DNA from: an uncultured Erysipelotrichaceae bacterium
GTDB lineage: Bacteria; Bacillota_I; Bacilli_A; RFN20; CAG-826
Length of the DNA: 49,686 bases
Direction: 5' to 3'
Assembly: GCA_902777015.1 (NCBI GenBank)
Contig: CACYSA010000010.1
Location: 1-49,686, forward strand
The notes under the pieces were generated by a model. The model worked only from the letters and a program-made list of their open reading frames with translations. It did not search any database and had not been told where the DNA came from. The position numbers and the translations under genes are program-made. Below, one piece after another: positions 1 through 49,686 of the stretch (its first letter is position 1; each line of letters starts with the position of its first letter).

Positions 1-129
1 GTGTCTCTTTTGTTTTGTGGTTTTGTGTGGGGCTAAATGTGAAACATAGGCGTGATGTCTGACGACTTTGCCTGTGCCTGTGAGCTTAATTCTTTTCATC
101 AAAGCTCTTTTGCTTTTCATTTTTGGCAT
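1..129 (-). CDS. rpmI: 50S ribosomal protein L35 (partial, C-terminus outside the window)
   Basis: This gene is cut by the left window edge. The 43 visible residues begin [18 protein letters not shown] and include [18 protein letters not shown], which matches the conserved N-terminal half of ribosomal protein L35, a small basic protein of the large subunit. The start ATG at 129-127 follows a strong AGGAGG 8 nt upstream. It lies 12 nt downstream of the infC stop, giving the classic infC-rpmI(-rplT) order; rplT would lie outside the window. The operon is presumably controlled by the leader at 700-836. Confidence 0.95.
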
Positions 130-141
130 AAATAATTCCTC

Positions 142-696
142 CTACTTCTTCTTTGGGGCGAGAATTGCATACATCCAACGACCTTCCATCGCTGATGGTT
201 TTTCAATGCTCGCGTATTCACTTAATTGAGCGATGAACTTATCCATGACTTCTTGGCCGACTTCAATATGAGTCATTTGACGACCACGGAAACGCACACC
301 AACTTTAACTTTGTTACCGGCTTCTAAGAACTTGATAGCCGCTCTGGCTTTAGTGTCCATATCATGTCCACCAATTTGTGGTGTTAATTGGACTTCTTTA
401 ACTTCAACAACGTGTTGGTTTTTCTTGGCTTCTTTAGCTTTCTTTTGTTGTTCAAAGCGATATTTGCTGTAATTAATAATCTTGCAAACCGGAGGTTTGG
501 CGTTAGGCGCCACACAGAGAAGGTCCATATCATATTCATTGGCCTTGAACTGTGCCTCACGAGAAGACATTGTACCGATTTGTTCCCCGTTTGGTCCGAT
601 TAAAAGGACTTCTGGAAAACGAATGTTTTCATTCACTAAATCTTTGTTTTGGTTGTTGCCAGGTTTTTTGTTATTGGCGAAGCGATTGTCGATGAT
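142..696 (-). CDS. infC: Translation initiation factor IF-3, probable non-AUG start
   Basis: IF-3 binds the 30S subunit, prevents premature 50S joining and proofreads start codon and initiator tRNA. The protein shows the N-domain (VNENIRFPEVLLIGPNGEQ), the conserved linker with APNAKPPVCKI, and the C-domain ending in MEGRWMYAILAPKKK; at about 184 aa it has normal length. An in-frame ATG at 735 lies inside the attenuator terminator hairpin, so it is unlikely to be used. An AAGGAG at about 710-705 is followed by ATA (702), CTT (699) and ATC (696), the last of which aligns with the family's usual N-terminus. IF-3 genes typically start with AUU, AUC or AUA so that IF-3 represses its own translation. 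The exact start (702 or 696) is inferred. Confidence 0.93.
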   Translation of the reverse strand: MIDNRFANNKKPGNNQNKDLVNENIRFPEVLLIGPNGEQIGTMSSREAQFKANEYDMDLLCVAPNAKPPVCKIINYSKYRFEQQKKAKEAKKNQHVVEVKEVQLTPQIGGHDMDTKARAAIKFLEAGNKVKVGVRFRGRQMTHIEVGQEVMDKFIAQLSEYASIEKPSAMEGRWMYAILAPKKK

Positions 697-699
697 AAG

Positions 700-836
700 T
701 ATCACACTCCTTTTTGATTTAAAAAACGGATGCATATTGCACCCGTTAACATTCTTAGCCCATAAGAAGTAGCGTTAGCCAACTAACTTTTGTCAGTCTG
801 GCGAGAAGCGGGTGCCTCTGCTTTCTACGTTTTTGC
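700..836 (-). promoter_or_regulatory. infC-rpmI-rplT leader (L20-type attenuator)
   Basis: On the minus strand the leader contains GGCACCCGC (816-808), which can pair over 7 bp with CGGGTGC (745-739). The latter is the 5' arm of the terminator hairpin at 746-726, so the two structures exclude each other. This is the arrangement of Firmicutes infC/L20 leaders, where L20 binding favours termination. The family assignment rests on position and the GGCACC motif; the alternative pairing is directly visible. Confidence 0.8.
720..746 (-). terminator. Attenuator terminator in the infC leader
   Basis: On the minus strand ACGGGTGC (746-739) pairs with GCATCCGT (733-726) around a 5-nt loop, followed by a T run. 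It lies upstream of the infC ribosome binding site and so acts as a conditional terminator. Confidence 0.85.
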
Positions 837-842
837 GTTAAG

Positions 843-871
843 ATAGTATCATTATTAACATAATGTGTCAA
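843..871 (-). promoter_or_regulatory. Promoter of the infC operon
   Basis: On the minus strand there is a perfect -35 TTGACA (871-866), a 17-bp spacer, and a -10 TACTAT (848-843). Transcription would start near 836, about 140 nt before the infC start. Confidence 0.85.
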
Positions 872-910
872 TATCCATTTCTCGATTTTTTCTTGAGTTC
901 TTTTGCTAAA

Positions 911-1492
911 TTATGCAACATTTTCTATCTCCGCTTCTATAATGTTATGATTCAAGAACTCTTTGATAGCGTTTTTATAAATTTCTGTCACTTTAATTTG
1001 TTTCATCATTAGCAATAAGTAAATGCTCTTTGATACGTATATTTTTTTGCATTTATAATCTCTAATGTGATTATATTGCTTGAGCAAAGGAATGTTGTTT
1101 TTATTTGATAAATAATCAATTAATGAAAGCAAATACAACGATTCTAAGTATTTTTTATTTGAAAAATAATTATCAATTTCTTTGGATGAAACTATACGTG
1201 CAATAAATGAAACTTCGTCCATAGTCTTTAAATATTGAAGTGTGCTACTTTTGAATAAATCAAAGTCTTCATTGTAAGTGAATAGTGAAATATCATCGTA
1301 TGTCAGCATTCTATACAAATCTTCAATTTCTAATTTAAGAGCATTTGCTAACTTGCTCATCACAGATATCGTGCAATTGTTAATGTTTATTTTCTCGTTA
1401 TAAATGTCGTTTAATGTGGCGTGCGAAACTAAACTAGATTTCTCTAATTTGTATAATGACATGTTTTTCTCATTTAAAATTGCTCTTAACAT
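911..1492 (-). CDS. XRE-family helix-turn-helix transcriptional regulator
   Basis: A 193-aa protein with an N-terminal XRE/Cro-type HTH at about residues 1-60 (MLRAILNEKNMSLYKLEKSS, then SHATLNDIYNEK and MSKLANALKLEIEDLY). A C-terminal all-helical region of about 120 residues is rich in Ile, Asn, Lys and Tyr and belongs to no family I recognise. The start at 1492 is chosen because a GTGGAG lies 8 nt upstream; an in-frame ATG at 1546 lies within the promoter. It stands alone between the infC operon and a surface lipoprotein, and no toxin partner is visible. Its target is unknown, and the AT-rich composition could reflect horizontal transfer. Confidence 0.75.
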   Translation of the reverse strand: MLRAILNEKNMSLYKLEKSSLVSHATLNDIYNEKININNCTISVMSKLANALKLEIEDLYRMLTYDDISLFTYNEDFDLFKSSTLQYLKTMDEVSFIARIVSSKEIDNYFSNKKYLESLYLLSLIDYLSNKNNIPLLKQYNHIRDYKCKKIYVSKSIYLLLMMKQIKVTEIYKNAIKEFLNHNIIEAEIENVA

Positions 1493-1516
1493 ATAGGTCG
1501 CTCCACCGACATAATA

Positions 1517-1546
1517 ATTATAACTAAAAGAAGCTTTTATGTACAA
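1517..1546 (-). promoter_or_regulatory. Promoter of the XRE regulator
   Basis: Minus-strand -35 TTGTAC (1546-1541), 18-bp spacer, -10 TATAAT (1522-1517), about 25 bp upstream of the ATG. Confidence 0.65.
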
Positions 1547-1601
1547 GCAAAAATAATCGAAAATAATAGTCTATATCTCAATAAGTTTCTAATTAGAAAA
1601 C

Positions 1602-3140
1602 TTAGTCTATATTATTCCATATCGTACGGACATTATTGACATAGTGCCAGTAGTTACCAGGTGTAGTTGGTTGAGTTTCACTATAGAAATAAATAGTGGT
1701 CTCTTGCCAAGAGTGTTCAAAAATTGATGAGCTTTTTTCGATGCTGTCCCATTCTTCTTCGTTACCCTTATAGAAGATCTCTTTTGTTGGATAATCAAAG
1801 ATCCAAATACCAAATTGTTTGATACTCTTAGGTAAAATCACATATGTAAGAGCATTACAATCCTGGAAAGCGCTGCTACCTAGATAAGTAACCCCATCTG
1901 GAATGCCAACATAATTTAAAGAAGTACAATGACTAAACATGCCACTTTCAATGCTTTTGATATTATTTGGGAATATGAAGTTTCTTAATAAATGACAACT
2001 AGAGAAACAGTACATCCCAATAGTGGTAACACTATCTGGAACAACGATGTGCACTAATGATTCACAATACGCAAAAGCAAGTTCCCCAATCGTGACAACA
2101 TGATTAGGAACAGTATATTCCCCTAAACGATTACAACCCGCAAATGCATAATTACCAATAGTGGTGACACTATTTTCAATAGTGAAGTCTTTGTCAAGAC
2201 CATTTGGGAAGCACACTAATGTGGTTTTATCTTTGTTATAAACTACGCCGTTAATAGAACAATAAGCAGCGTTATTATTTACTATATTAATTTCTTTTAA
2301 TTGATCACAACCAAGGAAGGCGCCATCGCCAATAGAAGTAACACTATTAGGAATGCTAAATTTAGTGATATTTCCGCAATGACTGAAAGCGAATCGCCCA
2401 ATACTAGTTAAATTATTAGGGAGATTGAATTCCGCTAATGAACAATAACTAAAAGCAAACTCTCCGATTTCTTTAACAGTATCTGGTAATGTGACTTTTT
2501 CAAGACTGGTACAAAGTTCAAATGCATAGTCACTAATTATTTCTATGCCTTTACCAATTATCACACTTTTAAGAGAATGGCATCTACCAAAAGAACCTTC
2601 ACTTAAATGGGTGACATTATCTGGAATAACTACTTCTTTTAATGAATCGCAATATCTAAAAGCGTAGCTATCTATACTTTTTAGTCCCTTACCAAATGTG
2701 ACGCTCTCTAAACGTTCACAGCCACTAAAAGCGTCCCACTGTATTTCAACAACAGTATCAGGAATAACAACGGAATAGAGTTTTTTGCAGCCTTGGAAAC
2801 CAAAGCAATAAACACAAGTGACCTTCTTACCGTTGTATTCACTTGGAATAACTAAATCACCTTCAATATCAGTGTTTTTGGCTTTTACACTAACTCCGCC
2901 ATCAATGCCCATATCCGAGGAAAATTCTAAAGCTTCTTCAGGATCAATCTGCTTTCTTTCCGAGGAAGAAATAGTGGATGAACTAGATGGTACACTAGTG
3001 GGATTAATCATCTTTGAAGTTTGTGCAAAAGAAGAGGAACTACTTAAATTACTAGTAGAAGAACTACCATTATTTTGACAAGCTCCTATAGAAACTGATA
3101 ATAAACCCGTTAATAATAGAACAATTCTTTTCTTATTCAT
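1602..3140 (-). CDS. BspA-like leucine-rich-repeat surface lipoprotein
   Basis: A 512-aa predicted lipoprotein. A signal peptide with a lipobox (SIGAC, Cys21) is followed by a Ser/Thr-rich linker to about residue 60. Many repeats of the LRR_5/BspA type follow, with units such as IGDGAFLGCDQLKEINI and IGNYAFAGCNRLGEYTVP. The C-terminal tail (YKGNEEEWDSI, then TTIYFYSETQP and NYWHYV) is typical of BspA-like proteins from gut Firmicutes. The start at 3140 has AGGAG 5 nt upstream; an upstream ATG at 3179 is rejected. Such proteins are surface exposed and some bind host proteins or other bacteria; the ligand here is unknown. Confidence 0.88.
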   Translation of the reverse strand: MNKKRIVLLLTGLLSVSIGACQNNGSSSTSNLSSSSSFAQTSKMINPTSVPSSSSTISSSERKQIDPEEALEFSSDMGIDGGVSVKAKNTDIEGDLVIPSEYNGKKVTCVYCFGFQGCKKLYSVVIPDTVVEIQWDAFSGCERLESVTFGKGLKSIDSYAFRYCDSLKEVVIPDNVTHLSEGSFGRCHSLKSVIIGKGIEIISDYAFELCTSLEKVTLPDTVKEIGEFAFSYCSLAEFNLPNNLTSIGRFAFSHCGNITKFSIPNSVTSIGDGAFLGCDQLKEINIVNNNAAYCSINGVVYNKDKTTLVCFPNGLDKDFTIENSVTTIGNYAFAGCNRLGEYTVPNHVVTIGELAFAYCESLVHIVVPDSVTTIGMYCFSSCHLLRNFIFPNNIKSIESGMFSHCTSLNYVGIPDGVTYLGSSAFQDCNALTYVILPKSIKQFGIWIFDYPTKEIFYKGNEEEWDSIEKSSSIFEHSWQETTIYFYSETQPTTPGNYWHYVNNVRTIWNNID

Positions 3141-3197
3141 TTTTACTCCTAGCTGTGAGAGCGGTCGATTAGAATACATCTAATCAACATTAACAAG

Positions 3198-3206
3198 ATT
3201 ATATCA
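3198..3206 (-). promoter_or_regulatory. Extended -10 promoter of the LRR lipoprotein gene
   Basis: Minus-strand TGATATAAT, an extended -10 element without a clear -35. The leader downstream carries a perfect 7-bp inverted repeat, GATTAGA/TCTAATC, at 3185-3167. Confidence 0.5.
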
Positions 3207-3262
3207 AGTTTTATTAATAATTACGAATTTAATTAAAAATTTGCTAAATTAATGCAAAAAAA

Positions 3263-3292
3263 CAAAAAAGATATCCCGTTTCTGAGATATCT
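3263..3292 (-). terminator. Intrinsic terminator of the pfkA-thrS operon
   Basis: On the minus strand AGATATC (3292-3286) pairs with GATATCT (3275-3269), followed by a T-rich run. It lies 22 nt after the thrS stop codon. Confidence 0.8.
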
Positions 3293-3313
3293 AGTTTTGA
3301 TAAATTTAATCAA

Positions 3314-5116
3314 TTATTTCTTTTCTTCAACGTTGAAGTAAGTTTTATTTTTGATTTCTTCTTTAATAAGTTTTAAGAATTCATCAACAGGGACAGTGAT
3401 TTGTTCTTGAACACCAAATCTTCTATAAGTCACTGTCTTATCATCTCTTTCATGATCACCAAGAACGAGAGTGTAAGGAATCTTCTTCATTTGTGAACTT
3501 CTCATTCTATAACCGAGCTTATCGTTAGAATCATCAAGCTCCACTCTAAGGCCAGCTTCTTTGAACTTCGCTAACAACTCTTTAGCGTATTCTAAATGAT
3601 AATCATTGTTAACTGGTAATAGGTTAACTTGAACTGGGGCTAACCATGTTGGGAAAGCACCTTTAGTTTCTTCAATTAAGAAGGCGATAAAACGATCTAA
3701 TGAACCTAAGATTGCTCTATGAACAACAACTGGTCTAGCCTTTTCACCTTTTTCATCAATATAGGTAAGCTCAAATCTTTCTGGTAATTGATAGTCAAGT
3801 TGAATAGTGCTTAATGTGACATCGTGACCAATCGCAGATTTAACTTGAACGTCAAGTTTTGGACCATAGAATGCCGCTTCACCAATTGCTTCATAATAAT
3901 CGACACCTAAATCTTTTAAAACTTCACGTAATTGGTTTTCACTCTTTTCCCATAAGTCATCATTACCGAAATATTTTTCGGTATCGTTAGGATCTCTTAA
4001 AGATAAACGGAATTCATAGTTTTGGAATCCGAAGTCATGATAGACATCAAGAATGAGCTTTGTAACTTCTTTAAAGACATCACCAATTTGAGATGGCATA
4101 CAGAAGATATGAGAGTCGTTTTGATAGAACGCTCTTGTTCTTTCAATACCGGTTAAAGCACCTGATGCTTCAAAACGGAAGTCCGCAGCGATTTCCGCAA
4201 TTCTTAATGGTAATTCACGATAAGAGTGCAAAGCACTTCTATACATGACCATGTGGTGAGGACAGTTCATTGGTCTAAGGACATATGATTCATTATCAAC
4301 GTCCATTTTTGGGAACATATCTTTTTGATAGTGGGCCCAGTGACCAGAAGTCTTATATAATTCAATATTACCTAAACATGGAGTTAAGACGTGTTTATAG
4401 CCTAAGGCTATTTCTTTATCCATGATGTAATCGCTTAATAAACGTCTCACTATGAAACCATTAGGTAACCACATTGGTAAGCCTTTACCAACAAGGTCAT
4501 CATACATAAAGATGCCTAATTGTTTACCTAAGATTCTATGGTCTCTTCTTTTTCTTTCTTCTAAGATTTCGAGCCATTTATTTAAATCTTCAGCGGTGTA
4601 CCAAGAGGTACCATAAATTCTTGTTAATTGTTTATTTTTGCTGTTGCCTCTCCAATAGGCACCGGCAAGAGAAAGTAGTTTAAAATGTTTGATTAAACCT
4701 GTGGACATAATATGTGGCCCACGGCATAAATCAACGAAGTCACCTTGCTTGAAGGTGGTAATACTTTCATTAATCTCTTTAATTAGTTCCACTTTATATG
4801 GATTGTTCTTAAATAATTCAAGTGCTTGTTCTTTAGATAATTCTTCACGAACAATTCTTAAATCTTTACCCGCTAATTCTTTCATCTTCTTTTCAATAGT
4901 AGGAAGATCGTTTTCTGTAATAGTGACATCACCAAAATCGATGTCATAATAGAAACCATTTTCAATTGCAGGTCCAAAACCAAATAAGGCTTTTGGATAT
5001 AGTTCTGTAATAGCTTGCGCTAATAAGTGAGAAGTTGAATGGTTTAATACTTCTAATGCTTCTGCACTTGTTTTTTCCATTTCAATAATGGAACCATCAT
5101 GTTGTTGTACTTTCAT
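3314..5116 (-). CDS. thrS: Threonyl-tRNA synthetase lacking the N-terminal TGS domain
   Basis: Class II synthetase that charges tRNA-Thr and edits mischarged Ser-tRNA. The editing domain keeps the zinc/editing residues: HSTSH at 26-30, and C131 with H135 in DLCRGPH. Catalytic motifs are present: the motif 2 region with RPMNCPHHM, EAAFYGPKLDVQVK, and PVVVHRAILGS as motif 3. The anticodon-binding domain is C-terminal. At 600 aa it is shorter than the usual 640 or so because only about 25 residues precede the editing domain, so the TGS module is missing. The start follows GGAGGG with a long 13-nt spacing, and no in-frame upstream extension is apparent. It is the second gene after pfkA with a 60-nt gap; no T-box is visible. 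Confidence 0.97.
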   Translation of the reverse strand: MKVQQHDGSIIEMEKTSAEALEVLNHSTSHLLAQAITELYPKALFGFGPAIENGFYYDIDFGDVTITENDLPTIEKKMKELAGKDLRIVREELSKEQALELFKNNPYKVELIKEINESITTFKQGDFVDLCRGPHIMSTGLIKHFKLLSLAGAYWRGNSKNKQLTRIYGTSWYTAEDLNKWLEILEERKRRDHRILGKQLGIFMYDDLVGKGLPMWLPNGFIVRRLLSDYIMDKEIALGYKHVLTPCLGNIELYKTSGHWAHYQKDMFPKMDVDNESYVLRPMNCPHHMVMYRSALHSYRELPLRIAEIAADFRFEASGALTGIERTRAFYQNDSHIFCMPSQIGDVFKEVTKLILDVYHDFGFQNYEFRLSLRDPNDTEKYFGNDDLWEKSENQLREVLKDLGVDYYEAIGEAAFYGPKLDVQVKSAIGHDVTLSTIQLDYQLPERFELTYIDEKGEKARPVVVHRAILGSLDRFIAFLIEETKGAFPTWLAPVQVNLLPVNNDYHLEYAKELLAKFKEAGLRVELDDSNDKLGYRMRSSQMKKIPYTLVLGDHERDDKTVTYRRFGVQEQITVPVDEFLKLIKEEIKNKTYFNVEEKK

Positions 5117-5176
5117 AAATTCTTTCTTTCCCTCCGCAATACAATAGCGGGCTTATCCTTTTGGCATATTGCCTAA

Positions 5177-6139
5177 TTATTGCAACATATCGATTAAGTC
5201 TCTTAATCCATGTGTATGCCTATGTTTCATTTCAACCGCTTCGTCGATTGGATAATCAACGATTTCATTTTGCTTAATGCCAACAATGCGGCTAGTTGGT
5301 TCTTTATCACATAAGATTTCAACCGCTCTAGAACCAAATCTAGCGGCTAAAATTCTATCGTGCGCGGTTGGAGAACCACCTCTTTGTAATCTACCAAGAA
5401 CTTCAGTTCTTGTATCAAAGCCTGTTTCTTTAGCAATCTCTTTTGCTAATTCATTAATATCTAATAAGTTTTCAGAGACAATGATAATGGCGTGGCTCTT
5501 ATTTTGCGCTTTCATTTTTCTTAATTTACGGAATAAGGTATCTTTCTTAAGTGGGTGTTCAACACAAATCACACCTTCAGCGCCTTCGGCTAGAGCCGCA
5601 AACATTGCAAGATCACCACAGTGTCTACCCATAACCTCGATTAAAGAACAACGTTGGTGAGAACCAGATGTATCTTTAAGTTTATCGACGCAGTCACAAA
5701 TAGTGTTTAATGCGGTGGCAAAGCCAATTGTTTCATCAGTGCTACCGACATCGTTATCAATAGTGCCTGGGATACCAACACAAATAACGCCATGTTTTGA
5801 TAAAGCTTGTAAACCTCTAAATGTGCCATCTCCACCGATACCAATTAAAGCATCGATTTCAAAGTCTCTTAAATTGTCCGCGGCTTTCTTACTAACAGCT
5901 TCTTCTTTGAATTCTGGAATACGAGCACTTCTAATAATTGTGCCGCCTCTATTAATGATGTCTTGTGTGAAGTCTTTATTGACTTGTTTAATGTCACCTT
6001 CGACTAAACCACGTAAGCCATCATATACGACATACATTTCTTTACCTTGGTATAAACCAGCGCGTATACAAGCGCGTAAACAAGCGTTCATACCCGGGGC
6101 GTCGCCGCCACTTGTGAGAATTGCAATTTTTCTTATCAT
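5177..6139 (-). CDS. pfkA: ATP-dependent 6-phosphofructokinase
   Basis: Phosphorylates fructose 6-phosphate to fructose 1,6-bisphosphate, the committed step of glycolysis. The 320-aa length is normal for bacterial PfkA. Visible motifs are the N-terminal ILTSGGDAPGMNA nucleotide-binding loop, IGGDGTFRG, the catalytic PGTIDNDV, EVMGRHCGDLA, and LGRLQRGGSPTAHDR near the effector/substrate site. Gly rather than Asp in GGDGT fits ATP rather than pyrophosphate use (family knowledge). The start has AAGGAG 10 nt upstream. It heads an operon with thrS. Confidence 0.97.
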   Translation of the reverse strand: MIRKIAILTSGGDAPGMNACLRACIRAGLYQGKEMYVVYDGLRGLVEGDIKQVNKDFTQDIINRGGTIIRSARIPEFKEEAVSKKAADNLRDFEIDALIGIGGDGTFRGLQALSKHGVICVGIPGTIDNDVGSTDETIGFATALNTICDCVDKLKDTSGSHQRCSLIEVMGRHCGDLAMFAALAEGAEGVICVEHPLKKDTLFRKLRKMKAQNKSHAIIIVSENLLDINELAKEIAKETGFDTRTEVLGRLQRGGSPTAHDRILAARFGSRAVEILCDKEPTSRIVGIKQNEIVDYPIDEAVEMKHRHTHGLRDLIDMLQ

Positions 6140-6154
6140 GTCTATTTTCTCCTT

Positions 6155-6209
6155 AATAATAATCTTATTATTACGCTTAACATTATATACTCAATTTTAT
6201 AAATGTCTT
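6155..6209 (-). promoter_or_regulatory. pfkA promoter and leader hairpin
   Basis: Minus-strand -35 AAGACA (6209-6204), 16-bp spacer, -10 TATAAT (6187-6182). Downstream, the leader contains a perfect AT-only inverted repeat, TAATAATAA/TTATTATTA, near 6174-6155, just before the ribosome binding site. Confidence 0.6.
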
Positions 6210-6222
6210 TTTAAAAACGCTT

Positions 6223-6345
6223 TTTTCCACAAATTTTAATGTGGATAAGTGGCAAAAATAAAGATTTTCTTGACTTATTTATATATAAATATATAAATGC
6301 TTATACACGTAATGTGGATAAATATTTTATAAAAAGTGTGTATAT
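6223..6345 (+). promoter_or_regulatory. dnaB promoter region with a cluster of DnaA-box-like sites
   Basis: This intergenic stretch has two perfect DnaA boxes on the minus strand (TGTGGATAA at 6240-6248 and 6313-6321). There are also near-boxes TTTTCCACA (6223-6231), TTATACACG (6301-6309) and TGTGTATAT (6337-6345). A likely promoter is TTGACT (6270-6275), 16-bp spacer, TATAAA (6292-6297), lying between the boxes. The sites form two inverted pairs, CCACA-N8-TGTGG and TATACAC-N4-TGTGGATA. I infer DnaA control of the dnaB-dnaI operon. Confidence 0.6.
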
Positions 6346-6411
6346 CTTTTTCATTTTACTTTTGCTTTTTCTTCATGCAATAATAGCGTCACCCACATCG
6401 AAAAAACTCCC

Positions 6412-7719
6412 ATGAAAGTATTAGCACATCAAGATTTCCTCGAAGTAAGATTAGCCTCAATGATCGCCGATTATGATCGCGATACTTTGAGCAATTTATA
6501 CCAACCAATGATTGGTTTCGAGGCTTTATCTTTGTACATGACTTTATGGAGTGAAGCCAACAATGAAAGAGTGTCTCCATTATGTACACACGAGCAAGTG
6601 TTCTTACGTATGAGAATGCCCGCAAGTGCGTTCGTAGATGCTCGTAAGTATTTAGAAGCGACTGGTCTATTAAGAACATTCGTCAGTGAAGGTAATGACT
6701 ATAAAATCTATCACTACGAGTTGTACGCTCCTAAATCACCAAGTGGCTTTTTCGATGATGCTTTATTATATGGCATGCTTATTAGAAGCATCGGTGAAAA
6801 CAACGCTAAAAGATTAAAGTCAGTTTATTTATTAGAAGCTAAACAAGACTATGGCACAGAAATCACCGCTAAATTCTCTGAAGTATTCCATCCTGAATTC
6901 AATGATGAAGCCTTTATTGAAGCGGCTGAACCTTCTAAACAAGTTAAAGGTCGTAATAGAGCCAAGATTAAAGGTGAATTCAGCTATGAATCATTCTTCG
7001 AAGTCTTAAAAGGTATTAGTCAATTAAAAGAGGCATCTTTTAGAAAAGAAGAAATGAAAGAAATTGAGCGTCTCGCGACATTAAATGGTGTTAACGAAGA
7101 AGATGCCGCTCATCTAGTCAATCAAGTCTATGACTTGGATAAACCAAAAGGTCAACGCTTAAACTTTGATAGACTAGCGACCATCATGCAAGAAAAGACC
7201 AACTACAAATATCGTTATAAAGGTAAAGATATCGATGAAGGTCCAAACCTCAATACTGGTACATCAGATTTAGCTAAGAAGATCAATTTAATGGAAACAA
7301 AATCTCCTAAAGATTATCTTGCTTACCTACAAGATGGCACTAAACCAGCACAAGCGGACATTAGATTAATTAATGATTTATCAAAGAATTATCATTTACC
7401 AAATCCAGTCATTAACGCAGTTGTAGATTATGTCTTAACAAAAGCGGATAACGTTCTAAGTAGAGCGTACGCTGAAAAAGTTGCAGCATCACTCGTAAGA
7501 GAAAACGCGCGTACCGCTGTGGACGCGATGAATTACTTAAGAAAAGTTGATAAGAAAACTCGTGGTAAAAAGCCAAATAAAACGCTAGTTCTCCCAGTAG
7601 AAGAAATTAAACCAAAAGTCGTTAACAGCAACAAAGCTGATAAAGACGAAGATTGGGAATCTGATTGGGACAGAATCATGGATGAACTAAACGGAGGTGA
7701 TGACGGTGGAAAGGCTTAA
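6412..7719 (+). CDS. dnaB: Replication initiation and membrane attachment protein DnaB (Firmicutes type)
   Basis: A 435-aa member of the DnaB/DnaD family, not the DnaB helicase. In Firmicutes it acts with DnaD and DnaI to load the replicative helicase at oriC and at restart sites. The N-terminal segment NLYQPMIGFEALSLYMTLWS is the hallmark winged-helix domain. The C-terminal half (residues about 290-400, including KSPKDYLAYLQDG and PNPVINAVVDYVL) is the DnaB_2 domain. The tail is acidic (DKDEDWESDWDRIMDEL). The start lacks a clear Shine-Dalgarno. It overlaps dnaI, giving the conserved dnaB-dnaI pair. Confidence 0.93.
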   Translation: MKVLAHQDFLEVRLASMIADYDRDTLSNLYQPMIGFEALSLYMTLWSEANNERVSPLCTHEQVFLRMRMPASAFVDARKYLEATGLLRTFVSEGNDYKIYHYELYAPKSPSGFFDDALLYGMLIRSIGENNAKRLKSVYLLEAKQDYGTEITAKFSEVFHPEFNDEAFIEAAEPSKQVKGRNRAKIKGEFSYESFFEVLKGISQLKEASFRKEEMKEIERLATLNGVNEEDAAHLVNQVYDLDKPKGQRLNFDRLATIMQEKTNYKYRYKGKDIDEGPNLNTGTSDLAKKINLMETKSPKDYLAYLQDGTKPAQADIRLINDLSKNYHLPNPVINAVVDYVLTKADNVLSRAYAEKVAASLVRENARTAVDAMNYLRKVDKKTRGKKPNKTLVLPVEEIKPKVVNSNKADKDEDWESDWDRIMDELNGGDDGGKA

Positions 7720-8608
7720 GATTAATAGTTACAAAATTTCAGCAGATGACTCTTTAGTGGATCAAATGAAAGAGGCACTCTATGCTTGTCCAAAAGCAAT
7801 TAAGTATTGTAAGAGCTTAGGGATGAGTGAAGAAATCATGGAAGAAAATGTTATCAAAATCTATGATTTTGTGAGAGACATTAATTACTGTGATAAGTGT
7901 CCTGGTATTAAAAAGTGCACTAAAGAAAATGCTTACTTAAATAGTAAAGTGACATTTAATAACGGAGTGGTGGAAACCCAACTCATTCCATGTCGCGCTC
8001 TTTTAAAACGTGTCAGTTTTGAAAGACAATTCCTCGTCCAAGACTTCCCAGATGAATGGCTTGATGAAACGATGAGCGATGTCAATAAAACAAGAGCGAG
8101 AACTCAAGCTTTCAGTGCCTTTAATAAATATGTTAAAGACGAACAAACTAACTGGATTTATATTACCGGTGGTATTGGTTCTGGTAAGAGTTATATCGCC
8201 GCGGTCATGGCCATTGAACTTGCGAAAAAAGCGATTAAAGGCAAAGTCCCAATTTGCTTCATTAATTCCGCTAAACGCATCTTAGAACTCAATGATTTAA
8301 ATAAAAAGAATAACGATGAATTCAAGAAAAAACTAGAACAATACTCTACTGTTCCAGTCTTAGTAATTGACGACTTCGGTCATGAATTTGTTAACGATTT
8401 CATTCGTGACGCCATTATTAATGAAATCATTTCTTCACGTTGCAATAAAAGATTATTTACAATCTTTACAAGCAACTATTCCTTAGGAGAAGTTGAAGTG
8501 CTCTATACCACCTCCAATAGAGGCGCGATTATCTCCAAGCAAATCGTCAAAACTATCAAAGCAATGGCGGGTGAAGAAATTAATATAGGCGATCTAAAAT
8601 TATATTAA
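7706..8608 (+). CDS. dnaI: Primosomal protein DnaI (helicase loader)
   Basis: An AAA+ ATPase of about 300 aa that delivers the replicative helicase to DNA. The N-terminal domain has a cysteine cluster (CDKCPGIKKC, near residues 62-71) as in the DnaI zinc-binding helicase-interaction domain. The C-terminal ATPase has Walker A GGIGSGKS (about 155-162) and Walker B VLVIDDFGHE (about 218). GTG at 7706 is preferred because GGAGG lies 8 nt upstream; ATG at 7700 would be too close. The gene starts inside dnaB (14-nt overlap), implying translational coupling. Its 3' end overlaps the convergent mutM-coaE gene by 29 nt. Confidence 0.94.
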   Translation: MERLKINSYKISADDSLVDQMKEALYACPKAIKYCKSLGMSEEIMEENVIKIYDFVRDINYCDKCPGIKKCTKENAYLNSKVTFNNGVVETQLIPCRALLKRVSFERQFLVQDFPDEWLDETMSDVNKTRARTQAFSAFNKYVKDEQTNWIYITGGIGSGKSYIAAVMAIELAKKAIKGKVPICFINSAKRILELNDLNKKNNDEFKKKLEQYSTVPVLVIDDFGHEFVNDFIRDAIINEIISSRCNKRLFTIFTSNYSLGEVEVLYTTSNRGAIISKQIVKTIKAMAGEEINIGDLKLY

Positions 8609-9986
8609 TAATCTTCTTAACTTCTTTAGATAGACTCTTAACATCATCGTTATTAATAACGATATAGTCTAAATCTAAACGATGTTCTTCAAAATAATTA
8701 TTATCATCATTAATGCGCTTTAAAAAAGCGCTTTTTTCTTTGTCTCTAATTTGTAATCTTTTAAATTGCTCGCTTTCAGAAATGTCCACTCCGATAATGA
8801 CATCGAACATATTTTGCATATGAGCTTTAAATAGTAATGGAACCTCACAAACAAGAAGAGGAGATTTACTATTTTTGAATTCTTTTTCTATCTCTTTTTT
8901 AACTAAAGGATGGACGATTTTTTCTAATCTATCTAAGTCCTTTTGATGACTTTTTAGATGCTCTCTTAAAGCGTCCACAAAAGGTAAATCACTCTTAATT
9001 TTTAGTCTCTTATTGACTAGCTCTTGAATGTCCTTTTTAGCGTATAAATTATGAACAATTTCATCACTAGAAAGGGCTAGATAATTAGCCTTTTTAAAGA
9101 CGTCTAAAGCGGTGGATTTACCTGAAGCAATCTTACCGACAATAGCGATTTTTATAGGCGCTCCACGCTTAATTTGACACTTTGGACAATAGGTAGTGCC
9201 ACGGCCATTTACCTTAATAAAGCGCATAAAAGCGTGACGTGAGACACACATTTGCCCATTTCGACCATAAGCGAGCAGTTTTGTTTGGAATTCTCCAGAG
9301 ATGTCTTTACCAGGATGATAAGACTTAATCGTGGAGCCGCCATCTTTAATGGCCATTGCTAAAATTCTTTTGGCTTCTTTAACGATATTTTCCCATTCGT
9401 TTTTGTCCATAAATTTCGTCGGTGTTAAAGGATGAATTTTACTAGCGAAAAGAACTTCATCAACATAGATATTTCCTAAGCCAGTCATTAATGTCTGATT
9501 AAGTAAAGCGGTCTTAATAGGAAGAGATATTTTATTACCTTGTTTAACTAGGGTAGAGACATCATCAATTTCAAAAGGTTCAGGTCCTAATTTAGCAATT
9601 TCTTTTTCTTTTAAATAATTAGATTCATTAGACATAATCATTCTTCCAAAAGATCTTGAATCGTCATAACAAAGTTTATGTCCGTTATCTAAATGAAAGA
9701 CCACTCTAGAATATTTAGTGTTTTCTTCATTTTCATCTAATTCGTAATATTTACCTTCCATTCTTAAATGAGAGATTAATACTTTGTCATTAGTTAAATG
9801 GAAGATAAGGAATTTACCACGTCGAGAAATATCTAAAAATGTTTCATTTAAAATAAATAAAATGAATTCATCACTTAAATTATTAACAATTGTTTTTCTT
9901 AAAACTTCACATTTGATAACTGTTCTATTTTTAACAATTGGTAATAAGACGTTTTTAACTGTTTCTACTTCTGGTAATTCTGGCAT
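8580..9986 (-). CDS. mutM-coaE: Fused formamidopyrimidine-DNA glycosylase (MutM/Fpg) and dephospho-CoA kinase (CoaE)
   Basis: A single 468-aa reading frame carries two complete enzymes. Residues 1-272 are MutM, which removes oxidised purines: catalytic PELPEVETV at the N-terminus, RRGKFL (Lys58), GLGNIYVDE, and the zinc finger ending GRGTTYCPKCQ. Residues 276-468 are CoaE, the last step of CoA synthesis: P-loop VGKIASGKST (283-292), SSDEI, and CEVPLLF. The usual first CxxC of the zinc finger reads CVSRH, so it may use C247, H251, C267 and C270. In many Firmicutes polA, mutM and coaE are separate neighbours; here the last two are joined without a stop. It follows polA by 10 nt. Confidence 0.93.
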   Translation of the reverse strand: MPELPEVETVKNVLLPIVKNRTVIKCEVLRKTIVNNLSDEFILFILNETFLDISRRGKFLIFHLTNDKVLISHLRMEGKYYELDENEENTKYSRVVFHLDNGHKLCYDDSRSFGRMIMSNESNYLKEKEIAKLGPEPFEIDDVSTLVKQGNKISLPIKTALLNQTLMTGLGNIYVDEVLFASKIHPLTPTKFMDKNEWENIVKEAKRILAMAIKDGGSTIKSYHPGKDISGEFQTKLLAYGRNGQMCVSRHAFMRFIKVNGRGTTYCPKCQIKRGAPIKIAIVGKIASGKSTALDVFKKANYLALSSDEIVHNLYAKKDIQELVNKRLKIKSDLPFVDALREHLKSHQKDLDRLEKIVHPLVKKEIEKEFKNSKSPLLVCEVPLLFKAHMQNMFDVIIGVDISESEQFKRLQIRDKEKSAFLKRINDDNNYFEEHRLDLDYIVINNDDVKSLSKEVKKIINIILDRLY

Positions 9987-9996
9987 AATATTTTAC

Positions 9997-12597
9997 CTAT
10001 TTAGCGTCATACCAAGTACGACCAAATCCTCCATCAACTTCAAGAGGAACATCAATACTTAACGCATTTTCCATAATATCTTTAATTAATTGATAAGCTT
10101 TTTCTTTTTCAGCCTTAGGAACTTTAAATATTAATTCGTCGTGGATTTGACAAATCATCTTAGTTTCTAATTTATTATCAAGCAAAGCTTGATGGACTTT
10201 AATCATTGCATATTTAATTAAATCCGCAGCTGTACCTTGTACAGGTGCATTCATTGCCGCTCTTTTAGCGCTTTCTCTAACTTGATAATTAGCATCATGT
10301 AATTCTCTTAAATATCTTCTTCTACCAAGCATAGTGGAGACATAACCATCTTTAACTGCATCATTAACAATACGTTGGAAGAAAGTAGCGACTTCTGGGA
10401 AAGAAGAATAGAAAGAATTAATGATATCTCTCGCTTCTTTATTAGAGATACCAAGTTGATCCGCTAAACCCCAATCGGAGATGCCGTACACCACACCAAA
10501 ATTAACTGTCTTAGCCTTTCTTCTTTGTAAGGAAGTTGGTTCATTTTGGAGGTTAAATAATTTCTTCGCAGTAGCTGCATGAATATCTTCTCCTGAAAGG
10601 AATATTTCTTTTAAAGCGGGACAGTTAGATAAAGAGGCTAAAACACGTAATTCTATTTGCGAATAATCTAAAGAAAGAATTTCATAATTATCATCTTCGT
10701 AATAGAAAGCTTTTCTAATGAGTTTTCCTTCTTCGTCTCTCACCGATATATTTTGTAAATTTGGTTCTGAAGAAGATAATCTTCCAGTTGTGGTAAGCGC
10801 TTGATTGAATTTCGCGTGGATCTTACCATCTTCATGTATATGATTTTTTAATCCCTCAACATAAGTAGTGATCAATTTAAAATATTTACGATATTCAAGT
10901 ATCTTACCAACAATTGGATGTTCATCTTGTATTTCTTTAAGTGAATCAACGGAAGTGGATAATTTCTTATTCGCCGATAAGCCTAATTTATCAAACAATA
11001 CTTCCCCAATTTGTTTAGGGGAAGCAAGATTAAAAGTGGTGCCCGCGAGTTCATAAATTTCTTTAGATAATTCATCGGCTTTCTTTTTATAAACATCACC
11101 AAAATCATCAAGAACTTTGCTGTCGATTGGGAAGCCTTCAATTTCCATATCCGCAAGTGTATCTTCTAGTGGTACTTCTAAATCTTGGAATAGTTTTAAT
11201 GAATCAGTTTTTTCAAGTTCAGAAGCAACACGATCATATAATTTCCATGAGAAAAATGCGATTTTACCAGTCTTTTGTGGATCTTCATTAGAGAACAATG
11301 ATAATCCTTCTCCACTTGTGGATATATCAATGCCATATATATTCATGACGACAGTGACATCATTTTTATTAAGTGAAGAATCCACTAAATATGAGGCCAC
11401 TAATAAATCAAAATATAATCCAGAAATAGCAATATCATTTTTAGTTAATGCTACTTTAATAGCCTTATAGTCAAAGCAATATTTTTTAACATTTTTATCG
11501 TTTAATAATGCCTTAGAAAATTCATCATTTTTTAAATCATCAAGGCTAATATAATAAACACCTTTATCACTAGCAACAGCTAAACCATATATTAAGCCTA
11601 AAGAATAATTATCATCTTCATAGTCTAGGGCAATACCAATTTCTTTTTCTTCTTTAAGATCTTTTAAAGAACTAACTTTTTTAACTTCAATTTCGGTATT
11701 TTCTAGTTCAACTTTTTTCCATTTTTGAACGATTTTAGACATGAATTGTTTTAATTCATATTTTTGACAGAATTCACTAATCGAAGCGAATTCATAACCT
11801 TGATAAATTGTGTCTTTTACGTTAAACGGTAAAGGAACATCGGTCTTAATAATGGCTAAATCTCTAGATAAGCGGCCACTGTCTTGGTCATTAATAATGG
11901 CTTCACCAATCTTACCTTTAATTTCACTTGCGTGAGCGATAATGTTATCAAAATAGCCATATTCTTGAATCAATTTAACCGCAGTTTTTTCACCGATTCC
12001 TTTAATACCTGGTAGGTTATCACTAGCGTCGCCTCTTAAGCCTTTATAATCAATAATTTGTAAAGGCTCAAAACCATATGTTGCTTTAACAACTTCAGGC
12101 GTCATAGCGACGATATCGCTCATCCCTTTACGAATAATATTAACGGTAATATTAGAATCCACTAATTGGAGGAAGTCTCTATCAGAAGTATAAACTGTTA
12201 CTTGATAGCCTTCTTTTTCCGCGAGCTTAGCGACAGTACCAGCGATATCATCACCTTCAAAGCCATGTTCTTCAAATTGGAAAATACCTAATGCTCTTAA
12301 AAAGTCTCTAGCGATAGGGAACTGCTTTACTAAATCTTCTGGTGTTGGTTTTCTATTAGCTTTATAAGATTCTAATTGTTCTTTTCTAAAAGTATCTTTA
12401 CCAGCATCAAAAGCCACCATAATGCCTTCATCGTTTTTAAGATTAGATAAAATCTTATTAATCATGTTAGAGAAGGCAAATATTGCGTTAGTGGGGGTTC
12501 CATCTTGCGAGCGCATAATTTCTACGCCTGGATAGGCGGTAGCGAAGTATGCTCTAAAGAGCAAGGAGTTTCCATCAATAATTGTAATCTTTGGCAT
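9997..12597 (-). CDS. polA: DNA polymerase I
   Basis: An 866-aa polymerase for Okazaki fragment processing and repair. The N-terminal 5'-3' exonuclease (1-290) shows TSDRDFLQL and the helix-hairpin-helix PGIKGIGEKTAVKLI. The middle region (about 300-460) resembles the 3'-5' exonuclease, but its last acidic motif appears lost (FFSWKLYDRVAS), so proofreading is probably absent as in B. subtilis Pol I. The polymerase domain has motif A DYSQIELRVLASLS, the O-helix RRKAKTVNFGVVYGIS, and motif C QIHDELIFKVP. It starts 3 nt after the dnaE stop, with GAGGA as ribosome binding site, so dnaE-polA-mutM::coaE form one operon. Confidence 0.97.
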   Translation of the reverse strand: MPKITIIDGNSLLFRAYFATAYPGVEIMRSQDGTPTNAIFAFSNMINKILSNLKNDEGIMVAFDAGKDTFRKEQLESYKANRKPTPEDLVKQFPIARDFLRALGIFQFEEHGFEGDDIAGTVAKLAEKEGYQVTVYTSDRDFLQLVDSNITVNIIRKGMSDIVAMTPEVVKATYGFEPLQIIDYKGLRGDASDNLPGIKGIGEKTAVKLIQEYGYFDNIIAHASEIKGKIGEAIINDQDSGRLSRDLAIIKTDVPLPFNVKDTIYQGYEFASISEFCQKYELKQFMSKIVQKWKKVELENTEIEVKKVSSLKDLKEEKEIGIALDYEDDNYSLGLIYGLAVASDKGVYYISLDDLKNDEFSKALLNDKNVKKYCFDYKAIKVALTKNDIAISGLYFDLLVASYLVDSSLNKNDVTVVMNIYGIDISTSGEGLSLFSNEDPQKTGKIAFFSWKLYDRVASELEKTDSLKLFQDLEVPLEDTLADMEIEGFPIDSKVLDDFGDVYKKKADELSKEIYELAGTTFNLASPKQIGEVLFDKLGLSANKKLSTSVDSLKEIQDEHPIVGKILEYRKYFKLITTYVEGLKNHIHEDGKIHAKFNQALTTTGRLSSSEPNLQNISVRDEEGKLIRKAFYYEDDNYEILSLDYSQIELRVLASLSNCPALKEIFLSGEDIHAATAKKLFNLQNEPTSLQRRKAKTVNFGVVYGISDWGLADQLGISNKEARDIINSFYSSFPEVATFFQRIVNDAVKDGYVSTMLGRRRYLRELHDANYQVRESAKRAAMNAPVQGTAADLIKYAMIKVHQALLDNKLETKMICQIHDELIFKVPKAEKEKAYQLIKDIMENALSIDVPLEVDGGFGRTWYDAK

Positions 12598-12600
12598 AGG

Positions 12601-15600
12601 CTATTCCTCAAGTGGTTCTATTTTATTGCATATAAAGTCATAATTATCATCGCGTTTTTCACGTTTGATATTAGCGATAATAAGACTATTCTTTTCTAAA
12701 AGTGGTAATCCATTAACATATGTTTCAGGGAATAAAGTTAATTCAATATCTCCTGTTTCATCAACTAAATTGACAAACGCCATTGTGGCGCCTTTTTTAG
12801 TGGAAATTGTTTTAACGCTTCTCACTAAACCCGCGATCTTCGCGCTATATTCTTCTTTCGCGGTCACTATAGGGGTGACATTTTTCGCATTTAAAATATC
12901 GGTTTTATAATGTAATGGATTATTAGAAAGCATGATACCTAAAGCATCATATTCTTTATCTAAGTTTTCTAATGGATCATCATGATCCTCAATTAAATAT
13001 GGGGCTATTAAATCAGAAAATCCGATATTTAATTGGCCATCTTCTTTAAATGATAATTCAGCGTATTGTAAAGCGCTTCTAATGCTCACTCTAAAGGAGG
13101 CTCTAGAAGGATTAAAACAATCAAAGCATCCAGCGTCCACTAATCTAGTAATCTGTTTTTCGCTAATCTTAAAGCGATACATTCTTGAGACAAAATCAAA
13201 GAAATCTTTGAATTCTCCATTAGATGTTCTTTCTTCAATAATGTTATTAACAAGTATTTCATTAATACCTTTAATGGCGTTAAGAGGGAACAATAATCCA
13301 TTTTGATAAACGATAAAATCTTTCGCGGAATAATTGATATGAGGAGGAATGATAGAAATGTTTCTTTTCTTCATTTCACTGACATATTCATTAAATTTCG
13401 TGTCATCAGTGGAACTGCTTGTTTCTAATATCGCTGCGTAAAATTCAAGTGGGTAATAATATTTTAAATACGCCATTTGGCAGGCTATTACTGAATAGAC
13501 AACAGAGTGAGATTTATTAAAGCCATAATTAGCGAATTTCTTAATAAAGTCAAAGACTTTCTTCGCTGTTTTTTCATCGTGTCCGTTTTTAATAGAACCT
13601 TCAATAAAGGCTTTCTCATTTTCTAATAATTTATCGATATCTTTTTTAGAAATCGCTCTTCTAAACATATCGGCTTCGCCCATTGAGAACCCCGCCATCG
13701 TGGTGGCAATCATATTGACTTGTTCTTGATAAACAATAATTCCATATGTCTCTTTTAAGATAGGCTCTAGACAAGGATCATCATAAATGACTTGTTCTTT
13801 ACCCTCTTTACGTTTAGCAAAAGTTGGTAAGAATTCCATTGGACCAGGTCTATTTAACGCTAATAAAGCGACAATATCTTCAAAGCAATTTGGTTTTAAT
13901 GTCTTAATTCCTCTTTTCATCGTTGATGTTTCAATTTGGAAAAGACCCATTGTTTGACCAGAAGCAATTAAAGGAAAGATGTTTTCATCACGATAAGGTA
14001 TATGTAATGTATCAATATTGACATCAGGATGATTCTTCTTAATTAAATCAACACAATAATCAATTGTGGTTAAGTTTCTTAAACCTAAAAAGTCCATCTT
14101 TAAGAAACCTTGTTCTTCTAAATATCCCATTTCATATTGCGATATATAGTGGCCACTAAAATCAGTTAAAACAGGTAAAGATGATTCTAAAGAATCATTA
14201 TTTAAAATGATACCAGCGGCGTGTAAGCCACTTTGTCTAATCAAGCCTTCAATCTTACTAGCTAAAGAAACAATCTGTAAGAAATAAGCATCGCTATCGA
14301 CTAGTTTCTTAAATTCTGGTAAGTGTTTATATGCCTCTCTAAGAGAATATTTTGGATTAGTGATACGCTTAGATAATAAATTGATATGGTTATCAGGAAA
14401 GCCATATACTCTACCCACATCTCTTAAAGATTGCTTAGCTTGAATAGTTTGGAAAGTCACGATATTAGCGACATGGTCGTTACCGTATTTCTCTCTCATA
14501 TATTCCACAACTAAGTCACGTTTAATATCCATAAAGTCAACGTCAATATCAGGCATTGTTTTTCTAAATGGATTTAAAAATCTTTCAAATTGTAAGCCGT
14601 ATTTTAATGGATCAATTTCAGTGATATTTAATAAATATGAAACTAAGCTACCAGCCGCGCTGCCTCTACCTGGACCAACGATAATATCATGACTTTTAGC
14701 AAAGCTAACATAGTCTTGAACGATTAGGAAATAATCAGCATAGCCTAAAGATATAATTGTTTCTAATTCATATTCTAAGCGCTTTAAATATTCTTCTTTG
14801 TTATCTAGTCCTAATTTCTTAAGACCGTTATAGCAATTATCTTTTAATGTTTGAACAGCATCGTCTACAGGATAGTGGAGTATCTCTCCTCTTTTTTGAT
14901 GGAAGTCAAAAGATGAGCTATTTAAAATCTTTTGCGTATTATTAATTTCTCTAGCGGTATAAATTTTTTGATAACTTGCTATTGGCATGAAATATTCTTG
15001 CCCTTCAAGTTTCTTTTCTTTAATGCTCTCTTCATTAGCGATAGCTTCAACGATTCTTAAAACAATGGCGTCATCTTTTTTTAAGTATCTAATAGTGGGG
15101 AAAGCCACACATTCATAAGAATGCTCATTAGCGAATTTTCTCACCTTATTAGCATAGCTAACATCTTCCTTCTTAACGACTTCAATACCTAAATAAAAGC
15201 CATCTTTAAATAAGTTATTATAGCTGAGTAAATATCTAGTAAAATCTTCTTCTTCGTTAACGAATTTATCTTTAAATAAGCCAGAAGAAGTGACTAGGAC
15301 CGCTAATAAACCTTCAGTATTATTAGTTAATAATTTCTTATCGAATTCCTTCTTTTGAATCGCAGAAGAAATAACTAATAAATGACGATAACCAGTTTCA
15401 TTAATCGCATATAAGCATAAAGTATCGTTTTCTATTTCAACTTCGATACCGATAATAGAAGGCTTTTTAATTGTTTCTGCAGTCTTGATAAATGATGGGA
15501 CACCATACATCACACCTTTATCGCATAAGCCCATACCGAAATAATCGTTTTTACTAACGCCAGTAGCAATTCTTTCCATGGTGAGTCCACTTTGAAGAAA

Positions 15601-15642
15601 AGAATAGCAAGATACAACACGTAGTGGGACGAAATTATTCAT
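12601..15642 (-). CDS. dnaE: DNA polymerase III alpha subunit, DnaE type
   Basis: Replicative C-family polymerase of about 1013 aa. The catalytic core is visible: GPGRGSAAGSLVSYLL, MPDIDVDFMD with the catalytic aspartates, RQSGLHAAGIIL, and KSHSVVYSVIACQMAYLK. The C-terminus has an OB-fold (AKIAGLVRSVKTISTKKGATMAFV). The N-terminal PHP domain reads FVPLRVVSCYSFL, where active PHP domains have an HxH motif, so PHP chemistry is probably lost. ATG at 15642 is chosen over the GTG at 15660 because family homology begins there. A TATAGT lies 6 nt before the ATG and there is no Shine-Dalgarno, suggesting a leaderless message. Confidence 0.96.
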   Translation of the reverse strand: MNNFVPLRVVSCYSFLQSGLTMERIATGVSKNDYFGMGLCDKGVMYGVPSFIKTAETIKKPSIIGIEVEIENDTLCLYAINETGYRHLLVISSAIQKKEFDKKLLTNNTEGLLAVLVTSSGLFKDKFVNEEEDFTRYLLSYNNLFKDGFYLGIEVVKKEDVSYANKVRKFANEHSYECVAFPTIRYLKKDDAIVLRIVEAIANEESIKEKKLEGQEYFMPIASYQKIYTAREINNTQKILNSSSFDFHQKRGEILHYPVDDAVQTLKDNCYNGLKKLGLDNKEEYLKRLEYELETIISLGYADYFLIVQDYVSFAKSHDIIVGPGRGSAAGSLVSYLLNITEIDPLKYGLQFERFLNPFRKTMPDIDVDFMDIKRDLVVEYMREKYGNDHVANIVTFQTIQAKQSLRDVGRVYGFPDNHINLLSKRITNPKYSLREAYKHLPEFKKLVDSDAYFLQIVSLASKIEGLIRQSGLHAAGIILNNDSLESSLPVLTDFSGHYISQYEMGYLEEQGFLKMDFLGLRNLTTIDYCVDLIKKNHPDVNIDTLHIPYRDENIFPLIASGQTMGLFQIETSTMKRGIKTLKPNCFEDIVALLALNRPGPMEFLPTFAKRKEGKEQVIYDDPCLEPILKETYGIIVYQEQVNMIATTMAGFSMGEADMFRRAISKKDIDKLLENEKAFIEGSIKNGHDEKTAKKVFDFIKKFANYGFNKSHSVVYSVIACQMAYLKYYYPLEFYAAILETSSSTDDTKFNEYVSEMKKRNISIIPPHINYSAKDFIVYQNGLLFPLNAIKGINEILVNNIIEERTSNGEFKDFFDFVSRMYRFKISEKQITRLVDAGCFDCFNPSRASFRVSIRSALQYAELSFKEDGQLNIGFSDLIAPYLIEDHDDPLENLDKEYDALGIMLSNNPLHYKTDILNAKNVTPIVTAKEEYSAKIAGLVRSVKTISTKKGATMAFVNLVDETGDIELTLFPETYVNGLPLLEKNSLIIANIKREKRDDNYDFICNKIEPLEE

Positions 15643-15648
15643 ACAATT

Positions 15649-15654
15649 ACTATA
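15649..15654 (-). promoter_or_regulatory. Candidate leaderless -10 box of dnaE
   Basis: Minus-strand TATAGT (15654-15649) is separated from the dnaE ATG by only 6 nt, so transcription would start at the start codon. Just upstream is a small inverted repeat, GCGC-AAGT-GCGC. No good -35 is visible. Confidence 0.45.
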
Positions 15655-15679
15655 GCGCACTTGCGCATAAAAGAGAATG

Positions 15680-15708
15680 AAAAAAGGTACCTTAATGGCA
15701 CCTTTTTA
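15680..15708. terminator. Terminator hairpin between nrnA and dnaE
   Basis: An inverted repeat AAAAAGGT/ACCTTTTT with an inner CC/GG pair around TTAAT; A and T runs flank both sides, so it could work in both directions. It lies just beyond the nrnA stop codon. Confidence 0.7.
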
Positions 15709-15724
15709 TCGATTAGTTTTCTTA

Positions 15725-16717
15725 TTAAGCGAAGAGGTCATCCAAGTCTTTAATAAAGGCTGGAAGTTGAGCGAGATTATCAATCTTCGCGCCACTGGCT
15801 TGAGCGTGACCGCCACCTTCCCATTTCGCAGCGATACCATTAATTGGTGTCCCTTTACTACGAATGGAAACTCGCCAACAATTGTCTTTTGGATCTTCAG
15901 TAACAGAGCACCAAGCATTAATGCCTTCAATGTTAGAAAATAGGTTAACATTTTCTTTGCCACGTTCAGTGGTGATATTGAGTTCTTTTTGAATATTATC
16001 GTCTAACACGTAATAAGCAACGCCGTGATCAGAAACACTAAAGTGATTGAGAATATAAGCGGTCACTTTTAAGTCATCAATCTTCTTTTGATACATTCTG
16101 TTATAAACATTACTTAAATCAATACCAGCATCTAAAAGATAAGAAGCGGTAATGAATGTCGCTTTAGAAGTGGAAGAGTATTGGAATCTTCCTGAATCCC
16201 CTGCAATACCAGAATATAAATATGAAGCTGCTTCTTTACTTAAGACATAATTTCCTTTAAAGGAAAGAATAATATCAGTTAAGATTTCAGCCGCAGCGCA
16301 AGCGTCTGTTCTAACAACTTGAATCTTGCCATATTTTTCGACTTCTGGATGGTGATCGATTTTGATTTTGAATTTAGCTTTTTTCCATCTTGGATCACTA
16401 ATACGTGAAGTATTCGCGGTATCTAAGATAATGGCTAAAAATGGCTCTTGAAACCATTCTTCAGGAAGTCGATCCATTTCTGGATATAGACGTGGAGTAA
16501 ATGTCACATGGTTATCACCAAGAACATGGATTTCCTTATTTGGGAAGTTATCTTTAAGCCAAGTGGCTAAACCCATTTGTGAGCCTAAAGCATCAAAATC
16601 AGGCATTGCATGTCTAAAGATAGCGATTCTATCGTAACGTTTAATCGCACTTAAAATACGAGTGATATCTCTTTTATTTTGTTTTACAAATTCAGTTAAT
16701 GTCGCGTTAAGTTTCAT
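15725..16717 (-). CDS. nrnA: DHH-family bifunctional oligoribonuclease / pAp phosphatase (NrnA-like)
   Basis: A 330-aa DHH/DHHA1 phosphoesterase. NrnA degrades short RNA oligomers and dephosphorylates pAp. Visible metal-binding motifs are FRHAMPDFDALGS (usually PDGDA; the middle residue is Phe here), IILDTAN, and IKIDHHPEV. The C-terminal DHHA1 domain has EGGGHAQASGAKI. The start at 16717 follows the ackA stop by one base, with AAAGGA inside the end of ackA as ribosome binding site. The longer in-frame start within ackA is rejected. A c-di-AMP phosphodiesterase without its N-terminal domains is a less likely reading. Confidence 0.9.
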   Translation of the reverse strand: MKLNATLTEFVKQNKRDITRILSAIKRYDRIAIFRHAMPDFDALGSQMGLATWLKDNFPNKEIHVLGDNHVTFTPRLYPEMDRLPEEWFQEPFLAIILDTANTSRISDPRWKKAKFKIKIDHHPEVEKYGKIQVVRTDACAAAEILTDIILSFKGNYVLSKEAASYLYSGIAGDSGRFQYSSTSKATFITASYLLDAGIDLSNVYNRMYQKKIDDLKVTAYILNHFSVSDHGVAYYVLDDNIQKELNITTERGKENVNLFSNIEGINAWCSVTEDPKDNCWRVSIRSKGTPINGIAAKWEGGGHAQASGAKIDNLAQLPAFIKDLDDLFA

Positions 16718-16718
16718 A

Positions 16719-17834
16719 TTATTTTCCTTTAACGCACATTTCATAAGCATCACGGGCAATCATCACTTCTTCATCAGTTGGGATGATAGCGACTTTAATC
16801 TTACTATCTGGAGTGGAGATTAAAGCTTCTTTACCGTGGATTGGCATATTGATTTCATTATCAATTTTAACGCCTAATGCTTCTTCTAGTAATTTACAAA
16901 CATCTCTTCTAGTTCTTGGCTCATTTTCACCGATACCAGCGGAGAAGATAATTAAATCACAACCACCTAATCTCACATAATATTGACCGATGAAATCAGC
17001 AATTCTTCTATTGAAGATTTCGTTAGCTAAAATAGCGTGTTTATCACCAGCTTCCGCCGCGGCAAGAACATCTCTAGAGTCATTAGAAATGCCGGACACA
17101 CCTAAGAAACCAGATTTCTTATTGAACATTTGGTAAACTTCTTCTGCGGATTTACCAGTGACACTCACAACATAGTTGAAGACAGATGGGTCCATATCAC
17201 CAGTACGTGTACCCATCATGATACCACCTAGAGGTGTTAAGCCCATTGATGTCGCCACACATTTACCGTCTTTAATCGCGGTAATAGAAGCACCTGAACC
17301 AATGTGACATGAAATAATACGTGGATGTTCAACGCCTTTTAAATACTTAAGACCTTCTTGGGCTAAATATTTATGTGATGTACCGTGCGCACCATATCGA
17401 CGGATGTCATATTTTTCTGTTAATTCGTATGGAATTGGGAAAGTATAATCCGCTGGCGCCATAGTTTGATGGAAAGCAGTATCAAATGTTGCAATCGCTG
17501 GGCAATTTGGTAAAGCTTCTTTAAACGCTCTAAAGCATGTTAAGTGAGCGGCGTTATGAAGTGGGGCAAGTGGAATCAAAGATTCAATCTTCTTTTCTGT
17601 ATCTTCATTAAATAAGGCAGAAGCGGAGAAGTATTTACCACCTTGAACGATACGGTGACCGATTGCCTTAATTTCATTAAAATCTTTAATAATACCTTTT
17701 TCGATAAAAGATTTGACCACTAATTGACCAATTCTTTCACAGTTACCAGAACATAAAACTTTTTCCTCTGGCATTTCATAAAGTTTGAACTTTAATGATG
17801 AGCTACCAGAGTTTATTGTCATTACTTTAGCCAT
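16719..17834 (-). CDS. ackA: Acetate kinase
   Basis: Interconverts acetyl phosphate plus ADP with acetate plus ATP, the ATP-yielding end of mixed-acid fermentation. Motifs are the N-terminal TINSGSSSLKFKLY phosphate-binding loop, GHRIVQGG, FDTAFH, RRYGAHGTSHKY, LGGIMMGTRTGDMDP and FSAGIGENEP. At 371 aa it is about 25-30 residues shorter than the usual 400, mostly through a shorter region after residue 35. AAAGGA precedes the start. nrnA follows immediately. No pta gene is in the window. Confidence 0.97.
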   Translation of the reverse strand: MAKVMTINSGSSSLKFKLYEMPEEKVLCSGNCERIGQLVVKSFIEKGIIKDFNEIKAIGHRIVQGGKYFSASALFNEDTEKKIESLIPLAPLHNAAHLTCFRAFKEALPNCPAIATFDTAFHQTMAPADYTFPIPYELTEKYDIRRYGAHGTSHKYLAQEGLKYLKGVEHPRIISCHIGSGASITAIKDGKCVATSMGLTPLGGIMMGTRTGDMDPSVFNYVVSVTGKSAEEVYQMFNKKSGFLGVSGISNDSRDVLAAAEAGDKHAILANEIFNRRIADFIGQYYVRLGGCDLIIFSAGIGENEPRTRRDVCKLLEEALGVKIDNEINMPIHGKEALISTPDSKIKVAIIPTDEEVMIARDAYEMCVKGK

Positions 17835-17860
17835 AATAATATCCTTTCAAAGCACTACAT

Positions 17861-17889
17861 ATTATGTCATAGTTGTGCTTTTGTTTCAA
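17861..17889 (-). promoter_or_regulatory. ackA promoter with a flanking inverted repeat
   Basis: Minus-strand -35 TTGAAA (17889-17884), 17-bp spacer, -10 CATAAT (17866-17861). A perfect inverted repeat AAGCAC-N19-GTGCTT (17880-17875 and 17855-17850) brackets the -10 box and start site and could be an operator. Confidence 0.6.
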
Positions 17890-18027
17890 TTCATTATATG
17901 AATTTTAGACTATTGGAAAATAAAACAAGAAAAAACTCAATCAAAAACAATGACCAAAAATTAATAAAAATAGGTTAAATATCCCCCTTCTTTTCTCATG
18001 AGTTAAGTCTTTTCTTAATGAAAAGTT

Positions 18028-18056
18028 TTGGAAAGTGACTAACTTTTATTTATAAT
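18028..18056 (+). promoter_or_regulatory. glgB promoter
   Basis: -35 TTGGAA (18028-18033), 17-bp spacer, perfect -10 TATAAT (18051-18056). A small inverted repeat, CTTTTC-TTAAT-GAAAAG (18009-18025), lies just upstream. The rest of the ackA-glgB gap (17890-18008) is AT-rich with nothing recognisable. Confidence 0.7.
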
Positions 18057-18083
18057 AAATAATTGTTAAAAGGGAATTTACTT

Positions 18084-19916
18084 ATGGCTTTTGGATTATT
18101 ATACGACTTCCTCAATGGGCAATGCATTGAAGCACACAACTACTTCGGCGCCCATTTTTCTAATAAGGATGGTAAGACTTATGTTACCTTCCGTTTATAT
18201 GCACCTATGGCAAATGATGTCTCTGTCATCGGTGAATGGAACAACTGGGACGTCACTAAAGACAAAATGTCAAAGATTGATGACAGTGGTGTCTGGGAAG
18301 TCACAATTCCAAATTTAACAAATTATCAATGCTATAAATATCATTTTAAAAATGCATCTGGGAAATATGTCGATAAGATTGACCCATATGCTTTTTATTC
18401 TGAACTTCGTCCTGGCACATGCTCACGCTTATTCGATATTAGAGATTTCGCTTGGCATGATGATCCATGGATGAAGAAAAGAACAAGAAACTTTGACACT
18501 CCAATGTCCATCTATGAAATGCATCTAGGTTCGTGGAAAGGTGTCGCGGATGATGGTCATTCATATTCATATGAAGAAATCGCTGATTTCCTTATTCCTT
18601 ATATAAAAGAGAATGGTTTTACTCATGTGGAATTTATGCCATTAATTCAATATCCATTTGATGGCTCATGGGGTTATCAAGGAACTGGCTTCTATTCTAT
18701 TGATTCTAGATATGGTAATCCTTTCCAATTAATGTCACTTATTGACCGCCTCCATCAAGCGGGAATCGGCGCGATTATTGACTTTGCCCCAGTCCATTTT
18801 GCTACGGATAAATGGGCATTAGTGAAATATGACGGTTCATATTTATATGAATATTCTAATAAATGGAGAATATCTCCTTGGGGTAGTTACCAATTTGATT
18901 TAGGTAAAGATCCAGTGAGAAGTTTCTTAATGAGTGCGATGAATTATTTCGTCGATTATTTCCATTTTGATGGTGTTAGAGTGGACGCTGTTAGCAATAT
19001 CATTTATTACAACGGCGATAGCTCAATCGGTCAAAACGATGGTGCGGTCGAATTCATTAAGAGATTAAACGCGAAAATGCATATCGCTCATGACTCAGTC
19101 ATGATGATCGCCGAAGATAGCACAGCCTTCTCAGGTACTACTAGACCAACAGAATATGGTGGCTTAGGCTTTGACTACAAGTGGGATTTGGGCTGGATGA
19201 ATGATACTTTAAAGTATTATTCAAAAGACCCAGTTTATAAGAAATGGGAACATTACAATATCACATTCTCTATGGCCTATTTCTTCTCCGATAACTTTAT
19301 GCTTCCTCTTTCTCATGATGAAGTAGTGCACGGGAAAGGCACAATCATCAATAAGATGTGGGGCGATTATCATCAAAAATTTGGTCTTATTAGAAACTTA
19401 TATACATATCAATTCGCTCATCCAGGTAAGAAACTTAACTTCATGGGTAACGAACTCGCCTCATTTGATGAATGGGATGAAAAGAAATCGTTACCATGGG
19501 TTTTAAAAACATTCCCATCTCATGATAGTGTTTCTCGCTTAATGAGAGACTTAAACCTCATTTATCGTCATGAAAAGGCGATGTATTTTGAAGAGCATAA
19601 TCCAGCGCATTTCCATTGGCTAATGGTGGATAACGCGAATGATTCTATCTACGCTTTCCAAAGGAAAGTAGATAACGATGTTTTAATCTTCGTCTTTAAT
19701 ATGACCACTAATTATTATGAATATTATGGCATTCCTTTAATGGAATCAGGCACATACGAAGAAATATTTAATTCTGATAAAGATGTCTATGGTGGTGATA
19801 ACCAATATAATGGTTTACCAATCGATAGTGAACCAGGTAGCTTTGAAGGTTTACCCGCTCATATGAACATCAAACTCGCAAGCTTTGGAGCTTGTATCTT
19901 TAAGAAAATCAAATAA
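18084..19916 (+). CDS. glgB: 1,4-alpha-glucan branching enzyme
   Basis: A 610-aa GH13 enzyme that introduces alpha-1,6 branches into glycogen. An N-terminal CBM48 domain (about 20-115, VSVIGEWNNWD) precedes the catalytic barrel. The GH13 motifs are visible: AIIDFAPVHF (region I), FDGVRVDAV with the nucleophile Asp (region II), MIAEDST with the acid/base Glu (region III), and LPLSHDEVVHGKG (region IV). The start at 18084 has AAAGGG 9 nt upstream; the in-frame TTG at 18063 is rejected. It is co-directional with glgP, 14 nt away. No glgC, glgA or glgX is present here. Confidence 0.95.
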   Translation: MAFGLLYDFLNGQCIEAHNYFGAHFSNKDGKTYVTFRLYAPMANDVSVIGEWNNWDVTKDKMSKIDDSGVWEVTIPNLTNYQCYKYHFKNASGKYVDKIDPYAFYSELRPGTCSRLFDIRDFAWHDDPWMKKRTRNFDTPMSIYEMHLGSWKGVADDGHSYSYEEIADFLIPYIKENGFTHVEFMPLIQYPFDGSWGYQGTGFYSIDSRYGNPFQLMSLIDRLHQAGIGAIIDFAPVHFATDKWALVKYDGSYLYEYSNKWRISPWGSYQFDLGKDPVRSFLMSAMNYFVDYFHFDGVRVDAVSNIIYYNGDSSIGQNDGAVEFIKRLNAKMHIAHDSVMMIAEDSTAFSGTTRPTEYGGLGFDYKWDLGWMNDTLKYYSKDPVYKKWEHYNITFSMAYFFSDNFMLPLSHDEVVHGKGTIINKMWGDYHQKFGLIRNLYTYQFAHPGKKLNFMGNELASFDEWDEKKSLPWVLKTFPSHDSVSRLMRDLNLIYRHEKAMYFEEHNPAHFHWLMVDNANDSIYAFQRKVDNDVLIFVFNMTTNYYEYYGIPLMESGTYEEIFNSDKDVYGGDNQYNGLPIDSEPGSFEGLPAHMNIKLASFGACIFKKIK

Positions 19917-19930
19917 GGGGGATCTTATTT

Positions 19931-22333
19931 ATGTTTAATAATAAACAAGAATTCAAAACCGAATATGCACGTCGTCTTTTAGAAACATATGGTGTAACTG
20001 TTGAAAATAGCCATATTACTGAAAGATATTCAGTCCTTGGCGAAATGGTCAGAGACTACGCTAACGTGGACTGGGGCAGAACACACGATAAAACAATTAA
20101 AAAACAAAAAGCACTAGTTTATTTCTCAATGGAATTTCTCATTGGTCGTTTACTAGTTAATAATTTACAAAACATGGGCATCTATGATGTCGTTAAAGAA
20201 GGCTTAGCCGACTTTGGCATCAACATCCATGAATTAGAAGAAGAAGAAAGCGATGCTGGTTTAGGTAATGGTGGTCTTGGTCGACTTGCCGCCTGTTTCT
20301 TAGATAGTATTGCCTCTTTAGGTTATGTCGGTCACGGTAACTGTATCCGTTACGGATACGGCTTCTTCCGTCAAAAGATTGTCAAAGGCAAGCAAATTGA
20401 ATTACCAGATCAATGGTTAAGTAATGGTAATGCATGGGAAATTAGAAGACCAAAATACGCTGTTGAAGTTAAGTTCTACGGCAATCCTGAAACATATTTA
20501 AAAGCGGATGGTAGCTACGCTATTAGAACTGCTAATACCGTTAACGTTAGAGCGGTCCCATATGATGTCCCAGTTGTTGGCTATCGTAACCATGTCACTA
20601 ATACATTAAGATTATGGAACGCTGAACCAAGTAACCATCATCTTCCAAAAAACGTTTCCTTTAAAGAATATTGCAATGCCCTTGCGGAATTATGTCATGG
20701 TCTTTATCCAGATGATAGTACTGAAGAAGGTCGTATCTTAAGACTTAGACAACAATATTTCTTAGTGTCCGCCGGTCTACAATCCACATTAGCGTCATAT
20801 TACCGCCATCATGGTACCCTCATTGGTATCCATGAACAATATGTCTTCCAACTCAATGACACTCACCCAATTTTAGCTATTCCGGAAATGATGAGAATCA
20901 TGCTTGATGAATATGAAATGGGTTGGGACGAATCTTGGAAAGAAGTGCAACAATGTATGGCTTTTACAAACCATACAGTCATGCCAGAAGCTCTTGAAAA
21001 ATGGCCTGTTAGATATGTGCAAGAACTCATTCCACGTGTCTATATGATTATTGAAGAAATTGACCGTCGTTTTGATATTGAAATGCATCAAAATGATGTT
21101 CCCGCGGATGCGAGATATCAAATGAGCATTATTAAAGACGGACAAATCCATATGTGTAATTTAGCGATTTATACATGTTTCTCCGTGAATGGTGTCGCCG
21201 CTTTACATACTGAAATCTTAAAAACAATCACATTTAAAGATTTCTATAATTACATGCCGAATAAATTTAACAACAAAACAAACGGTGTCACTCATAGAAG
21301 ATGGCTCGTTTACGCTAATCCAAAACTCGCAGAATTAATTAATTCAAAGATTGGTGATAAATGGATTACCAACATGGATTTAATTAAAGAATTTGAGCAA
21401 TATAAAGATGATGAAGAAGTCTTAAAGAAACTCGATAACATCAAACACGAAAACAAAGTTGCTTTGGCAAAATATGTTAAAGAAAATAACGGCATTGAAA
21501 TTGATGTGAATAGTATTTTTGATGTTCAAATCAAAAGATTACACGCTTATAAAAGACAATTATTAAATATCTTCCACATCATTTACTTATACCAAAGAAT
21601 GAAGGCTGATCCTAACTTTAGAATCTATCCTCATACATATATCTTTGGGGCTAAAGCGGCGCCTAGCTATGTTTACGCTAAAAAGATTATCGAATTAATT
21701 CTCGCTGTCGCCGAAGTCATTAATAACGATGAAGAAACAAATCAATTCTTAAAAGTCGTCTTTATCGAAAATTATGGTGTTACTCTTGCGGAACTTATTA
21801 TTCCGGCCGCAGATGTCTCTGAACAAATCAGTACCGCTGGAAAAGAAGCAAGTGGCACATCTAATATGAAACTCATGATGAACGGGGCCATTACTTTAGG
21901 CACAATGGACGGGGCGAATATCGAAATCGTCCAACGTGGTGGAGAAGAAAATAACGTCATCTTCGGTTTAAGAAGTGAAGAAGTTGAAGCCCATTATCGT
22001 AATCAAGATTATAATCCATGGGATGTCTATAACAATGATTCCCGTATTAAGAATGTTTTAGATTCTTTATTCAACGGTCCATGGGCGGGTTATCGTCATG
22101 ATAAATTCACCATCATCTTCGATGAAATCATGAATAGACGTGACGAATATTTCATTCTCGCTGATTTTGATAGCTATGCGAAAGCGCAAGAAGAAATCGA
22201 ACGCCGCTATAAAGATAGAAAATTATGGAATCGTATGTGCTTAATTAATATCGCTAATTCTTCATTCTTCACCAGCGATAGAACAATTAAGAGCTACGCT
22301 GAAGAAATCTGGCACTTAGAGAAAGTGAAATAG
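19931..22333 (+). CDS. glgP: Glycogen/alpha-glucan phosphorylase
   Basis: An 800-aa GT35 enzyme that releases glucose 1-phosphate from alpha-1,4-glucans using pyridoxal phosphate. The PLP-lysine motif EASGTSNMKLMMNGA is followed by GTMDGANIEI. Other conserved stretches are DAGLGNGGLGRLAACFLDS, NDTHPILAIPEMMR, TNHTVMPEALEKW and VQIKRLHAYKRQLLN. Length is normal. AAGGGGG about 11 nt upstream serves as ribosome binding site. Paired with glgB it makes a minimal build-and-degrade glycogen unit; the product could enter glycolysis through pfkA. Confidence 0.97.
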   Translation: MFNNKQEFKTEYARRLLETYGVTVENSHITERYSVLGEMVRDYANVDWGRTHDKTIKKQKALVYFSMEFLIGRLLVNNLQNMGIYDVVKEGLADFGINIHELEEEESDAGLGNGGLGRLAACFLDSIASLGYVGHGNCIRYGYGFFRQKIVKGKQIELPDQWLSNGNAWEIRRPKYAVEVKFYGNPETYLKADGSYAIRTANTVNVRAVPYDVPVVGYRNHVTNTLRLWNAEPSNHHLPKNVSFKEYCNALAELCHGLYPDDSTEEGRILRLRQQYFLVSAGLQSTLASYYRHHGTLIGIHEQYVFQLNDTHPILAIPEMMRIMLDEYEMGWDESWKEVQQCMAFTNHTVMPEALEKWPVRYVQELIPRVYMIIEEIDRRFDIEMHQNDVPADARYQMSIIKDGQIHMCNLAIYTCFSVNGVAALHTEILKTITFKDFYNYMPNKFNNKTNGVTHRRWLVYANPKLAELINSKIGDKWITNMDLIKEFEQYKDDEEVLKKLDNIKHENKVALAKYVKENNGIEIDVNSIFDVQIKRLHAYKRQLLNIFHIIYLYQRMKADPNFRIYPHTYIFGAKAAPSYVYAKKIIELILAVAEVINNDEETNQFLKVVFIENYGVTLAELIIPAADVSEQISTAGKEASGTSNMKLMMNGAITLGTMDGANIEIVQRGGEENNVIFGLRSEEVEAHYRNQDYNPWDVYNNDSRIKNVLDSLFNGPWAGYRHDKFTIIFDEIMNRRDEYFILADFDSYAKAQEEIERRYKDRKLWNRMCLINIANSSFFTSDRTIKSYAEEIWHLEKVK

Positions 22334-22335
22334 TT

Positions 22336-22827
22336 ATGAAAATTGATTTAAGCTCCCTTTACGCTAAGCAAGCGGAACTAGACGCTCGTATTGCGGAAAA
22401 TCATCACGTTAGCTACGCTACTACTAGAGAAAGACGCATCTTAGCCTTACTTGTGGAAATCGGCGAATTTGCTAACGCGACTAGATGTTTTAAATATTGG
22501 TCTAATAAACCAAGTGAAAGCCAAGATATCGTTTTAGATGAATATGTGGATGGCTTACATTTCTTCTTATCATTAGGTATTGATATCAATACAAGCAAGA
22601 AAACATATAACCACACTAAACACGCTGATAATTTAACTAAACAAATATTAGAAGTTTATCGTTTAGCGTCAATCTTCTATAAGAAGCAAGATGAAAAGAG
22701 TTATATTAAAGCCTTCCAAGCTTTCTTAAACATTCCTGTTCTTCTTAAAGTTAGATGGTCAACCGTGGAAAAAGCCTATTATAAAAAACTTGGTGAAAAT
22801 TATCACCGTCAAGACACTAATTATTAA
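22336..22827 (+). CDS. Dimeric (MazG-like) dUTP diphosphatase
   Basis: A 163-aa all-alpha protein of the dimeric dUTPase family, which hydrolyses dUTP to dUMP and keeps uracil out of DNA. Metal-binding signatures are LLVEIGEFANATRCFKYW and LDEYVDGLHFFLSLG, the ExxE and ExxD pattern of this family. It starts 2 nt after glgP without a clear Shine-Dalgarno, so it is probably translated by coupling. Its link to glycogen metabolism is probably only positional. Confidence 0.88.
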   Translation: MKIDLSSLYAKQAELDARIAENHHVSYATTRERRILALLVEIGEFANATRCFKYWSNKPSESQDIVLDEYVDGLHFFLSLGIDINTSKKTYNHTKHADNLTKQILEVYRLASIFYKKQDEKSYIKAFQAFLNIPVLLKVRWSTVEKAYYKKLGENYHRQDTNY

Positions 22828-22845
22828 AAAAGCACCTAAGTGCTT
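22825..22845 (-). terminator. Terminator of the DUF523 gene
   Basis: A perfect hairpin AAGCAC-CTAA-GTGCTT with a T run on the minus strand. The stem overlaps the DUF523 stop codon. It lies between two convergent genes and may also slow + strand transcription. Confidence 0.75.
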
Positions 22846-23275
22846 ATAAGAGGGAATCGATATCATCTTCACTAAAGACTTCGATTCCTTTTTCTTTTAA
22901 ATATTCCGCGGTCACTCCCATGCCTATTATCTCTTTATGAGAGAAAGTACCATCATAAATAATCTTAGAACCACATGATGGTGACTTCTCTTTAAGAATG
23001 ACTTTCTTGATCTTTAAAAATAAACAGATATTAAATGCTAATTCGGCCCCTTTTAAATAAAAATCAGTGACATCTTCCCCGTCTTGATTAATGACTTTTT
23101 CTCCAATACGTTCCGCTGGTGAACGCGGTGTGGATAAGCCACCTTCTACCTCAGGACAAAAAGGAATAAGCTCATATTTTTCTAAAAGAGCGTCAAGTTT
23201 AGGAGTTAAGTTATTACCCCCATTATATTTGACGTTATCACCCACTAAGCAGGCCGAGATTAAAATCTTTTCCAT
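22844..23275 (-). CDS. DUF523 protein, related to thiouracil desulfurase TudS
   Basis: A 143-aa DUF523 protein. It shows the family landmarks ISACLVGDNVKYNGG, FCPEVEGGLSTPRSPAE, GEDVT, KSPSCGS, IYDGTF and GMGVTAEYL. The three cysteines C9, C40 and C101 match those that hold a [4Fe-4S] cluster in TudS, which removes sulfur from thiouracil; thionucleobase salvage is therefore a reasonable guess, but substrate specificity cannot be read from sequence. The ATG has no Shine-Dalgarno, and a TAAAAT lies 6 nt upstream, suggesting a leaderless mRNA. It is divergent from the YgjP-like gene. Confidence 0.85.
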   Translation of the reverse strand: MEKILISACLVGDNVKYNGGNNLTPKLDALLEKYELIPFCPEVEGGLSTPRSPAERIGEKVINQDGEDVTDFYLKGAELAFNICLFLKIKKVILKEKSPSCGSKIIYDGTFSHKEIIGMGVTAEYLKEKGIEVFSEDDIDSLL

Positions 23276-23318
23276 AAAAGTATTTTAAACAAAGTCTTTG
23301 AAAGATAAAATAATAAAT
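23276..23318. promoter_or_regulatory. Divergent, apparently leaderless promoters of the DUF523 and YgjP-like genes
   Basis: The 43-bp gap holds TAAAAT on the minus strand (23287-23282), 6 nt from the DUF523 ATG, and TAAAAT on the plus strand (23306-23311), 7 nt from the YgjP-like ATG. Each -10 box falls where the other gene's -35 would be. Neither gene has a Shine-Dalgarno. Confidence 0.5.
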
Positions 23319-23960
23319 ATGTTAGCTAATAAAACTTTTGAATATCAAGTAGATGATAAAATCTATCAAGTCGAAGTCATCTATAAGCGTATAAGAAATA
23401 TCCATTATCGTTTTAAAGATGATCGTTTCATTATCTCTTGCCCACGTTTAGTGTCTTTAAAAACAATCAAAAGTGGGTTAGATAAATTCGCTAGTAAGCT
23501 CATCAAAAGAACAGTGAAAAAGCCACCCATTGGGGAAGATTATATTTATATATTTGGCGAAAAATATTATTTAACTTTTCCTGGTGAATTTACTTTCTTA
23601 GATGAAACATTTACATATAAAAATATGGATGATTTCCATAAGAAGATTAAAAAGCTATTCTTAAAATATCTCACTTATAAAAATGAATATTATCGAGAAG
23701 AGATGAACGCTCCTAAATATCAAGTCAAGATTAGAGATATGAAGAGTCGATATGGTAGCAATAATAGAAAAAGTAAAACGATTACTTATGCTTTTATGCT
23801 CATCCATCATACTCCTGATGTTATTGATTCAGTGATCATGCATGAATTAACACATTGTTTTGTCTTTAACCATAGTGATAATTTTTATCACTTGTTATAC
23901 AAGTATTGCCCAAATTATAATATTTTAAGAAAGAAACTTATCAAAACGGAGTTTAACTAA
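23319..23960 (+). CDS. YgjP-like (DUF45) zinc metallopeptidase-domain protein
   Basis: A 213-aa protein whose C-terminal half carries the zinc-binding motif MHELTHCFVFNHSDNFYHLL: HExxH plus a downstream His. It is preceded by IRDMKSRYGSNNRKSKTITY, which is typical of the YgjP/WLM-like DUF45 family. No signal peptide is seen, so it is probably cytoplasmic. The physiological role of the family is poorly known. ATG at 23319 is preferred over the in-frame TTG at 23298. Its stop overlaps the next start by one base (TAATG). Confidence 0.82.
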   Translation: MLANKTFEYQVDDKIYQVEVIYKRIRNIHYRFKDDRFIISCPRLVSLKTIKSGLDKFASKLIKRTVKKPPIGEDYIYIFGEKYYLTFPGEFTFLDETFTYKNMDDFHKKIKKLFLKYLTYKNEYYREEMNAPKYQVKIRDMKSRYGSNNRKSKTITYAFMLIHHTPDVIDSVIMHELTHCFVFNHSDNFYHLLYKYCPNYNILRKKLIKTEFN

Positions 23961-24682
23961 TGTTAGAGATTACTTCCAAAAACAATCAAAAGATTAAAGA
24001 CGCTGCTTCTTTAAAACTAAAGAAGTACCGTCAAGAAAAAGGTCTTTTCTTAATGGAAGGACTAAAGAATTTAGAAATGGCGTTACGTTTTGGTAATGTT
24101 AAAATAATATTTACTAGTGTTGGCTTACCAAAGATCGGTAAACAAGATATTGAAGTCTATCAAGTTAATGAAGAAATCATCAGAAAACTCGCTAGTTCAG
24201 AAAACCCAGAAGGCGTAGTCTTCGTTTGTGAATTCTTAAAACCTAAAAAAGATAAAAAAGACTACCATAAGATAATCTATTTAGATCACGTTTCTGATCC
24301 AGGTAATCTAGGAACAATTATTAGAACCGCAGTGGCATTCAATTATGATGCGGTAATATTAAGCGAAGGTAGTGTAGAAATATATAACGAAAAAGTGCTC
24401 GCCGCTTCTAAAGGTGCAATCTTCGCTATCGATATATTTAACGATGATATTGATAACTACAATTATCCAATTATCGTGAGCACATTAAATGAAAAATCAG
24501 TGCCACTTAATAACGCTAAAAAACCAGATAACTTTGTCTTGGTGTTAGGTAATGAAAGTCATGGTGTCTCTAAAGAGATATGTGAAAAAGCCACTGATTT
24601 TGTTAAAATTGAAATGAGCGATAATATTGATTCGCTTAACGTGGCCATAGCCGCGGGAATATTAATGAACTTTTATAAATAA
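23960..24682 (+). CDS. SpoU/TrmH-family RNA 2'-O-methyltransferase
   Basis: A 240-aa SPOUT methyltransferase. An N-terminal substrate-binding domain (ITSKNNQKIKDAASL through FLMEGLKNLEMAL) is followed by the catalytic knot with LDHVSDPGNLGTIIRTA, VLVLGNESHGVS and IEMSDNIDSLNVAIAAGI, the three SpoU motifs. It probably methylates ribose in rRNA or tRNA; the target is unknown. In Bacillus a similar gene (ysgA) precedes pheS-pheT, and here the order is kept except for one inserted lipoprotein gene. GGAG lies within the end of the previous gene. Confidence 0.92.
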   Translation: MLEITSKNNQKIKDAASLKLKKYRQEKGLFLMEGLKNLEMALRFGNVKIIFTSVGLPKIGKQDIEVYQVNEEIIRKLASSENPEGVVFVCEFLKPKKDKKDYHKIIYLDHVSDPGNLGTIIRTAVAFNYDAVILSEGSVEIYNEKVLAASKGAIFAIDIFNDDIDNYNYPIIVSTLNEKSVPLNNAKKPDNFVLVLGNESHGVSKEICEKATDFVKIEMSDNIDSLNVAIAAGILMNFYK

Positions 24683-24710
24683 ATAAACAACTTAAAGGGA
24701 GGGTTAGTTT

Positions 24711-25769
24711 ATGAAAGCAAAAGTAATTTTGTTGGTTCTACCAATTATGATGTCTTTAGTGGGGTGTAATAATGCTCCTAAAAAGACTTATTTTAAATTA
24801 TGGAATAATTGCAATTCTTTAACTGTATTAAAAGAATTTGTTAAGGAAGTAACAGATAAAAATAATAAGAATTACATTCCTAAAGAAGACCGTATTGCCA
24901 CATTTGATATGGATGGAACATTCATTGGTGAATTATATCCAACATATTTTGAATATAACATGCTTGAATATCGTGTTTTAGAAGATCCATCTTACAAAGA
25001 TAAAGCACCCGCGGACGTTAAAGAAACCGCGCAAGATATTAGAGATTTCGTCAGAAACGGCACACCTTTACCAAGATATAACGAAGAATATGGTTTTGAT
25101 TTAAAACATGCTTATGCTGCGGCGAAAGCTTACGCTGGTATGAGCGTTAAAGAATTTGATAACTACGTTAAAGAATTCGCTAAAAAGACACCAAATGGTT
25201 TTGAAGGCATGACTTACGCTGATAGTTTTTATAAACCAATGTTAGAAGTGTTTGAATATTTAGAAGATAATGATTTCACATATTATGTGGTCTCTGGTTC
25301 TGATAGATTTATCTGCCGCGCTTTAGTGGATTCTCTTAATATCCCTTCTAACCGTGTTATCGGTATGGATGTCACTTTAAAGAGTGACAAACAAGGTGAT
25401 GTAGATGGCGTTAATTACACCTACACAACCGAAGATAATTTAATCAGAAGTGATGAACTAATTATTAAAAATCTTAAAACAAATAAAGTTAAAGCCATCG
25501 CTAAAGAAATAGGTAAAGTACCAGTCTTATCTTTTGGTAACTCCAGTGGTGATAGTGCAATGCACAATTACTGCATGGCTAATGATAAATATAAATCACA
25601 AGCCTTTATGTTAGTGGCGGACGACAACGAAAGAGATCACGCTAATCTAGAAGAAGGCGCTAAAAGACAAGCTAACTGGGAAAAAGCAAAATATAACATC
25701 ATCTCAATGAAAAATGACTTTAAGACCATATACGGTGATGGTGTGAAGAAAGTTAATTTTCAATTCTAA
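24711..25769 (+). CDS. HAD-superfamily phosphatase lipoprotein
   Basis: A 352-aa predicted lipoprotein with signal peptide and lipobox SLVGC (Cys19). The HAD phosphatase motifs are clear: motif I FDMDGT (65-70), motif II SGSD (195-198), and motif III with FGNSSGDSAM (275-284). The fold is closest to the PF12710-type HAD hydrolases, which include phosphorylcholine and phosphoserine phosphatases. It would work outside the membrane, perhaps scavenging phosphate or choline from host molecules (inference). AAGGGAGGG precedes the start. It interrupts the conserved spoU-pheS neighbourhood. Confidence 0.85.
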   Translation: MKAKVILLVLPIMMSLVGCNNAPKKTYFKLWNNCNSLTVLKEFVKEVTDKNNKNYIPKEDRIATFDMDGTFIGELYPTYFEYNMLEYRVLEDPSYKDKAPADVKETAQDIRDFVRNGTPLPRYNEEYGFDLKHAYAAAKAYAGMSVKEFDNYVKEFAKKTPNGFEGMTYADSFYKPMLEVFEYLEDNDFTYYVVSGSDRFICRALVDSLNIPSNRVIGMDVTLKSDKQGDVDGVNYTYTTEDNLIRSDELIIKNLKTNKVKAIAKEIGKVPVLSFGNSSGDSAMHNYCMANDKYKSQAFMLVADDNERDHANLEEGAKRQANWEKAKYNIISMKNDFKTIYGDGVKKVNFQF

Positions 25770-25833
25770 CGCCGCCAGTAAGTTTAAGTTACAAAACAAT
25801 ATTACAAATAAACATATGTAATATGGTTTTTTG

Positions 25834-25842
25834 TGCTATAAT
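25834..25842 (+). promoter_or_regulatory. pheS promoter (extended -10)
   Basis: TGCTATAAT, an extended -10 with a perfect hexamer and no clear -35. No T-box is present in the 90-bp gap; a weak ATTAC/GTAAT repeat lies upstream. Confidence 0.65.
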
Positions 25843-25871
25843 CAATAACGATTTTGTAAGTGAGGGTCTTT

Positions 25872-26909
25872 ATGGAAAATGAAAAATTATTAAATCTAAA
25901 GAACGCCGCTCTTAAGGAAATAGGTGATGCTAATAGTGTTGATTCTTTAAACGCTGTTAGAAACACATACTTATCTAAGAAAAGCGAACTATCTTCTTTA
26001 ACTTCCCAAATTGGTCAATTACCACCAGAAGAAAGAAAATCCTTTGGTGCGGCCTTAACGGAAGTGCGCGTGGCGATTACAACCGCAATAGAAGAAAAGA
26101 TGACTTATTTAAAAAATAAGGAATTAGAAGAAAAATTAGCCAAAGAACAAATTGATATCTCTTTACCAGGTATCTCTTATGAACCAGGTGGTAGAGATCC
26201 ATTTTATGTCATCCAAGATGAGATGATTGAAATCTTCTTAGGCATGGGCTTTGAAGTCGCTGATGGTCCAGAAGTGGAAAAGGATTTATATAACTTTGAA
26301 TTATTAAACATTCCTAAAGATCATCCTGCTAGAGATATGCAAGATACTTTCTATATCAATGATAATGAGTTATTAAGAACTCATACTTCTCCAGTCCAAG
26401 CAAGAACTATGGAAGCTAAAAAAGGCGCTCCAATTAGAATTATTTGCCCTGGTAAGACTTATAGAAGAGACGATGATGACGCTACTCACTCACATCAATT
26501 CGCTCAAATCGAAGGTTTAGTTATTGATAAAGGCATTAATATTGGTCACTTAAAAGCGACCTTAGAATTATTCGCTAAAAAGATGTTTGGCGAAAAAAGA
26601 GAAATTAGATTAAGAAGCTCTTATTTCCCATTCACAGAACCAAGTGTCGAAGTTGATATCAACTGCGCTAACTGTGGTGGTAAGGGCTGTAATATGTGCA
26701 AAGGCACAGGCTATATTGAAATCTTAGGTGCTGGTATGGTCCATCCAAATGTTTTAAAGATGAATGGTTATGATCCAGAAGAATATAGCGGTTTCGCCTT
26801 TGGCGTTGGTATTGACCGTATGGCGGTGCTCCGCTATGGCATCGATGATATTAGAAAACTTTATACCAACGATGTGAGATTCTTGAAGCAGTTCAAGAAA
26901 ATGAGCTAA
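25872..26909 (+). CDS. pheS: Phenylalanyl-tRNA synthetase alpha subunit
   Basis: The catalytic subunit of the heterotetrameric PheRS (345 aa). It has an N-terminal coiled coil (1-85) and class II motifs: [48 protein letters not shown] (motif 2), and [17 protein letters not shown] (motif 3). A zinc-ribbon-like [16 protein letters not shown] near residue 270 is common in Firmicutes PheS. ATG 25872 is chosen because GAGGG lies 5 nt upstream; GTG 25860 is rejected. It is followed by pheT after 18 nt. Confidence 0.97.
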
Positions 26910-26927
26910 TAAGGAGGAAAAAAGATT

Positions 26928-29324
26928 ATGTTAGTTAGTTTAAAAAACGTTAGTCAATATGTCTCTTTAGAAGGCTTAACTCCAGAAGACATCGCTAATA
27001 AGTTAACTTTTGCCGGTGTCGAAGTAGAAGAAATCGTTAAATTAGCCAGTGGCACAAATCTTGTCATTGGTGAAGTTAAAGAATGTGTTGCTCATCCAAA
27101 TAGTGACCATCTCCATGTCTTAAAAGTGGATTTAGGTCCTAAATATGGTGTTACACAAATCGTCTGTGGTGCCCCTAACGCCCGCGCGGGATTAAAAGTT
27201 ATTGTTGCGCGTGTAGGCGCTAAACTCCCACAAATCGAAATCAAAGATGGTGTCATCCGTGGTGAAGCAAGTCATGGTATGTGCTGTTCACTTTTAGAAC
27301 TCGGTGTTGACGCTAAATATTTAAGTGATTACCAAAAAGCGGGTATTGAAGAATTACCAAGTGACGCTCCAGTTGGTGAAGAAGATGTCTTAGGCTATTT
27401 AGGTTTAGATGATGTTGTTTTAAATTTATCAGTTTTAGCTAATAGACCAGACTTATTGTCAATCTTCAATGTCGCTAGAGAAATTGGTGCTTTATATAAC
27501 CGTAAAGTCACTTTACCAAAAGTCGAATTAAAAGAAGATTTTAAAACTAAATTAGTGGTGGGCTCCGCCACTAATCGTTGTTCCCAATTCTCCGCTAAAG
27601 AAATTAGGGGCATTGTCACTAAAGCTTCTCCAAAATGGATGAGCGAATACTTAATGGCGATGGGTGTCCGTAGCATTAACAATATTGTTGATATTGGTAA
27701 CTATGTCATGCTCATGACTGGTCAACCATTACATATGTATGATGCCGATAAGCTCGCGGAAGCAAAATTAACTGCCCAAGATGATTATGAAGGTGACTTC
27801 GTCGCCCTTGATGAAAAGACATATAAAGTCATTAAAGGTGATATCGTCATCGCTTGCAAAAATAAGCCAATGTGTTTAGGTGGTGTGATGGGTAGCTTAG
27901 CATGCGCTGTTGATGAAAATACTAAGAATATTTATATCGAATCCGCTTCTTTTGATGGAGCTTCTATCCGTCATACAAGCAATAGATTAGGTTTATCTAG
28001 TGAATCTTCTCAAAGATTCGTTAAAGGCACAAACCATTTCCAAAGTGAATATGTTTTAAATTATGCCGCTAAATTAATTAACGAATTATGTGACGCTAAA
28101 GAAAATAGTAATAATATCGTTTATCAAGGAGAAGAACACAAAGAGAAGATTATTAAATCTTCCGTTAAACGCATTAATGATCGTTTAGGTACAGAATTCA
28201 AAGAAAGTGAAATCGTTGATGTCTTAACTAGATTAAATTTTGAAGTCAAAGACACAAAAGACGGCTTTGAAGTTAAAGTTCCTGATTATAGACTTGATGT
28301 TACATGTGACGCTGACTTAAGCGAAGAAGTGATTCGTTTATTAGGCTTAGAACATGTTAAGAGTATCTTACCTTGCTTAGACACCAAAGTTGGTATGCTC
28401 TCTTTAAAACAACAACGTTTAAAGAACATCCGTCATTATTTATTATCTCAAGGTCTAGATGAATGCTTAACATATTCTCTTGTTTCTAAAAAGAAACAAA
28501 ATGACTTCAATTTATTACATAATGAAGAGCATTATGTCATCCTTAATCCATTAACCGATGAAAGAGAAGTCTTTAGAACACATATCTTAGCTTCCTTATT
28601 AGGCGCTGCCTCTTATAACGTTGCTAGACAAAATAAAAACTTAGCGTTATTTGAAACTAGTAACATGATTTCTAAACAAAGTAGAAGTGAACACTTAGCC
28701 ATCGTCTTAGTGGGTCAAGATATTAGACAAGGTCAACTCGTGAAAGAAAATTATAATTTCTTCCATATGAAAGGTCTTGTTGAAGGCTTATTTACAATAC
28801 TTGGTATTGAACCAACTAGATATAGATTTGAAAGATTTGTTGACGCTAATCATGAATTACATCCAGGAAAAGCGGCAAATATCATCTTCCAAAACAAGAA
28901 GATTGGTGTTTTAGGTGAATTACATCCAAATCAAATCGATAAATATGATTTAGGTAAAACTAATGCAGTAGTGTTAGAAATGGATGTTGAAGCTTTACTT
29001 GACGCAAAAGTTAGTGAAACTAAAATGTCACCAATTTCTAAATTCCCAAGTGTTTCTAGAGACTTAGCTTTCGTTCTTGACGCTAATATTGCCGCAGGCG
29101 ATATCGTTAGAGCGGTCAAAAAAGTCGGTGGCTCATATGTTATTAACTGTGAAGTCTTTGATATTTATCAAGGCGCTAATATCGCTGAAGGTAAAAAGTC
29201 CATGGCAATATCAGTCACATATCGTAAAGATGATGCCACATTAACAGAAAAAGAAGTTAGTGATGCTGAAGAAAAGATTAAATTCGAATTATCACGTAAC
29301 TTTAAAGCGGAGATCCGTAGTTAA
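26928..29324 (+). CDS. pheT: Phenylalanyl-tRNA synthetase beta subunit
   Basis: The 798-aa beta subunit. It has the N-terminal tRNA-binding EMAP-like domain (about 40-150, with HPNSDHLHVLKVDLG), the B3/B4 editing module (about 210-375, RSINNIVDIGNYVMLMTGQP), the B5 domain (about 405-475), and the C-terminal FDX-ACB anticodon-binding domain (PKFPSVSRDLAFV-like, near 705). Length is normal. AAGGAGG precedes the start with good spacing. Its stop TAA overlaps the yceD start by one base. Confidence 0.97.
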   Translation: MLVSLKNVSQYVSLEGLTPEDIANKLTFAGVEVEEIVKLASGTNLVIGEVKECVAHPNSDHLHVLKVDLGPKYGVTQIVCGAPNARAGLKVIVARVGAKLPQIEIKDGVIRGEASHGMCCSLLELGVDAKYLSDYQKAGIEELPSDAPVGEEDVLGYLGLDDVVLNLSVLANRPDLLSIFNVAREIGALYNRKVTLPKVELKEDFKTKLVVGSATNRCSQFSAKEIRGIVTKASPKWMSEYLMAMGVRSINNIVDIGNYVMLMTGQPLHMYDADKLAEAKLTAQDDYEGDFVALDEKTYKVIKGDIVIACKNKPMCLGGVMGSLACAVDENTKNIYIESASFDGASIRHTSNRLGLSSESSQRFVKGTNHFQSEYVLNYAAKLINELCDAKENSNNIVYQGEEHKEKIIKSSVKRINDRLGTEFKESEIVDVLTRLNFEVKDTKDGFEVKVPDYRLDVTCDADLSEEVIRLLGLEHVKSILPCLDTKVGMLSLKQQRLKNIRHYLLSQGLDECLTYSLVSKKKQNDFNLLHNEEHYVILNPLTDEREVFRTHILASLLGAASYNVARQNKNLALFETSNMISKQSRSEHLAIVLVGQDIRQGQLVKENYNFFHMKGLVEGLFTILGIEPTRYRFERFVDANHELHPGKAANIIFQNKKIGVLGELHPNQIDKYDLGKTNAVVLEMDVEALLDAKVSETKMSPISKFPSVSRDLAFVLDANIAAGDIVRAVKKVGGSYVINCEVFDIYQGANIAEGKKSMAISVTYRKDDATLTEKEVSDAEEKIKFELSRNFKAEIRS

Positions 29325-29827
29325 TGAAATTAAATCGTGTAACATTACCCGATAACAAACCACAAACATATACTGAAGAAGTAGATTTTTCAAAATACCC
29401 ATTTGATGAAAATCATGTGAGAAGAATCGATTCTTGTAGTGTTAAAGTTGTGGCCACTGATTTTGGTGATGTCTTGCAAGTGCAATTAAGCGGGGAAGCT
29501 CATGTTATTGCTTCTTGTTCATACACTTTAGAGGATGTTCCTCTAGATGTGAAATTTAAAGATTCATTCTATTTCACTGATTCTAAAGATAATGAAGCAG
29601 AAGATTGCTACTTTGAATCAGGTGTGGAAATTGATTTAGACCCCCATATCTTAGCCCTAATCCTTGCGGAAGTTCCTCATACATTAACTAAAAGTGGTGC
29701 TTCTTTACCAAAAAGCGGTAATGGTTATCGTGTCTTAAGCGAAGATGATTATTTAAAAGAAAAAAATCACAAAGGTAACAGTGCTTTTGACATCTTAGAT
29801 ACCATCGAATTTGATGATAATGATTAA
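29324..29827 (+). CDS. yceD: YceD/DUF177 family protein (23S rRNA accumulation)
   Basis: A 167-aa DUF177 protein. Family signatures are LQVQLSGEAHVIASCSYTLE, VPLDV, and the acidic-hydrophobic C-terminal pattern with IDLDPHILALILAEVP. In E. coli the family affects 23S rRNA levels and usually sits directly upstream of rpmF (L32). Here it is coupled to pheT, with GGAG inside the pheT end, and is followed by a terminator instead of rpmF. Confidence 0.85.
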   Translation: MKLNRVTLPDNKPQTYTEEVDFSKYPFDENHVRRIDSCSVKVVATDFGDVLQVQLSGEAHVIASCSYTLEDVPLDVKFKDSFYFTDSKDNEAEDCYFESGVEIDLDPHILALILAEVPHTLTKSGASLPKSGNGYRVLSEDDYLKEKNHKGNSAFDILDTIEFDDND

Positions 29828-29853
29828 ATAACTTATAAAATAAGTTAAATAGC

Positions 29854-29882
29854 AAATCCCATCCAAAAAATGGGATTTTTCT
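29854..29882 (+). terminator. Terminator after pheST-yceD
   Basis: AAATCCCAT (29854-29862) pairs with ATGGGATTT (29870-29878), followed by T residues. A second perfect hairpin, AACTTAT-AAA-ATAAGTT, lies at 29830-29846. Confidence 0.85.
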
Positions 29883-29948
29883 TTATCTTAATATTTCTTT
29901 TAAAATGTATTGCAATTCACAAAATAGAATGAAATAATATATGTACCA

Positions 29949-29975
29949 GTGGTAATACAGTGGGAGAAAGTGGGA
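29949..29975 (+). promoter_or_regulatory. MraZ-box repeats upstream of mraZ
   Basis: Three GTGG-containing repeats (GTGGT at 29949, GTGGG at 29960 and at 29970) are spaced 11 and 10 bp apart immediately before the mraZ ATG. MraZ proteins bind short direct repeats of this kind to autoregulate the operon. A possible promoter (TTGCAA at about 29910, TAATAT at about 29935) is weak. Confidence 0.65.
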
Positions 29976-29979
29976 AAAA

Positions 29980-30411
29980 ATGTATTTCGGTAGTTTTGCT
30001 CATAACTTAGATGATAAAGGCCGCTTAATGATTCCTCGTAAGATGAGAGAAGAATTAGGCTATAAGGTCTACATCATGAAAGGCTTTGAAGGCTCTTTAT
30101 CTTTATACGATGAAAGTGGCTATCAAAAACTAGTTAATGAATTTACAAGACTTTCCTTCAATCAACAAAAGGTTCGTGACTATTTACGTCTCCAATTCGC
30201 TTCAACTTATGAAATGGATGTCGATAAATTAGGTCGTGTTCAACTTCCAGCTGCCTTGCTAACTAAATACAACATTTCTAAAGAAGTTCTCGTTCTTGGT
30301 ATCGGTGATCACATCGAAGTATGGGATAAAGCTAAATACGAAGAATACGAAAACAGCATTAGAGATAATTTCGAAAGTATCGCTGAAGAAATCGATGCTA
30401 AGAAGGACTAA
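29980..30411 (+). CDS. mraZ: Transcriptional regulator MraZ
   Basis: A 143-aa protein with two AbrB/SpoVT-type domains, first MYFGSFAHNLDDKGRLMIPRK and second YEMDVDKLGRVQLPAALL, each with the conserved DxxGR motif. MraZ forms a ring that binds repeats in its own promoter and controls the division cluster. The three GTGG repeats just upstream fit this. It is the first gene of mraZ-rsmH-small membrane protein. Confidence 0.96.
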   Translation: MYFGSFAHNLDDKGRLMIPRKMREELGYKVYIMKGFEGSLSLYDESGYQKLVNEFTRLSFNQQKVRDYLRLQFASTYEMDVDKLGRVQLPAALLTKYNISKEVLVLGIGDHIEVWDKAKYEEYENSIRDNFESIAEEIDAKKD

Positions 30412-30412
30412 T

Positions 30413-31369
30413 ATGGATGAACACATTCCTGTCCTTCTAAATGAAGTTATTACTGGATTAGACATCAAACCATCTGGCACATACGTTGATCTGACTGTCG
30501 GTAGAGGTGGGCATAGTAGTGAAATATTGTCTCGCTTAGAAAGTGGTCACCTCATCTGTGTAGATCAAGATGCGGAAGCGATTGAAGCTTCCCAAGCCAG
30601 ATTATCTAAAATCTCAAATAACTTTGAGATAGTAAGATATAACTTCTCCCATCTTGAAGAAATTCTTCAAGAAAAAGGGATAAAAGAAGTTGATGGTATC
30701 TTGATGGATCTCGGAGTCAGTTCCCCACAATTTGATAAAGGGGAAAGAGGATTCTCTTATAAAGAGGATGCCAGACTCGACATGAGAATGGATCAAAGAC
30801 AAGAATTATCCGCTTACGAGATCATCAATAACTATGGTTTAGAAGATTTAACAAAAATCTTTCAAATATATGGCGAAGAGAAATATAGTTACTCAATCGC
30901 TAAAAACATCATCAAAGCTCGTGAGCTTAAACCAATCGAAACAACATTAGAACTTGTGGAGATTATTAAAAAAAGCAAGCCCATGAAAGAGCTTAAAAAA
31001 GTGGGGCATCCCGCTAAACAAGTATTCCAAGCGTTAAGAATCGCCGTTAATGACGAACTCAATGTCTTAGAAAAAACACTCAAAGTGGCCTTAGCCCACT
31101 TAAAACCCGGTGGCAGGTTAGCCGTGATCACCTTCCACAGTGGCGAAGATAGAATCGTAAAAAATATCTTCAAAGAAGCGGCAGTAGAAGTTGGTAATAG
31201 ATTGGATGGACCAATGACTACTATAGCAAAGGATTACATCCTTATTAATCATAAACCGATTACCGCTAGCGAAGATGAATTAGAAAGAAATCATCGCAGC
31301 GCTAGTGCAAAATTAAGGATTATTGCAAGAAAAGAAAGGAGGCAACAATCATATGGTTATGAAAGATAA
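30413..31369 (+). CDS. rsmH: 16S rRNA (cytosine-1402-N4)-methyltransferase RsmH (MraW)
   Basis: A 318-aa SAM-dependent methyltransferase acting on C1402 of 16S rRNA in the ribosomal P site. Visible motifs are HIPVLLNEVI, YVDLTVGRGGHSSEIL (SAM loop), GILMDLGVSSPQFD, ERGFSYKEDARLDMRMD, FQALRIAVNDEL and FHSGEDRIVK. The ATG at 30413 follows AAGGA and lies 1 nt after the mraZ stop. Placement after mraZ is conserved in nearly all bacteria with a division cluster. Confidence 0.97.
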   Translation: MDEHIPVLLNEVITGLDIKPSGTYVDLTVGRGGHSSEILSRLESGHLICVDQDAEAIEASQARLSKISNNFEIVRYNFSHLEEILQEKGIKEVDGILMDLGVSSPQFDKGERGFSYKEDARLDMRMDQRQELSAYEIINNYGLEDLTKIFQIYGEEKYSYSIAKNIIKARELKPIETTLELVEIIKKSKPMKELKKVGHPAKQVFQALRIAVNDELNVLEKTLKVALAHLKPGGRLAVITFHSGEDRIVKNIFKEAAVEVGNRLDGPMTTIAKDYILINHKPITASEDELERNHRSASAKLRIIARKERRQQSYGYER

Positions 31370-31571
31370 ATTAGTTAAATTCAATCACAAAGGAATGTAT
31401 TACCGTTTACGCAGACTTGGCTTCACATTTTTAGCAGTAGTGTCGATTGGTACGATTGTTGCAGTCCCAACCTACATTACTATGCGTGAAATAACCAACC
31501 ATGCGCAACACGCAGAAGAAGAACAACCTGAGTTATTAGAAGAAGATGGTATCGAACTATCCTCTTATTAA
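31353..31571 (+). CDS. Small membrane protein in the FtsL position
   Basis: A 72-aa protein with a basic N-terminus, one transmembrane segment at about residues 22-45 (FTFLAVVSIGTIVAVPTYIT), and a short acidic tail (AEEEQPELLEEDGIEL). Its position directly after rsmH, overlapping it by 17 nt with a strong GGAGG, is that of ftsL. The extracytoplasmic coiled coil of true FtsL is nearly absent, so an FtsL remnant is possible but not demonstrated by sequence. Confidence 0.6.
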   Translation: MVMKDKLVKFNHKGMYYRLRRLGFTFLAVVSIGTIVAVPTYITMREITNHAQHAEEEQPELLEEDGIELSSY

Positions 31572-31610
31572 TAAAAAATTTCTCCTTATTTGTCCATTTC
31601 CTCATGGACT

Positions 31611-31646
31611 GAAGTCGTAAGTGACATTGCGGCTTCTTTTCTTTTT
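31611..31646 (+). terminator. Terminator splitting the mraZ and ftsA transcription units
   Basis: GAAGTCGTAA pairs with TTGCGGCTTC (with two G-U pairs) around GTGACA, followed by TTTTCTTTTT. It separates mraZ-rsmH from ftsA-ftsZ. Confidence 0.85.
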
Positions 31647-31731
31647 AGTCTAAAATTAGTAAATATTCAGTAATTAAATGGTATTAAAAAATGCTGAATA
31701 ACACTTTCTTAACTATTTATTAGTTAATATG

Positions 31732-31760
31732 TTGTATATTGCAAAAAAATTATCTAAAAT
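31732..31760 (+). promoter_or_regulatory. ftsA-ftsZ promoter
   Basis: -35 TTGTAT (31732-31737), 17-bp spacer, -10 TAAAAT (31755-31760). A perfect inverted repeat, TTAACTA-TTTAT-TAGTTAA (31709-31727), lies just upstream and may be an operator. Confidence 0.65.
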
Positions 31761-31781
31761 AAAGAAAATTGGTATTTTATT

Positions 31782-32987
31782 ATGGATAAACCTATTGCCG
31801 CTATTGAACTTGGTTCTAAAAAATTGAAATTAGTCGTTGGCTATGAAATCGATGGCCAAATTTATGTTTTATATACATTAACTAAACCTTATGGTAATGC
31901 AATTGAAGCCGGGAACTTCGTTGATGCTAACAAAGTTAGTGAAACTATTTCTAGCATTCGTGAATTTACTGATCCTTCCGCTAAGCTCAGACTTAATATC
32001 TCTGATGTTTTATTATGCTTACCACCATATAATTTAGGTATTTATCAAACTAGACAAGTGACGACAGTTGTTACTGAAGATAGCAAAATCTCACAACTCG
32101 ATATTAAAAATATCTATGCTTTAATTAGAAATAGTGCTTATCCATTGAATGATAAAACCTTAGTGGATGTTGTTCCTGAAAGTTTTACTTTAGATCAAGG
32201 CCGTATCTTTGCGCGTCCACCAATGGGTGAATCTTCAAGCACATTAACTGTTTCCGCAAAAGTCCAAACATTACCAAAAATCTTAGTGGAAAATTATCAA
32301 AACGTCTTAATGAGTGGTGGCATGGTTTCTAGAAGAAACGTCATCTCTTCATTAGGTGCTGCTGAATTAATTAATTCATATGAAGGTATGCCTAAAAACT
32401 ACATCCTAGTTGATATTGGCTCAAGTGTTACTACCGTATCTTTTATTGGTAACGGCGCTCTTTATGGCTCTACTTATTTTGCCTGGGGCGGGGATAACAT
32501 TACTGAAAGAATTATTGAAAGATTCAATATTAATGAAGCAGATGCGGAAAAATATAAGATCATGTACGGCATCGATTACCGCCAAATGAACTTTAAAGCC
32601 CCAATCTGTACAACAGAAGATGATTTAGGACAAGTTGTTCACCATTATAACGATGAACTTAATGAAATCATTAAAGGTGAACTTGAAATCTTCGTTAAAG
32701 AATTAAATGAAGCTATTCATAACCTCGTTGTTCAACACGATAAATCTTACGCTAACTTCCCAATGTTACTCGTTGGTGGTGGCTCTGAACTTAATGGCTT
32801 ATGCCAATATATCGCTCCAAAAGTAATGAGCGAAACAGTGCAAGTTGTGAAGCCAAAAACATTAGGTGCGAGAAACGCCACATTCTTCAATTGTTTAGGC
32901 GCTATCTTAACTTATTCAAAATATCCAAACTTAAATGATGAGAGCCATCCTCGTGTTGGTGTCTTATCAAGAAACCAAGTTAAATAA
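31782..32987 (+). CDS. ftsA: Cell division protein FtsA
   Basis: A 401-aa actin-like ATPase that anchors FtsZ filaments to the membrane in other bacteria. Actin-fold motifs are AAIELGSKKLKLVVG (phosphate 1), NYILVDIGSSVTTVSFI (phosphate 2), and MLLVGGGSELNGL (adenosine). A 1C-like subdomain (VVPESFTLDQ region) is present. The C-terminus ends HPRVGVLSRNQVK and shows no obvious amphipathic membrane-targeting helix, unlike typical FtsA. Spacing to ftsZ is 14 nt with AAGGAGA. Confidence 0.92.
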   Translation: MDKPIAAIELGSKKLKLVVGYEIDGQIYVLYTLTKPYGNAIEAGNFVDANKVSETISSIREFTDPSAKLRLNISDVLLCLPPYNLGIYQTRQVTTVVTEDSKISQLDIKNIYALIRNSAYPLNDKTLVDVVPESFTLDQGRIFARPPMGESSSTLTVSAKVQTLPKILVENYQNVLMSGGMVSRRNVISSLGAAELINSYEGMPKNYILVDIGSSVTTVSFIGNGALYGSTYFAWGGDNITERIIERFNINEADAEKYKIMYGIDYRQMNFKAPICTTEDDLGQVVHHYNDELNEIIKGELEIFVKELNEAIHNLVVQHDKSYANFPMLLVGGGSELNGLCQYIAPKVMSETVQVVKPKTLGARNATFFNCLGAILTYSKYPNLNDESHPRVGVLSRNQVK

Positions 32988-33001
32988 AGGAGAGAAAATA
33001 T

Positions 33002-34114
33002 ATGCAAAATTATGATTTAGATAATTTCGAACCCGCAGCGAAGATCGTTGTCATCGGTGTCGGTGGCGCTGGTAATAATGCTGTTAATAGAATGATCGAT
33101 GAAGAAATCGCTAATGTCGAATTCTGGGTCGCTAACACAGATAAACAAGCTCTTTCTACAAGTAAATCTCTCCATCGTTTAATCTTGGGTCAAGAAATCA
33201 CTGGTGGTTTAGGCGCTGGTGGTGAACCAGAAATCGGTGAAAAAGCCGCTGAAGCTAGTGCAGAAGACATTAGAGAAATCGTGAAAGATGCCAACATGGT
33301 TTTCGTTGCCGCTGGTATGGGTGGAGGCACAGGTACAGGTGCTGCTCCAGTTGTGGCACGTATTGCTCGTGACGCTGGTGCGCTCGTCATTGCTATTGTC
33401 ACTCGTCCATTTACTTTTGAAGGTAAAAAGAGAGTGGTTAATTCCATCGCTGGCTTAAATAAATTAAAAGAAAATGTCGACGCTATCATCGTTGTTAGTA
33501 ACGATAAATTATTGATGACTGCAGGAAATTCCGCTATTTCACAAGCCTTCAATGAATCAGATAAAGTTTTAGCTCAATCCGTAAGAACTGTTGTTGATTT
33601 GATTCTTCTTCCAGCCGTTATCAATCTTGACTTCGCTGATGTCCGTTCAACATTAAAAGACGCTGGTGTCAGTATGATTGGCTTCGGTGTTGGTTCAGGT
33701 CAAAATAGAGCAAAAGATGCCGCTAACGCAGCGATTAATTCTCCTTTACTTGAAGCTTCTATCGCTGGCGCTAGAAGAGCGATTGTCGCTGTGACATGTG
33801 GTCCTAACGTTTCATTATTCGATGCCCAAGATACAGTTAACCTCTTAATTAACGCATCTGGTCATGATGTTGACGTCAAATTCGGTGTTTCCATCAACGA
33901 TCAATTGAATGATGAAATCTTAGTGAGCGTTATCGCTAGTGACTTCGAAGAAGAATATGACTTCTCTAAGACAAGTGGTTATACCGCTCCAGCAAGACAA
34001 ACTCCTGATCCAGTTTTAACAAATTTACAAAAAGAAGACGAGCAACAAGCTAATCCTAACGCTGAAAACGATATGGATACTAACTCCATTCTTCCAGACT
34101 TTTTACAAAACTAA
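33002..34114 (+). CDS. ftsZ: Cell division protein FtsZ
   Basis: A 370-aa tubulin-like GTPase that forms the division ring. GTP-binding motifs are VIGVGGAGNNAVNRM, AGMGGGTGTGAAPVVA (the tubulin signature) and the T7-loop stretch NLDFADVRSTLKDAG. The C-terminal tail is a linker of about 50 residues followed by SILPDFLQN, which matches the conserved peptide that binds FtsA and other partners. Its stop overlaps the start of the next gene by one base. Confidence 0.98.
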   Translation: MQNYDLDNFEPAAKIVVIGVGGAGNNAVNRMIDEEIANVEFWVANTDKQALSTSKSLHRLILGQEITGGLGAGGEPEIGEKAAEASAEDIREIVKDANMVFVAAGMGGGTGTGAAPVVARIARDAGALVIAIVTRPFTFEGKKRVVNSIAGLNKLKENVDAIIVVSNDKLLMTAGNSAISQAFNESDKVLAQSVRTVVDLILLPAVINLDFADVRSTLKDAGVSMIGFGVGSGQNRAKDAANAAINSPLLEASIAGARRAIVAVTCGPNVSLFDAQDTVNLLINASGHDVDVKFGVSINDQLNDEILVSVIASDFEEEYDFSKTSGYTAPARQTPDPVLTNLQKEDEQQANPNAENDMDTNSILPDFLQN

Positions 34115-35922
34115 TGAAATTAAGAACTCTCCCGCTATTATTAATTGCTATTACTTTGACTGCCTGTAGCGGTCATAAAAGCGTTTTAAGTAGCCTATCG
34201 AGTTCTTTTTCTATATCTGAAAGTTCATTAGAGCCTTCATCAATTACACCTTCTAGTAGTGAAGAAATTAAATCATCTAGTGCTCCTACTAGCTCAAGTC
34301 AAATAAGTAGTAGTGCTCAGCCAAGCACTCCTGCTTATGAAGGATATTATAATGATTTAACTAGTTGGAGTAACGGTGAAGAATTAAAAACAAAATTAAA
34401 CATCATAAGTCATAAGACTTATAAAGCATTAAATTATACCGCGCCTAACTATCAAACAAACATCAACGCTGATCATTCTTATTATGACTTTGGATATTTA
34501 GATGTCATCTATAGCGAAACTGATGTTTATAAAAATGAAACAAATAAAGGCTGGCAAAGAGAACACGCTTTTTGTGCTTCTTTAATGTGTGGTAGTCTCA
34601 CTGCAGAAGCAGTTAAAAGAGTAGGACGCGCGACTGATTTCCATAATTTATTAGCGGCTTCAGCTTCCGCGAATAGTTCTAGAGGTAATAAGAATTATGG
34701 CAACGCTGATAAGAGTTCCGAATCATATCAAAATAGAACGACACAAAACGGAAAAGATGGTTATTCTTTTGATTCGTTAAACTTTGAACCAGCGGATAAA
34801 GATAAAGGCAGAGTGGCACGTGCCATATTTTATATGGCAATGATGTATAAAGACGATGAATTAGATGAAGTTAATAACGTCGTCATGAAAGGTTTAAAAA
34901 TCGTTGAAGATCCAGTCACTTATGTCGCTGGTAATAATGGTGCTTTCGCTATTGGTAATTTATCAACTCTTCTTGATTGGAATAAAAAATATCCAGTCGA
35001 TTATCTAGAAATGCAACACAACATTTCCGTTTATCAGGATAAAAGTGCGATTGATGGCTTTGCCCAAGGTAACCGTAACCCATTCGTGGATTACCCATCA
35101 CTCGTTGATTATGTCTATGGTGAGAATAAAGATAAGCAAGGTAACTTAAATGACTTCGTGTCTTCTGAGTCTATTTTAAATTCACAAAAGTCTAATAAAG
35201 AACTATCACATTATGCTTTAAAAGAGGCTAAAAGAAGTTATGAACCAGGTAGTCAAATCCAAGCAAATGACTATAAAATAGTCAAAGTATTAAAAAATTA
35301 CGATACTGAAGTCGTTAATGATGGTTACACTAATTCATTAACAAATCATACTTTTTCCACTGATGATGGTGAAGCGATTGACGCTATTATTACCGCTGGA
35401 GAAGATACATTTAAATATCGCATTACCCTTAATCCATTAGCGACTTGTTCAAGTGGTGAAATATCTTTATCCGCTAGTGGCATTAATAAAGGTAAAAAAG
35501 CAGAAGATCAAGAAGTGGTGTTTGGCAATGAGAAATTCATTCTTAATTTCGATAGCAGTGCGAATATCTCTTCAAGTAATACAATGACCATTACTAATAT
35601 CAACCAAGATGGTTCACCAATCGGTGTTACTCTTGGTAGCAACACAAAACCATTAACAAAATTTGTCTTTAAGACAAAAGAATCATATAAAGTTGATGCG
35701 GCTTATATTAAATGTTTCGTTGGTAACACAAGTAGTTCTTATTCTTTAACAATTAAAGTTGGTGACAACGTCCTTCTAAATAGTGTCACTGTGAACAATA
35801 AAGATGTCGCTAAAGTGTATGGAACTTCTACATCAACACCATTACAAGGCCAAGTCACTTATATTTTTACCGGTAGTACATCATTAAAAATTAATAGTAT
35901 TGCCTTTAATGAAATAATCTAA
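34114..35922 (+). CDS. Secreted endonuclease I-family lipoprotein
   Basis: A 602-aa predicted lipoprotein with lipobox LTACS (Cys18), then a Ser/Pro-rich linker of about 45 residues. The nuclease domain is of the endonuclease I / extracellular nuclease type: GWQREHAFCASLM with the catalytic RExH-like pattern, ATDFHNLLAASASANSSRGNK, and FEPADKDKGRVARAIFYMAM. The C-terminal about 200 residues look like a beta-rich binding domain (VTLGSNTKPLTKFVFKTK). Nucleotide scavenging or attack on extracellular DNA is likely (inference). It starts within the ftsZ stop codon and has no Shine-Dalgarno, so translation is coupled to ftsZ. Confidence 0.85.
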   Translation: MKLRTLPLLLIAITLTACSGHKSVLSSLSSSFSISESSLEPSSITPSSSEEIKSSSAPTSSSQISSSAQPSTPAYEGYYNDLTSWSNGEELKTKLNIISHKTYKALNYTAPNYQTNINADHSYYDFGYLDVIYSETDVYKNETNKGWQREHAFCASLMCGSLTAEAVKRVGRATDFHNLLAASASANSSRGNKNYGNADKSSESYQNRTTQNGKDGYSFDSLNFEPADKDKGRVARAIFYMAMMYKDDELDEVNNVVMKGLKIVEDPVTYVAGNNGAFAIGNLSTLLDWNKKYPVDYLEMQHNISVYQDKSAIDGFAQGNRNPFVDYPSLVDYVYGENKDKQGNLNDFVSSESILNSQKSNKELSHYALKEAKRSYEPGSQIQANDYKIVKVLKNYDTEVVNDGYTNSLTNHTFSTDDGEAIDAIITAGEDTFKYRITLNPLATCSSGEISLSASGINKGKKAEDQEVVFGNEKFILNFDSSANISSSNTMTITNINQDGSPIGVTLGSNTKPLTKFVFKTKESYKVDAAYIKCFVGNTSSSYSLTIKVGDNVLLNSVTVNNKDVAKVYGTSTSTPLQGQVTYIFTGSTSLKINSIAFNEII

Positions 35923-35928
35923 TAGAAT
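35900..35928 (+). promoter_or_regulatory. Promoter of the ileS T-box operon
   Basis: -35 TTGCCT (35900-35905), 17-bp spacer, -10 TAGAAT (35923-35928). It overlaps the end of the nuclease gene and points into the T-box leader. Confidence 0.65.
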
Positions 35929-35935
35929 TATGACG

Positions 35936-36153
35936 TCCTAGAAGACAAGTCTTCTTAAAGTCTGCTAATAGAGAGTTTGGGATGGTGGAAGCCAAACAGT
36001 AAGATTAAGAAGGTATCACTTCTTTGTATGAGAGCTGAACTAATAGTAAGCCTCCGAAAACTTCATCGTTAAGAAAGTAATTAAGTGCTAAAGATAGAAT
36101 CTTTAGAACTAAGGTGGTACCGCGCTAAGTAGCGTCCTTAGATGGACGCTTTT
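35936..36153 (+). promoter_or_regulatory. T-box riboswitch (isoleucine) upstream of ileS
   Basis: The leader contains the T-box core AAGGTGGTACCGCG (36111-36124), whose TGGT can pair with the tRNA ACCA end. It is followed by a terminator hairpin AGCGTCC/GGACGCT (36131-36150) and T residues. Stem I landmarks are GGGATGGTGGAAGCC and AGTAAGA near 35980-36006. A probable ATC isoleucine specifier is at 36015-36017. Uncharged tRNA-Ile should stabilise the antiterminator and switch on ileS. The 5' region also holds a GAAGAC-AA-GTCTTC hairpin. Confidence 0.93.
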
Positions 36154-36173
36154 ATATTGAAAGGAAGTTAATT

Positions 36174-38906
36174 ATGGATTACAAAACAACACTTCTAATG
36201 AACAAATCTAATTTTGAAATGAGAGGTAATCTCAATCAAAAAGAACCTGTTTTAGTGAAGAAATGGGAAGAAGAAAAAGTCTACGAAAACATGAACCTCA
36301 ATCGTAAAGAGGCCAAAGAATTCGTTCTTCATGATGGCCCTCCATACGCTAATGGCGACATGCACTGTGGCCATATGCTTAATAGAATCTTAAAAGATTT
36401 AGTTATCCGTTATAAGAATATGCAAGGCTATAAGACACCATTTGTCTTTGGTTGGGACACACATGGTCTTCCAATTGAAAACCAAGTCACTAAAAGTGGT
36501 GTTGATAGAAAAGCCATTCCATTAAGCGAATTCCGTAAGAAATGTGAAGAATATGCTTATACACAAGTCGCTAGACAAAAAGAACAAATCAAACGCTTAG
36601 GTTTATTAGGCGATTTTAATAATCCATATTTAACATTAAAAAAAGAATACGAAGCTAAACAAATTGAAGTTTTCGCCTCTATGGCGCTTCAAGGCTTAAT
36701 TTATAAAGGTTTAAAACCAGTTTACTGGTCACCAAGTAGTGAATCCGCTCTCGCGGAAGCAGAAATCGAATACGCTGATGTTTTATCTCATTCTATTTAT
36801 GTGGCTTTCCCTGTGAGAGATGGTAAAGGCGTTGTTGATCAAGATGCGAGACTCGTCATTTGGACAACCACTCCATGGACATTACCTGCTAATTTAGCGA
36901 TTTCAGCCCATCCTGACTTCGTTTATGGCGAGTATGATACGGAAAAGGGAAAACTTGTTTTCCTCGCTGATTTCGCCGAAAAACTACAAGAAGAACTAGG
37001 TTTAGAAAGATGTGAACTTATCAAACGCTTCAAAGGTAGTGAATTAGAGTTCGTTGTTTGCAAACATCCTTTCTATGATAGAGACTCACTAGTCATCGTT
37101 GGTACACACGTTACTGATGATGCTGGTACTGGTTTAGTTCATACCGCTCCTGGACATGGTGTGGAAGACTATCAAGTCTGCTTAAAATACCCAGGTAGAG
37201 GACTAGAACCATATTGTCCTGTTGATGAACACGGCAAATTAATGAAAGGTACAGGAGAAAGACTTGAAGGCGTTTTCTATGAAAAGGCTAACAATATCGT
37301 TCTCGAAATCTTAAAAGAAAACAATGCTTTACTAAAGCATAGTACCTTTACACATAGTTATCCTCATGACTGGCGTACACATAAACCAGTTATCTTTAGA
37401 GCTACAAAACAGTGGTTCTGTAGTATTGAACCAATTAGAGAAAAGCTTTTAAATGAAATTCACAAAGTGAAATGGTATCCATCCTGGGGTGAAACCAGAA
37501 TGGTTAACATGATTAAAGATAGAGCGGACTGGTGTATCTCCCGTCAAAGAGCGTGGGGTGTGCCAATTCCAATCTTCTACGCTGAAGATGAAACCCCAGT
37601 TATTGATAAAGAAGTATTCGACCATGTCGCTAAACTCTTTAAAGAGTTTGGTAGTAACGTTTGGTATGAAAGAGACGCTAAAGACTTATTACCAGAAGGC
37701 TATACAAACCCACATTCACCAAATGGTAAGTTTGTGAAAGAAAAAGACATCATGGATGTCTGGTTCGACAGTGGTTCCTCTTGGAATGGTGTCCTTAACG
37801 ATAGAGGTATCCAATATCCAAGCGATTTATATCTCGAAGGTAGTGACCAATATCGTGGTTGGTTTAACTCTTCACTTATTCTAAGTGTTGCCACTCATGA
37901 CGTCGCGCCATTTAAGAATGTTGTCTCTCATGGTTGGGTCTTAGATGAACACGGGGAACAAATGCATAAATCTAAAGGTAATGGTGTAGATCCTACTAAG
38001 ATCGCTAATGTCTATGGTGCGGATATTCTTCGTTTATGGGTCGCTAGTGTTGATTATCAACAAGATGTCCGTATTGGTGAAAACTTAATCAAACAAGTGG
38101 CAGACCAATATCGTAAGATTAGAAATACATTGAAGTTCATCTCTTGGAACTTAGTGGACTATGATCCAAATACCAAAGTCGATGAATTTGCAAAAGTTGA
38201 CTTATATATCTTAGAATCTCTTAACTTGTTAGTTAAGAATGTCACAGAAGCTTTCGATAAATATAACTTTGGTGAAGCCACAAGTGACATCATGACATTC
38301 ATGTCTACAGATTTAAGTAGCTTCTATTTAGATATCAATAAAGATGTCTTATACTGCGAAGGTAAGGATTCTTTAAGAAGAAAACAAGTCCAAACAGTCT
38401 TATATCAAGTTGGTGAAGCATTATTAAGATTGCTTAATCCAATTCTTCCATTTACAATGGATGAATTTAATAACAACATGCCAGGTAAACGCGCTTCTAA
38501 TCCACAATATTATGATTATCCAAAATATCATGATGTGAATGAGGAAGTCTTAAAAGAATACGATAGCTTCAAACTCTTAAGAGATGATGTTTTAAAAGCT
38601 TTAGAAGACGCTAGAAACAACAAAGTTATCGGTTCCGCTCAAGAAGCTTATGTCTCCATCAAGTTTAACAATGAAGACTTAAGAAAACTATTTAATAGTT
38701 TTGATGCACATTTAAGAAACCAATTATTCGTCGTTAGTGAAATCAAAGAAGAAGATAACGATGGTGCGACTTATCAAAACGCACAAGTGAAAGTCATCCA
38801 TCATACAGGTCACTTCTGTGAAAGATGCTGGAACTATGAAAGCGATGCTATCTTACAAGAAGATGGTACCTATTTATGCAAACGCTGTAACGAGGTCGTT
38901 AAATAA
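36174..38906 (+). CDS. ileS: Isoleucyl-tRNA synthetase
   Basis: A 910-aa class I synthetase. The HIGH motif appears as HCGH in GPPYANGDMHCGHMLN. The CP1 editing domain has WTTTPWTLPANLA and HTAPGHGVEDY. The KMSKS loop reads QMHKSKGN, a variant seen in some IleRS. The C-terminus ends with a zinc-binding CERCWNYE-N12-CKRC. AAGGA precedes the start. It is controlled by the T-box upstream and followed by lspA with a one-base overlap (TAATG). Confidence 0.98.
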   Translation: MDYKTTLLMNKSNFEMRGNLNQKEPVLVKKWEEEKVYENMNLNRKEAKEFVLHDGPPYANGDMHCGHMLNRILKDLVIRYKNMQGYKTPFVFGWDTHGLPIENQVTKSGVDRKAIPLSEFRKKCEEYAYTQVARQKEQIKRLGLLGDFNNPYLTLKKEYEAKQIEVFASMALQGLIYKGLKPVYWSPSSESALAEAEIEYADVLSHSIYVAFPVRDGKGVVDQDARLVIWTTTPWTLPANLAISAHPDFVYGEYDTEKGKLVFLADFAEKLQEELGLERCELIKRFKGSELEFVVCKHPFYDRDSLVIVGTHVTDDAGTGLVHTAPGHGVEDYQVCLKYPGRGLEPYCPVDEHGKLMKGTGERLEGVFYEKANNIVLEILKENNALLKHSTFTHSYPHDWRTHKPVIFRATKQWFCSIEPIREKLLNEIHKVKWYPSWGETRMVNMIKDRADWCISRQRAWGVPIPIFYAEDETPVIDKEVFDHVAKLFKEFGSNVWYERDAKDLLPEGYTNPHSPNGKFVKEKDIMDVWFDSGSSWNGVLNDRGIQYPSDLYLEGSDQYRGWFNSSLILSVATHDVAPFKNVVSHGWVLDEHGEQMHKSKGNGVDPTKIANVYGADILRLWVASVDYQQDVRIGENLIKQVADQYRKIRNTLKFISWNLVDYDPNTKVDEFAKVDLYILESLNLLVKNVTEAFDKYNFGEATSDIMTFMSTDLSSFYLDINKDVLYCEGKDSLRRKQVQTVLYQVGEALLRLLNPILPFTMDEFNNNMPGKRASNPQYYDYPKYHDVNEEVLKEYDSFKLLRDDVLKALEDARNNKVIGSAQEAYVSIKFNNEDLRKLFNSFDAHLRNQLFVVSEIKEEDNDGATYQNAQVKVIHHTGHFCERCWNYESDAILQEDGTYLCKRCNEVVK

Positions 38907-39553
38907 TGAAAGAGAAAGTATTATTCGGCCTTAAATGGTTCTTTAACTCCTTTATTTGGTTAGGTTTAGTCCTTCTAGGACTAGACATCTTTACCAAACA
39001 GTTAATGATGGCCTTATCCAATAATCATATTGGTGTCATCGCAGACTGGGGCTTTGTCCATATTAGCTATGTCTTAAATGAAGGCGCAGCATTTGGTATG
39101 GGCACAGGCGATCCAACTGCGAATAGAATCATTTATCTAGTAGTGGCCACAATTATTTCCATCGGTTTAATGTGCTATTTAATCATCAAAAGAAAAGGCA
39201 TGAACAAGTTCATTAGAGCGACATTAATCATGGTTATTGTCGGTGCTTTTGGTAACATGATTGACCGTATTTTCTATGGTCCTTTACAAGGTGAAAGTGG
39301 CTTATTTACTGGTTGCGTAGTGGACTGGATTGACTTCTATTGGTTCTGGGGTTATGTCTTCAATATTGCGGACTGCTGTATCGTTATTGCAGCCTTTATG
39401 CTCATCATTTATATCATCGTTCAAGAGGTTAAAGACTATAGAGCGAAGAATAAGACTGTTGTCAAACAAGCAGATGCCCCTAAAAAGGTTCTTTCTAAGA
39501 CTGAAAGAGAGCTTGAAGAAGCAAAAACTAAAAAGGATGAACCTAGTGAATAA
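38906..39553 (+). CDS. lspA: Lipoprotein signal peptidase (signal peptidase II)
   Basis: A 215-aa membrane aspartyl protease that cleaves prolipoproteins at the lipobox. Four transmembrane segments are visible. The catalytic aspartates lie in GAFGNMIDRIFYG and FNIADCCIV; VVDWIDFYWF is the conserved adjoining motif. The C-terminal 45 residues are a charged cytoplasmic extension beyond the usual length of about 160. It would process the three lipoproteins in this window. ileS-lspA-rluD is a classic order. Confidence 0.95.
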   Translation: MKEKVLFGLKWFFNSFIWLGLVLLGLDIFTKQLMMALSNNHIGVIADWGFVHISYVLNEGAAFGMGTGDPTANRIIYLVVATIISIGLMCYLIIKRKGMNKFIRATLIMVIVGAFGNMIDRIFYGPLQGESGLFTGCVVDWIDFYWFWGYVFNIADCCIVIAAFMLIIYIIVQEVKDYRAKNKTVVKQADAPKKVLSKTERELEEAKTKKDEPSE

Positions 39554-39576
39554 CTAGTAAATAATTAGTAATTGAT

Positions 39577-40476
39577 ATGAAATATATTGTTTCCTTTAAA
39601 GAAAATGGTGAAAGACTAGATAAGGCTGTAGCGTTACTTAACAGCGAACTTTCTCGTTCTTTTATTACTAAACTTATTGATGAAGGCAAAATCACTATCA
39701 ATGGTAAGGTAGAAAAACCATCATTTAAGGTTAAAGAAAACGATGTCATAGAAGTGGAAGAAATCGTCGATCAAAAGAGCGATATTAAAGAGGAAGATAT
39801 ACCCTTAGATGTCGTTTATGAAGACGATGATATCCTTGTTATCAATAAGCCACAAGGGATGGTTGTTCATCCCGCGAATGGCCATTATACAGGTACACTC
39901 GTAAACGCGCTTATGTTTATGGAAGATTCGCTTTCATCAATAAACGGCGTCATTCGTCCAGGTATTGTTCATCGAATCGATAAAGATACATCTGGCTTAT
40001 TATGTGTCGCTAAAAACGATAACGCACATCATTTCCTTGCGGAGCAACTTAAAGACCACACAATGGCTAGAGAATATATGGCTTTAGTGAGAGGCGTCAT
40101 TAAAGAAAATAGTGGTACAGTCGAAATGCCTATAGGCAGAGATAAAAATAACCGTCAGAAAATGGCGGTCGTCAAGGATGGTAAACCTGCGATTACTCAT
40201 TTCGTCGTCGTGGAACGCTTTAACAATCACACTTTAGTGAAATGCCAATTAGTCAGTGGTCGTACACATCAAATACGTGTTCATATGTCCGCGATTGGCT
40301 ATCCTGTTGAAGGTGATCCATTATACGCTGGTAAAAATTACGATAAATTATATAAAAACGGACAACTACTCGTCGCTTATAAGTTAAAACTTATTCATCC
40401 AAAAACAAAAAAGGAAATGGTCTTTGAAATTCCATTACCTGAATATTTTGAAAAAGTATTAGCTAGCTTACGCTAA
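39577..40476 (+). CDS. rluD: RluD-family 23S rRNA pseudouridine synthase
   Basis: A 299-aa RluA/RluD-type pseudouridine synthase. It has an N-terminal S4 RNA-binding domain (about 1-60, RLDKAVALLN through ITINGKVEKPS). The catalytic domain has VINKPQGMVVHPANG and HRIDKDTSGLLCVAKND with the catalytic Asp, then LVSGRTHQIRVHMSAIGYPVEGDPLY. It probably modifies helix 69 of 23S rRNA or a related site. It follows lspA by 23 nt without a clear Shine-Dalgarno. The 3' end overlaps the convergent rnhC by 9 nt. Confidence 0.93.
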   Translation: MKYIVSFKENGERLDKAVALLNSELSRSFITKLIDEGKITINGKVEKPSFKVKENDVIEVEEIVDQKSDIKEEDIPLDVVYEDDDILVINKPQGMVVHPANGHYTGTLVNALMFMEDSLSSINGVIRPGIVHRIDKDTSGLLCVAKNDNAHHFLAEQLKDHTMAREYMALVRGVIKENSGTVEMPIGRDKNNRQKMAVVKDGKPAITHFVVVERFNNHTLVKCQLVSGRTHQIRVHMSAIGYPVEGDPLYAGKNYDKLYKNGQLLVAYKLKLIHPKTKKEMVFEIPLPEYFEKVLASLR

Positions 40477-41388
40477 ATCGTTCATTAGTTCTTTAAAATT
40501 CGCGAAGTGTAACTTGGCGATTTTTTTAAATTCTTCTAAACCGTATTTCTTAATGAACTTTTTAGAAAAATCGTTCACTTTAGATGACGCCCCACAAGGG
40601 AAAGTCATCTTATATTTCTTTTCTAAAGCGTCTTTTTCAAGTAAGAAAGCATATCTAGCAATACAACTTGCTAAAGCAACACATGGATAATATGATTCAC
40701 CTTTAGTTTTAAAAGTGATATTTAAGACTTTTTGTTCTGTTGGGTCATTTAGATAACCAAAATATTTAGATTCCGCGACAAATTGATCAACGAAGACGTT
40801 TTTGGTGTCTGGGAATTTCTTAAACATATTGAGTAAAGCGCGATTATGCATCTTGGCTTTAATGCTATTCAAGTTTTCGCCTTGGGCGATTAATTCGTTA
40901 TAATGCTCATTAGGTAAGCAAAGCTTAGAAACAAAGAATTTCTTTAATAGATGTGGGGCAATTTCTCTAATTTTTTCATCAGTTAGTTTCTTACTATCTT
41001 TGACCCCAAATGATTCTAATTCTTTTAAATCTCTGCCACGGACAAAAGCGGCCACAACGACAACAGGAAGAAGAAAATCACCGACACCGACTTCGTCGCT
41101 ACCGATTTGATTATCTTTACAAAGCCAACCTCCATTAAGTTTAGCTTTATTCTCTTTAGCCTCCGCTTCAATGTTCCATTTTTGTGCTTCTTTTAAAGCA
41201 TCAGGACCCAAGAAGACGACTTTGTGTTTATTCTTTTTATCCCTATAAATAGTGATAATCACTCCAGAATAATCCGCTTGAAAGATAATGTATTCGCCGT
41301 TATTAAGTTTTTGATAAGGCAAATAAAAAGCTATCAATTCATCGACTTTTTCGCTTGTGATAGGAAATGAAACAGTTTCTTTGTTCAT
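40468..41388 (-). CDS. rnhC: Ribonuclease HIII
   Basis: A 306-aa RNase HIII that cuts RNA in RNA-DNA hybrids. An N-terminal TBP-like domain (about 1-85) precedes the type 2 RNase H fold. Catalytic acidic residues are in IGSDEVGVGDFLLPVVV (Asp-Glu), and further along KDSKKLTD and VFVDQF. The start at 41388 has no Shine-Dalgarno; TATAGT lies 11 nt upstream, so the leader would be only a few nucleotides. It is divergent from mutS2; in Bacillus rnhC and mutS2 are also near neighbours. Confidence 0.93.
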   Translation of the reverse strand: MNKETVSFPITSEKVDELIAFYLPYQKLNNGEYIIFQADYSGVIITIYRDKKNKHKVVFLGPDALKEAQKWNIEAEAKENKAKLNGGWLCKDNQIGSDEVGVGDFLLPVVVVAAFVRGRDLKELESFGVKDSKKLTDEKIREIAPHLLKKFFVSKLCLPNEHYNELIAQGENLNSIKAKMHNRALLNMFKKFPDTKNVFVDQFVAESKYFGYLNDPTEQKVLNITFKTKGESYYPCVALASCIARYAFLLEKDALEKKYKMTFPCGASSKVNDFSKKFIKKYGLEEFKKIAKLHFANFKELMNDLA

Positions 41389-41399
41389 GATATAATCAT

Positions 41400-41432
41400 A
41401 CTATATTAAATTAACTTTATTAATGCTAAAAT
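41400..41432. promoter_or_regulatory. Divergent rnhC / mutS2 promoters
   Basis: Minus-strand TATAGT (41405-41400) serves rnhC. Plus-strand extended -10 TGCTAAAAT (41424-41432) serves mutS2 and lies 7 nt before its ATG, which implies a leaderless message. The whole gap is 51 bp. Confidence 0.5.
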
Positions 41433-41439
41433 AAAGAGT

Positions 41440-43743
41440 ATGCAAAATATTTACGAAACATTTGAATTTAATAAAATTAAAGAACACTTATTAGAATATG
41501 CGAAAACTGAACTCGCTAAAGTCTATATCGATGAATTAAAGATGTTCGATAACGCTGAAGCAGTTAAAAACGCTTTAGAAGACTTAAAGGAAGTCAGTTC
41601 TATTATCGTTCGCTTCGGTCCTTTACCAATCCATAATTCCGCTAACGCATTAGTGTTAATTGATTTAGCTAAAAAGACAGGTTTATTAACTCCAAGAGAT
41701 TTATCTCTTATCGCGGAAGATGTTTTAACCATTGGTAAGATATCAACATTCTTAAAGAAATTAGATAACATGTATCCTCGTGTTAACCAATTAACCGAAG
41801 GATTTATCGATTTAAACAATTTAGAAAAAGAGATACATCGAGTAATTACTAATTCTTTAACAGTCGCGGATAATGCTTCTCCTGATTTAAATCAAATTAG
41901 AAAATCATTAAAGAAAGCAGAAGCCACTTTACAAAGTAAAATCGCCTCTTTAGCCTTCACATATGGTAAATATCTTAATGATGATAATATCACCATTAGA
42001 GATGGTCATTTCGTTTTACCAGTGAAGACTGTTGATAAAAGTCGAGTCTCTGGTATTGTCTATGATGTCTCTGACAGTGGTAATACCACCTTTATTGAGC
42101 CTTTAGAAATCGTCCAAATAAATAACGAGATAACCGCTTTAAAAGTTCAAGAAAACGAAGAGATTAGAAAGATATTAAAAGCGTTGACCGCTTTAGTCCT
42201 CCTTCAAGAAGGAGAAATCATCACTAATAACAAAATTATTGCGAAATTAGACTTCTTAAGCGCGAAAGCGATGTATGGAAATGAAATAAACGGTGATATC
42301 GCAGAATGCTCAAATAAACAAGAAATCATTTTAGAATCCGCGAGACATCCTTTAATTGATCCTAAAAAAGTCGTAGCAAATTCATATGCATTAAGCGAAG
42401 AAGAACCAATCATCATTATTTCTGGTCCTAACGCTGGTGGTAAAACTGTTTCATTAAAAACAGTGGGTCTACTCACTCTCATGCATCAAGCGGGTTTAAT
42501 GGTCCCAGTCCGCTCTGCGAAGATTGGCTATTTTAAACATATATTTATCGATATTGGTGATAACCAATCATTATCTGATAATTTATCAACCTTCTCCGCG
42601 CATATTTCTCAAATTGGAGAAATTATTCACGCAGTGGGTGGTAAAGATTTAGTGTTACTTGATGAACTTGGTACCGGTACTGATCCTAAAGAAGGCGAAG
42701 CTCTCGCGGTGGAAGTCACTAAATATTTAGAAGAAAAACACGCTTTAGCGATGATATCATCTCACTTCGCAGCGATGAAAGAATACGCTTTCTTAAGTAA
42801 AAACATCGCTAATGCATCAATGATTTTTGATGAAGAAAACCTCTCACCAACATATCGTTTTAAACAAGGAGTTCCTGGTAAAAGCTATGCTTTAGAGGTC
42901 GCTTCTAGATATGGAATTGACGCTAATATCATTAAAAAAGCCCATGAATTCTTAAAACAAAACGAAACAAATGATGCTTCTGAACTTTTAGATATCTTAC
43001 AAAAGAAAGTGGAAGAAGCTAATAAACTTCAAGACGCTTTAGAAAAACAACAAATCGAATTAGATAGAAGAGAAAAGAAACTCACTAATGACGAAGAACT
43101 CTTTGAATCTAAAAAAGAAAACATGATGAAAGATGTCAAAGAAGAAAAAGAAGAACTCATTGCTAAAGCAAAGAAAGAAATATCTGACATCATTTCTAAA
43201 ATGCATAACTCTGATATGAAAGTCCATGAAGTCATTGAACTTAAAAAGCAATTAGAGGAACTCGAAGAAAGAGAAGAAGAGGAAGTCTATAACGAAGAGA
43301 TTAACGTTGATGACTATGTCTCTATTCCAAGCATGAATATTTACGGCAAAGTCATGCGTTTAAAAGGTAATAAAGCCCATATTGTTTCCGATAGTGGCTT
43401 CTCTTTTGACGTTGATAAATCTAAACTTCACAAAGTGAATCGACCAAAAGTTGGCACTTCTAAAGTTAAAAAGACCAATTATGATTTAGCGATTAATACC
43501 CATGTTGGTATTGAACTAAACCTCATTGGTATGAGAGTAGAAGAAGCCAGCAATACATTAATGAAATATATCGATAACTGCCGATTAAAACATTTAAGCC
43601 AAGTGAGAATTATCCATGGCTTTGGTAGTGGCGCTCTTCGTAAGATGACTAGAGAATATTTAGACAAACAAAAAGATCTCACTTATCGCGCGGGTGGTGA
43701 ACATGAAGGCGGTGGAGGTTGCACAGTCGTGCTCTTTAAATAA
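41440..43743 (+). CDS. mutS2: MutS2 family ATPase/nuclease
   Basis: A 767-aa MutS2. It has a clamp/lever region (1-300), the ABC-type ATPase with Walker A SGPNAGGKTVSLKT and Walker B LVLLDELGTGTDPKEGEA, a long coiled coil (about 510-620), and a C-terminal Smr nuclease domain (LNLIGMRVEEA through RIIHGFGSGALRKMTREYL). In Bacillus MutS2 rescues collided ribosomes, and elsewhere it limits recombination. No Shine-Dalgarno; the -10 box is 7 nt before the ATG. Its stop overlaps uvrC by one base. Confidence 0.96.
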   Translation: MQNIYETFEFNKIKEHLLEYAKTELAKVYIDELKMFDNAEAVKNALEDLKEVSSIIVRFGPLPIHNSANALVLIDLAKKTGLLTPRDLSLIAEDVLTIGKISTFLKKLDNMYPRVNQLTEGFIDLNNLEKEIHRVITNSLTVADNASPDLNQIRKSLKKAEATLQSKIASLAFTYGKYLNDDNITIRDGHFVLPVKTVDKSRVSGIVYDVSDSGNTTFIEPLEIVQINNEITALKVQENEEIRKILKALTALVLLQEGEIITNNKIIAKLDFLSAKAMYGNEINGDIAECSNKQEIILESARHPLIDPKKVVANSYALSEEEPIIIISGPNAGGKTVSLKTVGLLTLMHQAGLMVPVRSAKIGYFKHIFIDIGDNQSLSDNLSTFSAHISQIGEIIHAVGGKDLVLLDELGTGTDPKEGEALAVEVTKYLEEKHALAMISSHFAAMKEYAFLSKNIANASMIFDEENLSPTYRFKQGVPGKSYALEVASRYGIDANIIKKAHEFLKQNETNDASELLDILQKKVEEANKLQDALEKQQIELDRREKKLTNDEELFESKKENMMKDVKEEKEELIAKAKKEISDIISKMHNSDMKVHEVIELKKQLEELEEREEEEVYNEEINVDDYVSIPSMNIYGKVMRLKGNKAHIVSDSGFSFDVDKSKLHKVNRPKVGTSKVKKTNYDLAINTHVGIELNLIGMRVEEASNTLMKYIDNCRLKHLSQVRIIHGFGSGALRKMTREYLDKQKDLTYRAGGEHEGGGGCTVVLFK

Positions 43744-45494
43744 TGAAAGAAAGAATTAAGTCATGCATTGATAATTTAAAGCATCTTCCTGGTGTTTATT
43801 TGATGCATGATAAAGACGATAAGATTATTTATATCGGTAAAGCCAAAGACCTCTATAAAAGAGTGAGTCAATATTTCTTAAGACCACAAGTGGGTAAAGT
43901 CGCTAAGATGGCCTTTGAAGCGGAATATTTTGAAACGATTATTACTAATAATGAAAAAGAAGCGCTCATCCTTGAGATGAACCTCATCCAAACCCATTAT
44001 CCTAAATTTAATATACTATTAAAAGATGGTAGTCATTATCCATATATCGCTATTAGAAAAGATGGCTATCCATATCTACAAATCAAAAGGAACACTAAAG
44101 ATAAGAAATACGATTATTTTGGTCCATTTCCTAGAAGTAGTTCCGCTTATGAAACTATCGACTTATTAAATAAGATATTTCCCTTAAGGAAATGTAATAA
44201 GATACCAACTACCGCCTGTTTATATTATCATCTAGGTCAATGTTTAGCGCCGTGTATTAACGAAATACCAGAATCTAAACAAGAAGAGATGAAAGAGCAA
44301 GTGAAATCTTTTATGCGCGGTAATAACGCGGATGTTAAGAGAGATATCACTAATAAAATGCTACAAGCCTCAGAAAAGATGGATTATGAATCTGCGAAAG
44401 ACTATAAAACTATCTTAGATGCGATTGAACACATCAACATTCAACAAAACGTCGAGACTAATGATAAAAAAGACCGCGATATTTTCGCCTTTTCCACAAG
44501 AGAGGGTTATTTATCACTTGCCGTCCTTTTGTTCCGTAGAGGGACGCTTTTGGACAAAAAAGTCTATATTGTGGAAGAATTTGACAATAACGAAGAACAA
44601 GTCGCTGATTTAATATTGCAGTTTTATCAAAATGTTCCTTATCCACAAGAAGTCATTATTAACAATGAAACAGTCGTGGATTTACTCTCTGATTTGATTG
44701 ATCCAAATGTCTATAGTGTTTCTAAAGGTAAGATTCATGATTTAATTCTTACCGCGAAACAAAACGCGAACAATGCATTAGATGAATATTTCTTATCTTC
44801 TAAACTTGATAGCGATAAACTCGCCTTATTAGAGGAATTAGGGAATATTTTAAATATTCCTACTCCATTAAGAATCGAATTATTCGATAATTCACATCTA
44901 CAAGGTTCTTCCCCTGTTGGCGCTGCGGTTGTCTTTATAAACGGTGAACCTGCGAAGAAGTTATATCGTAAATATCATATTGAACATGATGAAGCTAGAG
45001 ACGACCTTAAGAGCATGGAAGAAGTCGTTTATCGTCGATATAAAAGGATGAAAGATGAAAATCAATCTTTCCCAGATTTAATACTTGTCGATGGTGGTCT
45101 TAATCAAATAACCGCTGCGAGTAAAGCCTTAGAAAAAGCGGAAGTAGCAATTAATCTATTTGGTTTAGTGAAAAATAATAAACACCAAACAGCAGGATTA
45201 ATGGATAGTAACGGTAATATCTATGATATTGCAAATAAGAATATCTTCTTTATGCTCACAAGAATGCAAGATGAAGTTCATAGATTCGCGATTACTTTCC
45301 ATCAATCATTACGCAATAAGAATATGAAATCATCAATCTTGGATGATATTAAAGGGTTAGGAGATAAACGCAAAGAGTTAATCAATAAGGCATATCCTGA
45401 TATCGCTTTATTAAAAGAAGCGACAATAGAAGAGTTAAGTCAGCTCCTTCCTAAAGAAGTCGCAGAAGCCCTCTATATGAAACTTCGATATTAA
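43743..45494 (+). CDS. uvrC: Excinuclease ABC subunit C
   Basis: A 583-aa UvrC, the nuclease subunit of nucleotide excision repair that makes both incisions. The N-terminal GIY-YIG domain reads PGVYLMHDKDDKIIYIGKA. A UVR motif lies near residue 205-235 (MLQASEKMDYESAKDYK). The C-terminal RNase H-like nuclease has IELFDNSHLQGSSPVGAAVVF and LILVDGGLNQ. A tandem helix-hairpin-helix tail begins at about 535. It is coupled to mutS2 through TAATG. No uvrA or uvrB is present here. Confidence 0.97.
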   Translation: MKERIKSCIDNLKHLPGVYLMHDKDDKIIYIGKAKDLYKRVSQYFLRPQVGKVAKMAFEAEYFETIITNNEKEALILEMNLIQTHYPKFNILLKDGSHYPYIAIRKDGYPYLQIKRNTKDKKYDYFGPFPRSSSAYETIDLLNKIFPLRKCNKIPTTACLYYHLGQCLAPCINEIPESKQEEMKEQVKSFMRGNNADVKRDITNKMLQASEKMDYESAKDYKTILDAIEHINIQQNVETNDKKDRDIFAFSTREGYLSLAVLLFRRGTLLDKKVYIVEEFDNNEEQVADLILQFYQNVPYPQEVIINNETVVDLLSDLIDPNVYSVSKGKIHDLILTAKQNANNALDEYFLSSKLDSDKLALLEELGNILNIPTPLRIELFDNSHLQGSSPVGAAVVFINGEPAKKLYRKYHIEHDEARDDLKSMEEVVYRRYKRMKDENQSFPDLILVDGGLNQITAASKALEKAEVAINLFGLVKNNKHQTAGLMDSNGNIYDIANKNIFFMLTRMQDEVHRFAITFHQSLRNKNMKSSILDDIKGLGDKRKELINKAYPDIALLKEATIEELSQLLPKEVAEALYMKLRY

Positions 45495-45524
45495 TTACTT
45501 GCAAACAAAGTGAGAATTATTTAA

Positions 45525-45530
45525 TATAAT
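45525..45530 (+). promoter_or_regulatory. -10 box of tRNA-Arg
   Basis: Perfect TATAAT 12 nt upstream of the mature tRNA 5' end. A TTGCAA lies 20 bp upstream of it, which is a long spacing, so the -35 is uncertain. Confidence 0.55.
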
Positions 45531-45542
45531 TATCGCTGACAT

Positions 45543-45619
45543 GCGCTTGTAGCTCAGTTGGATAGAGCAACAGCCTTCTAAGCTGTGGGTCAGGCGTTCG
45601 AGTCGCCTCAAGCGTGCCA
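45543..45619 (+). tRNA. tRNA-Arg (anticodon UCU)
   Basis: A full cloverleaf can be folded: acceptor GCGCTTG/CAAGCGT (first pair G-U), D-arm TAGCTCAGTTGGATAGAGC, anticodon arm CAGCC-TTCTAAG-CTG with anticodon TCT, and T-arm AGGCG-TTCGAGT-CGCCT. The CCA end (45617-45619) is encoded. It reads AGA codons, which are abundant in these genes. Confidence 0.95.
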
Positions 45620-45631
45620 GATTATATGATT

Positions 45632-45664
45632 AACTTTGATACAAACTGGTATCAAAGTTTTTTT
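45632..45664 (+). terminator. Terminator of tRNA-Arg
   Basis: A perfect 11-bp stem, AACTTTGATAC/GTATCAAAGTT, around AAACTG, then a T run that reaches into the stop codon of the convergent yhcG gene. Confidence 0.92.
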
Positions 45665-46673
45665 ATTTCTTCTCCTCCTTTTCCAATTCATCAATAGTGG
45701 GGAGAGCACTCTTGCATTTTTCCGGAATTAAATTTGACAATTGATATTCAGAAATTCCTACTGGTAACCCCATTCCGTTAATGATGTGTTTGGCTAAGGT
45801 ATTATCTTTATTTTTACAAACCAATATCCCAACGGTTTTATTATCTTCTTCACCTTTAAGTGTGGCATCAATGGTGGCGGTATAGCCAATTAGTTGACCC
45901 ATGTGTTCTGGTTTAAATGGCCCAGTTTTTATTTCTATTACGACATAACAATGAGCTTTGATATTGTAAAACAATAAATCGCAATACATCTCGGTATAAC
46001 CCAAAAATAAGCGAACTTCCTTTCCGACATAGGCAAACCCATTTCCTAATTCTAAAAGAAAAGATTCTATATGCTTAGTTAGTTCATCTTTTAACTCTTT
46101 TTCATCATAATCTTCTCTAATTGTTAGGAAATCAAATTCGTAAGGATCTTTCATAATTTGATTAGTTATTCCAGCTTCAATAGAAGGTAGTGTTTTTGAA
46201 AAGTTGTCTAAAGTATTTTGACTCCTTTCGTACACGTTCGCTAAAATCCGACTTTCTAAGTCATATCTAGATAAATTGTTCTCGATAGTCGTTCTAATAT
46301 AAAATAAGCATTTCTCTAGTGTTTTACACTTATCAATAATAATTCTGTGGTGGCCCCATGGCACTGATAACAATTGTTCCACAACTTGTGGAAAAATCTT
46401 TTTATACATAGTATAAAATCTCTCGGAGTATCTAATGTTAATTTGAGATAAACCTTTAATGTTTGGATTTCTTTTAATTAATTCATCGCTTAGTGTTTTG
46501 TAAAACCTATTTCCATAACTAGCCTTGAATGACGTTTTTGAAATTTGCTCACCTAATTCATAATAGAATTTGATAAGTTCGCTATTAACGTGAATAGCAG
46601 CTTTAATTTGTGCCTTTTTGTAATTTTGGGAAAGGCTCTCTACCCATTTTTGAAAATTTGTGTCGACTATCAT
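45663..46673 (-). CDS. yhcG: YhcG-type PDDEXK nuclease (DUF1016)
   Basis: A 336-aa DUF1016 protein. The N-terminal domain (about 10-150) has YYELGEQISK, RNPNIKGLSQINIRY and SVPWGHHRIIIDKC, which are typical of this family. The C-terminal PDDEXK nuclease shows YTEMYCDLLFYN and YVVIEIKTGPFKPEHMGQL, with catalytic Asp, Glu and Lys. The family is predicted to cleave DNA and often sits in mobile or defence loci such as type I restriction islands; no methylase is present here. AGGAGG lies 8 nt before the start. It sits between tRNA-Arg and a structured RNA, on the same strand as the RNA and about 40 nt downstream of it. Confidence 0.9.
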   Translation of the reverse strand: MIVDTNFQKWVESLSQNYKKAQIKAAIHVNSELIKFYYELGEQISKTSFKASYGNRFYKTLSDELIKRNPNIKGLSQINIRYSERFYTMYKKIFPQVVEQLLSVPWGHHRIIIDKCKTLEKCLFYIRTTIENNLSRYDLESRILANVYERSQNTLDNFSKTLPSIEAGITNQIMKDPYEFDFLTIREDYDEKELKDELTKHIESFLLELGNGFAYVGKEVRLFLGYTEMYCDLLFYNIKAHCYVVIEIKTGPFKPEHMGQLIGYTATIDATLKGEEDNKTVGILVCKNKDNTLAKHIINGMGLPVGISEYQLSNLIPEKCKSALPTIDELEKEEKK

Positions 46674-46712
46674 TTTCTTTTCCTCCTATATTTCTAGCGA
46701 CTAGGTGTTTCT

Positions 46713-47051
46713 AGAAGGAAATAAAAGCCATCCAACTCAAAAACACCTTTTGTAACTAACTGCTGATATCCCTATCAACCATAGTTACTGGTGTTTCATC
46801 CTCCGTTGGATGGCCTCTGATTCAAATATAAACTATTTGTGTGGAGCGCGGGTAATATTGCTACATAAACCGTGTCCTAATGGTCACCATTTATTTATGT
46901 ACCGCCTTTACCTTCTGGGCGATGCTTTCCACAATGCAAGATCCTAACACATCCAATCTTGCAGTCTCTAGTAGGGTGTCCTATCGTTTACCTGCGTATG
47001 GTCGACTTTGCTCATGCTAGTTCATAGCGCCGATAGTCTGCTAATAGATAC
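46713..47051 (-). ncRNA. Unrecognised structured non-coding RNA (about 335 nt)
   Basis: This stretch has no convincing ORF and is much richer in G+C than other gaps. The minus strand folds into many perfect local helices (+ coordinates): 46727-46736/46805-46814 (10 bp), enclosing 46741-46747/46790-46796 (7), 46752-46758/46782-46788 (7) and 46764-46768/46773-46777 (5). Further helices are 46823-46828/46834-46839 (6), 46862-46869/46894-46901 (8), 46935-46942/46956-46963 (8) and 46981-46986/47031-47036 (6). A consensus promoter starts it near 47051, and its last hairpin is followed by CTTTTATTT. It lacks the signatures of RNase P RNA, tmRNA, SRP RNA or 6S RNA. It may end at the hairpin or continue as the yhcG leader. 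Confidence 0.7.
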
Positions 47052-47057
47052 ACGTTT

Positions 47058-47086
47058 ATTATAGCTTTGAACGCGCGATGTATCAA
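47058..47086 (-). promoter_or_regulatory. Promoter of the structured RNA
   Basis: Minus-strand -35 TTGATA (47086-47081), exact 17-bp spacer, perfect -10 TATAAT (47063-47058). Confidence 0.8.
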
Positions 47087-47132
47087 TTTAATTTATTATT
47101 AAATTAACTTTTATGGATGAAAATAATAAAAC

Positions 47133-47192
47133 AAGGGGTAGAAATTGTATTATTACACAGCATCCTAGCCATCGTATACAGTACCCCTTTTT
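47133..47192 (+). other. Large hairpin with T run upstream of the glycosyltransferase gene
   Basis: AAGGGGTA (47133-47140) pairs with TACCCCTT (47182-47189), enclosing TGTAT/ATACA (47146-47150/47176-47180), and is followed by TTTTT. A second hairpin with one bulge, TCTGGACA/TGTCAGA, lies at about 47192-47212. It could be a terminator of an unmapped short transcript or a leader element. The 62-codon ORF across this region looks spurious. Nothing else is seen between 47087 and 47280. Confidence 0.5.
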
Positions 47193-47285
47193 CTGGACAA
47201 AAATCTGTCAGAGAAAAGGGTTTTGCTATGGCAAGATATGACAAGGATTTGCGAATATTCAAATATATTTGCAATTTTTATTTTG

Positions 47286-47294
47286 TGGTATTAT
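47286..47294 (+). promoter_or_regulatory. Candidate promoter of the GT2-plsC pair
   Basis: TGGTATTAT, an extended -10 (hexamer 47289-47294), lies 7 nt before the GT2 ATG. No Shine-Dalgarno is present, so a leaderless message is likely. Confidence 0.5.
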
Positions 47295-47301
47295 TTTCTT
47301 T

Positions 47302-48618
47302 ATGATTGATTACGAATTAGCTTTATATATTATGACCTCCATATTTTGGAGCGTGATTATAGTCATGATTGGTTTATCTTGGTTCTATGTGGCCGGTTTG
47401 TTTTTATCCATGAAAAGAATTAAAAAAGCCCCTCATAGTGATACATACACTAAATTTGCGGTTTTGGTTCCCGCTAGAAATGAATCAGAAGTTATCAAGA
47501 ATATCATGAGAACGTTAACCGCTCAAACATATCCAAAAGAATATTTTGATGTGTGGTTTATCGTCGAAAAAGATGATGACCCCACAATTAAGTTCGCTGG
47601 TGAATTTGGTTTTAAACATTTCGTTAGGGACGAAATGACCGAGCAAAGAAGAACTAAAGGCTTTGCCTTGCAAGAGTGTATTAGACATTTTAAAGCCCAA
47701 GGCTTGGTTTATGATGCCTATATGATCTTCGATGCTGATAATGTCATGGACCGTGACTATATCGAAAAGATGAATGATTTAAGACAAACCGGTGTGGAAG
47801 TTGGTGTTGGTTATCGTAACTTCACTAATATCAATACCAACTGGTTAACTTCTGGTAGCGCAATTCTTTTTACATATATGAATTCCTTTACCAGCAAAAA
47901 TAGGACCCTTCTTTTTAAGAAGGCTTTAATTGCTGGAACTGGATATTATGTAAATGCTGACATTATTGAAGAAGCGGGTGGTTGGATATTTACAGGTATG
48001 ACAGAAGATACCGAATTCACGACATATTGTGAATATCACAATATCAATATGTGTTATTACCCATTAATCAATTTCTATGACGAACAATCTCCATCACTTA
48101 AAACAAATCACAGTCAACACGTGAGATGGGTTTGGGGATTTATGATTAACCGCAAGAGATTTATTAAAGGCGGAAAGATGCATAATGCGACAAGTAAGGC
48201 TGTTAATAGAGCGGCTATATTTGAGTATCGTGTGGGCATTGTTCCATTTGCTGTTGCTTGTGTTGTTGACATATTGTTATTGATTGGCGCAGTGATTTTA
48301 TACGTCTTCTCCTTAAGACAAGATCCGAGTGTTTCAACAGCGTTTTTGATAAATATCATTACTTTTGCAGCGTTTTTGTATTTTGTATTCGCTTTAGCGG
48401 CAGTTGCCACGATTGCCCATAATTTCAATAAATTAAGATTAAAGTGGTGGATGATTATTTTAACTGTACTCACTTATCCATTCTATTTCCTTGATCTATT
48501 AATTGCTTTCTTGCATGGTTTATTTGTGCCGCGCGTTAGAAAAACTTGGACACCCATTAAACATACTGGAAAAATAAAAGATAAAAGAGCAAAATCGGTT
48601 AGTAAAAATGAGAAATAA
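47302..48618 (+). CDS. Membrane-bound family 2 glycosyltransferase
   Basis: A 438-aa processive-type GT2. One N-terminal transmembrane segment (about 8-33) is followed by the catalytic domain with AVLVPARNESEVI, YMIFDADNVMD (DxD-like), MTEDTEF, and the QxxRW motif as QHVRWVWGF. Two or three C-terminal transmembrane segments (about 305-395) and a basic tail follow. Such enzymes make surface polysaccharides or glycolipids; the product here is unknown. ATG at 47302 is chosen over the in-frame TTG at 47269, which falls inside the promoter. It overlaps the acyltransferase gene by 11 nt. Confidence 0.85.
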   Translation: MIDYELALYIMTSIFWSVIIVMIGLSWFYVAGLFLSMKRIKKAPHSDTYTKFAVLVPARNESEVIKNIMRTLTAQTYPKEYFDVWFIVEKDDDPTIKFAGEFGFKHFVRDEMTEQRRTKGFALQECIRHFKAQGLVYDAYMIFDADNVMDRDYIEKMNDLRQTGVEVGVGYRNFTNINTNWLTSGSAILFTYMNSFTSKNRTLLFKKALIAGTGYYVNADIIEEAGGWIFTGMTEDTEFTTYCEYHNINMCYYPLINFYDEQSPSLKTNHSQHVRWVWGFMINRKRFIKGGKMHNATSKAVNRAAIFEYRVGIVPFAVACVVDILLLIGAVILYVFSLRQDPSVSTAFLINIITFAAFLYFVFALAAVATIAHNFNKLRLKWWMIILTVLTYPFYFLDLLIAFLHGLFVPRVRKTWTPIKHTGKIKDKRAKSVSKNEK

Positions 48619-49390
48619 TAAAGACTGGAAAAAAACAAAAACAATTTATTGGTCTGATGAACTTAACGATGATTTTGATGAAGTACTAAAAGAAAGACCA
48701 AAAGTTCCGAAAAATTACCGCTACATTAGGCGATTCCATGTTTTAGCGTGGATTGCTTATTATCTTATTGCTAAACCAATCCTTGGTATCTTTTGTTTCT
48801 TCCATGGAATTCGAGTGAAAGGTAAAAAAAATCTACGCCCATTAAAGAAAACGGGATATTTCTTATATTCTAACCACGTTGCCATTGCAGATGTTTTTAA
48901 GTTCGCTGCTTATGCGATTGGAAGAAAAAGAGTGAATATCATCGGATATTCCGATGCTTTATCTTTAAAACCAATTAGACCTTTAATCAAAGCGCTAGGT
49001 TTATTACCAATTCCTACTGATTTTGGTAATCTAAAAAAACTAAAAGATGCTATTCATCATTACATCAATGAAAAGGAAATCATATTGATTTATCCAGAAG
49101 CGCATATTTGGCCTTATTACACACATATTAGAAACTTTAAAGATGTTTCTTTCACCTATCCTGCGGAATTGAATAAACCAGTTGTTCCAGCGGTGACAAT
49201 TTGGAGAGGAAAAGAAGGAAGAAAACCAAAACAAACAATTATCTTTTGTAAACCAATTTACCCAAATCCTGAGTTGACACCTTATGAAAACAAAAAATTT
49301 CTCCATGAGCAATGTTTGTGCGAAATGAAGGAAGTTTCAGATAAATATCCACAGGTGGAATATATAAAATATATTCGTGTGGAAGAATAA
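48608..49390 (+). CDS. PlsC-like 1-acyl-glycerol-3-phosphate acyltransferase
   Basis: A 260-aa acyltransferase of the LPLAT family. The catalytic HxxxxD motif is NHVAIADVF (near residue 95). IYPEAHIWPY corresponds to the conserved EGTR-type motif III in altered form, and KPVVPAV to motif IV. A hydrophobic segment at about 47-65 may associate with the membrane. It would add the second acyl chain in phosphatidic acid synthesis or acylate a glycolipid. The overlap with the GT2 gene suggests joint work on membrane or surface lipids (inference). Confidence 0.85.
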   Translation: MRNNKDWKKTKTIYWSDELNDDFDEVLKERPKVPKNYRYIRRFHVLAWIAYYLIAKPILGIFCFFHGIRVKGKKNLRPLKKTGYFLYSNHVAIADVFKFAAYAIGRKRVNIIGYSDALSLKPIRPLIKALGLLPIPTDFGNLKKLKDAIHHYINEKEIILIYPEAHIWPYYTHIRNFKDVSFTYPAELNKPVVPAVTIWRGKEGRKPKQTIIFCKPIYPNPELTPYENKKFLHEQCLCEMKEVSDKYPQVEYIKYIRVEE

Positions 49391-49525
49391 GCATCTTTCT
49401 TTACAGTTCTAGTAATTGCGTCTTCGACAATTGTGTTCAAAAGAATTAGACAAAGCTTTTAGGCATAAAAAGGGTATTTCGAGATAAAATACTAAAAAGT
49501 AATAACAAAGTTATTAACAAAATTT

Positions 49526-49552
49526 TTAGCACTCTCACTTGCTGAGTGCTAA
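49526..49552 (+). promoter_or_regulatory. CIRCE element (HrcA operator)
   Basis: A perfect TTAGCACTC-N9-GAGTGCTAA. This is the consensus operator of the heat-shock repressor HrcA. It overlaps the -35 of the promoter for the following clpB-like gene. The preceding 49391-49525 holds only short AT-rich inverted repeats (for example AATAAC/GTTATT). Confidence 0.97.
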
Positions 49553-49566
49553 TTTTGTGCTACAAT
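49539..49566 (+). promoter_or_regulatory. Promoter of the clpB-like gene
   Basis: -35 TTGCTG (49539-49544), 16-bp spacer, extended -10 TGCTACAAT (hexamer 49561-49566). Confidence 0.75.
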
Positions 49567-49591
49567 AGAGTTATAAAAGGAGGATTAATTT

Positions 49592-49686
49592 ATGCAAATG
49601 GAACAAATGCCTGACTATGAAAATGATAAAGATGTCCTTCAAAAATTTGGCCGTAACATTAACGAAGAAGTTAAGAAAGGGAAAAT
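49592..49686 (+). CDS. clpB: Clp ATPase, probably ClpB without N-domain (partial)
   Basis: The gene runs off the right edge; 31 residues are visible. KDVLQKFGRNINEEVKKGK matches the segment that begins the first AAA+ module of ClpB/ClpC proteins (LxKYGRDLTxxAxxGK). It starts only about 12 residues before this segment, so the usual N-terminal substrate-binding domain is absent, as in several Mollicutes ClpB proteins. AAAGGAGG gives a strong ribosome binding site. CIRCE control also fits clpB of Mollicutes. ClpC or ClpE cannot be excluded without the remainder. Confidence 0.75.
   Translation, partial: MQMEQMPDYENDKDVLQKFGRNINEEVKKGK

What the first reader, a model, noticed from the sequence alone, without database searches (positions are those of the whole stretch)
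46671..47086. Unknown highly structured RNA placed just upstream of a YhcG/DUF1016 nuclease next to tRNA-Arg
A consensus promoter (TTGATA-N17-TATAAT) drives about 335 nt without an ORF that folds into at least eight perfect helices. These include a nested stem of 10+7+7+5 bp at its 3' end, followed by a T-rich tract and then by the AGGAGG of a PDDEXK nuclease gene. None of the common RNAs (RNase P, tmRNA, SRP, 6S) fits by signature. YhcG proteins are often found in defence or mobile loci. An RNA plus nuclease pair, or an RNA leader that controls the nuclease, would be new. Function is inference; promoter and helices are directly visible.
Basis: partly seen in the sequence, partly recalled or inferred. 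Interest (0 to 1): 0.8.

Follow-up and report, generated by a model that had tools for sequence, protein, structure and literature searches.

The report
RNA switch guarding swappable bacterial toxins
Chiefly in one family of uncultured Bacilli, the same roughly 330-base structured RNA sits just ahead of interchangeable toxin- and defence-like genes and conserves two mutually exclusive sets of base pairs, so it would likely act as a switch that keeps the gene off until a still unknown signal arrives.

Summary
The RNA (about 47051-46719, minus strand) is real but partly known: its 3' third is Rfam RF02941, 'COG3943 RNA', a 108-nt orphan filed as an sRNA gene. Of 279 genomes of the order 66 carry it (94 copies), 64 of them in the window's own family. 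In 93 of 94 copies (one is cut by a contig end) a gene or gene remnant of one of a few accessory families lies within 420 nt downstream: DUF1016/YhcG nuclease (48), a small protein with predicted MazF-like fold (21), RhuM-Fic (17), BrnT (5), KilA-N (1), phosphoesterase-like (1). At one chromosomal site the cargo differs from start codon to stop codon while RNA and flanks stay. The last 180 nt conserve two incompatible structures: a terminator-like stem with a hidden Shine-Dalgarno site, and an alternative that breaks both. I conclude that this is a modular cis-acting leader that likely represses toxin or defence genes until triggered. Trigger, transcript and effect on expression are untested.

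The parts
47058..47086 (-). promoter-like TTGATA-N17-TATAAT
   Evidence: 11 of 12 consensus matches; consensus match only, no transcript data
46964..47051 (-). 5' domain, type I (P1 closing helix around the GGCGCTATGAACTAGC..GCAAAGTCGACCATACGC hairpin)
   Evidence: pattern classes over 90 copies: I 47, II 14, III 8, I/III-like 5, other 16; the pattern is loose and at least one copy filed as I looks like II
46935..46963 (-). P4 hairpin with conserved TGTTAGG loop
   Evidence: holds the two strongest covarying pairs of the core alignment
46915..46934 (-). core motif TTGTGGAAAGCATCGCCCAG, 5' strand of core stem
   Evidence: TGTGG pairs with CCACA of 46848-46838; changes on both sides keep pairing in 42 copies
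46851..46914 (-). variable hairpin region between the two halves of the core
   Evidence: differs in sequence and length between copies
46743..46850 (-). Rfam RF02941 (COG3943 RNA) match
   Evidence: 103.8 bits, gathering 71.8, E 2.3e-18
46823..46839 (-). P5 hairpin CAAATAGTTTATATTTG
   Evidence: 94.3% of cells paired, 4 of 5 pairs with change on both sides
46805..46815 (-). strand A (GGCCATCCAAC); pairs with B or with A'
   Evidence: A:B 99.4% and inner A:A' helix 99.2% paired; the same column covaries with both
46797..46801 (-). strand B (GGATG), local partner of A
46790..46796 (-). strand C (AAACACC), partner of C'
   Evidence: 96.3% paired with C', but only 1 of 5 pairs has a change on both sides
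46752..46788 (-). D helices between C and C'
   Evidence: outer helix: all 7 pairs with change on both sides, 95.3% paired; inner helix 83.9%
46736..46747 (-). strand C' (GGTGTTTTTGAG); pairs with C or with C''
46727..46736 (-). strand A' (GTTGGATGGC), 3' side of the terminator-like stem
46719..46726 (-). U tract after the terminator-like stem (TTTTATTT)
   Evidence: read from sequence; present at this place in the aligned relatives
46713..46721 (-). anti-Shine-Dalgarno strand (TTTCCTTCT)
   Evidence: pairs with the SD in the predicted fold
46703..46714 (-). strand C'' (CTAGAAACACCT), alternative partner of C'
   Evidence: C':C'' 92.8% of cells paired in 44 relatives; duplex beats at least 48 of 50 shuffles in 78 of 86 distinct linkers
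46682..46687 (-). Shine-Dalgarno AGGAGG of the nuclease gene
   Evidence: predicted unpaired probability 0.01 by default, 0.96 when C':C'' is forced
45663..46673 (-). cargo gene: DUF1016_N + YhcG_C PDDEXK nuclease, 336 aa
   Evidence: PF17761 106 bits, PF06250 175 bits, both over cut-off; PADLOC PDC-S02 E 5.7e-125
45543..45619 (+). tRNA-Arg(TCT) flanking the cargo gene
   Evidence: identity to the compared relatives ends at its 3' end or within about 35 nt of it

Best explanation
The RNA is a modular leader that precedes and is likely co-transcribed with the nuclease gene, and it most likely works as a two-state switch that keeps the gene off by default. Shown by sequence comparison: strand A can pair with B or with A', and strand C' can pair with C or with C''; these pairings exclude one another and both sets are conserved. 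Inferred: in the OFF state A:A' encloses C:C' and, with its U tract, ends transcription, while any read-through message hides its Shine-Dalgarno site in a second hairpin. In the ON state A:B and C':C'' form instead, the terminator-like stem cannot form, the strand that hides the Shine-Dalgarno site is held in the C':C'' loop, and the toxin or nuclease is made. The conserved upstream part (P1, P4, core stem) would be the sensor that decides between the states. What it senses is unknown; stress or phage infection is my guess from the cargo (toxins and phage-defence candidates). The leader behaves like a plug-in: cargo genes of different families are exchanged behind it.
For: Position: in 84 of 94 copies an SD-preceded ORF begins 55-86 nt (median 72) after the RF02941 match; by tblastn with representatives from the set, 93 of 94 have a cargo family within 420 nt on the same strand. 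Covariation on A1 (44 non-redundant of 94 copies): OFF structure 88.3% of cells paired, 139 cells with double-sided change against 42.5 in shuffles; ON structure 93.2%, 143 against 43.2; slid versions 26-56%. An unguided mutual-information ranking includes A:B, A:A' and a C':C'' pair. Predicted folds: A:A' in 43 of 43 transcripts cut at the U tract; SD unpaired 0.05 by default, 0.64 with C':C'' forced, opened in 41 of 43. SD unpaired below 0.1 in 36 of 44 leader genes against 23 of 101 other genes. Cargo exchange: G006 and G015 share 91% identity through flank and RNA to the start codon, then unrelated cargo, then 96% from within a few nt of the stop codon. No conserved upstream peptide.
Against: No transcript, no termination assay, no ligand. 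The forced ON state is a median 14.6 kcal/mol less stable than OFF, so a strong trigger or kinetic control is needed. In C':C'' 7 of 8 counted pairs vary on one side only, and in C:C' only 1 of 5 has double-sided change. The outer extension of A:A' pairs in only 47% of cells. 30% of foreign linkers pair better with C' than the own one. The mutual-information list also holds pairs that fit no helix. A standard terminator scan finds none here, as the loop is long and branched. Shuffle controls do not remove shared ancestry. Rfam files the family as an sRNA gene. Most DUF1016 and RhuM matches in 40 relatives have no such leader.
Confidence: 0.75

Rival explanations
1. The RNA is an antitoxin of type III or AbiF kind: it is transcribed with the toxin gene, ends mostly at the terminator, and neutralises the toxin protein by binding it.
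For: Same order of parts: promoter, structured RNA, terminator-like stem, toxin-like gene; in the C. difficile AbiF system the RNA RCd22 does both termination and toxin binding (PMC12373285, abstract and passages seen). 21 of 93 cargos belong to a small-protein family with a predicted MazF/CcdB/ToxN-type fold.
Against: One RNA family precedes at least five different protein families, one of which, BrnT, has a BrnA-type antitoxin gene behind it in the copy examined. No tandem repeats. Binding of the protein would not by itself require C'' and the anti-SD strand to be kept (inference).
Confidence: 0.12
2. It is a free-standing trans-acting small RNA, as Rfam's class says, and the gene behind it is expressed independently.
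For: Promoter-like sequence and terminator-like 3' end; Rfam type 'Gene; sRNA'.
Against: Tight same-strand spacing to the start codon in 84 of 94 copies, and pairing of C' with the linker up to the SD, better than at least 48 of 50 shuffles in 78 of 86 distinct linkers. At the tRNA-cluster site the two leaderless genomes have also lost nearly all of the cargo (G008) or its start (G011).
Confidence: 0.08
3. RNA and gene form a mobile element (homing or transposon-like), the RNA being needed for movement.
For: Copies in different chromosomal sites; two copies within G004 are 95.6% identical over about 410 nt with different cargo and flanks.
Against: Only the cargo families were recognised behind the RNA; flanks were not searched for transposases. 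The 'empty' sites found carry scars of old cargo, not clean pre-insertion sequence. Exchange of cargo is explained by recombination in the shared leader and the shared tRNA-side flank. No blastn match of the window's RNA in the plasmid and phage collections.
Confidence: 0.05

Closest known systems
Rfam RF02941, COG3943 RNA
   Same: Window 46850-46743 (-) matches the whole model above its gathering score; COG3943 is, from recall, the RhuM group, one of the cargos here.
   Different: Rfam models 108 nt and files it as an sRNA gene. Here it is the 3' third of a roughly 330-nt RNA with differing 5' domains, followed by a conserved linker, and RhuM is the cargo in only 17 of 94 copies.
AbiF RNA / RCd22 of Clostridioides difficile (RF03085, PMC12373285)
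   Same: Structured RNA plus Rho-independent terminator between promoter and an abortive-infection toxin; the terminator lowers expression of the gene (passages).
   Different: Different RNA (no RF03085 match), a different protein, several cargo families here, no repeated motif here, and here a conserved alternative pairing that would undo the terminator.
Type III toxin-antitoxin systems (ToxIN, CptIN, TenpIN)
   Same: Order promoter, RNA, terminator, toxin gene (passages of PMC8860590 and PMC12373285); one cargo family here has a similar predicted fold.
   Different: No tandem repeats; several cargo families; predicted to act on expression rather than on the protein.
Riboswitch-type leaders with terminator and SD control (general knowledge)
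   Same: Conserved upstream part, mutually exclusive pairings downstream, predicted control of the next gene.
   Different: Ligand unknown; the genes are not a metabolic pathway but different toxin- and defence-like families.

Membership tests
RF02941 COG3943 RNA | covariance-model score at or above the gathering score | tested here: met
   103.8 bits against 71.8
RF02941 COG3943 RNA | independent small RNA gene | tested here: inconclusive
   position and linker pairing argue for a cis-acting leader; no transcript data
DUF1016/YhcG nuclease (cargo) | PF17761 and PF06250 above cut-off | tested here: met
DUF1016/YhcG nuclease (cargo) | D and ExK residues of the PDDEXK site (motif from recall) | tested here: met
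   readable in the window protein; a strict pattern fits 28 of 35 full-length cargos and the other 7 printed rows keep D and ExK by eye
Type III toxin-antitoxin | terminator-like stem between RNA and toxin gene | tested here: met
   (predicted structure only; the standard scan lists none)
Type III toxin-antitoxin | tandem RNA repeats | tested here: not met
   0 repeats
Type III toxin-antitoxin | ToxN-type toxin | tested here: not met
   window cargo is DUF1016/YhcG
Type III toxin-antitoxin | RNA binds and inhibits the toxin | not testable with these tools
   needs an experiment
AbiF / RCd22 | RF03085 motif | tested here: not met
   not among matches with E up to 5 in 46600-47300
AbiF / RCd22 | Abi_2/AbiD/F protein | tested here: not met
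   Pfam gives only YhcG_C and DUF1016_N
Riboswitch | two mutually exclusive conserved structures downstream of a conserved domain | tested here: met
Riboswitch | ligand-binding aptamer | not testable with these tools
   no ligand known
Leader-peptide attenuator | conserved short ORF in the leader | tested here: not met
   22 of 43 leaders have some SD-preceded ORF of 10 or more codons, but peptides and places differ
MazF/CcdB/ToxN fold (KYHFR cargo of relatives) | structural match | tested here: inconclusive

The most novel reading that the evidence does not exclude
A single RNA sensor family serves as a universal plug-in trigger for solitary toxins: it reads an infection or stress signal directly, flips from terminator to open state, and releases whichever abortive effector (nuclease, Fic, MazF-like, BrnT) currently sits behind it. 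This would be a riboswitch-like class dedicated to bacterial immunity, with interchangeable effectors.
Probability: 0.3. Interest if true: 0.9.

Novelty: new variant of a known kind. Interest (0 to 1): 0.7.

Why it matters
How bacteria keep defence genes quiet and notice that it is time to use them is far less known than how the systems act (so the abstract of PMC12255303 in the listing). Here one RNA design is reused ahead of several different effectors, and at one site effectors are swapped behind it gene for gene. That gives an orphan Rfam family a testable job, predicts which bases decide between off and on, and offers a way to find new toxins and defence genes: look behind the leader. It already points to an unannotated small-protein family with a predicted MazF-like fold.

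Tried and rejected
Housekeeping RNA or intron: no Rfam match other than RF02941 and two chance rows in the region at E up to 5; in 11 relatives' loci, besides RF02941, only tRNAs, one c-di-GMP-I riboswitch and three rows below their gathering scores. Leader peptide: no conserved ORF. A pairing of core strand CCACA with UGUGG of strand A was considered by eye and dropped, since variants of CCACA are not matched there. Promoter conservation: 89 of 91 upstream stretches hold a TATAAT-like hexamer, but without a control that is too weak in AT-rich DNA to count. Clean empty site: the two leaderless copies of the tRNA-cluster site (G008, G011) hold remains of old cargo, so they show loss, not the state before insertion; the window's own site could not be compared because identity to relatives stops near the tRNA-Arg on one side and only G004 shares the other side. 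Phages, plasmids: no blastn match of the window's RNA. Viral contigs: one pattern match, on a contig stretch that ends about 310 nt after the motif, without a listed ORF behind it and with a very long gene before it that looks like a surface protein; RF02941 was not run on it. Sequence search of the PDB with the KYHFR alignment: one row, E 0.18. Literature: 'COG3943' with 'RNA motif' gave no paper, and RF02941 / COG3943 RNA / COG3943 motif / COG3943-RNA gave none; the paper that I recall as the source of the family was not held, so I have not seen what it says. The PADLOC web-server paper has no mention of PDC (passages); 'phage defense candidate' for PDC-S02 and S05 is from passages of PMC13356809.

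Full report
What is there. The minus strand from 47086 to 46673 holds a promoter-like sequence (11 of 12 consensus matches), about 330 nt without a conserved ORF, a terminator-like stem with a U tract, a Shine-Dalgarno site and then a 336-aa DUF1016/YhcG PDDEXK protein. The stretch folds better than all of 100 shuffles (z -4.73). On the other side of the gene lies tRNA-Arg(TCT).

It is not wholly unknown. Infernal finds Rfam RF02941, COG3943 RNA, at 46850-46743 (-) with 103.8 bits against a gathering score of 71.8. Rfam calls it an sRNA gene of 108 nt. At E up to 5 only two chance rows join it in the region. No paper in the held library named RF02941 or a COG3943 RNA in my two searches.

Distribution. 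RF02941 is in 14 of 59 relatives, in 66 of 279 genomes of the order with 94 matches, 64 of the 66 in the window's own family, and in 8 of 392 genomes drawn across the phylum, all 8 in that family, the window's genome included. A model built here (R1, from A1) finds 8 of 395 genomes drawn across the class, again all in the family; one of them, G019, was not among RF02941's matches, and its copy lies upstream of a DUF1016 gene. blastn with the window's RNA finds nothing in plasmid or phage records. Four contigs of the set can be recognised by equal length as uncultured Bacilli (two), Bacillales and Erysipelotrichaceae; the two Bacilli are from ruminant reticulum.

The RNA is larger than Rfam's model and modular. 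In 91 of 94 copies a pattern finds the core motif upstream of the Rfam part; of the three misses two are cut by a contig end and one is diverged. P4, a hairpin with a conserved TGTTAGG loop, and the core stem TGTGG:CCACA keep pairing through changes on both sides. The 5' end carries one of several different domains: by loose patterns type I 47, II 14, III 8, I/III-like 5, other 16 of 90 copies; at least one copy filed as I (G231:C8) looks like II. Types I, II and III each occur with several cargo kinds.

From the gene's side the link is not obligatory. In 40 relatives PF06250 gives 26 matches in 14 genomes and PF13310 23 matches in 15 (some are pieces of one gene). R1 finds a leader beside 8 DUF1016 and 5 RhuM genes among those loci.

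Cargo exchange at one site. Five genomes (G006, G015, G005, G001, G007) carry the RNA between the same small gene and a tRNA cluster (for G006, the others by identity); G004 shares the tRNA side and parts of the other flank. G006 and G015 are 91% identical through flank and RNA up to and including the start codon, then have a DUF1016 or a RhuM gene, and are 96% identical again from 6 nt before the end of the one gene and 1 nt after the end of the other. G007 has a different DUF1016 subfamily there; identity to G006 ends in the linker and returns at the stop codon. G008 lacks RNA and gene except for a remnant of about 50 nt that resembles the end of the G007-type gene; G011 keeps remains of RhuM without the RNA. 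In G004 two leaders at different sites are 95.6% identical over about 410 nt with different cargo. So cargo appears to be swapped behind a constant leader, probably by recombination in the shared flanks (inference).

Two structures. On A1, 44 non-redundant copies aligned from the Rfam start to the start codon, I counted both. OFF (A:A', C:C', D, P5): 88.3% of cells paired, 23 of 32 pairs with double-sided change, 139 such cells against 42.5 +- 6.7 in shuffles, 0 of 500 shuffles as high; slid versions 26.5-50.0% paired. ON (A:B, C':C'', D, P5): 93.2%, 19 of 30 pairs, 143 cells against 43.2 +- 6.8; slid versions 35.6-55.9%. P5 and D count in both, and supply much of the double-sided change. The same column of A covaries with B (AU 32, GC 11) and with A' (AU 33, GC 8, GU 3). 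C':C'' pairs in 92.8% of cells, but 7 of its 8 pairs vary on one side only, mostly U-A to U-G, as expected if C' is held by its other partner C; C:C' itself has one pair of five with double-sided change. Of the top 90 pairs of an unguided mutual-information ranking, 32 are paired in over 75% by weight; they include A:B, A:A' and a C':C'' pair, and also several that fit no helix. The C':C'' duplex averages -12.0 kcal/mol against -5.3 with shuffled linkers; 78 of 86 distinct linkers beat at least 48 of 50 shuffles; swapped linkers average -10.4, and 30% of foreign linkers pair better than the own one, so most of the signal is shared consensus.

Predicted consequence. In transcripts ending at the U tract A:A' forms in 43 of 43. 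In the full 3' part the Shine-Dalgarno site is unpaired with mean probability 0.05; with C':C'' forced it is 0.64, higher by over 0.1 in 41 of 43 and lower in none; A:B then forms in 32 of 43. For the window: 0.01 and 0.96, at -54.0 and -42.6 kcal/mol. The cost of the ON state (median 14.6 kcal/mol) means that something must pay for it or that folding during transcription decides. Compared with other genes of the window and 16 loci, leader genes hide the site more often: below 0.1 unpaired in 36 of 44 against 23 of 101 (Mann-Whitney p about 1e-13; cargo genes were not removed from the control).

Reading. The arrangement promoter, sensor-like RNA, terminator, hidden Shine-Dalgarno site, toxin gene resembles two known kinds: type III toxin-antitoxin loci, and the AbiF system, where RCd22 both ends transcription before the toxin gene and neutralises the protein (PMC12373285, abstract and passages; PMC8860590, passages). 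Membership fails on tested features: no tandem repeats, no RF03085 match, another protein. What it works like is open to both ideas, but one RNA neutralising a nuclease, a Fic protein, BrnT and a MazF-like protein is unlikely, while one cis-acting switch ahead of all of them is simple. I therefore favour a switch that keeps the gene off by default. Shown: conservation, pairing, position, exchange. Inferred: termination, translational block, sensing. Guessed: that the signal is infection or stress.

Noticed in passing
window 35927-36142 (+): T-box leader (RF00230, 111 bits).
   Followed up: no
L021:6437-6796 (+) and relatives: A 109-120 aa 'KYHFR' protein family without a Pfam match over cut-off and without PADLOC or NCBIfam match, with a predicted MazF/CcdB-like fold.
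   Followed up: partly
G000:C1:98118-98638 (L429): The window's own genome holds a broken RhuM relic next to genes that also flank the G004:C13 leader + RhuM copy; RF02941 has no match there.
   Followed up: partly
L001:332-407 (-): c-di-GMP-I riboswitch (50 bits, gathering 35) near a leader copy.
   Followed up: no
L396, L397, L398, L408 and L431: Four leaderless DUF1016 genes and one RhuM gene are followed by a phosphoesterase-like ORF (TGDTHGD[IV]DYKKLL), the same kind of protein that follows one leader copy in G031.
   Followed up: no
L033 (G031:C102:9806): A leader copy with a short ORF and then a phosphoesterase-like ORF, the only copy with this label.
   Followed up: partly
core alignment columns 21 and 56 (window: P4 loop side with GCATCGCC): A covarying G-C/A-U pair outside the helices (paired in 93% by weight), possibly a tertiary contact or pseudoknot.
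   Followed up: no
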